Positions 1 to 50,562 of a stretch of 50,562 nt of DNA are shown in pieces. The notes beneath the pieces are model-generated. The model saw only the letters and a program-made list of their open reading frames with translations, was not told the origin of the DNA and searched no databases. Made by a program: the position numbers and the translations under genes. Within the stretch, counting starts at the first letter, position 1. Every line of letters starts with the position of its first letter. The stretch is taken from the NCBI GenBank assembly GCA_030753015.1, contig JASMDC010000025.1, positions 1 to 50,562 on the forward strand, written 5' to 3'. Source of the stretch: Candidatus Undinarchaeales archaeon. Lineage in GTDB: Archaea; SpSt-1190; JASMDC01.

Positions 1-232
1 ACTATGCCCGGGCAGGGGCGGGAGCGTAGTGATGGGGTAGGGAGAGGGGGCAAACGTCGAGGTTATGCAACAAAGCACTTTCCATGATAATAACACCTTT
101 TCCATAGCCCTATCTATTGGGCAAGTATATAGTACGTTGAAGTGGTATATATATCTTGTCCTTACGCAGTGACAACAAATTACCAGTCAACCATCGGAAC
201 ACATAAAAAAGGCTGCCGCGGACGATTCTCCC
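1..232. other. Upstream intergenic region with TATA-like element
   Basis: No convincing gene is seen in this stretch. A TATA-like run (TATATATAT, 146-154) lies about 80 bases before the GTG of the agmatinase-family gene and is the best candidate for its promoter, implying an untranslated leader of roughly 50 bases. The open frames across this stretch are shadows of the downstream gene in other frames. No tRNA-like fold was recognised. Confidence 0.4.
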
Positions 233-1111
233 GTGACGGAAAAGGCCGATCCCACCTTCGCCGCGATCCCTGCGGACCGGGCAGATCATGCAACGGCCCG
301 CATCGCGGTGCTCCCCGTTCCCTACGACGGGACCGTGACCTGGCACCGCGGTGCTGCGAGAGGACCGGAGGCAATCATAGAGGCCTCCCAGCACATGGAG
401 CTGTTCGACGAGGCGCTCCGTGTGACACCTGCGGCACTGGGCATCGCGACCGAACCGCCCGTGGACGTGACCGGCGAACCAAAGGACGTGCTCGAGCGCG
501 TGGAGTCCCGAGTTACCGACATCCTCGCACGGGGCGCCTTTCCCGTATTGCTCGGTGGCGAGCATTCGGTCACCGTTGGGGCCGTACACGCCTGCGTTCG
601 CGAGCGGTCTGAGATCTCCGTGCTCGTCCTGGACGCGCATGCTGACCTGCGCAACGAGTATGAGTGGGAGCCGCTCTCACATGCATGCACCGTGGCACGG
701 ATCAGAGAGGCCGTGAGCTCGACCGTACAGGTCGGCGTGCGGAGCATGAGCTCACCGGAGGCAGAGCGTATTCGCGACGAGGGGATTCAGGTGGTCATGG
801 CACCTGAGGCACGTGGGATGCGTGACTGGGACGACGTGCTCATGCACCTGAAGGCGAACGTGTACGTGTCCGTCGACGTGGACGTGTTCGATCCATCGGT
901 CGTCCCGCACACCGGAACCCCTGAGCCAGGGGGCCTGGACTGGTACGATGTCGTCTCGCTCCTCGAAGCGGTGTTCGGATCAAGGAACGTCGTGGGATGC
1001 GATGTAGTGGAGCTGTCGCCAGCCGACGGAGGGCATGCCAGCGACTTCACGTGCGCACGTTTGGCTTACAGGATGATGGGGCTGCGGTTCAGGGATGAGC
1101 TGCGTACCTAG
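233..1111 (+). CDS. speB: Agmatinase/arginase-family ureohydrolase (SpeB-like)
   Basis: The 292-residue product belongs to the ureohydrolase family, binuclear manganese enzymes that release urea from agmatine, arginine or similar guanidino compounds; agmatinase would feed putrescine synthesis. Metal-ligand motifs are visible in order: GGEHS near residue 107, DAHADLR near 133, and SVDVDVFDP near 215 (the usual S-x-D-x-D-x-x-D-P). Length matches archaeal SpeB proteins. The start is a GTG giving V-T-E-K, chosen because the conserved N-terminal PVPYDG segment follows at the normal distance. It converges on the phosphoribosyltransferase gene, the two stop codons sharing the tetranucleotide CTAG. 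Substrate (agmatine versus arginine or another guanidine) cannot be settled from sequence. Confidence 0.85.
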   Translation: MTEKADPTFAAIPADRADHATARIAVLPVPYDGTVTWHRGAARGPEAIIEASQHMELFDEALRVTPAALGIATEPPVDVTGEPKDVLERVESRVTDILARGAFPVLLGGEHSVTVGAVHACVRERSEISVLVLDAHADLRNEYEWEPLSHACTVARIREAVSSTVQVGVRSMSSPEAERIRDEGIQVVMAPEARGMRDWDDVLMHLKANVYVSVDVDVFDPSVVPHTGTPEPGGLDWYDVVSLLEAVFGSRNVVGCDVVELSPADGGHASDFTCARLAYRMMGLRFRDELRT

Positions 1112-1662
1112 CCGAACAGTACCTCGTAAACGTACTTGTTCTTCTCCATGATCTCTTCCTTGGAGAGACCCTCCAGCTCGTGGGGGAACACGACCCAGTC
1201 CTCCGTGGTACGAAGATGGTAGTCGGGCTTGAAGTCCACGAGGGTCTTGGTAGGCTTGTAGTAGATGACCGCCACCCTGATATTGGGGGTGTTGCGTCGG
1301 GCGAGCTTCTTGATTTCCTTGATGAGGGCGTCGACGGTGTGGCCTGTGTCGAACACGTCGTCCACGATGAGCATATTCTCGTCAGCATCGCACCGATCTA
1401 TGACGTGGCCGAGACCCTTGATCTCGATGTTCTCGCTCTGCTCCTCGATCCCCGTGTAGGACTGGGTTTTGATGGACGTGTGGTAGGGATCGAGCTTTTT
1501 CATACGGAAGAACTCGTGGATGGCGATTCCGGGTGGCGTACCTCCACGCCATAGTCCCAGGAGGAAGTCTGGGTGGAACCCGTCCTCGTAGATCTTTCGC
1601 GCTAGGCGGAAGGAGTCGTCCAGGAGCTGGTTGGCGGACACATAGACCTTGTTGACGGCCAT
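1108..1662 (-). CDS. hpt: Purine phosphoribosyltransferase (hypoxanthine/xanthine-guanine type)
   Basis: The 184-residue protein is a type I phosphoribosyltransferase that would salvage a purine base with PRPP to give the nucleoside monophosphate in the cytosol. The PRPP-binding signature MLIVDDVFDTGHT lies near residues 97-109, with an early LGLWRGGTPPG loop (residues 36-46) and a C-terminal WVVFPHE segment typical of xanthine/hypoxanthine-guanine enzymes. The ATG start lies a short distance from the divergent membrane-protein gene. The stop overlaps that of the agmatinase-family gene by four bases. Base specificity is inferred only at family level; an adenine or orotate enzyme is less likely from the C-terminal motif. 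Confidence 0.83.
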   Translation of the reverse strand: MAVNKVYVSANQLLDDSFRLARKIYEDGFHPDFLLGLWRGGTPPGIAIHEFFRMKKLDPYHTSIKTQSYTGIEEQSENIEIKGLGHVIDRCDADENMLIVDDVFDTGHTVDALIKEIKKLARRNTPNIRVAVIYYKPTKTLVDFKPDYHLRTTEDWVVFPHELEGLSKEEIMEKNKYVYEVLFG

Positions 1663-1728
1663 GCACCTACGAAAGGGTCAAGTTTTTTGAACCTGAGCCT
1701 CGGCGCCAAAAGACTCTTAAAACGCAAC

Positions 1729-3396
1729 ATGCCTCCTTACGCCATGACGCTGGCGGAGGTAGCCGATCAGCGGCGACATGTGGCCCTTGAGCTCTGTCTC
1801 ATCGCATGGTGCGTCATCCCTCTCCTCCTTCACAACATCGCGGGACCCGTTATCCCGCAAGACTCCGTGCCCTTCACGCTCGTCCGCGCCGTGAACGCGA
1901 TCCTTGTCCTCGTGGCCCTTTGGGCTTCACCGGTGCTCTTCCTGGCGACCTCAGCGCCACGTCGTGTTATGAGGTTCCTCCGTGAGGAGCGTACCACCGC
2001 TCTCGCCCTCGCACTCCTGGTGGTCGGTGGGCTGTGGCTGAGGTTGAGCGTAGTACGGACTGCGCCCCTGGACCATCCTGCTGCAGCGGAGATCATGCGG
2101 CATGGGCGGGGGTTCGATCTTCTCGGGACGAACGTCCCTGATGCCGTGTACGGTCGCGCGCTCTGGCATCGCCTTCACTTCGTGCTCCTCGGGGCGTCGG
2201 TCCCCGTGCTCCTGTGCCTTAACGCGGTCTCGGGCGCACTCCTCACACTCGTCGCCTACTCACTCTGTCGGTTCCTTTTGGGCGGCCCCCATGCCCCCAT
2301 GGCTGGTGCGACCCTGTTCACCCTGGCCCCCACCTATCTCCTGGCGAGCACGACCGAGGCGTTCACAGCTCCTCTCCTCCTGGTCTCCATCACGGCCCTT
2401 GTCTTCTTCCTTCGCCGCGATCGTAGGCCGAGAACCCTGGCACTGTCCCTCGCGCTCCTCCTCCTCGCCGTCGAGGTGCGTCCCGACCATATCGCTATGG
2501 TACCCGCGTTCTTTATCGCCTTCCTCGTGTACTGGCAGGGTGGCACCGGGCGTACCGTGCCGATTCTCATTGTGGCGTTCCTCCTTGCCACCCTCCCCCA
2601 TCTCGTGCTGGTGGCATACCAGGAGGACGTCCTCGACCGGGGTGCGACCGGTTCCGCGATCGGCCGGCTGGCCGCCATGGTCCGGAGCCATGTCCCATCC
2701 TATATCCTCCTGCTAGCGCTCGCTGGGGCCGTGGACCTCTCCGACCGACGGCCCAAGGCGCTGATCCTGCTCGGCGGTTGGGCCCTGGCGTTCGCACTTG
2801 CCTACATGTTCCTCTTCACCACCGTTCTCGAAAGGGAACCATTGGGCACGCTCCCTGTCCTTTTGCTCCCCCTCATGGTCCTTGCGGCCCAGGGCATCGC
2901 TGTGCTCTTCTCCTGGTCCATACGGTTCCACCCGCGAGCACCGGGCGTCATGGCGTTCGCCGTAATACTCGTGCTCTCCTGGGAGCTCGTGAAGACGGGG
3001 CGCGCCTTCCACGAGCAACGTGTCGGTGACCCTCAGTACATCGAGTACCGTGCTCTGTTGCAACGGGGAACTGTGGACCCACGCTGCAGCGTCATCGTCA
3101 ACGGCCCGCACGTGCTCGCACCCTACATGCTCTCGTTCCGGGGCGAGCCGCGGGAGGTGGCGGACAGGGGAGAGCTCATCTGGGCGCTGAACGACCTCGT
3201 ACCCAGCGGTTGCTGGTACTACTACAACGGTCTCCCGCCGGACGATGACCTGCGGAGCGATATGGAGCAGACCTACGACCTCAAGAACATACGGAAGCTC
3301 CTGGGTGTGCACGGGTTCACTGAGGTGCCCGGGACCGATGAGCCGGCCCTGGGCGATGACGTGTTCCTCTACAAGCGCGAGGCCCTGCCGGCGTGA
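1729..3396 (+). CDS. Polytopic membrane protein, GT-C glycosyltransferase-like
   Basis: The roughly 555-residue product has about ten hydrophobic segments separated by short Arg-rich loops and a hydrophilic C-terminal domain of about 150 residues. This layout resembles GT-C (dolichyl-phosphate-sugar dependent) transferases. A first-loop segment containing APLDHPAAAE sits where such enzymes carry an acidic catalytic motif, but the match is weak and function is inferred from topology only. A TTG further upstream (1687) could start the frame. A TATA-like CTTAAAA at 1716-1722 places transcription near the in-frame ATGs at 1729 and 1744, so one of these is favoured; 1744 would be close to leaderless. 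The C-terminal region contains WYYYNG and PDDD segments of unknown role. Confidence 0.6.
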   Translation: MPPYAMTLAEVADQRRHVALELCLIAWCVIPLLLHNIAGPVIPQDSVPFTLVRAVNAILVLVALWASPVLFLATSAPRRVMRFLREERTTALALALLVVGGLWLRLSVVRTAPLDHPAAAEIMRHGRGFDLLGTNVPDAVYGRALWHRLHFVLLGASVPVLLCLNAVSGALLTLVAYSLCRFLLGGPHAPMAGATLFTLAPTYLLASTTEAFTAPLLLVSITALVFFLRRDRRPRTLALSLALLLLAVEVRPDHIAMVPAFFIAFLVYWQGGTGRTVPILIVAFLLATLPHLVLVAYQEDVLDRGATGSAIGRLAAMVRSHVPSYILLLALAGAVDLSDRRPKALILLGGWALAFALAYMFLFTTVLEREPLGTLPVLLLPLMVLAAQGIAVLFSWSIRFHPRAPGVMAFAVILVLSWELVKTGRAFHEQRVGDPQYIEYRALLQRGTVDPRCSVIVNGPHVLAPYMLSFRGEPREVADRGELIWALNDLVPSGCWYYYNGLPPDDDLRSDMEQTYDLKNIRKLLGVHGFTEVPGTDEPALGDDVFLYKREALPA

Positions 3397-3418
3397 CCGC
3401 GCTGGGACAAGGCATTTA

Positions 3419-3616
3419 ATGGTTTCGGGCTATCCCATCCATGTGGACATCAATATTCACGAGAAGATCCCCTGCGATTGCGGACGAGGGTACATGCTCC
3501 CCGTGCGCATCTATGAAGAGGAGAAGACCAAACCTAAGGAGCACATAATCGACATCGTCTGGCAGTGCATGGCCTGCCTGAAGAAGGTGTCGCTCATGCC
3601 CAGCCTCAGGATGTAG
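3419..3616 (+). CDS. Small zinc-ribbon-like protein, 65 residues
   Basis: This 65-residue protein starts at an ATG 23 bases after the membrane-protein gene and ends 13 bases before the phosphodiesterase gene. It has a CDCG motif near residue 19 and CMAC near residue 51, separated by a polar linker, a pattern consistent with one zinc-binding ribbon, although the first knuckle is C-x-C rather than C-x-x-C. No family was recognised. Its spacing suggests cotranscription with the phosphodiesterase. Confidence 0.6.
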   Translation: MVSGYPIHVDINIHEKIPCDCGRGYMLPVRIYEEEKTKPKEHIIDIVWQCMACLKKVSLMPSLRM

Positions 3617-3628
3617 GAGACCATCACC

Positions 3629-4168
3629 ATGATCCTCGGCGTTCTCGGCGATACGCACGTCCCCGGCAGGGTCCGCTCCATCCCTCATCTCGTGTTCGAG
3701 ACATTCAGGGAGCGCGGTGTCGAGCTCATCCTCTGTTCAGGCGATATCAATACGCTCTCCACGCTCAAGGAGCTGCGGAAACTGACCCCTTTGTACGCCG
3801 TCCGCGGCGAGATCGACTTCCTCGACCTCCCCGAGAACAAGATCATCGGGGTGGGCAGTATCAAGGTCGGAATGACCCATGGCCATGAGGCCCTGGATGA
3901 AATGGGCCGGGAGCCTGCAGTCGTGACCGCACGGGAGATGGGAGTCGATGTCCTTGTTCTTGGCCACACGCACGAGCTCAGGCAGGAAGTGCTCAATGGG
4001 CTGCTCGTGATCAATCCGGGTAGCGCGACCGGTGCGTGGGCCGCCGCGGGAGTGGTCCGGGAACCGTCCTTCATGGTCCTCGATATATCGGACCGGTCCG
4101 TCACCGTCGAGACGTATCGGATCGGTGAGGAAGGGCTCGAGAAAGGGACGGAAGGGCACGACCTATAG
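3629..4168 (+). CDS. YfcE/MJ0936-type metallophosphoesterase
   Basis: The 179-residue protein is a calcineurin-like phosphodiesterase of the YfcE/MJ0936 group. Metal-ligand motifs appear in the family order: GDTHVP near residue 7, CSGDIN near 36, VRGEID near 58 (usually V-x-G-N-x-D), THGHE near 86, and LGHTHE near 110, followed by NPGSAT. Family members hydrolyse phosphodiesters such as 2',3'-cAMP or bis-p-nitrophenyl phosphate in vitro; the physiological substrate is generally unknown. It is closely spaced after the small zinc protein and precedes the L21e promoter. Confidence 0.83.
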   Translation: MILGVLGDTHVPGRVRSIPHLVFETFRERGVELILCSGDINTLSTLKELRKLTPLYAVRGEIDFLDLPENKIIGVGSIKVGMTHGHEALDEMGREPAVVTAREMGVDVLVLGHTHELRQEVLNGLLVINPGSATGAWAAAGVVREPSFMVLDISDRSVTVETYRIGEEGLEKGTEGHDL

Positions 4169-4172
4169 GAAA

Positions 4173-4183
4173 CCTTTTTAACT
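4173..4183 (+). promoter_or_regulatory. TATA box for the L21e operon
   Basis: The element CCTTTTTAACT is an archaeal TATA-like box in the 44-base gap before the ribosomal protein L21e gene. Transcription would begin near 4200-4205, giving a leader of about ten bases. Confidence 0.5.
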
Positions 4184-4212
4184 TCACCGCGGAAGGTCAT
4201 CGAGGGATACTC

Positions 4213-4509
4213 ATGGTCGAGCGATCACATGGATTCCGCGTCCGTACGCGGAACGTCCTTCAGAAGAAGCCCAGGGAGAAGGGTAAGGTGACGGTCAATC
4301 AGTTCCTCCGTACCTTCGAGGTCGGTGACCGGGCTGCAGTCACTATTGAGCCCAGCGTCCACAAGGGGATGCCTCACCCGAAGTTCCAGGGTCGTACAGG
4401 TACAATCGTGGAGAAGCGCGGTGATGCCTACGTCCTCCGGCTCAAGGACGGCAATAAGATCAAGGACATAATCGGCCGGGCGGTGCACTTCCGCCCACTG
4501 GGTGAATGA
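4213..4509 (+). CDS. rpl21e: Ribosomal protein L21e
   Basis: The 98-residue protein is large-subunit ribosomal protein L21e. Recognisable features are the N-terminal SHGFRVRTRN segment, a basic stretch (QKKPREKGK) and the SH3-like core with FEVGDRAAV, HKGMPHPKFQGRTG and VEKRGDAYVL. Length is normal for the archaeal family. It overlaps the start of rpoF by four bases (ATGA), and the order L21e-RpoF-DUF655-KsgA is a conserved euryarchaeal cluster, which supports all four assignments. Confidence 0.95.
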   Translation: MVERSHGFRVRTRNVLQKKPREKGKVTVNQFLRTFEVGDRAAVTIEPSVHKGMPHPKFQGRTGTIVEKRGDAYVLRLKDGNKIKDIIGRAVHFRPLGE

Positions 4510-4856
4510 TCATGGTAGGGAAGGAGATTATGGAAGAACGGGCGGTCCCTGTCAGCCTTGTCAGGTCGATCCTCGAGAAGCGTTCCGAGGCCGGTGAGCT
4601 CCGGTACGAGCAGCGCCTGGCCCTGGCTTATGCCCAAGGATTCACGCGCCTCGAACTGGAGGATGCGAACAAGCTGGCCAACGAGATTGCAGACCTCAGC
4701 CTCCCTCGGGTAAAGGAGGAGCACATCGCCAAGATCGTGGATCTGCTCCCCGCCAACTCCGCCGAGCTGAACGTTATATTCTCAAAGGACAAGATCAACC
4801 TCAAGAAGGACGTGCAGGACCAGATCCTTGCCATCGTGGACAATTACAGGGGGTAG
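4506..4856 (+). CDS. rpoF: RNA polymerase subunit Rpo4/RpoF
   Basis: The 116-residue protein matches archaeal RNA polymerase subunit F (Rpo4, the Rpb4 homologue), which pairs with Rpo7 to form the polymerase stalk. Visible features are the EERAVPVSLVRSIL segment, a central LRYEQRLALAYAQGF helix, and the C-terminal HRDC-like part ending in the LPANSAELNVIFSKD motif typical of this subunit. The ATG overlaps the L21e stop; a second ATG two codons later is an alternative start. Confidence 0.93.
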   Translation: MIMVGKEIMEERAVPVSLVRSILEKRSEAGELRYEQRLALAYAQGFTRLELEDANKLANEIADLSLPRVKEEHIAKIVDLLPANSAELNVIFSKDKINLKKDVQDQILAIVDNYRG

Positions 4857-4860
4857 CGCC

Positions 4861-5442
4861 GTGGAGGACGACGACCGCGAGGAGTATATGATAGCTCTTG
4901 ATTTCATGCCAGACGGCCATCCCATGGAAAAGCCCGCCTACAAGCGGGAGCCTGTGGTCCAGGGCCTTGGCGTGAAGAAGTTCATCCTTCTCGAGGCCAC
5001 CGTGAAGTCCGGTGTGTACCTCCAGCCCAACGATCGGGTGTACATCGGCGAGGGCCGCCGGGACGAGATCCACCACATCCGCGGACGCATCAAGCCCGGT
5101 CGGCTCACCGAGATGGCGCGCGGGGAGCTCCCCTTCATCATCGAGGAGGTCGTGGAGCACCAGCAGGAGCGGTTCATCCAGTTCTTCAACCTCTCCCAAG
5201 CGCTCACGACGCGCCTCCACCAGCTCGAGCTACTGCCCGGTGTGGGCAAGAAGCACATGTGGGCCATCATCGATGAGCGCAAGTTCAAGCCGTTCAAGGA
5301 CTTCGAGGACCTGCGCAAGCGGGTGAAGCTCATGCCCGATCCCAAGAAGGTCATCTCACGTCGCGTTATCTCGGAGCTCGAGGAGAAGGAGAAGTACTAC
5401 ATCTTCGTGGCCCCGCCCCCGCCGCCCAAGCGGCGGTACTAG
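4861..5442 (+). CDS. DUF655 family protein with helix-hairpin-helix
   Basis: The 193-residue product belongs to the archaeal DUF655 family, found between rpoF and ksgA in many euryarchaea. An N-terminal beta-rich part (IALDFMPDGHP, YIGEGRRDEIHHI, GRIKPGRLT) precedes a helix-hairpin-helix near residues 131-150 (LHQLELLPGVGKKHMWAII), indicating nucleic-acid binding. The C-terminus is a proline run followed by basic residues. I chose the GTG immediately after rpoF; the longer frame from an upstream start would overlap rpoF for about 30 bases. The exact role is unknown; context suggests rRNA or ribosome-related function. Confidence 0.85.
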   Translation: MEDDDREEYMIALDFMPDGHPMEKPAYKREPVVQGLGVKKFILLEATVKSGVYLQPNDRVYIGEGRRDEIHHIRGRIKPGRLTEMARGELPFIIEEVVEHQQERFIQFFNLSQALTTRLHQLELLPGVGKKHMWAIIDERKFKPFKDFEDLRKRVKLMPDPKKVISRRVISELEEKEKYYIFVAPPPPPKRRY

Positions 5443-5446
5443 ATCC

Positions 5447-6292
5447 GTGGGGAGCGCACGGGACCTCGCCGCCGAGGCGGACGACCTTCTCAGACGTCAT
5501 GGCCTTGTTACCAGGCGCTCTCTGGGCCAGAACTTCCTCGTGCGGCGCTCTGTGCTCATCCAAGAGGTCCGCGAGCTCGATGCTGAGGACCGCACCGTGC
5601 TCGAGGTGGGGACTGGGTTCGGGTTCCTCACACGTGAGATCGCCGCGGTCGCCCGGCACGTGACCACCCTCGAGAAGGACCGGGGGATAGCCCGAGTGGC
5701 CCGTGAGGAGCTCGCTGACCTGGAAAACGTCGACGTGGTCGAGGCCGATGCCCTCTCCACCGACCTCCCCTCCGCGGAGCGGGTGATATCCAACGTCCCG
5801 TACAGCATCTCCTCGCCGCTGGTGTTCAGGCTCATCGCGGCATGCCGCGTCCCCGTCGTGCTCGTGCTCCAGCGCGAGTTCGCCCTGCGCATGGTGGCCA
5901 AGCCCGGCACGAGGGAGTACTCCCGGCTGTCCGTGATGGTGCAGCATTACGCCGATCCCGAACTGCTCTTCCCGGTCCACCGCTCTGCGTTCCACCCCCG
6001 TCCGCGTGTCGACTCGATGGCCCTGCGCCTCATACCGCGCGACCTGACCCGCGATCAGGTGCTCGACGGGATCGTGCGGGCGCTCTTCCAGCATCGTAAC
6101 CAGACGGTCCGGAACGCGATGCTGCACGGACGCCATATCCTGGCTGTGGATAAGCACGACGGCGCGAGGATAAAGGACGTGCTGGGCCCGCTGGCCGACG
6201 AGCGTGTCAGGAACGTTCCTGTGGCGAAGTTCTCCGAGCTAGCGCAGCGGCTTACTGAAGCAGGGATGGGCCCTCGTGACGGGAACGCTTAA
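5447..6292 (+). CDS. ksgA: 16S rRNA dimethyladenosine transferase KsgA/Dim1
   Basis: The 281-residue enzyme would dimethylate two adjacent adenosines near the 3' end of 16S rRNA using SAM. Signature segments are SLGQNFLV (residues 24-31), VLEVGTGFGFLT (SAM motif I, near 47), LEKDRG (motif II), and the catalytic SNVPYSISSP (motif IV, near 109), followed by LQREFALRMVAKPG and FHPRPRVDS. Length and motif order are normal. The GTG start lies four bases after the DUF655 stop. Its TAA stop overlaps the stop of the convergent coiled-coil protein through TTAA. Confidence 0.95.
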   Translation: MGSARDLAAEADDLLRRHGLVTRRSLGQNFLVRRSVLIQEVRELDAEDRTVLEVGTGFGFLTREIAAVARHVTTLEKDRGIARVAREELADLENVDVVEADALSTDLPSAERVISNVPYSISSPLVFRLIAACRVPVVLVLQREFALRMVAKPGTREYSRLSVMVQHYADPELLFPVHRSAFHPRPRVDSMALRLIPRDLTRDQVLDGIVRALFQHRNQTVRNAMLHGRHILAVDKHDGARIKDVLGPLADERVRNVPVAKFSELAQRLTEAGMGPRDGNA

Positions 6293-6675
6293 CCGAGACG
6301 CTCGGTGATCTGCTCGATCTTGCGGATGATGGGGACGATGAACACGAGCAGACCGAACCAGGCCGCCAGCACGTTCACGACGGCGAACGCGAAGTCCGAC
6401 GGGTCCAGGTTGAGGTAGGTGTATCCGATCCATGGTCCGAGACCGATGGACAGACCTCCCACGAAGGTTAGAACGGCTTCCTCAAGGGTGAACTTGACCT
6501 CGGCCTCCTTGAGCTGGATCTCGTGGTCGATCTCGCGCCGGAGGTCGGCCTCGATGTCCTCTTCGAACTTCTTCTTCTCGAGCGCGAACTCCCTCTTCAC
6601 TTCTTCCTTGACCTCTTCTCGGAGCTCCTCTTCGAACTCCTCTTTATTCTTCTTGGAGGTCGTCTTCTTGGCCAT
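6289..6675 (-). CDS. Coiled-coil protein with two C-terminal membrane segments
   Basis: No family is recognised. From the favoured ATG (M-A-K-K-T) the product is about 128 residues: a Lys/Glu-rich predicted coiled coil of about 55 residues followed by two hydrophobic helices (LTFVGGLSIGLGPWIGY and FAVVNVLAAWFGLLVFIVP) joined by a short loop. A TATA-like stretch on the minus strand (about 6703-6715) sits about 30 bases upstream of this ATG, supporting it over the ATG nine codons earlier. The charged coil with a hairpin membrane anchor suggests a membrane-tethered scaffold, which is only an inference. Confidence 0.65.
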   Translation of the reverse strand: MAKKTTSKKNKEEFEEELREEVKEEVKREFALEKKKFEEDIEADLRREIDHEIQLKEAEVKFTLEEAVLTFVGGLSIGLGPWIGYTYLNLDPSDFAFAVVNVLAAWFGLLVFIVPIIRKIEQITERLG

Positions 6676-6747
6676 GGCGTCCGAGATGGATGCACCAACC
6701 ATTAAAAAGTTATACGATTCGCGTGCGTGGCCGTCGTGTTGGAAAAG

Positions 6748-6756
6748 CTTTTAAAT
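6748..6756 (+). promoter_or_regulatory. TATA box for the TRAM-eIF1A gene
   Basis: CTTTTAAAT lies about 24 bases upstream of the proposed TTG start, the spacing expected for a leaderless archaeal mRNA. Confidence 0.5.
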
Positions 6757-6775
6757 CTCTCCCGGCGTCCCGCGC

Positions 6776-7300
6776 TTGTTGGGTACCCCGGACGATAATG
6801 AACCGCAGCAACTGAAGGCCGGCATGGTGGTCGAGCTGGAGATAACCGCCAAAGGCCAGCGTGGTGACGGTCTCGGACATATCTGGGGTTACACCGTCTT
6901 CGTTACTGGTGCCGGTATCGGCACTACCACCAAGGTCCACGTCGACAATGTGCGCGAGCGGAACGCATGGGCGAGCCCGGTCGTCGGTGGTGTCAGCAGG
7001 GACGGCGAGGAGTACGTCAGCCGCGTCTACCTCCCCAAGGATAACGAACTCTTCGGCATCGTCGTCCAGCGACTCGGATTCAAGCGCATGTACGTTCTGT
7101 GCGAGGACGGCAAGACCCGGGTGACCCGCACACCGGGACGCAAACGCCGGCTGTGGATCCGTGAAGGCAACACCATCGTGATCCAGCCCTGGCCTGTCCA
7201 AGCCGACAAGAAGGCCGACATAGTCCACAAGTACCGCAAGGCTGAGGAGGATTGGCTGCGCAGGAACGGCTATCTGGATAAGCTTCAGGGGCTCGAGTAG
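6776..7300 (+). CDS. TRAM-eIF1A fusion protein
   Basis: The 174-residue product combines two RNA-binding beta-barrel domains. Residues about 12-65 look like a TRAM domain (EITAKGQRGDGLGHI...TKVHVDNV). Residues about 84-172 are a complete eIF1A-type OB fold with LPKDNELFGIVVQRLG, VLCEDGKTRVTRTPG, RLWIREGN and WLRRNGYL. eIF1A binds the small-subunit A site during initiation. A second, stand-alone eIF1A gene is present at 12533-12838, so this is a paralogue. It begins with TTG (or the TTG one codon later), supported by the TATA box 24 bases upstream. The fusion could be a specialised initiation or RNA-chaperone factor; this is inference. I am confident of the eIF1A domain and fairly confident of TRAM. 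Confidence 0.82.
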   Translation: MLGTPDDNEPQQLKAGMVVELEITAKGQRGDGLGHIWGYTVFVTGAGIGTTTKVHVDNVRERNAWASPVVGGVSRDGEEYVSRVYLPKDNELFGIVVQRLGFKRMYVLCEDGKTRVTRTPGRKRRLWIREGNTIVIQPWPVQADKKADIVHKYRKAEEDWLRRNGYLDKLQGLE

Positions 7301-7312
7301 GCCTGGCGGCCC

Positions 7313-7750
7313 TCACTCCTCAGTATCCTCTTCCTTCTCTGTAATATCGATCTCCGCGCCCTCGGAAGTAGGGTAGCCGGCCACTGCGATAGGGACACCT
7401 AGGTCCTTGTTCTTGACCTTGAGCGTGGGGTAACCGGCTACTGTGACGGGGACTCCCAATGTATCCCTCTCGGCCTTCTTCTTGCGCTTCTTCTTCCTGG
7501 AGGGCGCCTTCTCCGGCTCGTCCTCCTCGGGGGATTTCATTTGGGACTGTTCCCGCTCCCGCACATCGATGGCCTGGACCAGGTCGATGAGGAGCAGGCG
7601 GTTCTCCACCGAGCGCTTGGCCATGAGGACGATCATGAGGGTCGTGAAGAGGATGAAGATGGCCACAGCGGCGTCACGGATGCTGAACGCGACCGCCAGA
7701 GAGAGCAGTGCATACACCACAGCGAACGCAAGGAACCAGCTTCCTCTCAT
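7313..7750 (-). CDS. Small membrane protein with VPVTVAGYPT repeats
   Basis: The 145-residue protein has two N-terminal hydrophobic helices (residues about 5-22 and 27-43), a charged central part with a run of Lys and Arg (SRKKKRKKKAE), then two copies of an imperfect motif, LGVPVTVAGYPTLK and LGVPIAVAGYPTSE, spaced 21 residues apart, and an acidic tail. No family is recognised. Its ATG overlaps the stop of the Thg1-like gene by four bases, so it is the last gene of the topoisomerase VI operon. Confidence 0.65.
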   Translation of the reverse strand: MRGSWFLAFAVVYALLSLAVAFSIRDAAVAIFILFTTLMIVLMAKRSVENRLLLIDLVQAIDVREREQSQMKSPEEDEPEKAPSRKKKRKKKAERDTLGVPVTVAGYPTLKVKNKDLGVPIAVAGYPTSEGAEIDITEKEEDTEE

Positions 7751-8481
7751 CGTTTCATCCCCTCGTCGGTACGGTCATCAGATGTTATAAGCCTTTCCAG
7801 GAAGCGCCGGCCCTCGCCCGTGGCGAACCGGGGCGGATCCCACCGCTCGTCGTACTTCCCGCCCTGCCGGACGAGGAGCACGCCGTTCCGCTGCCAGGCG
7901 GGGGTCTTGGCAAGGTTGATGCCCCGGGAGAAGCACATCTCGTGGAGCTCGGCCTTACGCACGCCCTTGAGCCGTGATGTGGCGGCGGGGCCGTCCAGCC
8001 CCTCCCGTCGCAGCGCCCAGTAGGCGTGACCGTGCGCGTGGTTGTTCCAAGCCTCTCGCTGGCGCCAGAGCAGGTAGTCGCCCACGCCAGCGGGCGTGAG
8101 GAGCACGGTCCGGGCGTCGAACGATACAGGCCTCCCCAGGATGATGGAGAGGCGTCCTGCCGTGCCCGAGGCCAGCACGGAAGCGAGCTTCTCCACTCTC
8201 CCACCGAAGGGGGCCTTCTCAAGGAACACGAGCGACACCTCGTCCGAGAACATGAACGCCAGCTCGGGAGGCACGCCGATACCCTCTGCGGTCCCCCGCA
8301 CGGCGGCCACCATTGCCCGCATGGCGCCCTCGTCGAAGGGCGTCTCCCACCCCAGCTCCTTGGCCAGCGCGTGGAAGGTGCGGCCGTCCAGCCTCACGGC
8401 GAACGGTACCGGAGCGGAGAGCCGTGCGTAGGACTCCCGCTCCTTGAAGGCACGTGCCGTGATCGGTCCGTCGGTCCTCAT
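7747..8481 (-). CDS. Thg1-like 3'-5' polymerase / tRNA-His guanylyltransferase
   Basis: The 244-residue protein matches the Thg1 family, which adds nucleotides in the 3'-5' direction to tRNA 5' ends; archaeal members (TLPs) repair or complete tRNA 5' ends or add G-1 to tRNA-His. Visible motifs are RLDGRTFH near residue 30 and FSDEVSLVF near 83, which supply the two metal-binding acidic residues, and the WNNHAHGHAYW segment near 144. Length fits. It follows Top6A with a four-base overlap, suggesting translational coupling. Whether it is a true tRNA-His enzyme or a repair TLP is not decidable from sequence. Confidence 0.85.
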   Translation of the reverse strand: MRTDGPITARAFKERESYARLSAPVPFAVRLDGRTFHALAKELGWETPFDEGAMRAMVAAVRGTAEGIGVPPELAFMFSDEVSLVFLEKAPFGGRVEKLASVLASGTAGRLSIILGRPVSFDARTVLLTPAGVGDYLLWRQREAWNNHAHGHAYWALRREGLDGPAATSRLKGVRKAELHEMCFSRGINLAKTPAWQRNGVLLVRQGGKYDERWDPPRFATGEGRRFLERLITSDDRTDEGMKR

Positions 8482-9563
8482 GGCAGGAAGTCCTCAGTCT
8501 CTATCTTCTCGGGAAGATAGGTGTCGGCCACGAACTGCAGGCTCTTGTTGGCCAGCGCCTGCTGCTCGATGCGTACCTTCTTCTCAAGCGCCATGTCGAG
8601 CTGGCGCTGCCAGAGCTCGTCCTGGAACCACGCGTACTTCTTCTCCTCCTTCACGCGCTTGACGTCGTTGGGCTTGAGCACCTCGGTGACGTTCTGCAGC
8701 CCGTAATGCTCGATGTCGTCCATGGTCATCCCCACGAACTTGCAGTCGGGGGTGGAGAGCCACTTCGAGAGGTAGGCGAGGTTGATGGAACCCTGCTTGA
8801 TCACGGAGTAGATGTACCATCCGTAGGGATCGCCGTCGGTGAACACGATGATGGGTAGATTATGCTCGTTCGAGAGACGGTGGATGAGCCGGCGGGCCCC
8901 CCGGGGCGCCTGACCCTCTGTCGCGATCAGGAGGCACTTGTGCTTCTTCTGGAAACCCTCCTCCACAAGCCGCTCGTACATAGCATCGGTCTCGATGACG
9001 AGCACGAACTCCGCCGATGTATCCTTCACCTCGATGTCCTCCACGTTCGACGTGATGGACCAGCCGCCACGACCGAGCTTCGCGCAGTTGAAGGTGTCGC
9101 CGGACTGGCTGAGGGTGATGTCCCCGTACAGGGTACCCCGCTTCTTGGCGTTGAGGTTCAGCTCCTCACGCAGGACGTCCAGGGTGACCTCGAGGTCCTC
9201 TATGAGGGGATTGGACTCCTTCTGGTCGTCGAAGGTGTTCTCCTTGGTGAACTTCATCGAGCGCTTGAGCTGGTAGTACATCTCCCTGATCGAGGCGTGG
9301 CGCTGCTCCTCGAGCAGTGACCTGCACCTCGCCAGGATGAGCAGGGTCTGCATGAAGCGGCGGGTATGGGCCGTGTTGAGGAACGAACGAGTGAACCGTT
9401 TGTTCCCAAGCCGGATGGACTGGCTCGCCTCATCGAAGTAGACGTTGGAGATGGTCCGGAGCGGGATGGAGAGCTGCGGCTCCTCGCCCCCCTCCAGCTG
9501 CCCGGCCAGCTCGGCCGCCAGTGCTTGGATGCTCTCCAGGGTAGGCTCGTTACTCTTCATCAT
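8478..9563 (-). CDS. top6A: DNA topoisomerase VI subunit A
   Basis: The 361-residue subunit is the Spo11-related DNA-cleaving half of the type IIB topoisomerase. The winged-helix (CAP-like) domain holds the active-site segment REMYYQLK, with tyrosines 96 and 97, one being the nucleophile. The Toprim domain shows VLVIETDAMYERL near residue 186 and FTDGDPYGWYIY near 240, containing the metal-binding acidic residues. Its ATG-ATG start lies within the last 14 bases of Top6B, a typical coupled arrangement that fixes the start. Confidence 0.96.
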   Translation of the reverse strand: MMKSNEPTLESIQALAAELAGQLEGGEEPQLSIPLRTISNVYFDEASQSIRLGNKRFTRSFLNTAHTRRFMQTLLILARCRSLLEEQRHASIREMYYQLKRSMKFTKENTFDDQKESNPLIEDLEVTLDVLREELNLNAKKRGTLYGDITLSQSGDTFNCAKLGRGGWSITSNVEDIEVKDTSAEFVLVIETDAMYERLVEEGFQKKHKCLLIATEGQAPRGARRLIHRLSNEHNLPIIVFTDGDPYGWYIYSVIKQGSINLAYLSKWLSTPDCKFVGMTMDDIEHYGLQNVTEVLKPNDVKRVKEEKKYAWFQDELWQRQLDMALEKKVRIEQQALANKSLQFVADTYLPEKIETEDFLP

Positions 9564-11235
9564 CGCTCACCTCCGCACTCTCCTCCTCGTCCTCGTCGCC
9601 TGAAGTGTCTGCCTCCTCAGGCGTGCCTCCTCCCTCCTCTTCATCCTCCCCCTCACCGGTCTCCATGAGCCGGAGCTTGCGGTCGACGGCAGCCTCCAGG
9701 GCCGCGCGGTAGGCCTCTTCGTCCCCGCCGGTGAGCTCAGCCAGTGCGGCGGCCACCTCGGGGATGTAGCGCAGGAAGGTGTTGCGCTTGGTCTTCAGCT
9801 CTTCATCACGTCGCCGTCCGGAGAGGTACCTGCCGATCTTCCGTCCCGCCTCCATGAGAGCGTTGCGGATCTCGATCAGGATCTCCTCCTCTTCCGCCAC
9901 GGCTTGCTTACCAGTGGACGTGTAGGGGATGTGAGGGGATATGATGTTCACGAACACCGAGACCGGAGCCTCATCGATGGAGCGCAGGTGGTAGCGCTTC
10001 CAGTCAACGGAAGCGACCGCTTTGTTGATGACGCACCCGCCGGCGTCAAAGAGTAGGGGCGCACGGTTTGCGTACCTGAGTACCTCGAGCTTCTCGTTGC
10101 TCCCCACTCGACGTCCCGCCTCGCCTCCGTAGGCCATGCCCACCTCCACCTGGAAGGGCACGCCACCCTTGTATACCGTGGGGCGACGGACGGACACGGC
10201 GATGAATGCCGGTTTGAGGATCTCGCGAAGCGAGCGTTCGATCTGCTCCTCGCCGATGGGGATGAGCCCGTCGGTGGGGGGCGCCATGAGCCTGATCCGG
10301 CGGAACGCCTTCACGATGTCCTCCGCCTGGTTGTGAGTGAGCACCTCGGGCTTCATGCTCATGTCCACGCTTACCGCCTCCTGGAGGTCGCTGATGGTGT
10401 TGTTCGTGACCCGGGAGCACTCGTTGATGAGCACGCTGGAGAGCTTGCGGTAACTGCCGGGCTGCTTGGCCATCTGCACAAGATCGTCGGGCGAGAGCCC
10501 TAGCGGGTGTGGTTTGATCTCCTTCGGCTTCTTGGGAATACTCTCCGATGTCCGGGGGAACTCGATGACCGAGCCGTCCGGCTCGACGAGCGTGATGCGT
10601 GCGTGCGGGTTGACTATGGCCGTCCTGCGCACATACTCGAACGCTCCCGTGGTCCCTCGGGAGTACTGGACGTCCTTGTAGAACGACTCAATGCGCACAC
10701 CGCGTGCGTTCTCGGGTTCGAGCTCCACCTTCTCCTTGATCGTTTCGTGCACACGGGCTATGTTCCGCTTGAGGTCGAGGTCCATCACCAGCGTGTGGAT
10801 AACACCGTCACCAGTGCACGTCGCCACCCTGAAAGGCCTCCCGGTGGAGATCTTGCCGAACAGGATGGCACCCACGGCCCCGATGCCCTGCTGACCGCGT
10901 GACTGGATGTAGCGGTGGAACTTCGTACCCGCCAGCATCTTGCCGAACACCTTGTCGATGTATTTGATGGGGATGCCGGGACCGTTGTCCTTGACGACCA
11001 GCTGGTAGTGGTTATCCCCCTTGCGCGACAGCACCTTGACGGTGATGTCCGGCAGGATACCCGCCTCCTCGCATGCGTCCAGGGAATTGGTGAGGAACTC
11101 GTGGACCGCGGTGGTGAACGACTTGATCGTGCCACCGTACCCGAGCATGTGGAGGTTCTTGCGAAAGAACTCGGCGATGCCGACCTCGCGGAACGTGGCG
11201 TCGAAGAACTCCTCGGTGGACCTGTCCTCGACCAC
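9550..11235 (-). CDS. top6B: DNA topoisomerase VI subunit B
   Basis: The 561-residue subunit is the GHKL ATPase half of topoisomerase VI. The Bergerat-fold boxes are present: EFLTNSLDACEEAG (N box, near residue 46), DNGPGIP (G1, near 82) and GQQGIGAVGA (G2, near 114). A helix-two-turn-helix and a transducer domain follow, including SVNIISPHIPYTSTGKQAV-like sequence with the conserved lysine near residue 440. The C-terminus carries a strongly acidic, low-complexity tail of about 40 residues, longer than I would expect for the minimal subunit. Subunit A follows with a 14-base overlap. Confidence 0.96.
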   Translation of the reverse strand: MVEDRSTEEFFDATFREVGIAEFFRKNLHMLGYGGTIKSFTTAVHEFLTNSLDACEEAGILPDITVKVLSRKGDNHYQLVVKDNGPGIPIKYIDKVFGKMLAGTKFHRYIQSRGQQGIGAVGAILFGKISTGRPFRVATCTGDGVIHTLVMDLDLKRNIARVHETIKEKVELEPENARGVRIESFYKDVQYSRGTTGAFEYVRRTAIVNPHARITLVEPDGSVIEFPRTSESIPKKPKEIKPHPLGLSPDDLVQMAKQPGSYRKLSSVLINECSRVTNNTISDLQEAVSVDMSMKPEVLTHNQAEDIVKAFRRIRLMAPPTDGLIPIGEEQIERSLREILKPAFIAVSVRRPTVYKGGVPFQVEVGMAYGGEAGRRVGSNEKLEVLRYANRAPLLFDAGGCVINKAVASVDWKRYHLRSIDEAPVSVFVNIISPHIPYTSTGKQAVAEEEEILIEIRNALMEAGRKIGRYLSGRRRDEELKTKRNTFLRYIPEVAAALAELTGGDEEAYRAALEAAVDRKLRLMETGEGEDEEEGGGTPEEADTSGDEDEEESAEVSDDEE

Positions 11236-11236
11236 G

Positions 11237-11782
11237 TCAGAATCCTCCGAACTGCGCTGTCCGCTTCTCGATCATATGGTACACTGCGGACTGGGGGGTT
11301 CCCGAGAGGATGCGTTCGATGGACTCCATGGCGAGCTGGATGGTCTCTGGGGGACCGATGATCGATATGGTCTTGCCGTAGATCGCGATTCGCACGCCCA
11401 GCTGCCTCTCGATGAAGGTCTTCGTGCGGCCTTCGGTACCGATGAGGCGGCTCTTCTGGCGGTGCATGGCCTTTTCAGTTAGGTGGGCCGATGAGAGGTC
11501 AAGGATCTCGAGCATCATGTTGTCCTCAAGGAGAAAGAGCGCATCAGAGAGCGTGAATCCGCGGCCGATCGCCTTGACGATCGCCTTGGCCTTCAGCACT
11601 GTGAGCGGGTCCCGTGGATCGGGGGGCACGACGATCGTGATCTCGCCGGTGGCGCTTTCGATCTCGAGCCGTATCTTGAGGTATCGCTCGATCTTGGCTT
11701 TGCTCTTCCCGCTCTTGCCGATAAGTATACCGATACGCTCCTTGGGGATTCGTACGAAATCAACGGTGTTCTCAGCTTCCAT
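11237..11782 (-). CDS. KH-domain rRNA-processing protein (Dim2/Pno1-like)
   Basis: The 181-residue protein contains two KH domains. The first has the GxxG-bearing segment IPKERIGILIGKSGKSK near residue 12, and the second has LIGTEGRTKTFIERQLG near residue 112. It matches archaeal Dim2/Pno1, which assists small-subunit rRNA maturation. Its genomic position after eIF1A and RIO1 kinase is the standard euryarchaeal arrangement. It overlaps RIO1 by 11 bases and lies one base before Top6B. RNA binding is established for the family; the specific role here is by homology. Confidence 0.9.
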   Translation of the reverse strand: MEAENTVDFVRIPKERIGILIGKSGKSKAKIERYLKIRLEIESATGEITIVVPPDPRDPLTVLKAKAIVKAIGRGFTLSDALFLLEDNMMLEILDLSSAHLTEKAMHRQKSRLIGTEGRTKTFIERQLGVRIAIYGKTISIIGPPETIQLAMESIERILSGTPQSAVYHMIEKRTAQFGGF

Positions 11783-12536
11783 TGCTCTCTCCTCCTGTAA
11801 TATGTGCCATAAGGTCCTCCTCCGATGGGACCTCCATGCGACGGCTGAAGAAGGCCCGGACGTTATGTACGTCCCGCCGCAAGAACTCCTCTGCCCGCGG
11901 GTGGACGGTCAGCACGGCCTGACCGCAGTCGATGATGACCGGTGATCCCTCGTGAAGAAGGATGTTGTACTCGCTCAGGTCGGCGTGGACCAGGTCTGCC
12001 TTCTGGTACGCGCGTCGTACGTCGGCCATGAGATGGTCGAACACATCGCCCCAGTCAGTGTCGCTGGGCGCGAGCCTGAGCTCCCGTGATGGGGTACCGT
12101 CTGTACCGATGAACTCCATGGCAAGCACGTTCCCGAACACGTCTATGAGCGCCGGTACACGCACACCTGCCTCGGCGAGCCGCAGCAGGTTGCGATACTC
12201 CTTGCTCGTCCAGAGCTTGACCATTTTACGACGAGAGCCAATATAGGCGAATCTGGGATCGCCCTCGATATAGATGCGGAAGTTGCGGAAGTCCGCCGTG
12301 CCGAGCCGGTAGATCTTCAATGCGAGGTAAGCACCGTCCTCGTCCTCTGCAAGGAACACGTTTGCCTCCTTCCCCACCGATATCTCGCCCCTGAACCGCT
12401 CGAACACCCGACGGTTGGCGAGCTTGTACAGTGCCTTGAGCGTCTGCGGTTCAAAGACGTCACCGTAGACCTTAAGGTCCTCGCGGCCCTTCAGGCGCTT
12501 GACATCGATAGCCTCTTCGCCTTTGTCCTCGATCAT
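11772..12536 (-). CDS. rio1: RIO1-type serine protein kinase
   Basis: The 254-residue protein is an atypical RIO kinase/ATPase acting in late small-subunit maturation. Key features are the nucleotide loop SVGKEANVFLAED (near residue 54), the ALKIYRLGTADF segment with the catalytic lysine, the flexible-loop residue cluster RFAYIGSRRKM, the catalytic loop VHADLSEYNIL (near residue 198) and the metal-binding IIDCGQAV (near 216). LKIYRLGTADF and DLSEYN favour RIO1 over RIO2. The ATG overlaps the eIF1A stop by four bases, and RIO1 and the KH protein probably act together. Confidence 0.94.
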   Translation of the reverse strand: MIEDKGEEAIDVKRLKGREDLKVYGDVFEPQTLKALYKLANRRVFERFRGEISVGKEANVFLAEDEDGAYLALKIYRLGTADFRNFRIYIEGDPRFAYIGSRRKMVKLWTSKEYRNLLRLAEAGVRVPALIDVFGNVLAMEFIGTDGTPSRELRLAPSDTDWGDVFDHLMADVRRAYQKADLVHADLSEYNILLHEGSPVIIDCGQAVLTVHPRAEEFLRRDVHNVRAFFSRRMEVPSEEDLMAHITGGESNGS

Positions 12537-12838
12537 TGAAACTCATCAAGATGGCCGTTCTTCTTCAACCACTCGACCTCGGCACCGGTGTAACGGTGTA
12601 CGACATCGCCCCGTGTGTCGCTCTGTATGCTCCATGGTTGGACGACGACGAAGTCCCCTTCCCTGACCCACAATCGTCGTTTGGAGCCTGGGACGCGGGT
12701 GAGCCTGAGCTTTCCGTCGGAACACATGATCTGCATCTTCTTGTTCCCGAGGCGCTGCTGGACTATGCCGATAAGCTCATTATCATCGGGGACACGGGCC
12801 CGCTTGACATCCGTATCGGCATCCTGGGTCTTACGCAC
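12533..12838 (-). CDS. eif1A: Translation initiation factor eIF1A
   Basis: This 101-residue protein is stand-alone eIF1A with the OB-fold sequence VPDDNELIGIVQQRLG, IMCSDGKLRLTRVPG, RLWVREGDF and WLKKNGHL. It promotes initiation complex assembly on the 30S subunit. It differs at many positions from the TRAM-fused copy at 6776-7300, so the two are diverged paralogues. The GTG start lies 25 bases downstream of a TATA box embedded in the end of the NMD3 gene, implying a leaderless mRNA. It heads the eIF1A-RIO1-KH-Top6BA-Thg1 operon. Confidence 0.94.
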   Translation of the reverse strand: MRKTQDADTDVKRARVPDDNELIGIVQQRLGNKKMQIMCSDGKLRLTRVPGSKRRLWVREGDFVVVQPWSIQSDTRGDVVHRYTGAEVEWLKKNGHLDEFQ

Positions 12839-12860
12839 GTTGAATCCAATGCCCCGAACG

Positions 12861-12870
12861 TTTAAAAAAC
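12861..12870 (-). promoter_or_regulatory. TATA box inside the NMD3 3' end
   Basis: On the minus strand the sequence GTTTTTTAAA carries both the last codons and TAA stop of NMD3 and a TATA box for eIF1A, about 25 bases before its GTG. This separates the eIF1A operon from the NMD3 operon despite the tight packing. Confidence 0.5.
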
Positions 12871-13722
12871 CAATAGAGGCCGAGCACCGTCCATCACGAC
12901 CTGCACCTGCTCGCCCTCACCAGGGGAAGGTCCGGGCGGTAGCGGGATGGTGAGGGTCTCATAGGTGTCCATGAGGGTGACGAACACCTCGCCGGGCGAC
13001 ACGGCCGACACCATGGCCTCGTGGACGATATCCTCCGGCACGAGCTTGAGCTTAGAGGCCTGCTTCCGTGTCAGCCTGAAAGTGTCGCGGGTGGCCAGAT
13101 CACGCACCAATGCACCCTTGCTCCCCATGGAGATGAGACGGCCGATCCCTGCGTCGATACGCACGAGCTCGCCGGGACGGGCGTTAGGGAGGCGCACGAG
13201 GACTGTGACCTGATACAGCCCTTTCCCGGTGTTACGGTCCTGGGTCACCAGGGTCCTGGTCGATGTCAAGAGCCCGCCGAGCCGCATGGTGATACGACGT
13301 CCGGCGTTCGTGGCATCCGAATGCTCGAGGCAGTAGAAGTCGACACCACCGGCCACGTCCTTGGCGCGGTAGCGCGTCCATTGGACGGACGAGAGGCACT
13401 CGGCAATACGTTCCACCTGGTCCTCGGTGAGGGGGCGCGGGCTGCGCACCTGCAGGATGGCGGTGATGCGGTTCGAGCGCATCCGGCCGCAGTCCTCGCA
13501 GTACCGTTTCTTGAACACCTTGGGCCACTCGGCTTCGACGAAGGGCTCCTCTGAATTGAACTTCACCCTGCCACAATCCGGGCACAGGCGGGCCATCTCC
13601 TGCTTGTTAGGTGCGGTGGGCTGAGCAGGTTCCACTATCTCTACGGGAGTGCATTCGGGGCAGATGTTGCCTGTGAAGGAGCCCTCCTTGCCGCACACGC
13701 AGCAGAAGCGCGTGCGCTTCAC
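12862..13722 (-). CDS. nmd3: NMD3 family 60S/50S export-factor homologue
   Basis: The product is the archaeal NMD3 homologue, a protein that in eukaryotes adapts the large ribosomal subunit for export; in archaea it is thought to act in 50S maturation or anti-association. Four zinc knuckles are visible at the N-terminus: CCVCG, CPEC, CPDCG and CEDCG within about 85 residues. OB and SH3-like regions follow. I use the GTG that overlaps the eIF2-beta stop (GTGA), giving 286 residues that begin just before the first knuckle. An in-frame upstream ATG would overlap eIF2-beta by 43 bases and is less likely. Confidence 0.9.
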   Translation of the reverse strand: MKRTRFCCVCGKEGSFTGNICPECTPVEIVEPAQPTAPNKQEMARLCPDCGRVKFNSEEPFVEAEWPKVFKKRYCEDCGRMRSNRITAILQVRSPRPLTEDQVERIAECLSSVQWTRYRAKDVAGGVDFYCLEHSDATNAGRRITMRLGGLLTSTRTLVTQDRNTGKGLYQVTVLVRLPNARPGELVRIDAGIGRLISMGSKGALVRDLATRDTFRLTRKQASKLKLVPEDIVHEAMVSAVSPGEVFVTLMDTYETLTIPLPPGPSPGEGEQVQVVMDGARPLLVF

Positions 13723-14138
13723 AGGTTTCTGATAGAGTGCCTTGCGCCGCACGCCATGCACCTGAGGAACCGGATCCGGTCCTCCTTCACGATCTTGGTA
13801 TCGGGCTTACCGCATTCCGGGCAGGTGACGAACTCCGCCACGTACTTGTTCACCCGGTCGTTGAGCTTCATGGGCGTGATCTTGCCCATGAACACGGCGC
13901 GGTGCGCGTCCAGATTGCCTGCAGTACCGCATTCCTTGAGGAGGAACTTGAGCAGGTGACCTGGCTCTCTGTGAAGGTAGCTCGCGATCTCGCTGAAGTT
14001 AGAACAGAAGGTACGGTTTCCCTGGATATCAGCGAGGCCCTTTGGTACCTCGAACCGGATGTCCTTCGTCGTGTCCTCAGGAAGGGCTTTAACGGCCCGT
14101 TCGAGCAGAGTGTTATAGTCTGGTATTTTCTCGGCCAT
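13719..14138 (-). CDS. eif2B: Translation initiation factor eIF2 beta subunit
   Basis: The 139-residue protein is aIF2-beta, part of the trimeric factor that brings initiator tRNA to the small subunit. The N-terminal helix (DYNTLLERAVKALP), the alpha-beta core (TFCSNFSEIASYLHREPGH, then LKECGTAG) and the C-terminal zinc ribbon with CPECGKPDT and CMACGARH are all present. It shares one base with the upstream RPA stop (TGATG) and four bases with the NMD3 GTG, indicating translational coupling. Confidence 0.95.
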   Translation of the reverse strand: MAEKIPDYNTLLERAVKALPEDTTKDIRFEVPKGLADIQGNRTFCSNFSEIASYLHREPGHLLKFLLKECGTAGNLDAHRAVFMGKITPMKLNDRVNKYVAEFVTCPECGKPDTKIVKEDRIRFLRCMACGARHSIRNL

Positions 14139-14962
14139 CAGTCTAACCTCTTGTACTTGCCAGTGCGGGGCTCGAAGATCTCGCCCTCAGTGATGAGCTC
14201 GGTGAGCACGTCGTCCATCTCGTCCCCCATCTTTGACGCGTCCTTGAGCGCGGCGTAGGGGACGCCGTCGCCCTCGTCCAGTTTCTGGATGAGCGCGAGC
14301 AGTGCGGCCCTGGGGCCGGGTCCCGTCTCGACGGGGGTCGCGGCCTTCGATCCATCCCCCGCAGTGGGGGCCTGGGACACAGGCGCCGGTCCGTCCAGCG
14401 TCTCGGTTACCGGTGGGGGTGTCATGGGCTCCGAAAGGACCCCAGCTACCTCCCGGTCGGAGAGGCCGAACTCCGAGGCCAGTGCAGCGGCGATCTCGTC
14501 GGTGCCCTTGCCTTGTGCCTTCAGTTCGTCGGCACGATCGAGCACTTTCTGTTCGCGGCCGTCCTCGCGAAGGAGCTCAAGCCTCCGCACGAGCTCCCAG
14601 TTGTGGTCCGTGATCGTGAGCACGGTCTCGGGGATGAGGTACAGCTCGCCCTCGTACTCGCGCACTCTACCGATGATGTCGATGGTGTCGCCGACGCCCA
14701 GGTCCTTGATCTTGTGGAGGTCGTCCCTGAATCCCTTGACCCGTATGGTCTCGGAGCCGTCATCCAGTGTGACCGAGGCGTAGGTGCCGTCGTCGTTGAT
14801 GAAGGACGAGACGACCGTGCCCAGCACTCGGATCCGCGAGACTGTGGTCCCACCGGGGGTTATGAGCACGTTGGGCTCCATCTCCTTCTGCCCCTTGTGG
14901 TACCGGCCCTTGACCAAGCTGGCGATACGCACCTTCATCGCGGTTAGTCGCTGGAAGCTCAT
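14138..14962 (-). CDS. RPA-type single-strand DNA-binding protein with winged helix
   Basis: The 274-residue protein has one OB fold at about residues 30-125 (VSRIRVLGTVVSSF, YASVTLDDGSETIRVKGF, IDIIGRVREYEGELYLIPE), a linker rich in Ala, Pro and Thr, and a C-terminal winged-helix-like segment ending GEIFEPRTGKYKRLD. This layout resembles RPA32 and the archaeal RPA-associated COG3390 group. It lies just downstream of MCM, as expected for a replication protein. Its last 14 residues closely resemble the C-terminus of MCM. A TATA box inside the MCM 3' end and a GGTGA ribosome-binding site ahead of the ATG support this start. Confidence 0.85.
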   Translation of the reverse strand: MSFQRLTAMKVRIASLVKGRYHKGQKEMEPNVLITPGGTTVSRIRVLGTVVSSFINDDGTYASVTLDDGSETIRVKGFRDDLHKIKDLGVGDTIDIIGRVREYEGELYLIPETVLTITDHNWELVRRLELLREDGREQKVLDRADELKAQGKGTDEIAAALASEFGLSDREVAGVLSEPMTPPPVTETLDGPAPVSQAPTAGDGSKAATPVETGPGPRAALLALIQKLDEGDGVPYAALKDASKMGDEMDDVLTELITEGEIFEPRTGKYKRLD

Positions 14963-14982
14963 GATCGTTCACCATCCTGAAA

Positions 14983-17016
14983 TCATAATCTCTTTATATA
15001 TCCACGCTGGGGCTCGAAGATCTCCCCGACCTGCATGAGCTCGCGGATGACCTTCTCGACCGCGAGCTCGTCCATGCCCTTGCCGCCCGCCTCCCGGATC
15101 ACGTCCTCGGTCTTGACGGCGGTGCCCTCGACCTCCTCGAGCGACCGGATGATGCCCAGCACATTGGTGAGGAGGTTGCGCTTGCTCGCGGGTGTTACGC
15201 CGGAGGCGCGGTCGATGTCGAGCTTCCCGGTCTCGGGATCGAAACCGACCTCCTTGAGGTAGGCGAATATCAGACGGATGGCGCGCTGGGCGTCCTCGGC
15301 CTCGGCGCGGTCGGACAGCCTGACGCGGGCGGACGCCTCTGCGAGGCGGATCATGGACTCCAGCTGGCGCACGGAGATGGGCACGCTCCGTTCTTTCTCG
15401 CTATACTGGCCTCGTAGCCCAACGAAGAAGTTCTTGATCTCCTGGATGGCCGCCTCAGTTAGACGGGGGCTGGAGTTCCGCTTGGCGAAGGATATGTACT
15501 TGCGCAGGATGTCTTGGGAGATCGGAGGTTCCTTCTGGTCCTCAACGGACGAGTGGAGGTGGAGGATGTGCTCGGCCATCCGCGTGTCCTTCTCCCGGTC
15601 CGGTTTGTCCCTGATGGGGAAGATGAGGTCGAACCGGTTGATGAGGGTGGGCGGGAGGTCGATCTGGTCGGCCGGGGGCTGGTAGGGGTCGAACCGACCG
15701 TGCTTGGGGTTCGCCGCGGCCAGGATGGCCGTCTGTGCTTTGAGGGTGGCCTGGATGCTGGCCTTGCTTATGGTGACCGTCTGCTGCGCCATGGCCTCGT
15801 GCATGGCGGACCGGTCGTCCTGGGTCATCTTGTCCAGCTCGTCGATGCAGGCGATGCCTTTGTTGGCGAGCACCAGGGTGCCTGCCTCGAGCACCCACGC
15901 CTTGAGGAACTCGTCCTTGACGACAGAGGCGGTGAGGCCAGCGGCTGACGCACCCTTCCCGGACACGTACCGCGCCTTGGGGGCCATCTTCTCGATGTAC
16001 TTGAGCATCATGCTCTTGCCGGCCCCGGGGTCGCCGATGAGCAAGATATGGATATCGCCCCTTGTCTCCGTACCGTCCTTGCGCCGCTTGCGGATGCCGC
16101 CGAAGAGGAAGAGCGACAGCGCCTCCTTGATATCTTCGTAGCCGTAGATCGAGGGGGCGATGGACTCCTTGAGCTTCTTGTAGATGTGGGGGTCGGCCGC
16201 CAGTCGCCGGATCTCCTCCTCGTCCTCGGGGGTGACCTCGATGTCCTCGAACTGGGTGATCTTGGGATCTATGAAATTGGCGTCAAGGAATATGTCTAGG
16301 CGTCGGGTGGGCTGGCCGTGGCTGGAGGTCACCGTGACCTCGCCGAGGGTGCCGTTGATGAACACCTCGGTACCGGGAATGACCTTGTGGCCCATACCAG
16401 GGTCCACCAGGTCGTCGCGGATGAACACCCGCAGCCGCTTGGCCTGCTCGCCCCCTATTAGGTTGTCGGGCAGCTCCTCCACCTCGAGCTTCTGCATGTC
16501 CGTGAGCTTCTTGTCCGTCATGCGGAACTTTCCCTTCCTCCCGCAGATGCACTTGGTCGGCTCGCGCAGGTGCGGGCCGGTCTGTGGGATGATGATGAGG
16601 TTCCCGCAGTTGGGGCAGTCGAAGGTAGCTTCCAGGATCTCGGGGCGCACGTCGCTTGCCTGACGGATCAGGCCCTCGATGCAGATGAACTTGCCCAAGT
16701 GATCGCTCCGCACGTCGCGGATGTACACGGCCTGGCTCTCGGGGAGATGCTCGAACCGGACCTTCAGCTCCACGAAGTCCTCGCCCAGGTCCAGGCGGGT
16801 TATCGCCTCCTCGGCGCAGGCGAGGATGTCCCGGGGACGGTTGAGAAGGTCGTCGGCCAGGTCGATGTCAAAGGAGTCCAGCTCGCGGAAGTCCACTTTG
16901 ATGGAGCTCTCACCCTCCCGCACGATCCTGAGCAGCTCGTCGTTGTAGAACGTGTTGAAGAAGTTCTCGAACTTCTGGATGACCTGCTCGGAATCACTGA
17001 TCTCGGAAGGCACCAC
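14983..17016 (-). CDS. mcm: MCM replicative helicase
   Basis: The 677-residue protein is the hexameric MCM helicase. The N-terminal domain carries a zinc motif with CPNCG and C-x-C (CICG) about residues 135-159. The AAA+ core shows Walker A GDPGAGKSMM (near 331), Walker B ACIDELDKM (near 389), sensor 1 AAANPKHGRF and the arginine finger region NRFDLIFPI. A C-terminal winged helix ends GEIFEPQRGYIKRL. No intein is present. The GTG-GTG start lies about 25 bases after a TATA box, consistent with a leaderless transcript. Confidence 0.97.
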   Translation of the reverse strand: MVPSEISDSEQVIQKFENFFNTFYNDELLRIVREGESSIKVDFRELDSFDIDLADDLLNRPRDILACAEEAITRLDLGEDFVELKVRFEHLPESQAVYIRDVRSDHLGKFICIEGLIRQASDVRPEILEATFDCPNCGNLIIIPQTGPHLREPTKCICGRKGKFRMTDKKLTDMQKLEVEELPDNLIGGEQAKRLRVFIRDDLVDPGMGHKVIPGTEVFINGTLGEVTVTSSHGQPTRRLDIFLDANFIDPKITQFEDIEVTPEDEEEIRRLAADPHIYKKLKESIAPSIYGYEDIKEALSLFLFGGIRKRRKDGTETRGDIHILLIGDPGAGKSMMLKYIEKMAPKARYVSGKGASAAGLTASVVKDEFLKAWVLEAGTLVLANKGIACIDELDKMTQDDRSAMHEAMAQQTVTISKASIQATLKAQTAILAAANPKHGRFDPYQPPADQIDLPPTLINRFDLIFPIRDKPDREKDTRMAEHILHLHSSVEDQKEPPISQDILRKYISFAKRNSSPRLTEAAIQEIKNFFVGLRGQYSEKERSVPISVRQLESMIRLAEASARVRLSDRAEAEDAQRAIRLIFAYLKEVGFDPETGKLDIDRASGVTPASKRNLLTNVLGIIRSLEEVEGTAVKTEDVIREAGGKGMDELAVEKVIRELMQVGEIFEPQRGYIKRL
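14992..15002 (-). promoter_or_regulatory. TATA box inside the MCM 3' end
   Basis: The minus-strand sequence GATATATAAAG encodes the last residues of MCM (G-Y-I-K) and also forms a strong TATA box about 35 bases before the RPA start, giving a short leader that contains GGTGA. Confidence 0.5.
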
Positions 17017-17035
17017 GCTGGTGTTCAGGCGAAGC

Positions 17036-17046
17036 TTTGATATACC
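17036..17046 (-). promoter_or_regulatory. TATA box for MCM
   Basis: GGTATATCAAA on the minus strand is centred about 25 bases upstream of the MCM GTG, fitting leaderless initiation. Confidence 0.5.
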
Positions 17047-17079
17047 TTTCTCCTACCCCCCAGCAGGGGTAACCGGGGG

Positions 17080-17829
17080 TCACCGCGGGAGGTCGAAGAG
17101 GCGTCCGGCTGTGGCTGTCGTGGCCGAAGCGACATCCTCGGGTGGAACGTTCTTGATCCGGGCCACGAGGTCACGCGAGATGACGATGTTCGCCGGGATG
17201 TTCACCGCTCCACGCTCGGGTGCGAGTGCGGGGCAGTCCGTCTCGAGCGCCAGGCTCTCCAGAGGGAGCGCACGCACGAGCTTCACCTTCTGGGTGGTAT
17301 CCCGGGGTGGGACAGAGAACACGAACCCTGCCTTCGCTCCCTCCAAAGCTGGGCCGGCACGTCCGTCGTAGGCGTGCAATAGCACACGTGATGCTCCGGC
17401 ATCGAGGAGCTGGCGCACAGCATGCTTCCCGGCACTGCGGGAGTGGACGATGAGCGGGAGTTCGAGGTCCCGAGCCAGCTCGATGAACCGGGCGAAGACG
17501 CACCTCTGTCGCTCACGCTCCGCAGGCTCGGAGCGGGCGAAGTCCAGCCCCACCTCGCCCAGGGCAACAAACCGGTCCCGGTGCCGTTCGGCCAGCTGAC
17601 AGACCTCCTCGATGGTCTCCTCGTCGGTCTCCCTCGGATCGCAGCCGAGAGTGTTCACCACGAGGTCCGGACGAGCATCCGCCAGTGCGAAGGAGCTGGG
17701 CAGGAGGTCCGGTCCAAGAGCACAGTCCACCACGGTCCCCAGGCCCGCGGCGCACGCTTCGTCGAGCAGATGCTCGCGCTCACCATCGAACGCGGGATCA
17801 CTTATGTGGGCATGGCAGTCGATGAGCAT
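17080..17829 (-). CDS. TatD-family metal-dependent hydrolase
   Basis: The 249-residue protein belongs to the TatD nuclease family, TIM-barrel enzymes with two metals that show 3'-5' DNase activity. Motifs in order are MLIDCHAHISDP at the N-terminus (first metal site), ALGEVGLDF near residue 93, LIVHSRSAGKHA near 129, LLHAYDG near 151, and LALETDCPAL near 200. The family core fixes the start at the ATG before LIDCHAH; a longer frame extends into the divergent Trm1 gene and is rejected. It is divergent from Trm1 across a 70-base gap. Confidence 0.88.
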   Translation of the reverse strand: MLIDCHAHISDPAFDGEREHLLDEACAAGLGTVVDCALGPDLLPSSFALADARPDLVVNTLGCDPRETDEETIEEVCQLAERHRDRFVALGEVGLDFARSEPAERERQRCVFARFIELARDLELPLIVHSRSAGKHAVRQLLDAGASRVLLHAYDGRAGPALEGAKAGFVFSVPPRDTTQKVKLVRALPLESLALETDCPALAPERGAVNIPANIVISRDLVARIKNVPPEDVASATTATAGRLFDLPR

Positions 17830-17869
17830 GAGACAGGTCCCCGGCGGGAGGTGGCGCGCCCGCCCAAGA

Positions 17870-17879
17870 TTGATAAATG
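17870..17879 (+). promoter_or_regulatory. TATA box for Trm1 in the divergent gap
   Basis: TTGATAAATG is centred about 26 bases before the GTG proposed as the Trm1 start, matching leaderless initiation. The same AT-rich patch, read on the other strand (CATTTATCAA), may serve TatD with a leader of about 15-20 bases. Confidence 0.4.
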
Positions 17880-17899
17880 TTTCCGGGTCGCATCCCCTC

Positions 17900-19036
17900 G
17901 TGGTCGAGTTCCCGCTCATCGAGGTGGAGGAGGGAGCAGCGCACCTCGTCGTCCCCGATCTGGAGCGCATCGCCCCAGGCGCCTACCCCACGAAGGCACC
18001 GGTGTTCTACAATCCTGACATGGTGCACAACAGGGACATATCGCTCCTGGTGTACAGGCAGTTCCTCGGCGGGAAGGGCTCAATTCTAGACATGCTGGCA
18101 GCTACCGGGGTGCGGTCGGTCCGTGCAGCCCTCGAGGCGGGGGCGACCCGCGTGCTCGCCTGTGATGCGAAACCGGCCGCAGTGGAGCTCATCCGCGCCA
18201 ACATCGAGCGCAACGGCGTGTCGGATATCGTAGAGGCCGTGCAGGGTGACGCCCGTGCGGTCGTCCTCAGAAGGGAATGGTTCGATATAATCGACGTGGA
18301 CCCCTTCGGCTGTCCCACACCTTTCCTCCAGGGGGTGTCCGCTGCCATCAGACCGCGTCGTGGGCTCATCGGAGTATCGGCGACCGATGGCGCCGTGCTC
18401 TGTGGCGTCCATCCCAAGGTGTGCATGCGCAAGTACGGATCCCGATCGCTCAAGACCCCGTACTGCCACGAGCTGGCGATGCGCATCCTGGTGTACGCCT
18501 CGGCCCTTCCCCTCCTTCGGGACGACTACGGCGTCAGACCCGTGCTCTCTCACGCCTCCATCCACTTCTTCCGGGTGTACCTCGAGACGCGCAAGGGGAA
18601 GGCGCGAGCGGACCTCACCATGGACCAAATCGGGTACGTCGCCCACTGCATGCATTGTGGCTGGCGTGGGACGGGGAAACGCCCTCGCGAGCTGTGCCCG
18701 TGTTGCCAGAAACCCACCGCGTGGGCCGGACCGCTGTGGACGGGCCCTCTCAACGACCAGGAGCTCGTGTCCTCGCTGGCGGGACAGGAGAAACTAGCGC
18801 CCGACGCGCAGAAGCTCCTGGAGAAGCTTGCCGCCGAACCCGATATCCCTCTCTTCTATGACCTCCACGCTCTCGGGAAGGACCTCGTGATGGATGTTCC
18901 ACGGACATCGCGCGTGATGGACGCGCTCCGTGAGCAGGGGTATATCGCTGGTCCCACCCACCTCTCGGGAAGCGGGGTGAAGACCGACGCCGAAGTGGAC
19001 GCGGTCAAGGACGCCATGCGGGCGGCTGCAGTGTGA
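17900..19036 (+). CDS. trm1: tRNA (guanine26-N2)-dimethyltransferase Trm1
   Basis: The 378-residue enzyme would form N2,N2-dimethylguanosine at position 26 of tRNAs using SAM. Features are the APVFYNPDMVHNRDIS segment near residue 31, the SAM-binding ILDMLAATGVRSVR near 59, VLACDAKPAAVEL, the catalytic DVDPFGCPTPFL near 132, GVSATDGAVLCG, and a zinc cluster with CMHCGWRG and CPCCQKPT near 252-275. The GTG start is fixed by the TATA box 26 bases upstream; the much longer open frame upstream runs antisense through TatD. Family assignment is firm. Confidence 0.95.
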   Translation: MVEFPLIEVEEGAAHLVVPDLERIAPGAYPTKAPVFYNPDMVHNRDISLLVYRQFLGGKGSILDMLAATGVRSVRAALEAGATRVLACDAKPAAVELIRANIERNGVSDIVEAVQGDARAVVLRREWFDIIDVDPFGCPTPFLQGVSAAIRPRRGLIGVSATDGAVLCGVHPKVCMRKYGSRSLKTPYCHELAMRILVYASALPLLRDDYGVRPVLSHASIHFFRVYLETRKGKARADLTMDQIGYVAHCMHCGWRGTGKRPRELCPCCQKPTAWAGPLWTGPLNDQELVSSLAGQEKLAPDAQKLLEKLAAEPDIPLFYDLHALGKDLVMDVPRTSRVMDALREQGYIAGPTHLSGSGVKTDAEVDAVKDAMRAAAV

Positions 19037-19055
19037 TTTGACCGGCAGTCAATAT

Positions 19056-19098
19056 GTATCAAAAACGATTCATTTCGTATCAAAATTGATACGTATCA
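19056..19098. repeat. GTATCA half-site cluster with hairpin
   Basis: Three direct and one inverted copy of GTATCA occur within 43 bases (19056-19061, 19077-19082, inverted 19087-19092, and 19093-19098). The central pair forms an inverted repeat with eight-base arms (CGTATCAA / TTGATACG) around two bases. It lies after the Trm1 stop in an AT-rich 130-base gap between convergent genes. It could be an operator for an unseen transcript, a cruciform or a termination signal; no function is claimed. Confidence 0.45.
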
Positions 19099-19167
19099 TC
19101 GATTCGTCCATTGAACGTTCCAAAGCTTATCCTGGCGAGAACCCGTGCAATGGTGATCGGACCGGGC

Positions 19168-19314
19168 CTAGGCGGTGATGAAGCCGTCCCGGGTCCGGGT
19201 GGACGATGCCTTTGGCGGCTCCTCGTCCTCACCGATGCCCAGCTTCTCCTTGTACCAGTTATCGAAGACCTTCCGGACCGCGGCCCGGTCGTCGTTCCCC
19301 TTCATGATGGCCAT
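19168..19314 (-). CDS. Orphan small protein, 48 residues
   Basis: A 48-codon frame begins with M-A-I-M-K-G and ends F-I-T-A. It is hydrophilic, with a helix-prone RAAVRKVFDNWYKEKLG segment and then an acidic/Pro linker. The ATG lies 12 bases after the TFE stop, preceded by GGGGATCACG, which can act as a weak ribosome-binding site, so it could be cotranscribed with TFE. Its frame gives a sensible amino-acid composition without rare-residue runs. No family is recognised; it is too short to be sure it is translated. Confidence 0.5.
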   Translation of the reverse strand: MAIMKGNDDRAAVRKVFDNWYKEKLGIGEDEEPPKASSTRTRDGFITA

Positions 19315-19326
19315 GATCGTGATCCC

Positions 19327-19818
19327 CTATGAAGACTCCATCCGTCCTATGTAGTCCTCGAGCTCCTGGCAGGCGAACTCGTTCTCGTGCTGGCGCAGTG
19401 ATTCGCCGCACGAGGGGCAGATGAAGTCGTTCTCGAACCCTTCCTCGAAGGTGAACCGTTGGCATCGTTCAGTGCACATGAAGAAGTGGTTGGAATGCTC
19501 GAACTCGAAGCGCTTTCGCAGGAGGCTCAGTATCTTGCGTTTGCGACGACTGATTGCCTCTGCCAGGCGCTCGGGATAGAGCTCCCAGTGGTACACGAAC
19601 CAGCCGTTGGGCTCTCGCTCCTTGCGGAAATTGACCAACTTCGCATCATAGAACCGCTGGAGGATACCCCTGATTATCTGCTCCGTGAGCCCCAGATCCT
19701 CAGCGAGCTCCGTTTCCGTGCGTTCGCCCTTGGTAAGAGCCCTGATGACGCCGATGGCGCGTATACCGCCGATTCCGGCTATGAAGTCGAGTGAGACGGG
19801 CTCTTCTAATGACTCCAC
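19327..19818 (-). CDS. tfe: Transcription factor E (TFE alpha)
   Basis: The 163-residue protein matches archaeal TFE, which stabilises the open promoter complex with RNA polymerase. It has an N-terminal winged helix (ALTKGERTETELAEDLGLTE, then RGILQRFYDAKLVNFRKE), the diagnostic GWFVYHWEL strand near residue 72, a basic helical linker, and a C-terminal zinc ribbon FMCTERCQRFTFEEGFENDF-ICPSCG. The first zinc knuckle reads C-x3-C instead of C-x2-C, an unusual spacing. A TATA box (GCCTTTATAAC, near 19840-19850) lies about 25 bases upstream of the GTG start, consistent with a leaderless message. Confidence 0.88.
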   Translation of the reverse strand: MESLEEPVSLDFIAGIGGIRAIGVIRALTKGERTETELAEDLGLTEQIIRGILQRFYDAKLVNFRKEREPNGWFVYHWELYPERLAEAISRRKRKILSLLRKRFEFEHSNHFFMCTERCQRFTFEEGFENDFICPSCGESLRQHENEFACQELEDYIGRMESS

Positions 19819-19863
19819 GACAGAGAGGCCGTGTTCATGAGTTATAAAGGCAGGTCCGCTCGC

Positions 19864-20601
19864 TCAGTATAGCCGCTCTCCCACCTCGGCCTCCAGCACC
19901 TTGAGCACCTTGCGACGGACCACCTCGCGCTCCCCGTCCTTGCCCGTAAGATCATGCACGTCACGCTCCCTGAGCGGGCGGCTGGACACAACCATCACCC
20001 TGCTTGCCAGCCGGAGGGCTACCTCGACATCATGAGTGACAAGGACGACCGTCGTGCCCGTCTCCTTCCAGAGCCGCATCAGGGTGTTCTGGAGGATCCT
20101 GGATGTCTGGGCATCCAGGGAGGAGAAAGGCTCGTCCATGAGGAGCATGTCGGGCTCGGCCACCATGGCACGGGCCAGGGCGACACGTCGCTCCATCCCG
20201 CCGGACAGGGTACGTGGATAGTTGTCCTGGAATCCGTCCAGACCGCACGTGCGGACGGCCTCCGCCACCCGTTCAGGATCGACGTCCCCGCGGGCCTCCA
20301 TGCCGAAGGAGACGTTCTCCTCGACGGTGGCCCAGGGGAACACCGTGCCCTCCTGGAAGATGAGCACACGGTCCGGTCCGGATCCGGTAACAGGCTCGCC
20401 CCGCACCTTCACGCTCCCCGCCGTGGGTGTCTCGAGCCCCGCGAGGAGGCGAAGCAGCGTGGTCTTCCCGCACCCGCTGGGTCCAACGATGGCCATGAGC
20501 TCGCCCTGGCGGACCGTCAGGTCGAGACCATCGATGACATCTAGATCGCCGAAGGACTTGGTGAGGCCCTTGACTGCTAGCACTGGTGGGTCTACCGCCA
20601 C
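19864..20601 (-). CDS. ABC transporter ATP-binding protein, NitT/TauT type
   Basis: The 245-residue ATPase powers the importer encoded with the next two genes. Walker A GPSGCGKTT (near residue 40), Q-loop IFQEGTVFPW, signature LSGGMERR (near 134), Walker B MLLMDEPFSSLD and the switch histidine VLVTHD are present. The overall type (SsuB/TauB/NrtC-like) is clear. The GTG start lies inside the last ten bases of the permease gene; the long upstream extension of the frame is antisense-like, Arg/Gly-rich sequence and is rejected. The substrate is unknown; relatives import nitrate, sulfonates, taurine or pyrimidine precursors. Confidence 0.9.
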   Translation of the reverse strand: MAVDPPVLAVKGLTKSFGDLDVIDGLDLTVRQGELMAIVGPSGCGKTTLLRLLAGLETPTAGSVKVRGEPVTGSGPDRVLIFQEGTVFPWATVEENVSFGMEARGDVDPERVAEAVRTCGLDGFQDNYPRTLSGGMERRVALARAMVAEPDMLLMDEPFSSLDAQTSRILQNTLMRLWKETGTTVVLVTHDVEVALRLASRVMVVSSRPLRERDVHDLTGKDGEREVVRRKVLKVLEAEVGERLY

Positions 20602-21344
20602 GGTACGAACCTCCCCTCGAGACCTCGCATGCCCCGGTTCATCAGATAGCCGAGGACACCGATGCTCACCATCCCGACCATGATACGATCGGCACGGGCC
20701 AGGTCCTGGGCCACGACCATCATGTAGCCGAGGCCGTAACCGGTCCGTACGCCCTGGAGCTCCGCGGCGACCAGACACATCCACGCCACACCCGCACCCA
20801 CGCGCAGTCCGGTCAGCACGTGCGGGAGCGTCGCGGGGACCACCACACGCCGCCACGTCGTCGAGTCATCGGCCCCGAACACCCGTGAGACCTCAAGATA
20901 GCGGGGCTCGATGGCACGCACACCCTCGTACGTGTTCAGGAGGATAGGGAACACGCATCCAAGGAAGATGATGAACGCCTGGTCGGCGAGCCCGATGCCC
21001 AGCCACAGGATGGCCAGAGGGATCCATGCGAGGGGCGGGACGGGTCGTACGAGCTCGACAACCGGCTCTAGGATGTCCCGTGCCCAGGGTCGCGTCCCCA
21101 TGAGATAGCCCAGCAGGATGCCCACGAGCGAGCCCGCGCCGAGTCCGACCAGCACGCGTCCCAGTGAAGCTGCAGCGTGACGGACCAGATCGCCGGAGCG
21201 GAGGAGGCGAACACCCTCCACGGCGACGGTCAGCGGTCCGGGGAAGAGGGCCGCGAAGGTACCACCTCGTCCAGCTGCTGCCCATGCAGCGAGCTGCCAG
21301 AGGGCAAGGAAGATGACGATCCCAGCACCACGGCGGAGCCTCAG
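20592..21344 (-). CDS. ABC transporter permease, NitT/TauT type, apparent CTG start
   Basis: The permease has the BPD-type fold with TM segments and the coupling loop EGVRAIEPRYLEVSRVFGAD. From the first ordinary start codon (GTG, 21221) it would be 209 residues and lack the first membrane helix. The same frame extends upstream without stops and encodes a typical first helix (GIVIFLALWQLAAWAA) and FPGPLTVA. No ATG, GTG or TTG occurs in that stretch, but a CTG at 21344-21342 overlaps the binding-protein stop (CTGA) and is preceded by GGAGG at seven bases. That gives 250 residues, normal for the family. I therefore favour CTG initiation. Confidence 0.78.
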   Translation of the reverse strand: MRLRRGAGIVIFLALWQLAAWAAAGRGGTFAALFPGPLTVAVEGVRLLRSGDLVRHAAASLGRVLVGLGAGSLVGILLGYLMGTRPWARDILEPVVELVRPVPPLAWIPLAILWLGIGLADQAFIIFLGCVFPILLNTYEGVRAIEPRYLEVSRVFGADDSTTWRRVVVPATLPHVLTGLRVGAGVAWMCLVAAELQGVRTGYGLGYMMVVAQDLARADRIMVGMVSIGVLGYLMNRGMRGLEGRFVPWR

Positions 21345-22336
21345 GACTCTCCCTCCACGGCAACGCCGGCGGCTTCGAGCGCGCGGAGCGCTAGCACGTG
21401 CTGGACGGTGCCGAATCCGGGGACAGCGATGTCACGCCCGGCCAGGTCGGTCACGTCCGTGATGGGCCCGTCGGTGCGCACGGCGATGCAGGAACCCTCT
21501 TCGTTCACCCCGGCGAGCACGACAACAGGCACCTGCGCGACGGTTCCCTTGAGCAGGAGGGGTGCGGCCCCCAGGTACCCCGCGTCGATATCGGCGGCCG
21601 CGAACCCGTCCATCTCCTTGACCCCGTTCTCGAACACAACCTCCTCGACCGTGATCCCTTCATCAGCGAAGTACCCCTTCTCCTTGGCGACGAGGAAGGC
21701 GGCCTGGTGGATGTCTCCCTCCAACCATCCCACACGCAGTGTGATCGGGCCGGTCGGAGCATCTACATCCTGCTGCTTGGGCACTAGCCTGGACACAGCG
21801 GTCGCGGGATCGGTCTCGGAAGGTACAAGGCCAGCATCGCGGATGGCCTGCATGTACGTGGTCATCCCCGTCCGGTCAGGCTCGGTACGGAAGGCGATGT
21901 TGTCCATGGCGGCTTGAACTGCCTCCCGGTCCATGCCGGTGGACGCAGCGAAGATATCGACGGCCTCGTCCGGATGTTCGTTCATGTAGGCCGTGGCCCG
22001 CTCGTGGATCCGTCGCAGGGCCGATGCCAGCCCCGGCCGGCTCTCGAGAAGCTCCTGCCGGGCCGCGAGGACGCAGCAGGGATGGGACGGCCAGATGTCC
22101 TTTGAAGCGGCGAGCATCCGTGCCGTTCCGGACAGCACGGCCCGTGCACAGTGGGGCTCCCAGGCGACGAAGGCCGCAACATCACCACGGGCCAGGGCCG
22201 CCTCCATGAGGGCTGGGCGCAGGCGCACGAAGCGAGCGGACGTACCTGCACTGGGCGGAGCGAGCACCGCCGCCAGGGCGAGCAGGCACACGACGGCAGC
22301 TATGAGGACCGGGAGAGGTCGTATCGACGATTCCAT
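21341..22336 (-). CDS. Substrate-binding protein, NitT/TauT type, circularly permuted
   Basis: The 331-residue protein has an N-terminal membrane/signal segment (LIAAVVCLLALAAVLA). It then shows features normally found in the second half of the family: ALMEAALARGDVAAFVAWEP near residue 43, and DIWPSHPCCVLAA near 79. The canonical first half follows only afterwards: ITLRVGWLEGDIHQAAFLVA near 195, DIDAGYLGAAPLLLKG near 249, and IAVPGFGTVQHVLALRALEA near 303, at the very C-terminus. The order of the two lobes is thus swapped. I use the ATG eight codons after the first possible TTG because a weak TATA-like patch lies about 30 bases upstream. Its stop overlaps the permease CTG. Confidence 0.82.
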   Translation of the reverse strand: MESSIRPLPVLIAAVVCLLALAAVLAPPSAGTSARFVRLRPALMEAALARGDVAAFVAWEPHCARAVLSGTARMLAASKDIWPSHPCCVLAARQELLESRPGLASALRRIHERATAYMNEHPDEAVDIFAASTGMDREAVQAAMDNIAFRTEPDRTGMTTYMQAIRDAGLVPSETDPATAVSRLVPKQQDVDAPTGPITLRVGWLEGDIHQAAFLVAKEKGYFADEGITVEEVVFENGVKEMDGFAAADIDAGYLGAAPLLLKGTVAQVPVVVLAGVNEEGSCIAVRTDGPITDVTDLAGRDIAVPGFGTVQHVLALRALEAAGVAVEGES

Positions 22337-22431
22337 TATGGACGAGTCTGGAATGCCCAACCATTATGAATGTATGGCTGGTCCAGGGTATTCCATCGTA
22401 CCGTGTCCGCCGGGGGGTGGTCGTCGGCCCC

Positions 22432-22578
22432 TTAGTTCTCCACGTCTAGAGGGTGGTCGCACAGGGGGCAGCGGAACTCGTTGTCCTCCCGGTCGGTGTC
22501 CACGCGGATATGTGTACCGCAAGCACAGTCGGCCTCGAGGGTACGGAGCATCTTATAGATTATAGGAGTCTCAATCAT
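22432..22578 (-). CDS. Small zinc-ribbon protein, 48 residues
   Basis: A 48-codon frame starts M-I-E-T-P and encodes a CAC motif near residue 18 and CPLCDHPL near 39, ending D-V-E-N. Four cysteines in two knuckles suggest a zinc ribbon. A TATA-like TTTAATAAT overlaps the first ATG, so the internal ATG nine codons later (39 residues) may be the real start of a leaderless message. No family is recognised. It stands alone between the ABC importer and the HxlR gene. Confidence 0.5.
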   Translation of the reverse strand: MIETPIIYKMLRTLEADCACGTHIRVDTDREDNEFRCPLCDHPLDVEN

Positions 22579-22625
22579 TATTAAAGAAAGGAGGCCGGCG
22601 TGCCGCTATTCCCGCAGGTCCTGTC

Positions 22626-22985
22626 CTAGAGCACGCACTTGGCACAGTTCGCCTGAGAGCAGGCGACGTTGTCGCCCCTCCACCGCAGAGTCCACTGCTT
22701 GAGAGCCTGGATGACCGAGATGAAGTCCTCGCCCGACCCGGTCAGCTTGTACTCGCTCTTGACGGGGAAAGAGGAAGCATCCACCTGATTCATGACGAGC
22801 CCTTCGTGCTCCAGCTCCTTCAGACGGGCTGAGAGCATCTTGGGAGTGATCTCGTCCATAGACTTCTTTATCTTCGAGAAGCGCTTCCATCCACCGTTCC
22901 CCCTATAGAGCTCGAGGAGGATGAGCAGTGTCCATCGCTTTCCGAAGAGATGGGTGCTCTGGTAGACCGTGCACTCCTTATCCAT
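22626..22985 (-). CDS. HxlR-family winged-helix regulator
   Basis: The 119-residue protein is an HxlR-type transcription factor. The hallmark sequence GKRWTLLILLELY near residue 15 is followed by RFSKIKKSMDEITPKMLSARLKELEHEGLV (recognition helix region) and YKLTGSGEDF. The C-terminus has three cysteines (ACSQANCAKC) and the N-terminus has C5, which could bind metal or sense redox state. It is divergent from a ferredoxin-type gene with several palindromes in the shared 88-base gap, so autoregulation and control of that gene are likely. Confidence 0.88.
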   Translation of the reverse strand: MDKECTVYQSTHLFGKRWTLLILLELYRGNGGWKRFSKIKKSMDEITPKMLSARLKELEHEGLVMNQVDASSFPVKSEYKLTGSGEDFISVIQALKQWTLRWRGDNVACSQANCAKCVL

Positions 22986-23046
22986 AGTATACTCTTTGAA
23001 ACCTCTAAGTATTTATAGTTAACTATACAAAAGATACTAGCTAGTA
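22986..23046. promoter_or_regulatory. Palindromic operators between hxlR-type and ferredoxin genes
   Basis: Three perfect palindromes are seen: AGTATACT (22986-22993), TATAGTTAACTATA (23014-23027) and TACTAGCTAGTA (23035-23046). The centres of the second and third are 20 bases apart, and of the first and second 31, near whole helical turns. They share the AGT/ACT half-site core. Their position in the divergent promoter makes them candidate binding sites for the HxlR regulator. Confidence 0.55.
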
Positions 23047-23073
23047 AAAATATAGCAAGGGTTGGTGATCGAT

Positions 23074-23844
23074 ATGGTCTTACGCGAAATAGTCCAGATA
23101 GATGAGAACAAGTGCACGGGCTGCGGTCTGTGTATCCCGAACTGCCACGAGGGAGCGCTCCAGATCGTCGGAGGAAAGGCACGCCTTGTGAAGGATGTCT
23201 ACTGTGACGGCCTTGGCAACTGCCTCGGCCATTGCCCCGAGGACGCGATCACTATCGTGAAGAAGGACGTGAACGCCTTCGATTTCGAGGCAACGAACGA
23301 GAACCTGCGGGAGCAGGGGATGGAGGAGCTCACCGAGAACCCGCTCGAGAAAGTGGACGCCCCCACGCCCAAGGCGCCGCCGCCCATGGCCTGCGGGTGC
23401 CCCGGCACCATGGTAAGGGACCTGCGGCAGGAGACCGCGCCCGTTGCCGCGGCAGCACCTCAGGAGAGCCAGCTGCGACAGTGGCCCATACAGCTCCATC
23501 TGCTCCCACCGCAAGCGCCCTTCTTCAAGGGGGCCGACCTCATCGTGATGGCGGACTGCGTGGGAGTGTCGTATCCCGACCTCCACCAGAATCTTATCAA
23601 GGGGAAGGCGATAACCATCGCCTGCCCAAAGCTCGATGACACGTCGCCGTACGTCGACAAGCTGCAGGCCATCATCGAGCACAACGGTCTCTCGTCGCTC
23701 ACTGTCGCGACCATGGAGGTGCCCTGTTGCCACGGCCTCTACATCATGGTCAAGCAGGCGCTTGAGGCGTCAGGCGTTGACCTCAGGCTCAAGCACATGG
23801 TCATAGGGATCAATGGATCGGTCCTGCGAGAACAAGTGGAGTAG
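23074..23844 (+). CDS. 4Fe-4S ferredoxin-domain protein
   Basis: The 256-residue protein begins with a two-cluster ferredoxin domain: CTGCGLCIPNC near residue 15 and CDGLGNCLGHCPED near 44. In the second motif the spacing departs from C-x2-C-x2-C. A Pro/Ala-rich linker with an ACGCPG motif follows. The C-terminal half (ADLIVMADCVGVSYPD, ITIACPKLDD, VPCCHGLYIM) contains four more cysteines and resembles the conserved domain of stand-alone iron-sulfur proteins often paired with regulators. The ATG is chosen over two earlier in-frame codons because GGTGATC lies six bases upstream. Electron-transfer partner and role are unknown; expression is probably HxlR-controlled. Confidence 0.82.
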   Translation: MVLREIVQIDENKCTGCGLCIPNCHEGALQIVGGKARLVKDVYCDGLGNCLGHCPEDAITIVKKDVNAFDFEATNENLREQGMEELTENPLEKVDAPTPKAPPPMACGCPGTMVRDLRQETAPVAAAAPQESQLRQWPIQLHLLPPQAPFFKGADLIVMADCVGVSYPDLHQNLIKGKAITIACPKLDDTSPYVDKLQAIIEHNGLSSLTVATMEVPCCHGLYIMVKQALEASGVDLRLKHMVIGINGSVLREQVE

Positions 23845-23943
23845 AGAGAATGTGTACTGCTATCAACGCCAAGAGAATGCCTGGAACCGGTCCGTCGCGG
23901 CCGCCCGTGGGCACGGCATGGCCATGGAGGACGGATCCGTCGT

Positions 23944-23975
23944 GAGCGGATAACGGTTCGAACCCGTTTCCGCTC
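23944..23975 (+). other. tRNA-like acceptor/T-arm minihelix
   Basis: GAGCGGA (23944-23950) is fully complementary to TCCGCTC (23969-23975). Between them lie one T, then AACGG-TTCGAAC-CCGTT, a perfect five-pair T stem with a consensus seven-base T loop closed by G-C. The element therefore looks like the top half of a tRNA (7-pair acceptor, U8, T arm) with D and anticodon arms missing. No remaining tRNA parts were found nearby. It may be a tRNA remnant, a processed small RNA or simply a termination hairpin after the ferredoxin gene. Confidence 0.4.
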
Positions 23976-24005
23976 CTCTAGGTTTTTAACACCAACCTTC
24001 CCTTA

Positions 24006-24042
24006 CGGGGGCCCATCACCACCTCGGGCCCCCGACTTTTTT
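24006..24042 (+). terminator. GC hairpin followed by T run
   Basis: CGGGGGCCC (24006-24014) pairs perfectly with GGGCCCCCG (24026-24034) around an 11-base loop, followed by AC and six T. It has the form of an intrinsic terminator for plus-strand transcripts, probably that of the ferredoxin gene and the intervening 160 bases. The T run overlaps the stop codon of the convergent MFS gene. Confidence 0.65.
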
Positions 24043-25279
24043 ATTCCTCTTTCGGAGCAGGGATCCCAGGCTCGTTACCGACGAGCATGCTGAACAGTAG
24101 CGCTGCTGTGAGGCTCACACCGGCAGAGAACGCGTAGCTCCCGCGCATCCCTGCCACCGGGACCTCCCACAGGAGACCGGTGATGACGCCGGCGCCCAGA
24201 GCGCAGACACCGGCCGTCGCCTGGTGGACACCGAACGCCGTGGCCTTTACTTCATCGGGCACAAGCTCGGCCACGAGGGCGCGCTGGACCGTCCCCATCA
24301 CGGCCATCACCGTCCCGTAGGCGGCGAAGAGCACCACCAAGTGGGCGGGGGATGAGGCACGACCGAGCCCGAGGGCGGTCACAGCGAAGAGGAGGTAGCC
24401 GCAGAGCACGACCGGACGTCGGCCGAAGCGGTCCGAGAGGGCACCTGCAGGGATCGCCGTGGCAGCGTACACAAGGTTGTACCAGGCATAGATCAAGGGG
24501 ATGTAACGCAACGTGATCCCCTGGTCCACCGCGGCGAGCACAAGGAAGGCGTAGGGGAACAGGCTTATGGAGAACAGGCCGTGGGCAACGAGGTTGCGGC
24601 GGTACGGGCCGGGGAGCGAGGAGAGCTCGGGGTGCGGTCCTGTGCTCGACCGTGATTCGTCCTGGGTGTCGCGCAGCTGCCACACGAGTGCTACGGCCAT
24701 GAGCGCCGGTACGATCGATAGGGCGAACACTGCCCGGTACGCGCCTACCTCCCCGTACATCACCGTGAGGGTCGGTAGCAGCAGGAACACCACCACCGGA
24801 CCCAGCATGGCGCCCAATGAGTCCATGGCCTTGCGGTAGCCGAAGGCAAGGCCCAGGTCGCACGATCCGGCGCACGAGGCGACCATGGCGTCGCGGGCGC
24901 TCCCACGAAGCCCCTTGCCGACCCTGTCGGCCAACCGGACAGCCAGGATGTGTGGCCATACGGTGGCGAGAGCGAACAGCGGTTTTACCAGTCCCGAGAG
25001 GGCGTACCCGCCCACCACGAAGGGCCGTCGCTTCCGTATGCGGTCGGACCAGAGACCCGATCCGGCCTTCATGAGGTTGGCGGTGGCCTCGGCCAGCCCC
25101 TCGATGAGCCCGAGAACTGCTGGTGGCGCGCCGAGCACGGTAGTTATGAACAGGGGGAGCAGAGGCCAGATCATCTCGCTGGAGAGGTCCGTGAGGAGGC
25201 TGACACAGCCTAAAAGGAGGACGGTGCGGTCCAGTGACGCAAGGCGTCTGTAGAGCGGGGGCGCTGTATCCTCCGCCAT
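24041..25279 (-). CDS. Major facilitator superfamily transporter
   Basis: The 412-residue protein has about twelve hydrophobic segments and MFS signatures: the loop 2-3 motif SGLWSDRIRKRRPF near residue 75, and a matching second-half motif AGALSDRFGRRP near 280. The N-terminal DRTVLLLGCVSLLTDLSSEMIWPLLPLF is typical of the predicted permease group related to drug and small-molecule exporters. It follows the M42 peptidase gene by seven bases, so the two form an operon; a peptide or amino-acid related export is conceivable but not shown. Confidence 0.87.
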   Translation of the reverse strand: MAEDTAPPLYRRLASLDRTVLLLGCVSLLTDLSSEMIWPLLPLFITTVLGAPPAVLGLIEGLAEATANLMKAGSGLWSDRIRKRRPFVVGGYALSGLVKPLFALATVWPHILAVRLADRVGKGLRGSARDAMVASCAGSCDLGLAFGYRKAMDSLGAMLGPVVVFLLLPTLTVMYGEVGAYRAVFALSIVPALMAVALVWQLRDTQDESRSSTGPHPELSSLPGPYRRNLVAHGLFSISLFPYAFLVLAAVDQGITLRYIPLIYAWYNLVYAATAIPAGALSDRFGRRPVVLCGYLLFAVTALGLGRASSPAHLVVLFAAYGTVMAVMGTVQRALVAELVPDEVKATAFGVHQATAGVCALGAGVITGLLWEVPVAGMRGSYAFSAGVSLTAALLFSMLVGNEPGIPAPKEE

Positions 25280-25286
25280 AATGAAC

Positions 25287-26366
25287 CTACTGGAGCACGA
25301 TAGAGGGCTCCGAGGCGAATTCCGTGTTGGCCGGGACCGCCTTGATCGCCTCCACCAGAAGGGTAACAGCGTTCTCCATGTCCTTGAGGCTGGCCACTTC
25401 GATGGGGCTGTGGATGTAGCGGGACGCCACCGACAGTACGCCCGAGGGGATGCCCTCGCGGCTGAGGTAGATCATGGCGGCGTCGGTCTGCCCCCCCTCG
25501 CTCACCTTGAGCTGGTACGGGAGCTTCTTCGCCTTCCCTGCATCCACCAGGAGGTGCTTGACGGCAGGGTGGGTGATGGTCCCCCTCCCGCCTGCCTCCA
25601 TGAGGATGATGACCGGTCCCGCACCGAGCTTAACGGGCGCCATGTGGAGCTCCACACCGGGGAAGTCGGCGGACACCGCGACGTCCAGGGCGATAGCTAG
25701 GGTGGGCTTGAGTCCGTAGGCGGCAACCCGTGCGCCTTTAAGGCCTACCTCCTCCTGGACCGTGCCCACCGCAAAGATGGTACAGTCGCTGTCCTTCAGC
25801 TGACGAACGGTCTCGACGAGCACGGCGCATCCGATGCGGTTGTCCAGCGCCTTTCCGGTGATTATGTTCGGAGCACCGAGCACCTCGAAGTGCTGGTCGA
25901 AGGTGATGTAGTCGCCGACGGTAATGCCCATGGCCTCCACGTTCTTCTTGCTGGTGGCCCCCACATCGATGAAGAGGTCCGGATCCTTGTCATCGACCTC
26001 CCTCTGTAGGTGAGGTGGGCGGATGCCGATGACGCCCCTAATGGGACCTTTCTCGGTGTGGACCACGATCCGGCGGTTGACGAGGGTGGAGAAGTGGATC
26101 CCGCCGACGCGGGCGAACTTGATGAAGCCCTTGTCGTTGATGAACTTGACAACCAGCCCGATCTCGTCCATGTGCGCGGCGAGCATTATACGCGGGGCGT
26201 CGATCTTGCCCTTCTTGATCGCGATGAGGTTGCCCAGCATGTCGACGCGCACCTCGTCGACATGGGGACGCAGGTACTCGGACATGATGCGCCGTACTTC
26301 TCCCTCATTCCCCGATACACCTATCGCCTCGCTCAGGGTCTTGATGATTTTTTGCAACCGTCTCAT
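25287..26366 (-). CDS. M42-family aminopeptidase (TET-like)
   Basis: The 359-residue protein is a di-metal M42 peptidase, whose archaeal members form 12-subunit tetrahedral particles trimming short peptides. Metal and catalytic segments are AAHMDEIGLVV (near residue 65), ALDNRIGCAV (near 175), VQEEVGLKGA with the catalytic and metal glutamates (near 209), LDVAVSADFP, and the C-terminal RYIHSPIEVAS histidine. Length is normal. A TATA-like ACATATATTTCC lies near 26398-26408 on its strand, sharing the divergent gap with the PAC2 gene. It heads an operon with an MFS transporter. Confidence 0.92.
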   Translation of the reverse strand: MRRLQKIIKTLSEAIGVSGNEGEVRRIMSEYLRPHVDEVRVDMLGNLIAIKKGKIDAPRIMLAAHMDEIGLVVKFINDKGFIKFARVGGIHFSTLVNRRIVVHTEKGPIRGVIGIRPPHLQREVDDKDPDLFIDVGATSKKNVEAMGITVGDYITFDQHFEVLGAPNIITGKALDNRIGCAVLVETVRQLKDSDCTIFAVGTVQEEVGLKGARVAAYGLKPTLAIALDVAVSADFPGVELHMAPVKLGAGPVIILMEAGGRGTITHPAVKHLLVDAGKAKKLPYQLKVSEGGQTDAAMIYLSREGIPSGVLSVASRYIHSPIEVASLKDMENAVTLLVEAIKAVPANTEFASEPSIVLQ

Positions 26367-26455
26367 GCCCTCGCCGGACCTACCACCCCTGCATGGAAAT
26401 ATATGTGTTTTCCTCGGGCGGGCCCTCCCTACCGGCGTCCCGCGGCCCGCTCAGC

Positions 26456-26467
26456 GTATATTTAAAT
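26456..26467 (+). promoter_or_regulatory. TATA box for PAC2-family gene
   Basis: GTATATTTAAAT is a strong TATA box about 65 bases before the PAC2 ATG, implying a leader of about 40 bases, longer than most leaders in this window. Confidence 0.5.
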
Positions 26468-26527
26468 AGTAACACGGGCTCCCCAGCCCGGGGCGCCAGC
26501 AAGGCGTTCTGTAGTTGTGTGATTACC

Positions 26528-27280
26528 ATGGGAGAAGAAACAGAAAGCACCGTCAAGATCATCGATCTAAGGTTCGAGAAGCTCGACAATCCCATCGTCG
26601 TGGAGGGATTCCCCTCGGTGGGGCTTGTGGGCGCCATCGCCACCGAGTACCTCACCTCGAAACTGAAGATGAAGTACATCGGGTACATGAAGTCCAAGCG
26701 CTTCCCTCCCATCACCCTAATCAAGGACGGCATCCCCACGGCCCCCATCCGCATCTACGCCAAGGACAACCTCGTCGTCTTCGTGTCCGACACCGCAGTT
26801 CCCCCGGCCATGGTCCACGACGTGGCCGACTGCATCGTTGACTGGGTCCAGAAGCACCAGGCCAAGCAGATCGTCTCCATCGGTGGCATCGCCCAATCAG
26901 CTCGGCAGCAGGAGGACGAACCAAACGTGTACGGCGTGGCGACGACCGCACGCGAGATGAAGAAGATCGAGAACGTCGGCCTCGAGACCATCCACCTCGG
27001 ATTCCTGACCGGCGTGTACGGTGTGCTGATGATGGAGTGCGCTGAACGGGGCATCCCCGCCATGGGATTCCTTGCCGACGCACACTACGAGTATCCCGAC
27101 CCGGCAGCCGCGGCAGCAGCGCTCGACGCAATGGCCAAGGTGCTCAAGCTCAAGATATCCACAAAGCCCCTCCTCGAGACGGCCGACCGCATCGAGTCGA
27201 AGATGCAGGCGCTGATGAGCCAGACCAAGAAGGCCATGGAAGGGATGGAGAGCCAGCAGTACCCGTCCATCTACCGATAG
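26528..27280 (+). CDS. PAC2-family (proteasome-assembly-chaperone-like) protein
   Basis: The 250-residue protein matches the archaeal PAC2/COG2047 family, homologous to eukaryotic proteasome assembly chaperone 2. Visible segments are PIVVEGFPSVGLVGAIATEY near residue 22, ITLIKDGIPTAPIRIY, VSIGGIAQS near 119, and the GVYGVLMMECAERGIPAMGF stretch near 160, followed by a C-terminal helical tail. The ATG, preceded by GTGATT, is favoured over an in-frame GTG three codons earlier. It is followed four bases later by the SAM-cleaving enzyme, so they are cotranscribed. Function in archaea is not firmly established. Confidence 0.88.
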   Translation: MGEETESTVKIIDLRFEKLDNPIVVEGFPSVGLVGAIATEYLTSKLKMKYIGYMKSKRFPPITLIKDGIPTAPIRIYAKDNLVVFVSDTAVPPAMVHDVADCIVDWVQKHQAKQIVSIGGIAQSARQQEDEPNVYGVATTAREMKKIENVGLETIHLGFLTGVYGVLMMECAERGIPAMGFLADAHYEYPDPAAAAAALDAMAKVLKLKISTKPLLETADRIESKMQALMSQTKKAMEGMESQQYPSIYR

Positions 27281-27283
27281 GCC

Positions 27284-28057
27284 ATGATCACGTTACTGAC
27301 CGACTTCGGTACCGTCGACGGCTTCGTCGGTGCCATGAAGGGCGTCATCGCCAGCATCGCCCCGGGTGAGCCGGTGGTAGACATCACCCACGACGTGCCG
27401 TCCCAGGACGTGCAGAACGGCGCCTTCGCATTACGTGCCGCGTCATGCTTCTACCCGCCCGGGACCGTGCACTGCGCCGTGGTTGATCCCGGCGTCGGTA
27501 CCGCGCGCCGTGCCCTTGCGCTTCAGACGGCCCACTACCGGTTCGTCGGACCCGACAACGGCCTCATGCTCTGGGCCGCGGACGCTGACGGCGGCGTGCT
27601 GAAGGCGATCTCCTGCACGAACCCCGACTTCCACCTGCCCGATGTGTCGTGCACGTTCCACGGCCGGGACGTGTTCGCGCCCGTGGCCGCGCACCTGGCC
27701 ATCGACGTTCCCCTGGTGGAGCTGGGAGAGCCGGTCGATCCGGTGGACCTCGTTCGCCTTCCCTGGCGGGAGACGCCCTTACCGGAAGAAGGCGAGGTCG
27801 AGGCATGGGTGGTCCACGTGGACCGGTTCGGTAATGTGGTCACCTCCGTACCCGGCAAGGACATTCAAGGTCGGACACTGATCGATGGGAAGGACGTTCA
27901 GGTGTGCAAAGCCTATGACCGTCCGCCCGGGACTCTCGTTGTCGTGCCCGGGTCCGCAGGCCTTCTGGAACTGTCGGTCGTCAGGGGTTCGGCCGCCGAG
28001 CTGCTCGACCTTGACACGGGCGACAGGGTGCGGATCGGTCGGGGCGGTTCAGGTTAA
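27284..28057 (+). CDS. SAM hydroxide adenosyltransferase (DUF62 family)
   Basis: The 257-residue protein belongs to the DUF62 family related to fluorinase and chlorinase, most of whose members hydrolyse SAM to adenosine and methionine using an activated water. Key segments are ITLLTDFGTVDGFVGAMKG at the N-terminus, CAVVDPGVGTARR near residue 65, FVGPDNGLM near 87, FHGRDVFAPVAAHLA near 124 and HVDRFGNVVTSVPG near 183. The asp-arg-his type catalytic set of the hydrolases appears intact. It converges with a pilin-like gene, overlapping it by nine bases. Confidence 0.9.
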   Translation: MITLLTDFGTVDGFVGAMKGVIASIAPGEPVVDITHDVPSQDVQNGAFALRAASCFYPPGTVHCAVVDPGVGTARRALALQTAHYRFVGPDNGLMLWAADADGGVLKAISCTNPDFHLPDVSCTFHGRDVFAPVAAHLAIDVPLVELGEPVDPVDLVRLPWRETPLPEEGEVEAWVVHVDRFGNVVTSVPGKDIQGRTLIDGKDVQVCKAYDRPPGTLVVVPGSAGLLELSVVRGSAAELLDLDTGDRVRIGRGGSG

Positions 28058-28516
28058 CCTATCCCTCCGCATTATCTTCCCGACACAGATGGCGCTGTCG
28101 GTACGGTTTGCGAATCCGCCGCGCTCATAGGTGACAAAGAGGTCCACACGATACACGTAACCGGAGTGCTGGCCAAGGTCCACACCCCCGAAGGACACCT
28201 CGCGATAGTCATCGATACCGATCGCCTTCCCTCCTCGCCACGCCACTTCCAGTTCGCCCCACTTCACGAGCATCTTCCGTATGATGATCGCCTCATTGGC
28301 GTAGTTCCTGATCGTGAGGGAGAAGGTCCCGTCCATCGCGATATGGTGGGTAATGTAGGAGAGGGTGTCGAACCCCATGCACGAAGGATTGATCTCCCGC
28401 TCGGGGAAGATGAGGCCCTCCCGGTAGAGGAAGATGAAGGCGATGATGAACACGAACAGGAGCCAGCCGTACGTATGGAGGTAGGCGAAGAAGGCCTGAC
28501 CTCGTGTGCCACCCAT
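28049..28516 (-). CDS. Archaeal pilin-like secreted protein
   Basis: The 155-residue protein starts with a short charged leader, then GQAFFAYLHTYGWLLFVFII, which resembles the conserved N-terminus of an archaeal type IV pilin-like family (typically Q-A-x-L-E-Y-L-x-T-Y-G-W). Cleavage by a prepilin peptidase just before QA is expected. The hydrophobic helix would form the filament core; the remaining beta-rich part contains SLTIRNYANEAIIIRKMLV, typical of such heads. A TATA-like GAGATAAAT lies near 28541-28553. The usual Glu at position 5 of the mature protein is replaced (F-F-A-Y), an odd feature. Confidence 0.6.
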   Translation of the reverse strand: MGGTRGQAFFAYLHTYGWLLFVFIIAFIFLYREGLIFPEREINPSCMGFDTLSYITHHIAMDGTFSLTIRNYANEAIIIRKMLVKWGELEVAWRGGKAIGIDDYREVSFGGVDLGQHSGYVYRVDLFVTYERGGFANRTDSAICVGKIMRRDRLT

Positions 28517-28565
28517 AACTATGTACTAGGCGTGCTCTTGATTTATCTCTTTCACTCCGGATGGC

Positions 28566-30239
28566 TCAGGCGTACACGTCGACCGGGACGGGGGCGCCAC
28601 CGCCTGCCGGCGGGGCCTGGTACTCGTCGTGGAGGTCGTCGATGGTGGTCAGCACGTTCTGGCCGATGGCCTCATAGGTGTTCTCCTGGAGGTTGGCCAG
28701 TGAGACACGGATCGTCCAGCGGGGGGCCGCGAAGCCCATCCCCGGCAGGAGCACGGTGAGGCTGTCGTGGGCCATCTTCTCGAGGAACTCCACCGGGTGG
28801 AGGTTCTTCTCCATGTACTCACGGAACTCGGTGCCGTACTTCTTCTCGGCCATGTCCGCCACGTCGATGAGCGTATAGTAGTTGGTGGTGGCCATGGGTG
28901 GGATGGACGAGCCGAGCCCCTTGTAGAGGGACTCGTGCCGTCCTTTGAGCACGTCCTGGATGTACTGGCGGTACTCCTGCTTATCGTCCACCAGGTCGTA
29001 GAGCCCGAAGAGGGTCATCATGGCCTGCTGGGGCGTTGAGAGCCCGCCGGTGTGGCTGAGCGACACAGAGCGCGAGTCCAGCTCGATGCGGTCGATGAAC
29101 TTGAGCTGCGAGGGATCGGTCGCCTTGATCTTGTATCGCTCCCAGAGGGCGTCCTTGTCCTCTTGCGGCAGGTTGGCGATCTTCTCGTCGATGATGTTGT
29201 CCTCGTGGAGCATCACCGTGCCCAAGCGCCAGCCGGTCGCGCCGAAGTACTTGGAGTAGGAGTAGATGCCGATCGTGTTGCGCGGCACCTCGGTGAGCAG
29301 GGTGTCGAACTCGTCGATGAAGTTCGCATAGACCGTATCGGTCATCACGATGAGGTCCTGGCGCTCGGTCTTGATGAGGTCGGCGATCTTCTCCAGCGAG
29401 TCGGGGGATATGTTCACCGACGTGGGATTGGTCGGGTTCACCAGGAACAGGGCCTTGACCTCCGGGTCCTTGAGCTTCTCGATCTGGGCGTCATCGATCT
29501 GCCACTCGCTCTCCTGCGTGCCCTCGAGGGGGACCACCTCGAAGCCGTTCTCGGCCAATCCTGGAAGCTCCAGGTAGGGCGAGTATGTGGGTGTGATCAG
29601 AGCGATCTTGTCGCCCTGGTGGAGGATGCGGTTGGTCTTGAGCGAGTTGAGGGTGTACACGATGCCCGCCGTGGCGCCCTCGGTGGCGAACACGTCGAAC
29701 TTGGCCGCGAGGTCCATGTCCTCGCCCATGAGCACGTGGCCTGAGTACTGCTGGGCCACCCGCTCGGCAGCGGGCAGCATCCGCGGCGGGGTGGGATAGA
29801 TGCCCCCGAGGGATGCGTCCACGAGCTCGGCTACGAACTCGTCCTTGGCGATGCCCAGCTCCTTGTCCACGTAATCGATGGCGCGGCGGAGGAAGGTGGC
29901 GGTGTCGCCGAACGTGCTCGAGACCTGCAGGCCGTCGAGGAACTCGTCGAACTTGCGGTAGATCTCCTCCTTGGGCGGCAGCAGCCCGTCCATATCCTGC
30001 GGTGTCTGCTCCCGGGCCAGGTCATTTGCGAACAGGCCGAGCAGGTTGTAGCCGTCACGGGCTGCTGTGTTGAGGAAGTTGGGATTGCCTCTGCTGGCGT
30101 CCAGCACATTGGCCTCTTTACCGGTAGAGCGCCGCTCCTCTGCCCCCTTCTCAGCTGCGTCCAGGAGGAGCTCCCGTACCTCGAAGGGGCTCAACCTGTC
30201 GTAGGGATTGTCATTGAGGTCAGAGAGCTGGCTCTCCAT
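28566..30239 (-). CDS. Aspartate aminotransferase / aspartate 4-decarboxylase
   Basis: The 557-residue PLP enzyme resembles the bifunctional aspartate aminotransferase/L-aspartate beta-decarboxylase family, which converts aspartate to alanine and CO2. The fold-type I core includes NPTNPTSVN near residue 265, VMTDTVYANFID, and the PLP-lysine segment SYSKYFGATGWRLG near 328. Family-specific extensions are the N-terminal NPNFLNTAARDGYNLLGLFA and the long middle insertion. A palindromic TATA box, CCTTATAAGG, lies about 30 bases before the ATG. The family is mainly bacterial, so acquisition by transfer is possible. In bacteria this enzyme is often coupled to an aspartate/alanine antiporter, which is absent here. 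Confidence 0.87.
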   Translation of the reverse strand: MESQLSDLNDNPYDRLSPFEVRELLLDAAEKGAEERRSTGKEANVLDASRGNPNFLNTAARDGYNLLGLFANDLAREQTPQDMDGLLPPKEEIYRKFDEFLDGLQVSSTFGDTATFLRRAIDYVDKELGIAKDEFVAELVDASLGGIYPTPPRMLPAAERVAQQYSGHVLMGEDMDLAAKFDVFATEGATAGIVYTLNSLKTNRILHQGDKIALITPTYSPYLELPGLAENGFEVVPLEGTQESEWQIDDAQIEKLKDPEVKALFLVNPTNPTSVNISPDSLEKIADLIKTERQDLIVMTDTVYANFIDEFDTLLTEVPRNTIGIYSYSKYFGATGWRLGTVMLHEDNIIDEKIANLPQEDKDALWERYKIKATDPSQLKFIDRIELDSRSVSLSHTGGLSTPQQAMMTLFGLYDLVDDKQEYRQYIQDVLKGRHESLYKGLGSSIPPMATTNYYTLIDVADMAEKKYGTEFREYMEKNLHPVEFLEKMAHDSLTVLLPGMGFAAPRWTIRVSLANLQENTYEAIGQNVLTTIDDLHDEYQAPPAGGGAPVPVDVYA

Positions 30240-30316
30240 GGCCGATTCCAGCTGCCCCGGTGCCTTATAAGGATTGCTGTGGGCACGTCGTCACTTCCGA
30301 TGACGACGGGCGTGGA

Positions 30317-32758
30317 TCACCCTATCGTTACGTCCTCGACAGCGAGCTGACGCTCCTCACCCGCTTCCGTTGCGTAGGTCACCACACCGGAGACAACACC
30401 TGTACCGCCATCGGGTACCACGACGGTGAACACCGCAGACTGGGTATCCTCGGCAGACACCGAGCCAAGGGTGAGGGCGGTCATACCCTCGTACACGGTG
30501 AATCCATCGGGGAGATAGAGGGTGACCGCAGTGTTCCCGATCGGGAACGTGGAACCGTTCTCGACCTCCACGACAATGCGAACATAGGCACCCTCGCGCA
30601 GAACGGTCCGGGATACGACCACTCGTTCCTCACCGATGGTCTTGCGCTTGATGAGCTTGAGGTAGCCCACGGCGGCGCCCAGAGCGGTGAGGATGGCCGC
30701 GAGGAGGTGGCGGTTGGCCACGATAGCGTCCAAGGGGCTCGGCTCGATGAGCTCGCCCTCGATCTGCAACCCGAGCCGAGATCCCTCCTCCTGGTACGTA
30801 CCCATGAGCCGTACAACGGGGCTGTCCGACTTCTGGAAGGCCGCCTCCACGGTGTGCACGCCCGTCTTCGACGTATGGAGGACGGTGAGATCACCCTTCA
30901 TGACGTACCCCCGGCCGTAGAGCTGGTCCAAGTGGCCCTTCATGGTGGGATGCTCTTTGACGGCCAACAGGACCTCCCCGGACACCTGTCTACCTGTGGG
31001 CACGGGCGTGGTAGTCGACACGGAAGTGGACCTGGGTGTTCCATCTGAGGGCTCAGCAGTTATGCTGGGCGTCGGACAGGGGCAGTCCTCGCAGCACGCA
31101 CCGCCACCCTCGCTCTTCGCGCACTTCCCGTCACCGCAGAGGGGCGCGTACGCCTTCCCGCTCACGAACGCGTCGTGCCGACCATCGAGAGCGAGCTGGA
31201 GGAGGAGGTGGTCACGCAGGAACTTCGCCTGGAGCCGGTCCGTGCCTGCGAGGTCATTGCTCAGCCACAGGTAGCCACCGTTGTCAGCGTGCAGGTGCGT
31301 GAGGAATCCCATGGCCGATCCGATAGCGTCCGCGTACTCGCACTCACCCAGGGAGATACGATGCGAGAGCACGAGCATGACGAGTGCCTGGTCCCAGACC
31401 TTCTTCGATGCATCGAGAATGGTGCCGTCCGCCTTCCCGTTGGTGCGGAATCCGCCGTTCTCCTCGTCCCTGAGCTTGAGGATGAACTCGAGCGTCCTGA
31501 CAGCGGCCTCCTTGTACTCCTCGTCCCCGCTGGCGAGGTAGGTCTCGTACAGGGTGAAGTACGCGAAGACCTGGTCCTCAAGGCCCTTGACGGACCGTGA
31601 CGTGTCGGAGAAGACACCGCCGTTCTCATCATCGGACATCTCCTCGATCAGGGCATCGATCGTCCCGTAGACCTCCTTGCGGACGGAGAGGGGATCCGCC
31701 ACGGCCTTCGAGCGCGAGGTCCGAAGGACCACCTGGGTCCTAAGGAACCTGAGACCGGTCTCCATCGACTGGAAGTCAGCGACCAATCCCTGCACACGCG
31801 CCGGATCGCTCTCGACAAGGGCGAACCCGTTCATGAGCCGGTCGTACGGTGAGGCGACCTCGGGAGGAAGGAGCGTGCTCGCGCTCTCCAGTCCTGCCAG
31901 ATGGGCAAGGGCCCGGTCCTCCCAGGTGGCCTCCCCCTTGACCGCGTTGTCCGCTGAAAGGCTGGTGTGGAAGTCCTCGGTCTTGAACGTGTCGAGGAAA
32001 GCGACGAGATCGCTACGTATCTCGTCGTTGCCCCCGCCCCCCCATCCGAGGGCGGTGAGGAGCATCTCCTCGAGCAGACGTCGAGCCCAGTCGGCCCGGT
32101 CAACAACTGTATGGAAGTCCGGATCGAACGTAGTGAGGATTACCCCTCCCTTTCCGAAGCGCTTCAACAGCAGCACGGGCTGGCCCTGGTCGTTGAGGAT
32201 GGCCCCCTGTCCCTCGAAGGAGCCATGGGAGCCATAGAGGGTGTTCGCGATCTCGTCCGCGGCCAGGTTGCCGATGGGAGCGACAAGGGTGTGGTTGTGG
32301 GACGCGCGCGGTGAGTTGATGTATCTAACGTCAACGGGGAGGAACGAGTAGTCCCCGGTCCCCGGGAGGGTCTGGTGGTAGGTGAGCTCCACGTCCTCGC
32401 CGTCGATGCCGCGGAACTGCGAGGGGACGATTACGAAACCGCCATTGCACAGGAACGTCCGCATCGCCTCACGCTTCCCTTTCAGGGCCTCGATGACGGG
32501 GGTGTCGAGGTAGGAGCCAAGGACGAGCACACGGTCACTGGTGAGCGCCGTACTGAGGTCCTCGGGCTTGATGAGTTTGTGAGGGATGGCCAGCCGGGCG
32601 AACGCCATGGTCCCGTACTGGTACAGAGGGTCCGTGTTGTCCAGGAGGGACAGCCGGACATCCTCGGCGGTATACAGCTCCTCCACATCGGCTCCCATCG
32701 CACAGGGGACGATGAGGAGCGGCAGGAGCAGCAGCACGAACCGGGACCGTATATCCAT
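30317..32758 (-). CDS. Secreted multi-domain membrane-anchored protein
   Basis: The 813-residue protein starts with a signal peptide (FVLLLLPLLIVPCAMG). Residues about 25-240 look like a class I glutamine-amidotransferase-like fold without obvious catalytic residues. Residues about 270-535 are helical with repeated DEENGGF/DNGGY motifs resembling alpha-alpha toroid domains (terpene-cyclase or prenyltransferase-like). A CGDGKC-type cysteine motif with six further cysteines follows near 545-565, then a Thr/Pro/Ser linker, a beta domain, one membrane helix (LLAAILTALGAAVGYL, near 692) and a beta-sandwich tail. The tail lies on the opposite side of the helix from the main ectodomain. Function is unknown; a TATA-like TTTAATAAAAC lies just upstream. 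Confidence 0.7.
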   Translation of the reverse strand: MDIRSRFVLLLLPLLIVPCAMGADVEELYTAEDVRLSLLDNTDPLYQYGTMAFARLAIPHKLIKPEDLSTALTSDRVLVLGSYLDTPVIEALKGKREAMRTFLCNGGFVIVPSQFRGIDGEDVELTYHQTLPGTGDYSFLPVDVRYINSPRASHNHTLVAPIGNLAADEIANTLYGSHGSFEGQGAILNDQGQPVLLLKRFGKGGVILTTFDPDFHTVVDRADWARRLLEEMLLTALGWGGGGNDEIRSDLVAFLDTFKTEDFHTSLSADNAVKGEATWEDRALAHLAGLESASTLLPPEVASPYDRLMNGFALVESDPARVQGLVADFQSMETGLRFLRTQVVLRTSRSKAVADPLSVRKEVYGTIDALIEEMSDDENGGVFSDTSRSVKGLEDQVFAYFTLYETYLASGDEEYKEAAVRTLEFILKLRDEENGGFRTNGKADGTILDASKKVWDQALVMLVLSHRISLGECEYADAIGSAMGFLTHLHADNGGYLWLSNDLAGTDRLQAKFLRDHLLLQLALDGRHDAFVSGKAYAPLCGDGKCAKSEGGGACCEDCPCPTPSITAEPSDGTPRSTSVSTTTPVPTGRQVSGEVLLAVKEHPTMKGHLDQLYGRGYVMKGDLTVLHTSKTGVHTVEAAFQKSDSPVVRLMGTYQEEGSRLGLQIEGELIEPSPLDAIVANRHLLAAILTALGAAVGYLKLIKRKTIGEERVVVSRTVLREGAYVRIVVEVENGSTFPIGNTAVTLYLPDGFTVYEGMTALTLGSVSAEDTQSAVFTVVVPDGGTGVVSGVVTYATEAGEERQLAVEDVTIG

Positions 32759-32810
32759 GTCACCCGGGTAGGAATGCAGTTTTATTAAACCTCACCCGAT
32801 AGCGGGCGCC

Positions 32811-33797
32811 TCATCGCTTGACACGGGTCAGGATGTTCGTCTTGTGGTGGGGGGTCTTATCTACAAGCCCCTTCTCCTCGAGCCGGCGCACGACCTTCGA
32901 CAACTTCGGCTTGGAGAATCCCACCATTTCACCCATCTCGTCCTGGCGCATCTCGCCCCCATTGTCCTTGATGGCGGCTAGCACCTGATTCTCGTCCTCG
33001 GTCACCACGGCGGTGATCAGCTCACCTGTCTCCTGATGGTGACGTATCCGGCTGCGCAGGTGATAGGTGCCCACTAGAGCCGCGCCCAGCATGAAACCGA
33101 TGAGCACCGAGGTCCCGCTGTCGCCCGGCGGGGGCGTGTCGGCCGCGAACCCACGTACGGCCGCAGGTCCAACCCCCGGGCCGCTGCCGTAGAAACGGTA
33201 GAGCGCGAAGAACGAGAGGCCCTCACCCACGGCCACGTCATCGCGGGTCCACACGACGTACACCCGACGCCCGTCGGTGAGGATGTTGTCCGGTTTGGGG
33301 GAGAGGGGGAGGGTCGACGAGCCCGAGACACCGGCGCCGGAGGGGAGCAGGAGGTAGAGCGTGAAGCGCTCGAGGTGGACCGACGGCTGGAGCGTGAATT
33401 TGAAGAGTACCTCCTCCTCGAGGTCCTGGATGATCGAGGGATCGGTGAAGGAGAGACGGAGCCTGGCAGAACCTCCGGGGGGGACGGGCTCGGCGAGGTC
33501 GATGTCGACACGCGCGCCGGTCTCCAGCTGCTCGGTCTGGAACCGCTCCGGCGCGAAACCGTCACCTTCCGCCCGCTCGACAGTCAGGCTCTCGGGGAGC
33601 TTGTCGAGCTCGTAGGAGAGCATCGCCAGTGGCTCCGCCTCGTCGTTGACGATGTCCAGCACGATGGTCTCGAGCGGTGACGCCTCGATGTCGAAGGTGA
33701 CGTTGTAGTCGGTGACCCGGACGCCGAGCCCGGGCACGGCTACGAGGAACGCCAGTGCCACCATCAGTACGATATGTCTGTATCTCACGTCTTGCAC
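32811..33797 (-). CDS. Membrane-anchored winged-helix regulator
   Basis: The 328-residue protein has an N-terminal signal or membrane segment (IVLMVALAFLVAVPGLG), a beta-rich extracytoplasmic domain of about 200 residues, a second membrane helix (VLIGFMLGAALVGTY, near 230), and a cytoplasmic winged helix (ENQVLAAIKDNGGEMRQDE, then SKPKLSKVVRRLEEKGLV, then a basic wing). This layout matches archaeal membrane-bound MarR/DUF7343-like regulators, which may transmit an external signal to DNA. It lies between two surface-protein genes, so it could control this locus. The GTG start is 13 bases after the upstream gene. Confidence 0.8.
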   Translation of the reverse strand: MQDVRYRHIVLMVALAFLVAVPGLGVRVTDYNVTFDIEASPLETIVLDIVNDEAEPLAMLSYELDKLPESLTVERAEGDGFAPERFQTEQLETGARVDIDLAEPVPPGGSARLRLSFTDPSIIQDLEEEVLFKFTLQPSVHLERFTLYLLLPSGAGVSGSSTLPLSPKPDNILTDGRRVYVVWTRDDVAVGEGLSFFALYRFYGSGPGVGPAAVRGFAADTPPPGDSGTSVLIGFMLGAALVGTYHLRSRIRHHQETGELITAVVTEDENQVLAAIKDNGGEMRQDEMGEMVGFSKPKLSKVVRRLEEKGLVDKTPHHKTNILTRVKR

Positions 33798-33810
33798 ACT
33801 ACCGTCGGTC

Positions 33811-34401
33811 CTAGGGCTCGGGCAGGTAGGCGCTGGGGTCCACGTTGGTGTTCAGCACCGCCTGGGCGGCGAGGTTCCGGCGCAGGTTCTTGTAGTCGAT
33901 CTCCGGAGTGGGCCCTACGGTCACGATCCCCGCCGGGGTGGTGTCGCCCGCATTCGTCACACTCTCTGTCTCGTACAGCGCTTCCTCTGTGGTTGGCGCC
34001 TCGCTCTCGAACACCGACGTGGCGTTCTCGGCCACGTCCTCCTTCTTCTCCGCACCATGGAGCGCCTCCTCGCGGTCCGTGATGTCCTTCTTGAGGTCCT
34101 TCTCCCGGGCGGGCAGGTACAGCTGGGCCACATTCTGGACGATCGCGTCCTCCGACAGCCCCTGCTCCTCCCAGGCCTCCTGCTGCGACATGGCCTGCTG
34201 CTGCCATTCCTGGTCCGTCGGGGTCCGGGCCCGCTCCTCTGGGGGTGGTGCCAGTGCGTTGTCAACGTACTGGCTCCCGATCGTCTTCCTGGGCAGGATC
34301 TCGCCCTGGTCGATGTCCGGGACGGGGAGGATGATGACCAGCAGCATGAGACCTACGACTATCACTGCGGCCAATGCCACTGGTCGTTCGTCCCCTGTCA
34401 T
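33811..34401 (-). CDS. Membrane-anchored acidic protein
   Basis: No family is recognised. From the favoured ATG (M-T-G-D-E-R-P) the product is 196 residues: one N-terminal membrane helix (VALAAVIVVGLMLLVIILPV) and then a hydrophilic, Glu/Gln/Ala-rich region of about 165 residues with helical stretches and a Pro-rich end. It is predicted to be anchored with the acidic part outside. An ATG 14 codons earlier is an alternative, but a TATA-like TTATTTATTG at about 34448-34460 lies too close to it. The gene sits in an operon-like run with the VIT/VWA and regulator genes. Confidence 0.6.
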   Translation of the reverse strand: MTGDERPVALAAVIVVGLMLLVIILPVPDIDQGEILPRKTIGSQYVDNALAPPPEERARTPTDQEWQQQAMSQQEAWEEQGLSEDAIVQNVAQLYLPAREKDLKKDITDREEALHGAEKKEDVAENATSVFESEAPTTEEALYETESVTNAGDTTPAGIVTVGPTPEIDYKNLRRNLAAQAVLNTNVDPSAYLPEP

Positions 34402-34454
34402 CGTTCGCACCTTATCCGAGCCTATCCTAGGTCCATGCGCCATACAATAAATAA

Positions 34455-36899
34455 CTACCTCATCAGCATGCCCGCGACCAGCTCTCCGGCTGCGAGTGTG
34501 TCCTCCTTCTCGGCGCCCGCGACCACGACGGCGTTACCGACGGCGTACACCGTACCGCGACCGCCCCGGTTTAGCCTGTACCAGCTCGCTTCGGACGGGA
34601 GGGATGCCACCTGGGCGTTGACCACGGGACCGCCCACGAGGATGTAGGTCTTGCCGTCGTCGAGGGAGGCCACCTGGTCGTCGTACGCGACCCGCGCGGA
34701 CCCGCCCGCGGCTTCTAAGGCAGCCTTCAGCCTGTTGGCGACCTGCTCGTCAGCACCGTTGGCACGGCGGCCGTACACGATGATGACCTCGCGGTCCCTG
34801 ACGCGTGAACTGATACGGTCGTTGGTGAGCCACATATCCTCCACTTGAGAGAGTGTCTGGCCGACTGCCCTGCGCCGGTTCTGGAGCAGCTGCGAGCGGT
34901 CCAGGTTGCGGATGGCGTAGGTAGCCGTGGTCGCGGAGTTCTGGACCAGCTGTGAGCCCATGTCCTTCTTCTCCGCTCGCTGGCGCATATCGCCGACGGC
35001 GGCCGCTTGGAGGGCAACCTCGCTGTTCCATGCCATCCCGAGTTTCTGGAGGATCACATGCTGTTCCTCCACTTCCTTGAGCACACCTTCGGAGGTGGTG
35101 TAATTACCGGCCATCATGTTCTCCTCGGCGTCGTACGTGAGGTCGGCGGTCTTGTCCAGTTCCGCTTGGCCCACCACCCAGAGGTTCTCGCGGATGATGC
35201 CATGGTCCTCGGTGGCTGATACCACGATGGATGGAAGGATCAAGACCTGTGTGGATCCGTCGGCGGCGACGTAGGTGAGCCGGGACTCACCAACGACCTC
35301 GACAGACTCGCCGGCAGCGATGGCGGGCACCGTCACCTCGACCTCGAAGCTCTTGGTATGCCCGTCCCTGAGGGCGTGAAGGGGGATCGTGAAGGCGCTG
35401 TCGCCGACATCGGCCTCGGTCCCGTACACCCCGACAAGCTTCACGCGTCCACCGACTGTCGCGGTGAGCACGGCGTCGGTGGCCACGGACGAGGCGACCC
35501 CGCTGAACTCGCTCTCGAACTCGGTGAGGAACGATGCATCCTGACTGTAGTAGTAGTTGCCCCCGCTGGCCTCGGCGATGCGCCTGAGGATCCGGGCGTT
35601 CACGCCGGTACCGAAACCGATGGTGGACACGACGACCCCTAGGGCCTCGGCACGTCCGCCCAGGGCGGCGATGGAGTTCTCATTGGTGATGCCCGACGTG
35701 GGCATCCCGTCCGTGAGCACGAAAACTACCTTGAGCGCGTCGCGCGAGGATGCAGCGAGATCGTCCAGGGCGAGCGAGAGGCCGTCGTAGAGGTTCGTCC
35801 CCCCACCGGAGTTGATGGAACCGACGAGACCGCGCAGCTGGTGCCTGCGTCCGCTGAGGCGGTAGGCTTCTGCAGCGAATGTGACGATAGACACCGAGTC
35901 GATGTCCCCGAGGTTGTCGAGGGCGTAGTACGCGGCCTGCTTCGCGTCCTCGATCTTCTGGCCGTCCATACTCCCTGAAGTATCGATGACGAGAACTATG
36001 TCCATGGGCAGCCTGGCGATCTCCTGGGCCGTCGCCTGGGCGGTCACCTCGTAGAGGAGGTACACGGAAGAGTCCTCGCCTGCGGGGACGTACGCGGTGC
36101 TGGGATCGATGCGCATGAGGACGTCCTCGCGTCCCGAGCCGGCGGGGATGAGCTCGTAGCGGATGATAAGGTCGTCCCATGGACGGACGTCCTTGGCCGT
36201 GAGAGAGAGGGAGCCTTCGCCGACGGTCGCGCCGGGGGGTGCCTCGATGACGTGAACCCGCTCGTCCTCGCTCCCGGGGAGCACGTTGGCGAAGAAACCG
36301 ACCTCGCCCACTGGTCCGTGCCAGAACCTGGCGGCGGACAATGGGAACGAAGCGGAGTAGGTCTCCAGGGCAGGCCCGAGCTCGGGCGACAGCTCCCGGG
36401 AGTAGGATATCGTGAACCGCTTGGATCCATGTGCCTCTAATGATATGTCCCAGAGATAGAGTGTCGCGCCCTCGTGGTCGATGAGGTTTGCGCAGGAGAT
36501 CAGGTTGGAAGATGTGATGGTCGCCGACCGGCACCGGCCCGCCTGGATTAGTCGCTTGACGACGTCCCTTACGAACTCCGAGGACTCCGTGCCCGGAACG
36601 ATTTCCACGTTCCCGATCTCTAGTGCGCTCCCGTCGGAGAACTCCTCTGCAATGTAGATCCATTCGGCCGAGGTCCCCAGGGGGAGGAAGAGGCGTACCG
36701 TGACCGGCGTTCCCTCCAGATTGACCAACTCGAAGGCGATCTTTCCGTCCTCGGTCCCGCCCTGCAACGTAAGGAGGATATGTCCGTAGGTCATAGTCAC
36801 CGCGCTCGTAGTCTCTGCAGGGAGTAGGCCCGGCAGGCCCGCCACGCACCCCATGATAATGAGGATGGCGAGCAGTCCCGTGTTCAAAGCATGTCGCAT
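34455..36899 (-). CDS. VIT/VWA-domain surface protein
   Basis: The 814-residue protein begins with a signal peptide (LLAILIIMGCVAGLPGLLP). An N-terminal beta-rich VIT-like domain precedes a von Willebrand factor A domain at about 300-480, with an intact metal-ion adhesion site: DIVLVIDTSGSMDG, GGTNLYDGL and LTDGMPTSG. A beta domain follows, then a helical region and a C-terminal domain with TYILVGGPVVNAQVASLP and WYRLNRGGRGTVY, a pattern seen in archaeal S-layer-associated proteins. No C-terminal membrane helix is visible, so it is probably secreted and bound to the S-layer. Calcium- or magnesium-dependent adhesion is the family-based expectation. Confidence 0.8.
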   Translation of the reverse strand: MRHALNTGLLAILIIMGCVAGLPGLLPAETTSAVTMTYGHILLTLQGGTEDGKIAFELVNLEGTPVTVRLFLPLGTSAEWIYIAEEFSDGSALEIGNVEIVPGTESSEFVRDVVKRLIQAGRCRSATITSSNLISCANLIDHEGATLYLWDISLEAHGSKRFTISYSRELSPELGPALETYSASFPLSAARFWHGPVGEVGFFANVLPGSEDERVHVIEAPPGATVGEGSLSLTAKDVRPWDDLIIRYELIPAGSGREDVLMRIDPSTAYVPAGEDSSVYLLYEVTAQATAQEIARLPMDIVLVIDTSGSMDGQKIEDAKQAAYYALDNLGDIDSVSIVTFAAEAYRLSGRRHQLRGLVGSINSGGGTNLYDGLSLALDDLAASSRDALKVVFVLTDGMPTSGITNENSIAALGGRAEALGVVVSTIGFGTGVNARILRRIAEASGGNYYYSQDASFLTEFESEFSGVASSVATDAVLTATVGGRVKLVGVYGTEADVGDSAFTIPLHALRDGHTKSFEVEVTVPAIAAGESVEVVGESRLTYVAADGSTQVLILPSIVVSATEDHGIIRENLWVVGQAELDKTADLTYDAEENMMAGNYTTSEGVLKEVEEQHVILQKLGMAWNSEVALQAAAVGDMRQRAEKKDMGSQLVQNSATTATYAIRNLDRSQLLQNRRRAVGQTLSQVEDMWLTNDRISSRVRDREVIIVYGRRANGADEQVANRLKAALEAAGGSARVAYDDQVASLDDGKTYILVGGPVVNAQVASLPSEASWYRLNRGGRGTVYAVGNAVVVAGAEKEDTLAAGELVAGMLMR

Positions 36900-37217
36900 G
36901 TCGCTTCACCTACCACATCGGAGGCGTTCCTAGTTCAAGAATAATCCGGGGAAACCGTTGGCTCGACCGCCGAGTTCAGTGCTCTGGCCTCTTGGAACGG
37001 TTCATATGGGGCGGTAACCATTTCCTAAGGGTAGATTAGGTCAATACTCCCATAAGAACTGGATCGGGACTATGAGGGGCGATATTATCGTGATAGAACG
37101 GCAATTCTTCGCCGGTCACGTCGTGATAAGTCATGAGAGTACCGAAAAAGAGCGGACGCGCGACCTAGGACGTCAGGTTAATATACTTTGACCGCGGGGT
37201 CGTGCCTGGTTGTTAAG
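36900..37217. other. 318-base intergenic region with TATA box for the EF-Tu-like gene
   Basis: This gap separates the minus-strand surface genes from a plus-strand gene. GTTAATATACTTT (about 37175-37188) is a good TATA box about 30 bases before the next ATG. A weak GATTATTC patch near 36940 may serve the VIT/VWA gene. No RNA gene or convincing open frame was recognised in the rest. Confidence 0.45.
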
Positions 37218-37475
37218 ATGAGCGAGAAGCAGCGCATCGGGACCGTGTTCACCTACTTCGCCAAGGTGGGTGTCGCCGGCATCGTGCTCGAGGAGGGCAC
37301 CCTGAAGGTGGGCGATACCATCTCTATCGAGGGACACACCACGAACATTCAACAGACCGTCGACTCCATTCAGATCGACCGGCAGGAAGTGGGAGAGGCC
37401 GGACCCGGCTCGAAGATCGGCATCAAGACCAAGGACCGCGTCCGACACCAGGACGTCGTGTACCGCGTAGAGTAG
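37218..37475 (+). CDS. Stand-alone EF-Tu domain II-like protein
   Basis: The 85-residue protein starts M-S-E-K-Q-R-I-G-T-V and consists of a single beta-barrel resembling domain II of translational GTPases (GTVFTYFAKVGVAGIVL, TLKVGDTISIEGH, VDSIQIDRQEVGEA, GIKTKDRVRHQDVVYRV). No GTPase domain is present. Such small translation-factor-like proteins occur in many archaea without a proven role. The ATG is favoured over in-frame upstream codons because it lies just after the TATA box. Confidence 0.75.
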   Translation: MSEKQRIGTVFTYFAKVGVAGIVLEEGTLKVGDTISIEGHTTNIQQTVDSIQIDRQEVGEAGPGSKIGIKTKDRVRHQDVVYRVE

Positions 37476-37630
37476 CTCCATTGAGGGCACCTGTCCCCGG
37501 TCCACCAGTCAACACCACGTCCCGGTGATCTGAAGAACATCACCATGGCCCTCTCCAGAGGGTCCGAGCGGTCCACGTTCACGCCCGCCCCCCTAATGCT
37601 TATGAAGGATGGCGTTCCCTTAACAACCCG

Positions 37631-37990
37631 ATGCCCAAGGATGAGCCGTGGGAGGTGAAGCTGTTCGCTTTCTTCCTGTTCATGGGGATCATCATCCTCC
37701 CGGTCGTCTTCATGGCCGAGATGCTCTTCCCAGGTATGACCGAGGAATGGGCAGGGTTCACGGTACAATGGGGCATCGTCATCATGGGGTTCGGCCCCCT
37801 TCTCTTCGTCGGCATCATCGCCTACGCTTACATCAAGCACAAGCGGATCGTCTCTCGCCTAGAGACCGTTGACCGCATCAAGGAAGTCCATCTCGATGAC
37901 TGGGAGAAGGAGATGGAAGAGGAGATAGAGGAGTCCTTCGAGAGCCCCTACGAGTCCGAGTCCTACTACTCCAACCGCTTCCCGTTCTGA
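37631..37990 (+). CDS. Small two-helix membrane protein
   Basis: The 119-residue protein has two hydrophobic helices (KLFAFFLFMGIIILPVVFMA and WGIVIMGFGPLLFVGIIAYA) followed by a charged helix and an acidic C-terminus with repeated Glu, Ser and Tyr (ESFESPYESESYYS). No family is recognised. The preceding 155 bases hold an imperfect inverted repeat (CCCTCTCCAGAGGG, near 37551) but no other gene. It converges on the large ATPase gene with an 18-base gap. Confidence 0.6.
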   Translation: MPKDEPWEVKLFAFFLFMGIIILPVVFMAEMLFPGMTEEWAGFTVQWGIVIMGFGPLLFVGIIAYAYIKHKRIVSRLETVDRIKEVHLDDWEKEMEEEIEESFESPYESESYYSNRFPF

Positions 37991-38008
37991 GCGGGACCGT
38001 CCATCCCC

Positions 38009-41000
38009 CTAGAATCCGCCCTGGAGCACGTACACGAGTGTGAGCAGGAAGGCGACGACGAACGCCAGGGCAAGGATGAGCTTGATGTTCCGGGTCCGCG
38101 CCTCGGCGATCATCTCATCGCTCGTGCAGTTCCGGCACCGCTCCTCGGTGCGCACCAGATCTCGCCGGAGCACGACCGCGTGCTCGTCGCACACTTGCTT
38201 CCCGCAGTTGGGGCAGTCATGGATGTGGTCGGGACAGAACACCTTGTCACAGTAGGTGCACTTGTGCCCGTCAGCGTGCTCGGAGCTCACGTGCTTGTCG
38301 CAGCCCTCGGTGGTGCATGCCACGGCGTGCTCATTGCAGAGGGGCTTCCCGCCCGCCGCGCATTCGATGGAGCACATGGGACAGGTCACCATCTGGCATA
38401 CCGAGCAGGGGACCTCGTCGATCCTCTCGCTCAGCACGCTCTCGCACTGGGGACAGGTCCAACTGTGCTCCTTGCAGATGACCTCGCCGGATGCGGCGCA
38501 GTTGATGGCATGGTCGGGGCACAGGAGCTCGCCGCACACCGAGCAGCTCGATCCATGCTCGGTGCACACCACGTGCTGGCAGATCTTGCACGAACGCTCC
38601 CCGACATGTTCCGGGCACACCGCACGTGAGCATCCCTCGACTATACATGGGGTCGAGTGCCCTTCACAGAGCGCCACCTGGCACACGTCGCACCGGAGCG
38701 TGTGCTCCTCGCACAGCAGTTCACCGCCCTCGATGCATACGGCGCCTGGGGCCTCTGTAGTGAGGTCAACGGTGCACCCCGCATGTTCGCAGGGTCCGGC
38801 CGAGCCCGCACCGTCGACAGTGTACGTGACCGTCACCTCACGCGAGCCCTTGGGATAACCTATCTCGGTGTCCACGACGATCGTTCTCGGTATCCAGACT
38901 ACACGCGGCTCGGAGACGGCGACGCTGTCCGGGTCCACACGCAGCTCAAGGCTCTTGAGCTCCCGGTCGAGCGTCTGAGTGAACTGCTTCTCGACCAGCT
39001 GCTTCTCCCGTGCGATGGCGGCCGCTTCCCGCTCCTGCTTCTTGTCCAGCATGGCGATGGTCTTCTCGGCGGCCGAGATCTTCGCCTTGATGTCGGCGAT
39101 GCGCCGCTTGCGCGAGGAGATGCTTGTGTTGAGCTGGGTGATCGGCTTGCCCTCCTTCTTCTTGGCCGCCTTCTGGGACTCCAGGTCCTTGACCTCCCCT
39201 TCCAGGGAGGCGATGTCGGTGCGGTAGCGCTGGATGTCGCCCTCGGCCTTCTCCTTCTTGTAAGCTGTTTCATCCTCGAGCTTGGCCTGCTTCTCGTCCA
39301 CCCTGCTGGTCTTCCCCTCGAGATCGAGGGCGAAGTGGTCCTTCAGCGATTCCCGGACCTCATCGGCGTCCATGGAGAACATGTTGGTCTTGGGAGAATA
39401 GTAGATAATGCCGGACAGTTCCTCCGCGGCCGTTCTCTGGGCGGCCTTTAGCAGCTCCCGGTGTTTCGCGGCGGGCTCGAATTTCTCCAGAGCGTGCTCA
39501 GCTCCCGACGCGATGGCCTTCATACCGTCCGCGAAGGTCGAACCGGTGTACTCCGAGCCGTCGACGCCCTCGAATAGTACGTCGGGACCAGCCGCTGACA
39601 TGTCGGCTGTCACCTGCCATTCCTGGTCAGCACGGAACGCTTCGATGATTCCGGGTAGCTTTTTCTCCACGGAGCAGGAAAGGGATGCGGCCAGGAGGGG
39701 AGTGGCACGGACCGTGACGCGCTTAGCCCTTGCCATGACCTCCTCCAGAGGGAAGGTGGCCAGCAGACCATCAGTGGTCACTTTAGGGTCCAGGAGGCTC
39801 TCACCCAGTCCGGGGAGCGAGACGGCCTTCTTCCGTTTCGTAGGTTCAGCTGCAGCGACCTCCTCCTTCGTCTTCTCGAACGGCGCGGCGAGCAGCTGGA
39901 TCTCCTCTGGGTTCAACGGTCCACGGTGGTAGGTCAGCAGCCATCGGGGCTGGACGAACAAGGGCTCACCACGGTCGGGATTGTGGAAGAAGAACTGCCT
40001 CGTCTTCAGCACAGCGAGCTGGTCGGCGAGCTCGGTGACCGGAATATCCATTCCGAGGGCGACCTTCTCCACGTCGCGCTTGGTCTTGAGGTTCCCCACG
40101 AAGCGGTTGTTGATGTTGGAGAGCGCCATGTAGTCGATGTCGCCCGGGTTCTGGGTGGCGAAGATGCAGCCCAGGCCGAAGGCACGCGCCTGCTTGATCA
40201 GTAGCCTGAGCCCCTTCTTCGAAGGAGGGTTCTTGGGATCGGATGGGAGGTACCCGGCGATCTCGTCGAAGTACAGGAGGTAGCGCAGGTTCTGCGTGCC
40301 ACCCTGCTTGAGCAGCCACTTGTAGAGCTCTTGGGTCAGCATACCGACGAAGAACTGGCGCTCGGACTCCTCGGTGATCCACCGAAGGTCCATGACGGTG
40401 ATGGGTGTCCTCTCACCACGGGCGAAGATGCGGTCGAAGTTAAGCGGCTCGCCCACGAACCATGCCTTCAGGCCCGGGAGCGTGAGCACCAGATTGAGCT
40501 TGGAGGCGAGTTCCGAGCGCTCCTTCTCGTTGATGAACTGGTCCACGGTGAGCGAGCCCATCTCCTCGAAGGGAGGGCTCATGACCTGGTTGATCAGCGC
40601 ACCGAGGTCCGGTGAGGAGCCCTTCTCCCACTCGTGGAGAAGGCACTGGGAGAGGAAGGACAGCTCCTTCTTTGCCGAGTCGCTATACCCCACGAGCTTG
40701 AGGAGGGAGAGCATGGTGGACTCGATCATGTCCAGCGCGAGCGTCGGGTCCGCGTTCATGAGCTCGTTGAACCTGGGTGGGGGTTCCATGCGCGGTGAGA
40801 TGGAGACCTCTAGACCGGTGGTGCTCTTGGGTGTGTAGATGCGCACCTCGGTGGTCTCCTTGAGCTGGCGGATCTGCTCGGCGGTGTAGTCGAACTGCGC
40901 CAGGGACTCCAGGTACCGCTCTCCCATCTTCCGGGAGTACTCGTCAGGATCCATCCCGGCGTTCTCGGCCTCGGTGTCGGACCACGGCCGGAAGTCCAGC

Positions 41001-41212
41001 TCGGGGAAGGCCAGCGCCAGTCCGCCGATGTCGCCCTTGGGATCGATGGCGAGGGTAGGGACGCGGGTGAGCGCTGCCTCCTCGATGAGCGTCTTGCACA
41101 TCACGGTCTTGCCCGAGCCCGTGGCGCCGAGGACCACGCCGTGCTTGAGCAGGAGGTCGCTGTTGAGAGTGAAACGCTGTCCGTCGCTGGTCGTACCTAT
41201 GTTGAGCTCCAT
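38009..41212 (-). CDS. HerA-like ATPase with coiled coil, Cys/His array and C-terminal membrane anchor
   Basis: The 1067-residue protein has an N-terminal HerA/FtsK-type ATPase: Walker A GATGSGKT (residues 29-36), AIDPKGDIGG, Walker B RYLLYFDEIAGYLPSD (near 310) and FATQNPGDIDY with following NRFVGN. A helical region of about 250 residues includes a Lys/Glu-rich coiled coil (near 650-740). Next come about 200 residues densely packed with Cys and His (repeating C-x2-C and C-x2-H, such as CDVCQVALCEGH and CTYCDKVFCPDH), probably binding several zincs in B-box/RING-like modules. A final hydrophobic helix (LILALAFVVAFLLTLVYVL) is a tail anchor. It is divergent from the giant surface protein. The ATG used precedes the conserved N-terminus; earlier in-frame ATGs exist. 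Confidence 0.82.
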   Translation of the reverse strand: MELNIGTTSDGQRFTLNSDLLLKHGVVLGATGSGKTVMCKTLIEEAALTRVPTLAIDPKGDIGGLALAFPELDFRPWSDTEAENAGMDPDEYSRKMGERYLESLAQFDYTAEQIRQLKETTEVRIYTPKSTTGLEVSISPRMEPPPRFNELMNADPTLALDMIESTMLSLLKLVGYSDSAKKELSFLSQCLLHEWEKGSSPDLGALINQVMSPPFEEMGSLTVDQFINEKERSELASKLNLVLTLPGLKAWFVGEPLNFDRIFARGERTPITVMDLRWITEESERQFFVGMLTQELYKWLLKQGGTQNLRYLLYFDEIAGYLPSDPKNPPSKKGLRLLIKQARAFGLGCIFATQNPGDIDYMALSNINNRFVGNLKTKRDVEKVALGMDIPVTELADQLAVLKTRQFFFHNPDRGEPLFVQPRWLLTYHRGPLNPEEIQLLAAPFEKTKEEVAAAEPTKRKKAVSLPGLGESLLDPKVTTDGLLATFPLEEVMARAKRVTVRATPLLAASLSCSVEKKLPGIIEAFRADQEWQVTADMSAAGPDVLFEGVDGSEYTGSTFADGMKAIASGAEHALEKFEPAAKHRELLKAAQRTAAEELSGIIYYSPKTNMFSMDADEVRESLKDHFALDLEGKTSRVDEKQAKLEDETAYKKEKAEGDIQRYRTDIASLEGEVKDLESQKAAKKKEGKPITQLNTSISSRKRRIADIKAKISAAEKTIAMLDKKQEREAAAIAREKQLVEKQFTQTLDRELKSLELRVDPDSVAVSEPRVVWIPRTIVVDTEIGYPKGSREVTVTYTVDGAGSAGPCEHAGCTVDLTTEAPGAVCIEGGELLCEEHTLRCDVCQVALCEGHSTPCIVEGCSRAVCPEHVGERSCKICQHVVCTEHGSSCSVCGELLCPDHAINCAASGEVICKEHSWTCPQCESVLSERIDEVPCSVCQMVTCPMCSIECAAGGKPLCNEHAVACTTEGCDKHVSSEHADGHKCTYCDKVFCPDHIHDCPNCGKQVCDEHAVVLRRDLVRTEERCRNCTSDEMIAEARTRNIKLILALAFVVAFLLTLVYVLQGGF

Positions 41213-41308
41213 GGAGAGTATCCCCCGAACTGGACAATCGAGCATATCAATAAAAATCCACGGTCGGCGCATTGAAGGCCGACAGGGAGGTCTACACGTC
41301 GTCGTCGA

Positions 41309-41332
41309 AATACCTATTTAAACCATCCACCG
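41309..41332 (+). promoter_or_regulatory. Promoter of first giant surface protein
   Basis: AATACCTATTTAAACC followed by ATCCACCG contains the TATA box TATTTAAA (41315-41322), 30 bases before ATG-GGA, giving a leaderless or nearly leaderless mRNA. The same 24-base element, with one difference, recurs before the second giant gene at 45467-45490. Confidence 0.6.
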
Positions 41333-41344
41333 CTTGGAAGTACA

Positions 41345-44300
41345 ATGGGAAGGCATACACTTCGAGTTATTATCTTGTTCCTGTTCGCTCTCGCGTTCGT
41401 TGGAGTGGGCGCGGACTGCACAACGGACGCAGACTGTCCTTCGAACCTGGTCTGTAAAGAGGGCAGTTGTTACTTCGGTGGAAAGGGCTGCTGCCTGCAC
41501 ATGGGGGCGGACGACCACTGCGAATACCTGAACCACTGGAACTGCAATACGGGATGGTTCATCTTGTCGAGCTGCGAGGCCCAGGCCCATGTGTGCTCTA
41601 CGGCCACTCCCACTCCGACACCTACCCCGCCCGCTGACGAGTGCACCAACAATGACGACTGTCCTTCGAACCTTGTCTGCCACGATGGTGGATGCTACTT
41701 CGGTTCCAAGGGCTGCTGCCTGCACATGGGGGCGGACGACCACTGCGAGTACCTGGACCACTGGGAATGCGATACGGGATGGTTCATTCTGTCGAGCTGT
41801 GAGTCCCAGGCCCATGTGTGCTCTACACCCTCTCCGGTCTCCACTCCCACACCTTCATCGCTCGACGCGCTAATCCTCGCAACGACAATCAACTATCCCG
41901 ACGCCATTGTTGCTGGCGCGGCCGCTCAGAAGATGGGTGTCCCTGTACTCCTCACACCGCCCGATGTTCTTTCTGAAGACGTGGATACTTTCATCAAGGA
42001 GGAGAAGCCCCAGAAGATAATCCTCCTCGGCGGGACTGCGGTCATCGGGAGCGCCATCGAGGGGAACCTTACGACCGACGGTTACGATACCGTGCGTCTG
42101 TGGGGGATGACCCGATTCGGCACCGCAGCCGAACTGGCCCAGCACGCGTGGGACGCCGGTGCTGACGAGGCAGTTGTGGTGAACGATCGCATCGAAGATG
42201 GAGGAAGTGATGAGCACACTCAGCTGGTGATGGCAAAGGAACTGGCCGCAGCCCGGACACAGCCCATCCTCCTCACATCCAACGAGGAACTGCCCCCTGC
42301 TACCAAGGAGGCGCTTGAGGAGCTCGGCGTCAAGAAGGTGACGCTCGTAGGCACCCGGTTCGAGGAATCCGTGCTCACCGCGCTCCGAGAGCTCGGGATT
42401 CATCTTGAGGTGGTCACTGGCGAGACGGTGGAGGAGGTGAACGAGAAGCTTCAAGAGGAGGTCGTGGATGTGCTACGGGAAAACGTTCCTGGAGGACAGC
42501 TCACACGCCTCGTTGTCCTGGCCGCAGGCACTGATTACAGGGCATCCATCTCACTCCCGGCAAGCGACGAGGCCACGGCGTCCATGATCCTTCTAGACGC
42601 GGACCAGGTCCCGAAGGTCATCGACTTCATCGGGAAACACGGTATCAAGGAAGTGACGGTCATCGGTGTGCCCAGGATCACCTCTGCAGTAGTCGCCCAG
42701 CTCCTTATGGTAGAAGGCGTCCAGGTGAGCGCCCTCTCGACCAAAGCCATCGAGAAGGGCCTCATCGATCACATCAAGGAGCGGCGCGATAACTGGAGGA
42801 AGCAACGAGGGGAAAGCCTGAACCGTCGTGAGAAGGAGCTTGCAGAGCATGGTCACGAGCTCAAGAAACGGACGGAGCGTGCCGTTGAGAAGTCACAGAA
42901 GATAATCACCGAGGTCACCGCGGCCCTTGAGGAGATCACGTCAGTGGATCTCCCTGGCGAGCTCATCCAGATCGTCGTGATGTTCGAAAGCAAGCTGGAC
43001 AAGGCCCGACAGCTGGTAGATCAGGCCCATGATATCGTCGAGGGCGCTGGTGGTGATGGTCGGGCGTACGCCGAGGCCCTCCGGCTCCTGAAGAAAGCGG
43101 AGGGTGTGGCCCGTGAGGCTAAGTACAAGGGTATGAAGATGATCGCTGAGTTCGAGCGGCGTCAGATGGAGTCCCTCCGACGACAGAAAGAGTATGAGGC
43201 CGAGCGTTTGCGAAAGGAGCGTGATGCCATGGCCGATGAGTTCCTTGGCGATATGGATATCAAGGAGAACCTGCGCGATAGGATCCTTTCGAAGAGGGAG
43301 CATCTTGCAGATGTTCGCGAGCGCGTCAAGGAGGACCGCGGCCGTGGTCAGCCCGGAAAGCGCAGGTTCGGTCCATCCCTTGAAGGTAAGGAAATCGGTC
43401 CGCGTTTCGACAAGGACCGGTTCCGCAAGAAGGACCTCTCGAAGCGCAGGTTCGGCAAGGACCTCTCTCTGCGTGGCGCCGATCCGTGCAAGCGGTGCAT
43501 CTCGAAGTGCGGAGATGAGGAGCAAGGTCCCGAGTGCGCGTTCATCTGTGCCGACACCTGCGGGAAGAGCCCGTGCGACCTGTGCAACGAGTACTGTCCT
43601 GAGGAGATCGACGATCCCAGGATGTGCCCGATCATCTGCGGCGAGGTCTGCCGGATGGCTGACGAGGTTGCCGATTTCCGTGGTTTCAAGTCACCCCGAT
43701 CCGAGGATGGACGTGAGTCGAGCGGCCTGACATGCTGCCAGCCGGACCGGGGCGCGTCCACGCCCGCCTGCATCGTCGACCTGGGCCAGCCGTGCCCCAA
43801 TAGGTACCGTCCCCTCGAGGACGAGTGGGTGGACCCCTTCAATGATGGCAACTGCATCGGAGACAAGGGCGATCGCGGTCCTCGGTGCGAAGAGTTCGAC
43901 CTGAGCGACGCACCTTTCCCTGAGGATGGGGGACGGTACAGGGATGATTATCGGGATGAGGATCGGTTCATGGATGATGACCGATGGCTCCCGCCGCCCG
44001 ACCTCCCGCCGAAGCACAGGTCCGGAGACCTGTGCAGAGAGTGCGTGGACGAGTGCTTTGCCAAGGGCGAGGATGGGGCCGAGTGCGGATTCATCTGTGA
44101 GCGCCCCTGTGGCGTCGATGCCTGTGACATCTGCGAGAAGGGGTGTCGTATCAATGACATCCCGCCAGCCGAATGCCATAACACTTGCCGGCCCGCGTGC
44201 GAGGAGCCGGAGGAGTTTGACTACGACGAAGGAAGCCAGTGCGATCGCTGTGTGGACGACTGCATGGAAGAGCTCGGCAACCTGGATGAGTGCAGCGGTA

Positions 44301-45295
44301 TCTGCGAGGATGCGTGCCACCGCGATCCGTGCTCCGTGTGCGAAGGTCAGTGTCCGCGTGTCCTGGATGACGCGAGTGAGTGCCACGACACATGCGGTAT
44401 GGTTTGCGGCCGGCCTCCGTCCGAGCCCGAAGGGCCCGACCCCATCACCCTCTGCCGTGACCAGTGCAAGGGGCAGAGGGACGCGGGGGCATGCATGCAG
44501 TTCTGTATAAGGCGATGGGACAAAGAAGCCCGAGCCGGGCCAAGGTCCGGCCAGCTCCCCGAGAGCGGGCCCTCCGACGACACTGTCAGGTCTGCGTTGA
44601 TGAAGAGGACAGAAGCGGAGTTCCGCGGCTCGAACCGGGATGAGCGCGACACGGACCTCCGCGAGGACTTTGACGAGCGGTACACGTCCATCGGGTCCCG
44701 CTTCGGGAATGCTTCCGTGGCGCGGGGATGGCGCAACACCCTGGTCGGTCTCGACCTGGTGCGTCCGGGGGGCTATCAGCAGTGGACCAGCACAACAACG
44801 GAATACACGTATGACGTATATGGTAGGATCTCGGCGACGAGAGAGACCGTGACCAGCAACGAGAGCCCGGACAAGGTCGCCACCAGGACCACCTCCTTCA
44901 AATATGACTCCCTCGGTGAGGTGCTGGAGATCCGCGAGACCGTGACCGGTGGAACAGGCCAGAACGAGACAACTCTCACCGACATCCGTCGTGATGACGA
45001 GGGCCGTGTGACGGGATTCCAGTACACGGAAGGGACCGGTGAATTTACCGTCACCGGTATCAGCTACGATGATTATGGTGGCGAGGTAACGAGCTACCAT
45101 TTCGAGGATGCAACCGGTTCCGTTGATGTGGGCGAGATCGACATCACGGACATACGCTACGATGATGTTGGCCGAATGACGGGATATCGTCATACCGTGA
45201 TGCGCGCCGGGTCCACGTTGGAACGGATTTGCGGTGATGGCACGTGCACGCCGCCGTTCGAGAACGCGCGCTCGTGTCCGGTTGACTGCGGATAG
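41345..45295 (+). CDS. Giant CWB2 surface protein 1 with Cys-rich modules and YD-like repeats
   Basis: The 1316-residue secreted protein has a signal peptide (VIILFLFALAFVGVGA). Two copies of a Cys-rich module follow (residues about 23-86 and 98-161, DADCPSNLVC...GCCLHMGADDHCEYL), joined by a Thr/Pro linker. Residues about 176-460 carry cell-wall-binding type 2 repeats (LDALILATTINYPDAIVAGA, IILLGGTAVIGS). A long Arg/Glu coiled coil follows (about 475-690), then three copies of a Cys-rich domain with CxxC pairs (starts near 713, 895 and 963) and a truncated fourth. Five YD/RHS-like strands (TYDVYGRISATRETV, IRYDDVGRMTGYRH) end in a CGDGTC motif. No membrane anchor is seen, so attachment through CWB2 is likely. 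Confidence 0.85.
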   Translation: MGRHTLRVIILFLFALAFVGVGADCTTDADCPSNLVCKEGSCYFGGKGCCLHMGADDHCEYLNHWNCNTGWFILSSCEAQAHVCSTATPTPTPTPPADECTNNDDCPSNLVCHDGGCYFGSKGCCLHMGADDHCEYLDHWECDTGWFILSSCESQAHVCSTPSPVSTPTPSSLDALILATTINYPDAIVAGAAAQKMGVPVLLTPPDVLSEDVDTFIKEEKPQKIILLGGTAVIGSAIEGNLTTDGYDTVRLWGMTRFGTAAELAQHAWDAGADEAVVVNDRIEDGGSDEHTQLVMAKELAAARTQPILLTSNEELPPATKEALEELGVKKVTLVGTRFEESVLTALRELGIHLEVVTGETVEEVNEKLQEEVVDVLRENVPGGQLTRLVVLAAGTDYRASISLPASDEATASMILLDADQVPKVIDFIGKHGIKEVTVIGVPRITSAVVAQLLMVEGVQVSALSTKAIEKGLIDHIKERRDNWRKQRGESLNRREKELAEHGHELKKRTERAVEKSQKIITEVTAALEEITSVDLPGELIQIVVMFESKLDKARQLVDQAHDIVEGAGGDGRAYAEALRLLKKAEGVAREAKYKGMKMIAEFERRQMESLRRQKEYEAERLRKERDAMADEFLGDMDIKENLRDRILSKREHLADVRERVKEDRGRGQPGKRRFGPSLEGKEIGPRFDKDRFRKKDLSKRRFGKDLSLRGADPCKRCISKCGDEEQGPECAFICADTCGKSPCDLCNEYCPEEIDDPRMCPIICGEVCRMADEVADFRGFKSPRSEDGRESSGLTCCQPDRGASTPACIVDLGQPCPNRYRPLEDEWVDPFNDGNCIGDKGDRGPRCEEFDLSDAPFPEDGGRYRDDYRDEDRFMDDDRWLPPPDLPPKHRSGDLCRECVDECFAKGEDGAECGFICERPCGVDACDICEKGCRINDIPPAECHNTCRPACEEPEEFDYDEGSQCDRCVDDCMEELGNLDECSGICEDACHRDPCSVCEGQCPRVLDDASECHDTCGMVCGRPPSEPEGPDPITLCRDQCKGQRDAGACMQFCIRRWDKEARAGPRSGQLPESGPSDDTVRSALMKRTEAEFRGSNRDERDTDLREDFDERYTSIGSRFGNASVARGWRNTLVGLDLVRPGGYQQWTSTTTEYTYDVYGRISATRETVTSNESPDKVATRTTSFKYDSLGEVLEIRETVTGGTGQNETTLTDIRRDDEGRVTGFQYTEGTGEFTVTGISYDDYGGEVTSYHFEDATGSVDVGEIDITDIRYDDVGRMTGYRHTVMRAGSTLERICGDGTCTPPFENARSCPVDCG
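41414..41830 (+). repeat. Two tandem copies of a 225-base Cys-rich module
   Basis: The segments beginning near 41414 and 41639 encode nearly the same module (CPSNLVC, GCCLHMGADDHCEYL, W-F-I-L-S-S-C-E, AHVCST), with a period of about 225 bases and long identical DNA stretches such as GGCTGCTGCCTGCACATGGG. They are separated by a Thr/Pro linker. Confidence 0.75.
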
Positions 45296-45466
45296 TACGT
45301 GATCGGCCCATGATACGGTGACAGTCGTCAAGGATGATGGGGATTCCCCACCGGCGTCGTCGTTCTATCCAGAAAGAGGACGGCATGCTCGACGCCCGGC
45401 GATCTGACCGGTACCGACGGGAGTCGAAGCGGAACGGCCCCCGATGACCTCTTCTTTTCCGTCCCG

Positions 45467-45490
45467 AATACCTATTTAAACTATCCACCG
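45467..45490 (+). promoter_or_regulatory. Promoter of second giant surface protein
   Basis: AATACCTATTTAAACT followed by ATCCACCG is almost identical to the element at 41309-41332, and the ATG-GGA at 45504 lies at nearly the same distance. The rest of the 200-base gap between the two giant genes holds no recognised feature. Confidence 0.6.
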
Positions 45491-45503
45491 GAGATAGATG
45501 GGT

Positions 45504-48500
45504 ATGGGATCCATTTCAGCAAGAACGCTCATCACGACAATCCTGATAACCATGATGCTGGGATCCGCCCTGGACTGCACGGACAGTGACGGTGGCAAGA
45601 ACTACTATACGCAGGGCCACTTGATCGGCGAGATGGCGCAGCCTGGAGGCTCGACGTACCACCTTGACTCCTTCGACGCCTGTACGGACGCGACCCGTGT
45701 TTCCGAGTACTTCTGCTACGTTGAGGGTGGTGTCGAGTACGGCCTCTGGGAGACATATAACTGCGCCAACGAGGGCAAGTTCTGCGAGAATGGCGTGTGC
45801 GTCGATCCCGAGCCTCTCCCACCCTGCACCGACAGCGACGGCGGGAAGGATTACTACACGCAGGGCCATCTCGTTGGCGAGATGGAGCAACCCGGTGGTT
45901 CCACTTACCACCTTGACGGATTCGACACCTGCACTGACGCGACTCGTGTTTCTGAGTACTTCTGCTACATTGAAGGTGGCGTCGAGTACGGCATCTGGGA
46001 GACATATAACTGCGCTAACGAGGGCAAGTTCTGCGAGAATGGCGTGTGCGTCGATCCCGAGCCTCTCCCACCCTGCACCGACAGCGACGGCGGGAAGGAT
46101 TACTATACGCAGGGCCACTTGATCGGCGAGATGGCGCTGCCTGGATGCTCGTCGTACCACCTTGACTCCTTCTACGCCTGCACTGACGCGACCCGTGTTT
46201 CCGAGTACTTCTGCTACCTTGAAGGGGGCATCGAGTACGGCATCTGGGAGACGTACAACTGCGCCAATGAGGGGAAGATATGCGAGGAGGGGAAATGTGT
46301 CGCTGATCCCGAAGCGCAGGACGCTGAGCTCGAATGTACGGACAGAGACGGTGGCAAGGACTACTACGTGAAGGGCCATCTCGTTGGCGAGATGTCGCAG
46401 CCCGGCGGCTCGACTTACCACCTTGACGGGTTCGACGCCTGCACTGACGCGACCCGTGTTTCCGAGTACTTCTGTTACGTTGAGGGTGGTGTCGAGTACG
46501 GCCTCTGGGAGACATATAACTGCGCCAACGAGGGCAAGTTCTGCGAGAATGGCGTGTGCGTCGATCCCGAGCCTCTCCCACCCTGCACCGACAGCGACGG
46601 CGGGAAGGACTACTACACGAAGGGCCATCTCGTTGGTGAGATGGAGCAGCCCGGTGGTTCCACGTACCACCTTGACGGATTCGACGCCTGCACTGACGCG
46701 ACTCGTGTTTCCGAGTACTTCTGTTACGTGGAAGGGGGCATCGAGTACGGAATCTGGGAGACGTATAACTGCGCTAACGAGGGCAAGCTCTGCGAGGAAG
46801 GCGTGTGTGTCGATCCCGAGCCTCTCCCCCCTTGTACCGACAGCGACGGCGGGAAGGACTACTACGTGAAGGGCCACCTTGTCGGCGAGATGGAGCAGCC
46901 CGGCGGTTCCACGTACCACCTTGACGGGTTCGACGCCTGCACTGACGCGACCCGCGTTTCCGAGTACTTCTGCTACGTTGAGGGTGGTGTCGAGTACGGC
47001 ATCTGGGAGACGTATAACTGTGCCGACGAGGGAAAGGTCTGCGAGGATGGAAGCTGTATTCCCTCCGTCGAGGACACCCCGCCCTGCACGGACAGCGATG
47101 GTGGCAAGGACTACTACACAAAGGGTAATCTTATCGGCGAAATGGAGCAGCCCGGCGGCTCTACGTACCACCTTGACTCGTCCGACGCCTGCACGGACCC
47201 CACGCGCCTGTCAGAGTATTTCTGCTACGAGGAGGATGGGATCCAGTACGGCATCTGGGAGACGTATGACTGCGCTGACGAGGAGAAGTTGTGCGAGAAC
47301 GGCGTGTGCATCGAGCCTGACCAGGAGGACGAGGTCCAGCTCTGCCAGGACTCTGACGGTGGCAAGGACTACTACACAAAGGGTCATCTCGTCGGCGAGA
47401 TGGCGCAACCCGGCGGTTCGACATACCACCTTGACTCCTTCGACGCTTGCACCGATGCGACTCGCGTTTCCGAATACTTCTGCTACCTTGAGGGAGGCAT
47501 CGACTACGGCATCTGGGAGACGTACAACTGCGCGGACGAGGGCAAGTCCTGTGAGGACGGTGCGTGCGTTGTCCCGGCCCCTGCCGAGGGGACGCCTCCC
47601 TGCGCTGACAGCGACGGTGGGAAGGACTACTACACGAAGGGCCATCTCGTCGGCGAGATGGAGCAGCCCGGCGGTTCCACATATCACCTTGACTCGTCCG
47701 ATGCTTGCACGGACGCGACCCGTGTCTCCGAATACTTCTGCTACGTAGAAGGAGGTATCGAGTACGGCATCTGGGAGACGTACGACTGTGCCAACGAGGG
47801 GAAAGCATGCGAGGACGGTGTATGCGTTGTCCCGGCCCCTGCCGAAGGGACGCCTCCCTGCACCGACAGTGACGGCGGGAAGGACTACTACACGCAGGGC
47901 CATCTCGTCGGCGAGATGGCGCAGCCAGGAGGCTCAACATACCACCTTGACTCGTCCGACGCCTGCACGGACGCGACCCGCGTTTCAGAGTACTTCTGCT
48001 ACGTGGAAGGAGGTGTCGAGTACGGCATCTGGGAGACGCACGACTGTGCTGACGAGGGCAAGCTGTGCAATGACGGCGTGTGCGTCACCGATCCCGCAGC
48101 GCAGGGTGGCGAGCTTGAATGCACGGACAGCGACGGCGGGAAGGACTACTACGAGAAGGGTAATCTTGTCGGCGAGATGGCGCAGCCCGGGGGTTCCACG
48201 TACCACCTTGACTCGTCCGACGCCTGCACGGACGCGACTCGCGTTTCAGAGTACTTCTGCTACGTGGAAGGAGGTGTCGAGTACGGCATCTGGGAGACGT
48301 ACGATTGCGCCAACGAGGGGAAAGCATGCGAGGATGGTGCGTGTGTTGCCCCGGCCCCTGCCGAGGGGACGCCTCCCTGTACGGACAGCGACGGTGGGAA
48401 GGACTACTATGTGAAGGGCCAACTCGTTGGTGAGATGGAGCAGCCCGGCGGTTCCACGTACCACCTTGACTCGTCCGACGCTTGCACGGACGCGACCCGC

Positions 48501-50562
48501 GTTTCAGAGTACTTCTGCTATGTGGAAGGAGGTGTCGAGTACGGTATCTGGGAGACGTACGACTGCGCCAACGAGGGGAAGGCATGCGAGGACGGTGCGT
48601 GCGTTGCCCCGGCCCCTGCCGAGGGGACGCCTCCCTGTACGGACAGCGACGGTGGGAAGGACTACTACGTTAAAGGCCAACTCGTTGGCGAGATGGAGCA
48701 GCCCGGGGGTTCCACGTACCACCTTGACTCGTCCGACGCTTGCACGGACGGGACTCGCGTTTCAGAGTACTTCTGCTATGTGGAGGGTGGAGTCGACTAT
48801 GGCCTATGGGAAACGTACAACTGTGCCGACGAGGGAAAGGTCTGCCAGGACGGGCAGTGCGTTCTCTCATCGGACGCCGGTGAAGCGATGGGTGCCACGG
48901 AAAAGGAGGCGTCTACGAAGCCGACCTCTCTTGACGCCCTCATCCTTGCCACGATTATCAACTACCCGGACGCGATCGTCTCTGGAGCGGCGGCCGAGAA
49001 ATTGGGCATACCCGTGCTCCTCACACCGCCCGACGCCCTCCCCGATGACGTTGCGGCGTTCATCACCGAGGAGATGCCCTCAAAGGTAATCCTCTTGGGT
49101 GGCACGGCGGTCATCAGTCAGGCTATCGAGAATAAACTCAAAGCGGACGGGCTCGACACCGTCCGACTGTGGGGAATCACACGATTCGGCACGGCCGCGG
49201 AGCTCGCACTGTACGCATGGGAGGCCGGCACGGATGGAGCCATCGTCGTGTACGACCGCATCGAGGGTGCGGAGGGTGATGAGCACACACAGCTGGTGAT
49301 GGCCAAATCGTTGGCGGCCGCCCGCACCCAGCCTATCCTGCTGACCACAAACGAGGAGCTTCCCGCCGCGACAAAGGAGGCTCTTGAGGAGCTTGGAGTG
49401 CAGAAGGTGACCCTTGTGGGTACGCAGTTCTCCGAGGACGTTTTCACCGCTCTGAAGGAGCTTGACATCGAGCTCGAAGTGGTGACGGGCGAGACGGTGG
49501 AGGACGTGAACGACAAGCTCCAAGAGGAGGTCGTGGACGAGCTGACAAAGAACCTCCCCGAAGGCAAGCTGGAGCGTCTTGTCGTTGTCGCGGCCGGAAC
49601 GGACTACAAGGCCTCCATCTCACTCCCCGCCAGTGCCGAGGTCACGGCCTCCATGATGGTGCTGGATGTGGAACAGATACCCCGGGTCATCGAGTTCATC
49701 GGTGAGCACGGTATCACGGAAGTGACAGTGGTGGGCATCCCCGAACTCACCTCCGCCGTGGTCGCCAAGCTGCTGATGGTGGAGGGCATCCAGGTGAGCG
49801 CTCTCTCCACCCAGGCCATCGAGAAGGGGCTCGTGGACCGCCTCAAGGAGCGCCGCGAGAGCTGGCGAAACCATCGGGAGAAGCGGTTGGTGGACAGGAA
49901 GGTCGAGCTCATCCGCAAGGGCGACAAGCTACGTGAGAGGACGGAGCGAGCAGTGGAAAAGGCCCAGAGGGTCATAGACGAGATCGATGCTGCCCTGACG
50001 GAGTTAAAGGGCCAGGAACTCCCCGATGAGTTACGCGTCGTGATCGACATGTTCGAGGAGGAGCTCGACAGGGCCCGGCAGTTCGTCGAGGAAGCAGGCG
50101 AGATCACAAAGGGCACTACGGGCAGAGGTCGCGATTTCGCAGAAGCCCTCCGTCTCCTGAAGAAGGCGGAAGGTGTGGCCCGTGAGGCGAAGTACAAGGG
50201 CATGAAGATGATCGCTGAGTTCGAGCGGCGGCAGATGGAGTCCCTCCGACGACAGAAAGAGTCTGAGGCCGAGCGTTTGCGAAAGGAGCGCGATGCCATG
50301 GCCGAAGAGTTGCTTGGCGATATGGATATCAAGGAGAACCTGCGCGAGAGGATCCTCTCGAAGGGAGATCGTCTTGCAGAAATTCGCGAACGCGTCAAAG
50401 AGGACCGCGACCGTGGTCCGCCCGGAGAACGCCGGTTCGGTCCGTCCCTTGAGGGTCGTGAGATCGGTCCGCGTTTCGACAAGGACCGGTTCCGCAAGAA
50501 GGACCTTTCTAAGCGCTCGTTCGGCAAGGACCTCTCGCTGCGTGGCGCCGATCCGTGCAAGC
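45504..50562 (+). CDS. Giant CWB2 surface protein 2 (partial) with 13 tandem Cys-rich repeats
   Basis: The frame is open to the window end (over 1680 codons, C-terminus missing). A signal peptide (TLITTILITMMLGSA) is followed directly by 13 tandem repeats of about 83-87 residues, each starting CTDSDGGKDYY and containing HLDS-x-D-A-C-T-D, SEYFCY, GIWETY and a final C-x5-C. Then come CWB2 repeats (LDALILATIINYPDAIVSGA, VILLGGTAVIS), an Arg/Glu coiled coil, and the start of the same Cys-rich domain as protein 1 (GADPCK) at the window edge. It is a tandem paralogue of protein 1 with a wholly different N-terminal region. The ATG at 45504 is chosen by alignment with protein 1's promoter and ATG-GGA; an in-frame ATG lies two codons earlier. 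Confidence 0.85.
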   Translation, partial: MGSISARTLITTILITMMLGSALDCTDSDGGKNYYTQGHLIGEMAQPGGSTYHLDSFDACTDATRVSEYFCYVEGGVEYGLWETYNCANEGKFCENGVCVDPEPLPPCTDSDGGKDYYTQGHLVGEMEQPGGSTYHLDGFDTCTDATRVSEYFCYIEGGVEYGIWETYNCANEGKFCENGVCVDPEPLPPCTDSDGGKDYYTQGHLIGEMALPGCSSYHLDSFYACTDATRVSEYFCYLEGGIEYGIWETYNCANEGKICEEGKCVADPEAQDAELECTDRDGGKDYYVKGHLVGEMSQPGGSTYHLDGFDACTDATRVSEYFCYVEGGVEYGLWETYNCANEGKFCENGVCVDPEPLPPCTDSDGGKDYYTKGHLVGEMEQPGGSTYHLDGFDACTDATRVSEYFCYVEGGIEYGIWETYNCANEGKLCEEGVCVDPEPLPPCTDSDGGKDYYVKGHLVGEMEQPGGSTYHLDGFDACTDATRVSEYFCYVEGGVEYGIWETYNCADEGKVCEDGSCIPSVEDTPPCTDSDGGKDYYTKGNLIGEMEQPGGSTYHLDSSDACTDPTRLSEYFCYEEDGIQYGIWETYDCADEEKLCENGVCIEPDQEDEVQLCQDSDGGKDYYTKGHLVGEMAQPGGSTYHLDSFDACTDATRVSEYFCYLEGGIDYGIWETYNCADEGKSCEDGACVVPAPAEGTPPCADSDGGKDYYTKGHLVGEMEQPGGSTYHLDSSDACTDATRVSEYFCYVEGGIEYGIWETYDCANEGKACEDGVCVVPAPAEGTPPCTDSDGGKDYYTQGHLVGEMAQPGGSTYHLDSSDACTDATRVSEYFCYVEGGVEYGIWETHDCADEGKLCNDGVCVTDPAAQGGELECTDSDGGKDYYEKGNLVGEMAQPGGSTYHLDSSDACTDATRVSEYFCYVEGGVEYGIWETYDCANEGKACEDGACVAPAPAEGTPPCTDSDGGKDYYVKGQLVGEMEQPGGSTYHLDSSDACTDATRVSEYFCYVEGGVEYGIWETYDCANEGKACEDGACVAPAPAEGTPPCTDSDGGKDYYVKGQLVGEMEQPGGSTYHLDSSDACTDGTRVSEYFCYVEGGVDYGLWETYNCADEGKVCQDGQCVLSSDAGEAMGATEKEASTKPTSLDALILATIINYPDAIVSGAAAEKLGIPVLLTPPDALPDDVAAFITEEMPSKVILLGGTAVISQAIENKLKADGLDTVRLWGITRFGTAAELALYAWEAGTDGAIVVYDRIEGAEGDEHTQLVMAKSLAAARTQPILLTTNEELPAATKEALEELGVQKVTLVGTQFSEDVFTALKELDIELEVVTGETVEDVNDKLQEEVVDELTKNLPEGKLERLVVVAAGTDYKASISLPASAEVTASMMVLDVEQIPRVIEFIGEHGITEVTVVGIPELTSAVVAKLLMVEGIQVSALSTQAIEKGLVDRLKERRESWRNHREKRLVDRKVELIRKGDKLRERTERAVEKAQRVIDEIDAALTELKGQELPDELRVVIDMFEEELDRARQFVEEAGEITKGTTGRGRDFAEALRLLKKAEGVAREAKYKGMKMIAEFERRQMESLRRQKESEAERLRKERDAMAEELLGDMDIKENLRERILSKGDRLAEIRERVKEDRDRGPPGERRFGPSLEGREIGPRFDKDRFRKKDLSKRSFGKDLSLRGADPCK
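45583..48860 (+). repeat. 13 tandem repeats of 249-261 bases
   Basis: Repeat units begin with the DSDGGK codons at about 45583, 45831, 46080, 46341, 46590, 46839, 47091, 47349, 47607, 47864, 48124, 48383 and 48641. Each encodes six conserved cysteines. Linkers between units fall into classes: VDPEPLPP after units 1, 2, 4 and 5; P-A-P-A-E-G-T-P-P after 8, 9, 11 and 12; D-P-E/A-A-Q plus E-L-E after 3 and 10. This indicates expansion in blocks. Several neighbouring units are almost identical in DNA, so recent recombination is likely. Confidence 0.88.

Follow-up and report, generated by a model that had tools for sequence, protein, structure and literature searches.

Substrate-binding proteins (SBPs) of the SsuA/TauA (NMT1) type are class II proteins represented by the profiles TIGR01728, PF09084, and PF13379. 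Natural permutation of binding proteins is already known, both in the type I protein TpMglB-2 and, at the structural level, in the OpuAC/ProX group. Tp0684/TpMglB-2 of Treponema pallidum and its relatives is a naturally circularly permuted, anchored ABC SBP that forms a widespread clade, for which the designation 'type Ic / cluster Bc' has been proposed; the accessible portion of that report describes a single permuted topology and makes no mention of a series of rotations or of tandem dimers (PMC4990184). The OpuAC/ProX glycine-betaine-binding proteins, the molybdate-binding proteins, and CysB constitute a circular-permutation family (CPSARST; PMC2395249). Permutation by tandem duplication followed by trimming is described for DNA methyltransferases and for saposins/swaposins, with documented intermediates among the methyltransferases, and the duplication model predicts that tandem intermediates are functional (PMC3320104). 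The literature searched, which leaves out most subscription papers, contained no description of naturally permuted NMT1/SsuA proteins and none of serial rotations in which intermediates survive and a reversal occurs.

The 50,562-nucleotide stretch of archaeal DNA analysed here (the window) codes for a 331-residue SBP (coordinates 21341–22336, minus strand) that resembles the SsuA/TauA proteins in family, motifs, and an operon with a TauC/SaoP-like permease and a TauB-like ATPase, but has a segment order rotated by half, with new termini within domain II. It shares with TpMglB-2 the natural permutation of an anchored ABC binding protein, whereas TpMglB-2 has a type I sugar-binding fold and belongs to an unrelated family (PMC4990184). 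The OpuAC/ProX group likewise contains class II-like folds in permuted orders, but these are remote structural relatives with less than 24% identity (PMC2395249), whereas the SsuA/NMT1 rotations lie within one sequence family in which rotated neighbours are up to 72% identical. The methyltransferases and saposins differ in fold and function, and the SsuA/NMT1 family adds four rotations, two types of dimer, and an apparent return to the canonical order. We regard it as highly probable that the window protein is a functional extracytoplasmic SBP of an SsuA/TauA (NMT1)-type importer and a circular permutant derived by duplication, a process recurrent in this family; the transport function, the substrate, the shift of the tether, and the duplication step of the window gene itself are the inferred parts of this reading.

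The rotated binding protein and its operon

The SBP open reading frame is intact, running from an ATG at 22336 to a TGA at 21343–21341. If the canonical family order is written as four consecutive quarters, A1-A2-B1-B2, the window protein has the order B1-B2-A1-A2 (designated P1). It begins with a hydrophobic signal/anchor segment of approximate extent (residues 1–32, coordinates 22241–22336) with a helix at residues 8–24, assigned from the sequence and from DSSP of the model, in which no clear lipobox is discernible. Segment B1, the canonical third quarter, contains AFVAWEP (residues ~35–75; 22112–22234) and was located with segment HMMs and by phmmer comparison with SsuA 2x26. B2, the last quarter, carries WPSHPCCV (residues ~79–173; 21818–22102). 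A linker recognised by alignment (residues ~174–196; 21749–21817), shorter than in the Archaeoglobi counterparts, connects what would be the C-terminal end of a canonical protein to its N-terminal start. It is followed by A1, the first quarter, with GDIHQ and GYLGAAP (residues ~197–267; 21536–21748), and A2, the second quarter, with VNEEGS and PGFGTVQH (residues ~268–331; 21344–21535); B2, A1, and A2 are placed by profiles, the SsuA 2x26 comparison, and segment HMMs. All of these features are on the minus strand, and the chain terminates directly after the A2 helix. The four motifs named in the initial annotation (GYLGAAP, TVQHVL, AFVAWEP, and WPSHPCCV) are each present.

That annotation had proposed, from the letters alone, a reversed lobe order behind a single signal segment, and profile comparisons together with SsuA 2x26 bear this out. 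TIGR01728 scores the whole protein at 167.5 bits (curated cut-off 163.5) and matches it in two stretches, the better of which aligns protein residues 29–181 with profile positions 127–284 of 290. The best stretch of PF13379 (NMT1_2) aligns residues 33–124 with profile positions 153–243, and that of PF09084 (NMT1) aligns residues 212–325 with positions 5–117. Compared with Escherichia coli SsuA (2x26), residues 197–325 correspond to chain positions 2–129 and residues 38–147 to positions 138–245; the canonical start thus lies in the C-terminal half and the later part is N-terminal, as the suggested alignment with swapped halves should give. The collinear N-to-C order of the TIGR01728 profile is not met, and judged by sequence the window protein is a permuted relative of that family and not a standard member. 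With two matches that are each significant, do not overlap, and lie in swapped order, a chance result is ruled out, and many genomes conserve this order over the full length of the protein. The glycine-betaine-binding (OpuAC-type) profile PF04069 gives only a partial match of 25.3 bits, far below the 104.1 bits of NMT1_2, and is not the best family. Membership in a TpMglB-2-like type I (cluster B) sugar-binding group was also considered and rejected, as the Pfam and NCBIfam matches comprise NMT1/SsuA and other class II families with no type I family among them.

Profile searches recover the SBP–permease–ATPase operon that marks SsuA/NMT1-type systems. The permease gene (BPD_transp_1; SaoP/TauC-like; 20592–21344, minus strand) has an inferred start codon. 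Its first ATG, GTG, or TTG is only at 21221, and the frame is open upstream to a CTG at 21344–21342 that overlaps the SBP stop codon (CTGA) a few bases past a GGAGG; this CTG is the likely start because the alignment to SaoP extends upstream of 21221. The ATPase gene (TauB/SaoA-like; 19864–20619, minus strand) completes the operon, and its exact start was not determined. Just upstream of the operon are genes for an HxlR-type regulator (22626–22985) and a ferredoxin-domain protein (23074–23841), and local regulation is possible. Scans for Rfam families and tRNA genes gave no matches in the window.

An AlphaFold2 model built with 27 permuted sequences forms one compact fold (pLDDT 91.5, pTM 0.84). 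The protein would be expected to adopt the Venus fly-trap fold with its two lobes and to hand its ligand over to the permease in the same manner as canonical members. Its best structural matches in Foldseek and VIA-align are class II binding proteins (OpuAC, AioX, and similar) with modest TM-scores; OpuAC heads the Foldseek list and is less than 0.5 Z unit from the top in VIA-align. The 50 structural matches listed include neither SsuA nor TauA, which is not evidence against family membership because both aligners are sequential and such an absence is expected for a permutant. A viral structure library contained no match to the model, and sequence searches found no solved structure of any permuted family member. 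A canonical control (L083), modelled from a three-sequence alignment, reached a pLDDT of only 38 and yielded no superposition of permuted and canonical forms.

The joining of gene pieces is an expected route to such a protein, and the gene could in principle be a decayed, non-functional fusion of two neighbouring partial SBP genes, particularly as some units in the family do decay (see L188 below). This is very improbable for the window gene, in which the reading frame is intact, all binding motifs are retained, the model is a confident single body, the operon is intact, and the permuted relatives are conserved across large distances.

The initial annotation had placed the breakpoints at the inter-lobe junction, and this part of it does not hold. 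TauA domain I comprises residues 23–104 and 202–319 and domain II residues 105–201 (PMC6906117); mapped on these limits by alignment, with a mature-numbering offset of 22, the P1 break is near TauA residues 147–153, about halfway along domain II. The new N-terminus enters a strand in the window model, and the A2 helix is near the end of the chain. The start points of the other rotations similarly fall after a helix and before a strand by alignment, with their breaks (P2 and P3, defined below) lying some ten residues ahead of the two hinges; the breakpoints are thus all assigned to helix-to-strand loops, from the model for the window protein and from aligned residues for the others. The old termini would be joined through the linker and the new ones would lie in the helix-to-strand loop in mid domain II, and by inference the N-terminal anchor would shift from domain I to domain II.

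Rotated relatives and tandem dimers

Scanning contigs with the window protein as sole query returned no homologues, and a query built from an alignment was needed. With it, permuted homologues were found in Archaeoglobus, Ferroglobus, Geoglobus, Ca. Mnemosynella, and other archaea, and also in Bacillota (e.g. Thermincola and Syntrophomonas). Identity between the window protein and its nearest relatives is only ~40%; a 37%-identical protein with the same segment order over its full length is present in another archaeal genome. In the Archaeoglobus-like taxonomic order that includes this genome, 20 of 57 genomes carry the P1 form, nearly all of them matching across the full permuted length, and 7 of 10 genomes in the class containing Thermincola encode a permuted protein, with up to three permuted operons per genome in Thermincola (loci L067, L069, and L074). 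The P1 junctions are shared: the proteins end a few residues past the TVQ helix and start at the strand that precedes a P-x-x-M motif. The segment order of the window protein, with matching breakpoints, recurs in Archaeoglobi, in Bacillota, and in the Methanomassiliicoccales-like archaea described below. The proposed circular permutation is accordingly supported by the order of profile matches, by full-length permuted homologues in many independent genomes, and by the confident single-fold model.

The genome that contains the window (G000) is a draft of 117 contigs with an estimated contamination of ~5%, and a rearranged contig that joins gene pieces in the wrong order could give the same appearance. 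For the family such an assembly or binning artefact is refuted, and for the window gene its likelihood is negligible. The recurrence of this order and these junctions in dozens of independent, unrelated genomes excludes an assembly rearrangement, all the more as two genomes among the 20 of the Archaeoglobus-like order are single contigs (2,178,400 and 2,196,266 bp); moreover, one signal segment stands in front of the window protein and the permease begins at its stop codon. The window genome has a single copy of the SBP. At 3.85 Mb, with ~65% GC near the gene, it is large for its archaeal class, whose genomes are small, the nearest same-class relatives compared being 0.6–1.1 Mb.

A weak match, L008, has a different permutation, starting at the ANTEGS strand and ending past GAPP. 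A search of its taxonomic order, which we take to be the Methanomassiliicoccales, matched 132 of 147 genomes. The family was therefore divided into its four segments, one HMM was built for each, and their order was scored per open reading frame in 233 loci plus the window. The SsuA/NMT1 family turned out to contain every possible cyclic arrangement of the four segments: 100 loci are P1 (B1-B2-A1-A2), 76 are P2 (A2-B1-B2-A1), 30 are canonical, and seven are P3 (B2-A1-A2-B1), counts that include some loci fetched twice. Within each rotation class the breakpoints agree to within a few residues.

In-frame tandem dimers are present in five genomes, all outside the window lineage: P2-P2 in four (four distinct dimers, one of them a 757-residue protein of the single-contig genome G518) and P1-P1 in one. 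In the P1-P1 dimer (L188 in genome G580; open reading frame 496–2688) the first unit lacks the W-E-P tryptophan, the HPCC cysteines, and the GSPP motif, and the second unit retains the binding residues. On these residues the first unit is interpreted as the decaying half of a duplicated binding protein. Another P1 protein (L231 in G565; open reading frame 1297–3807, minus strand) is fused to ~440 extra residues that resemble fibronectin-III/PKD-type and repeat modules, and the HPCC and GxxPP motifs of its binding-protein part have changed.

The mechanism that fits best is permutation by duplication, because the tandem intermediates that it predicts exist here in two rotational states. The coding region would first be duplicated in tandem and in frame, after which both ends would be trimmed to leave a shifted unit behind the signal segment. 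Trimming of a P1-P1 dimer would then yield P2, and that of a P2-P2 dimer either P3 or the canonical order; on this reading the process has recurred in the family and produced all four cyclic orders, with one return to canonical. Tandem duplication and trimming had also been suggested for the window gene itself; the dimers in relatives support this well at the level of the family, but segment HMMs run over the window detect a single set of segments with no trace of duplication beside the gene, such traces being expected only after a recent event. Fission into separate half genes and their re-fusion in the other order is a recognised alternative (PMC3320104), but it is an improbable one: no free-standing half genes were noticed other than fragments at contig ends, in a search that was not systematic, and the five genomes with dimers contain the intermediates of the duplication route.

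Repeated rotation and an apparent reversal

Trees of 63 and 119 rows were constructed after all sequences had been put in silico into canonical order. In the 63-row tree the Archaeoglobi and Bacillota P1 proteins form one clade (100/99), and in the Methanomassiliicoccales-like clade (100/99) the canonical proteins are basal, followed by P1, with P2 nested within P1. In the 119-row tree P3 is inside P2 at two separate places. A single clade of all permuted rows is rejected both with the window protein (AU p = 7e-71) and without it (p = 1.3e-4), and therefore P1 arose more than once or reverted; a single P3 clade is also rejected (p = 1.6e-4). The tested groups were defined after the first tree had been viewed, and these p-values are somewhat optimistic. 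One protein, L224, is in canonical order and nested in the P3 group, with 72% identity to the P3 protein L186, and the test rejects a tree in which it joins the remaining canonical rows (p = 1e-42). The L224 gene is complete, and a permease gene comes after it. One lineage thus appears to have rotated back to the canonical order, on the evidence of a single draft genome.

Whether the window permutation is independent of that in the Archaeoglobi or represents the same event is unresolved, its own genus and family being unsampled. Chances are about even that it descends from the same ancestral event as the Archaeoglobi and Bacillota P1 proteins: the breakpoints match within a residue or two, a single clade of the window and Archaeoglobi P1 proteins is not rejected (AU p = 0.161), and the highest column identity of the window protein (46%) is to a P1 protein, L065. 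Against this, the window protein groups with canonical Asgard-like proteins in both trees, at modest support (SH-aLRT 80 in the 119-row tree; 82/82 in the 63-row tree), and a BLAST comparison of its rotated sequence gives canonical proteins as the best matches. A broader reading, in which duplication and trimming have permuted the family again and again, with four rotations, live dimers, more than one origin of the same rotation, and one reversal, and the window protein is an additional independent origin of P1 with its break in the same loop of the fold, is plausible but can be put forward only tentatively.

As a rule, circular permutation is deduced by comparing two distantly related folds, and the evolutionary steps between them are not available. 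In the SsuA/NMT1 proteins the start points, dimer intermediates, end points, and reversal all sit within one alignable family, and because of this the route can be tested directly: duplication and trimming, the preference for helix-to-strand breakpoints, and the effects on folding, anchoring, and transport become accessible with natural proteins. Order-dependent annotation and sequential structure aligners, it should be cautioned, split or miss permuted proteins.

Conserved motifs and gene neighbourhoods

All rotations largely keep the motifs for binding: D-x-H-Q, the G/P turn in GYLGAAP, N-x-E-G-S, P-G..Q, W-E-P, and H-x-C-C. There are no methyl-compound or coenzyme M genes close by in the window itself. 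The substrate is inferred, without binding data, to be an organosulfonate, a methylated small molecule, or some related small organic compound, and its uptake is itself an inference. The neighbours of the relatives point to methyl-compound metabolism or coenzyme M biosynthesis. Genes adjoining the Ferroglobus and Thermincola relatives encode RACo, MtrH-like, and MtaA/CmuA-like (corrinoid methyltransferase) proteins. In Ca. Mnemosynella (L063, 702–3912) the genes ahead of the operon encode cysteate synthase, a fused sulfopyruvate decarboxylase, and a further SsuA-like protein of canonical order, a neighbourhood of coenzyme M biosynthesis. Permuted forms are the usual type in the Methanomassiliicoccales-like archaea and common in the Archaeoglobi, and are therefore part of the normal uptake machinery of these organisms.
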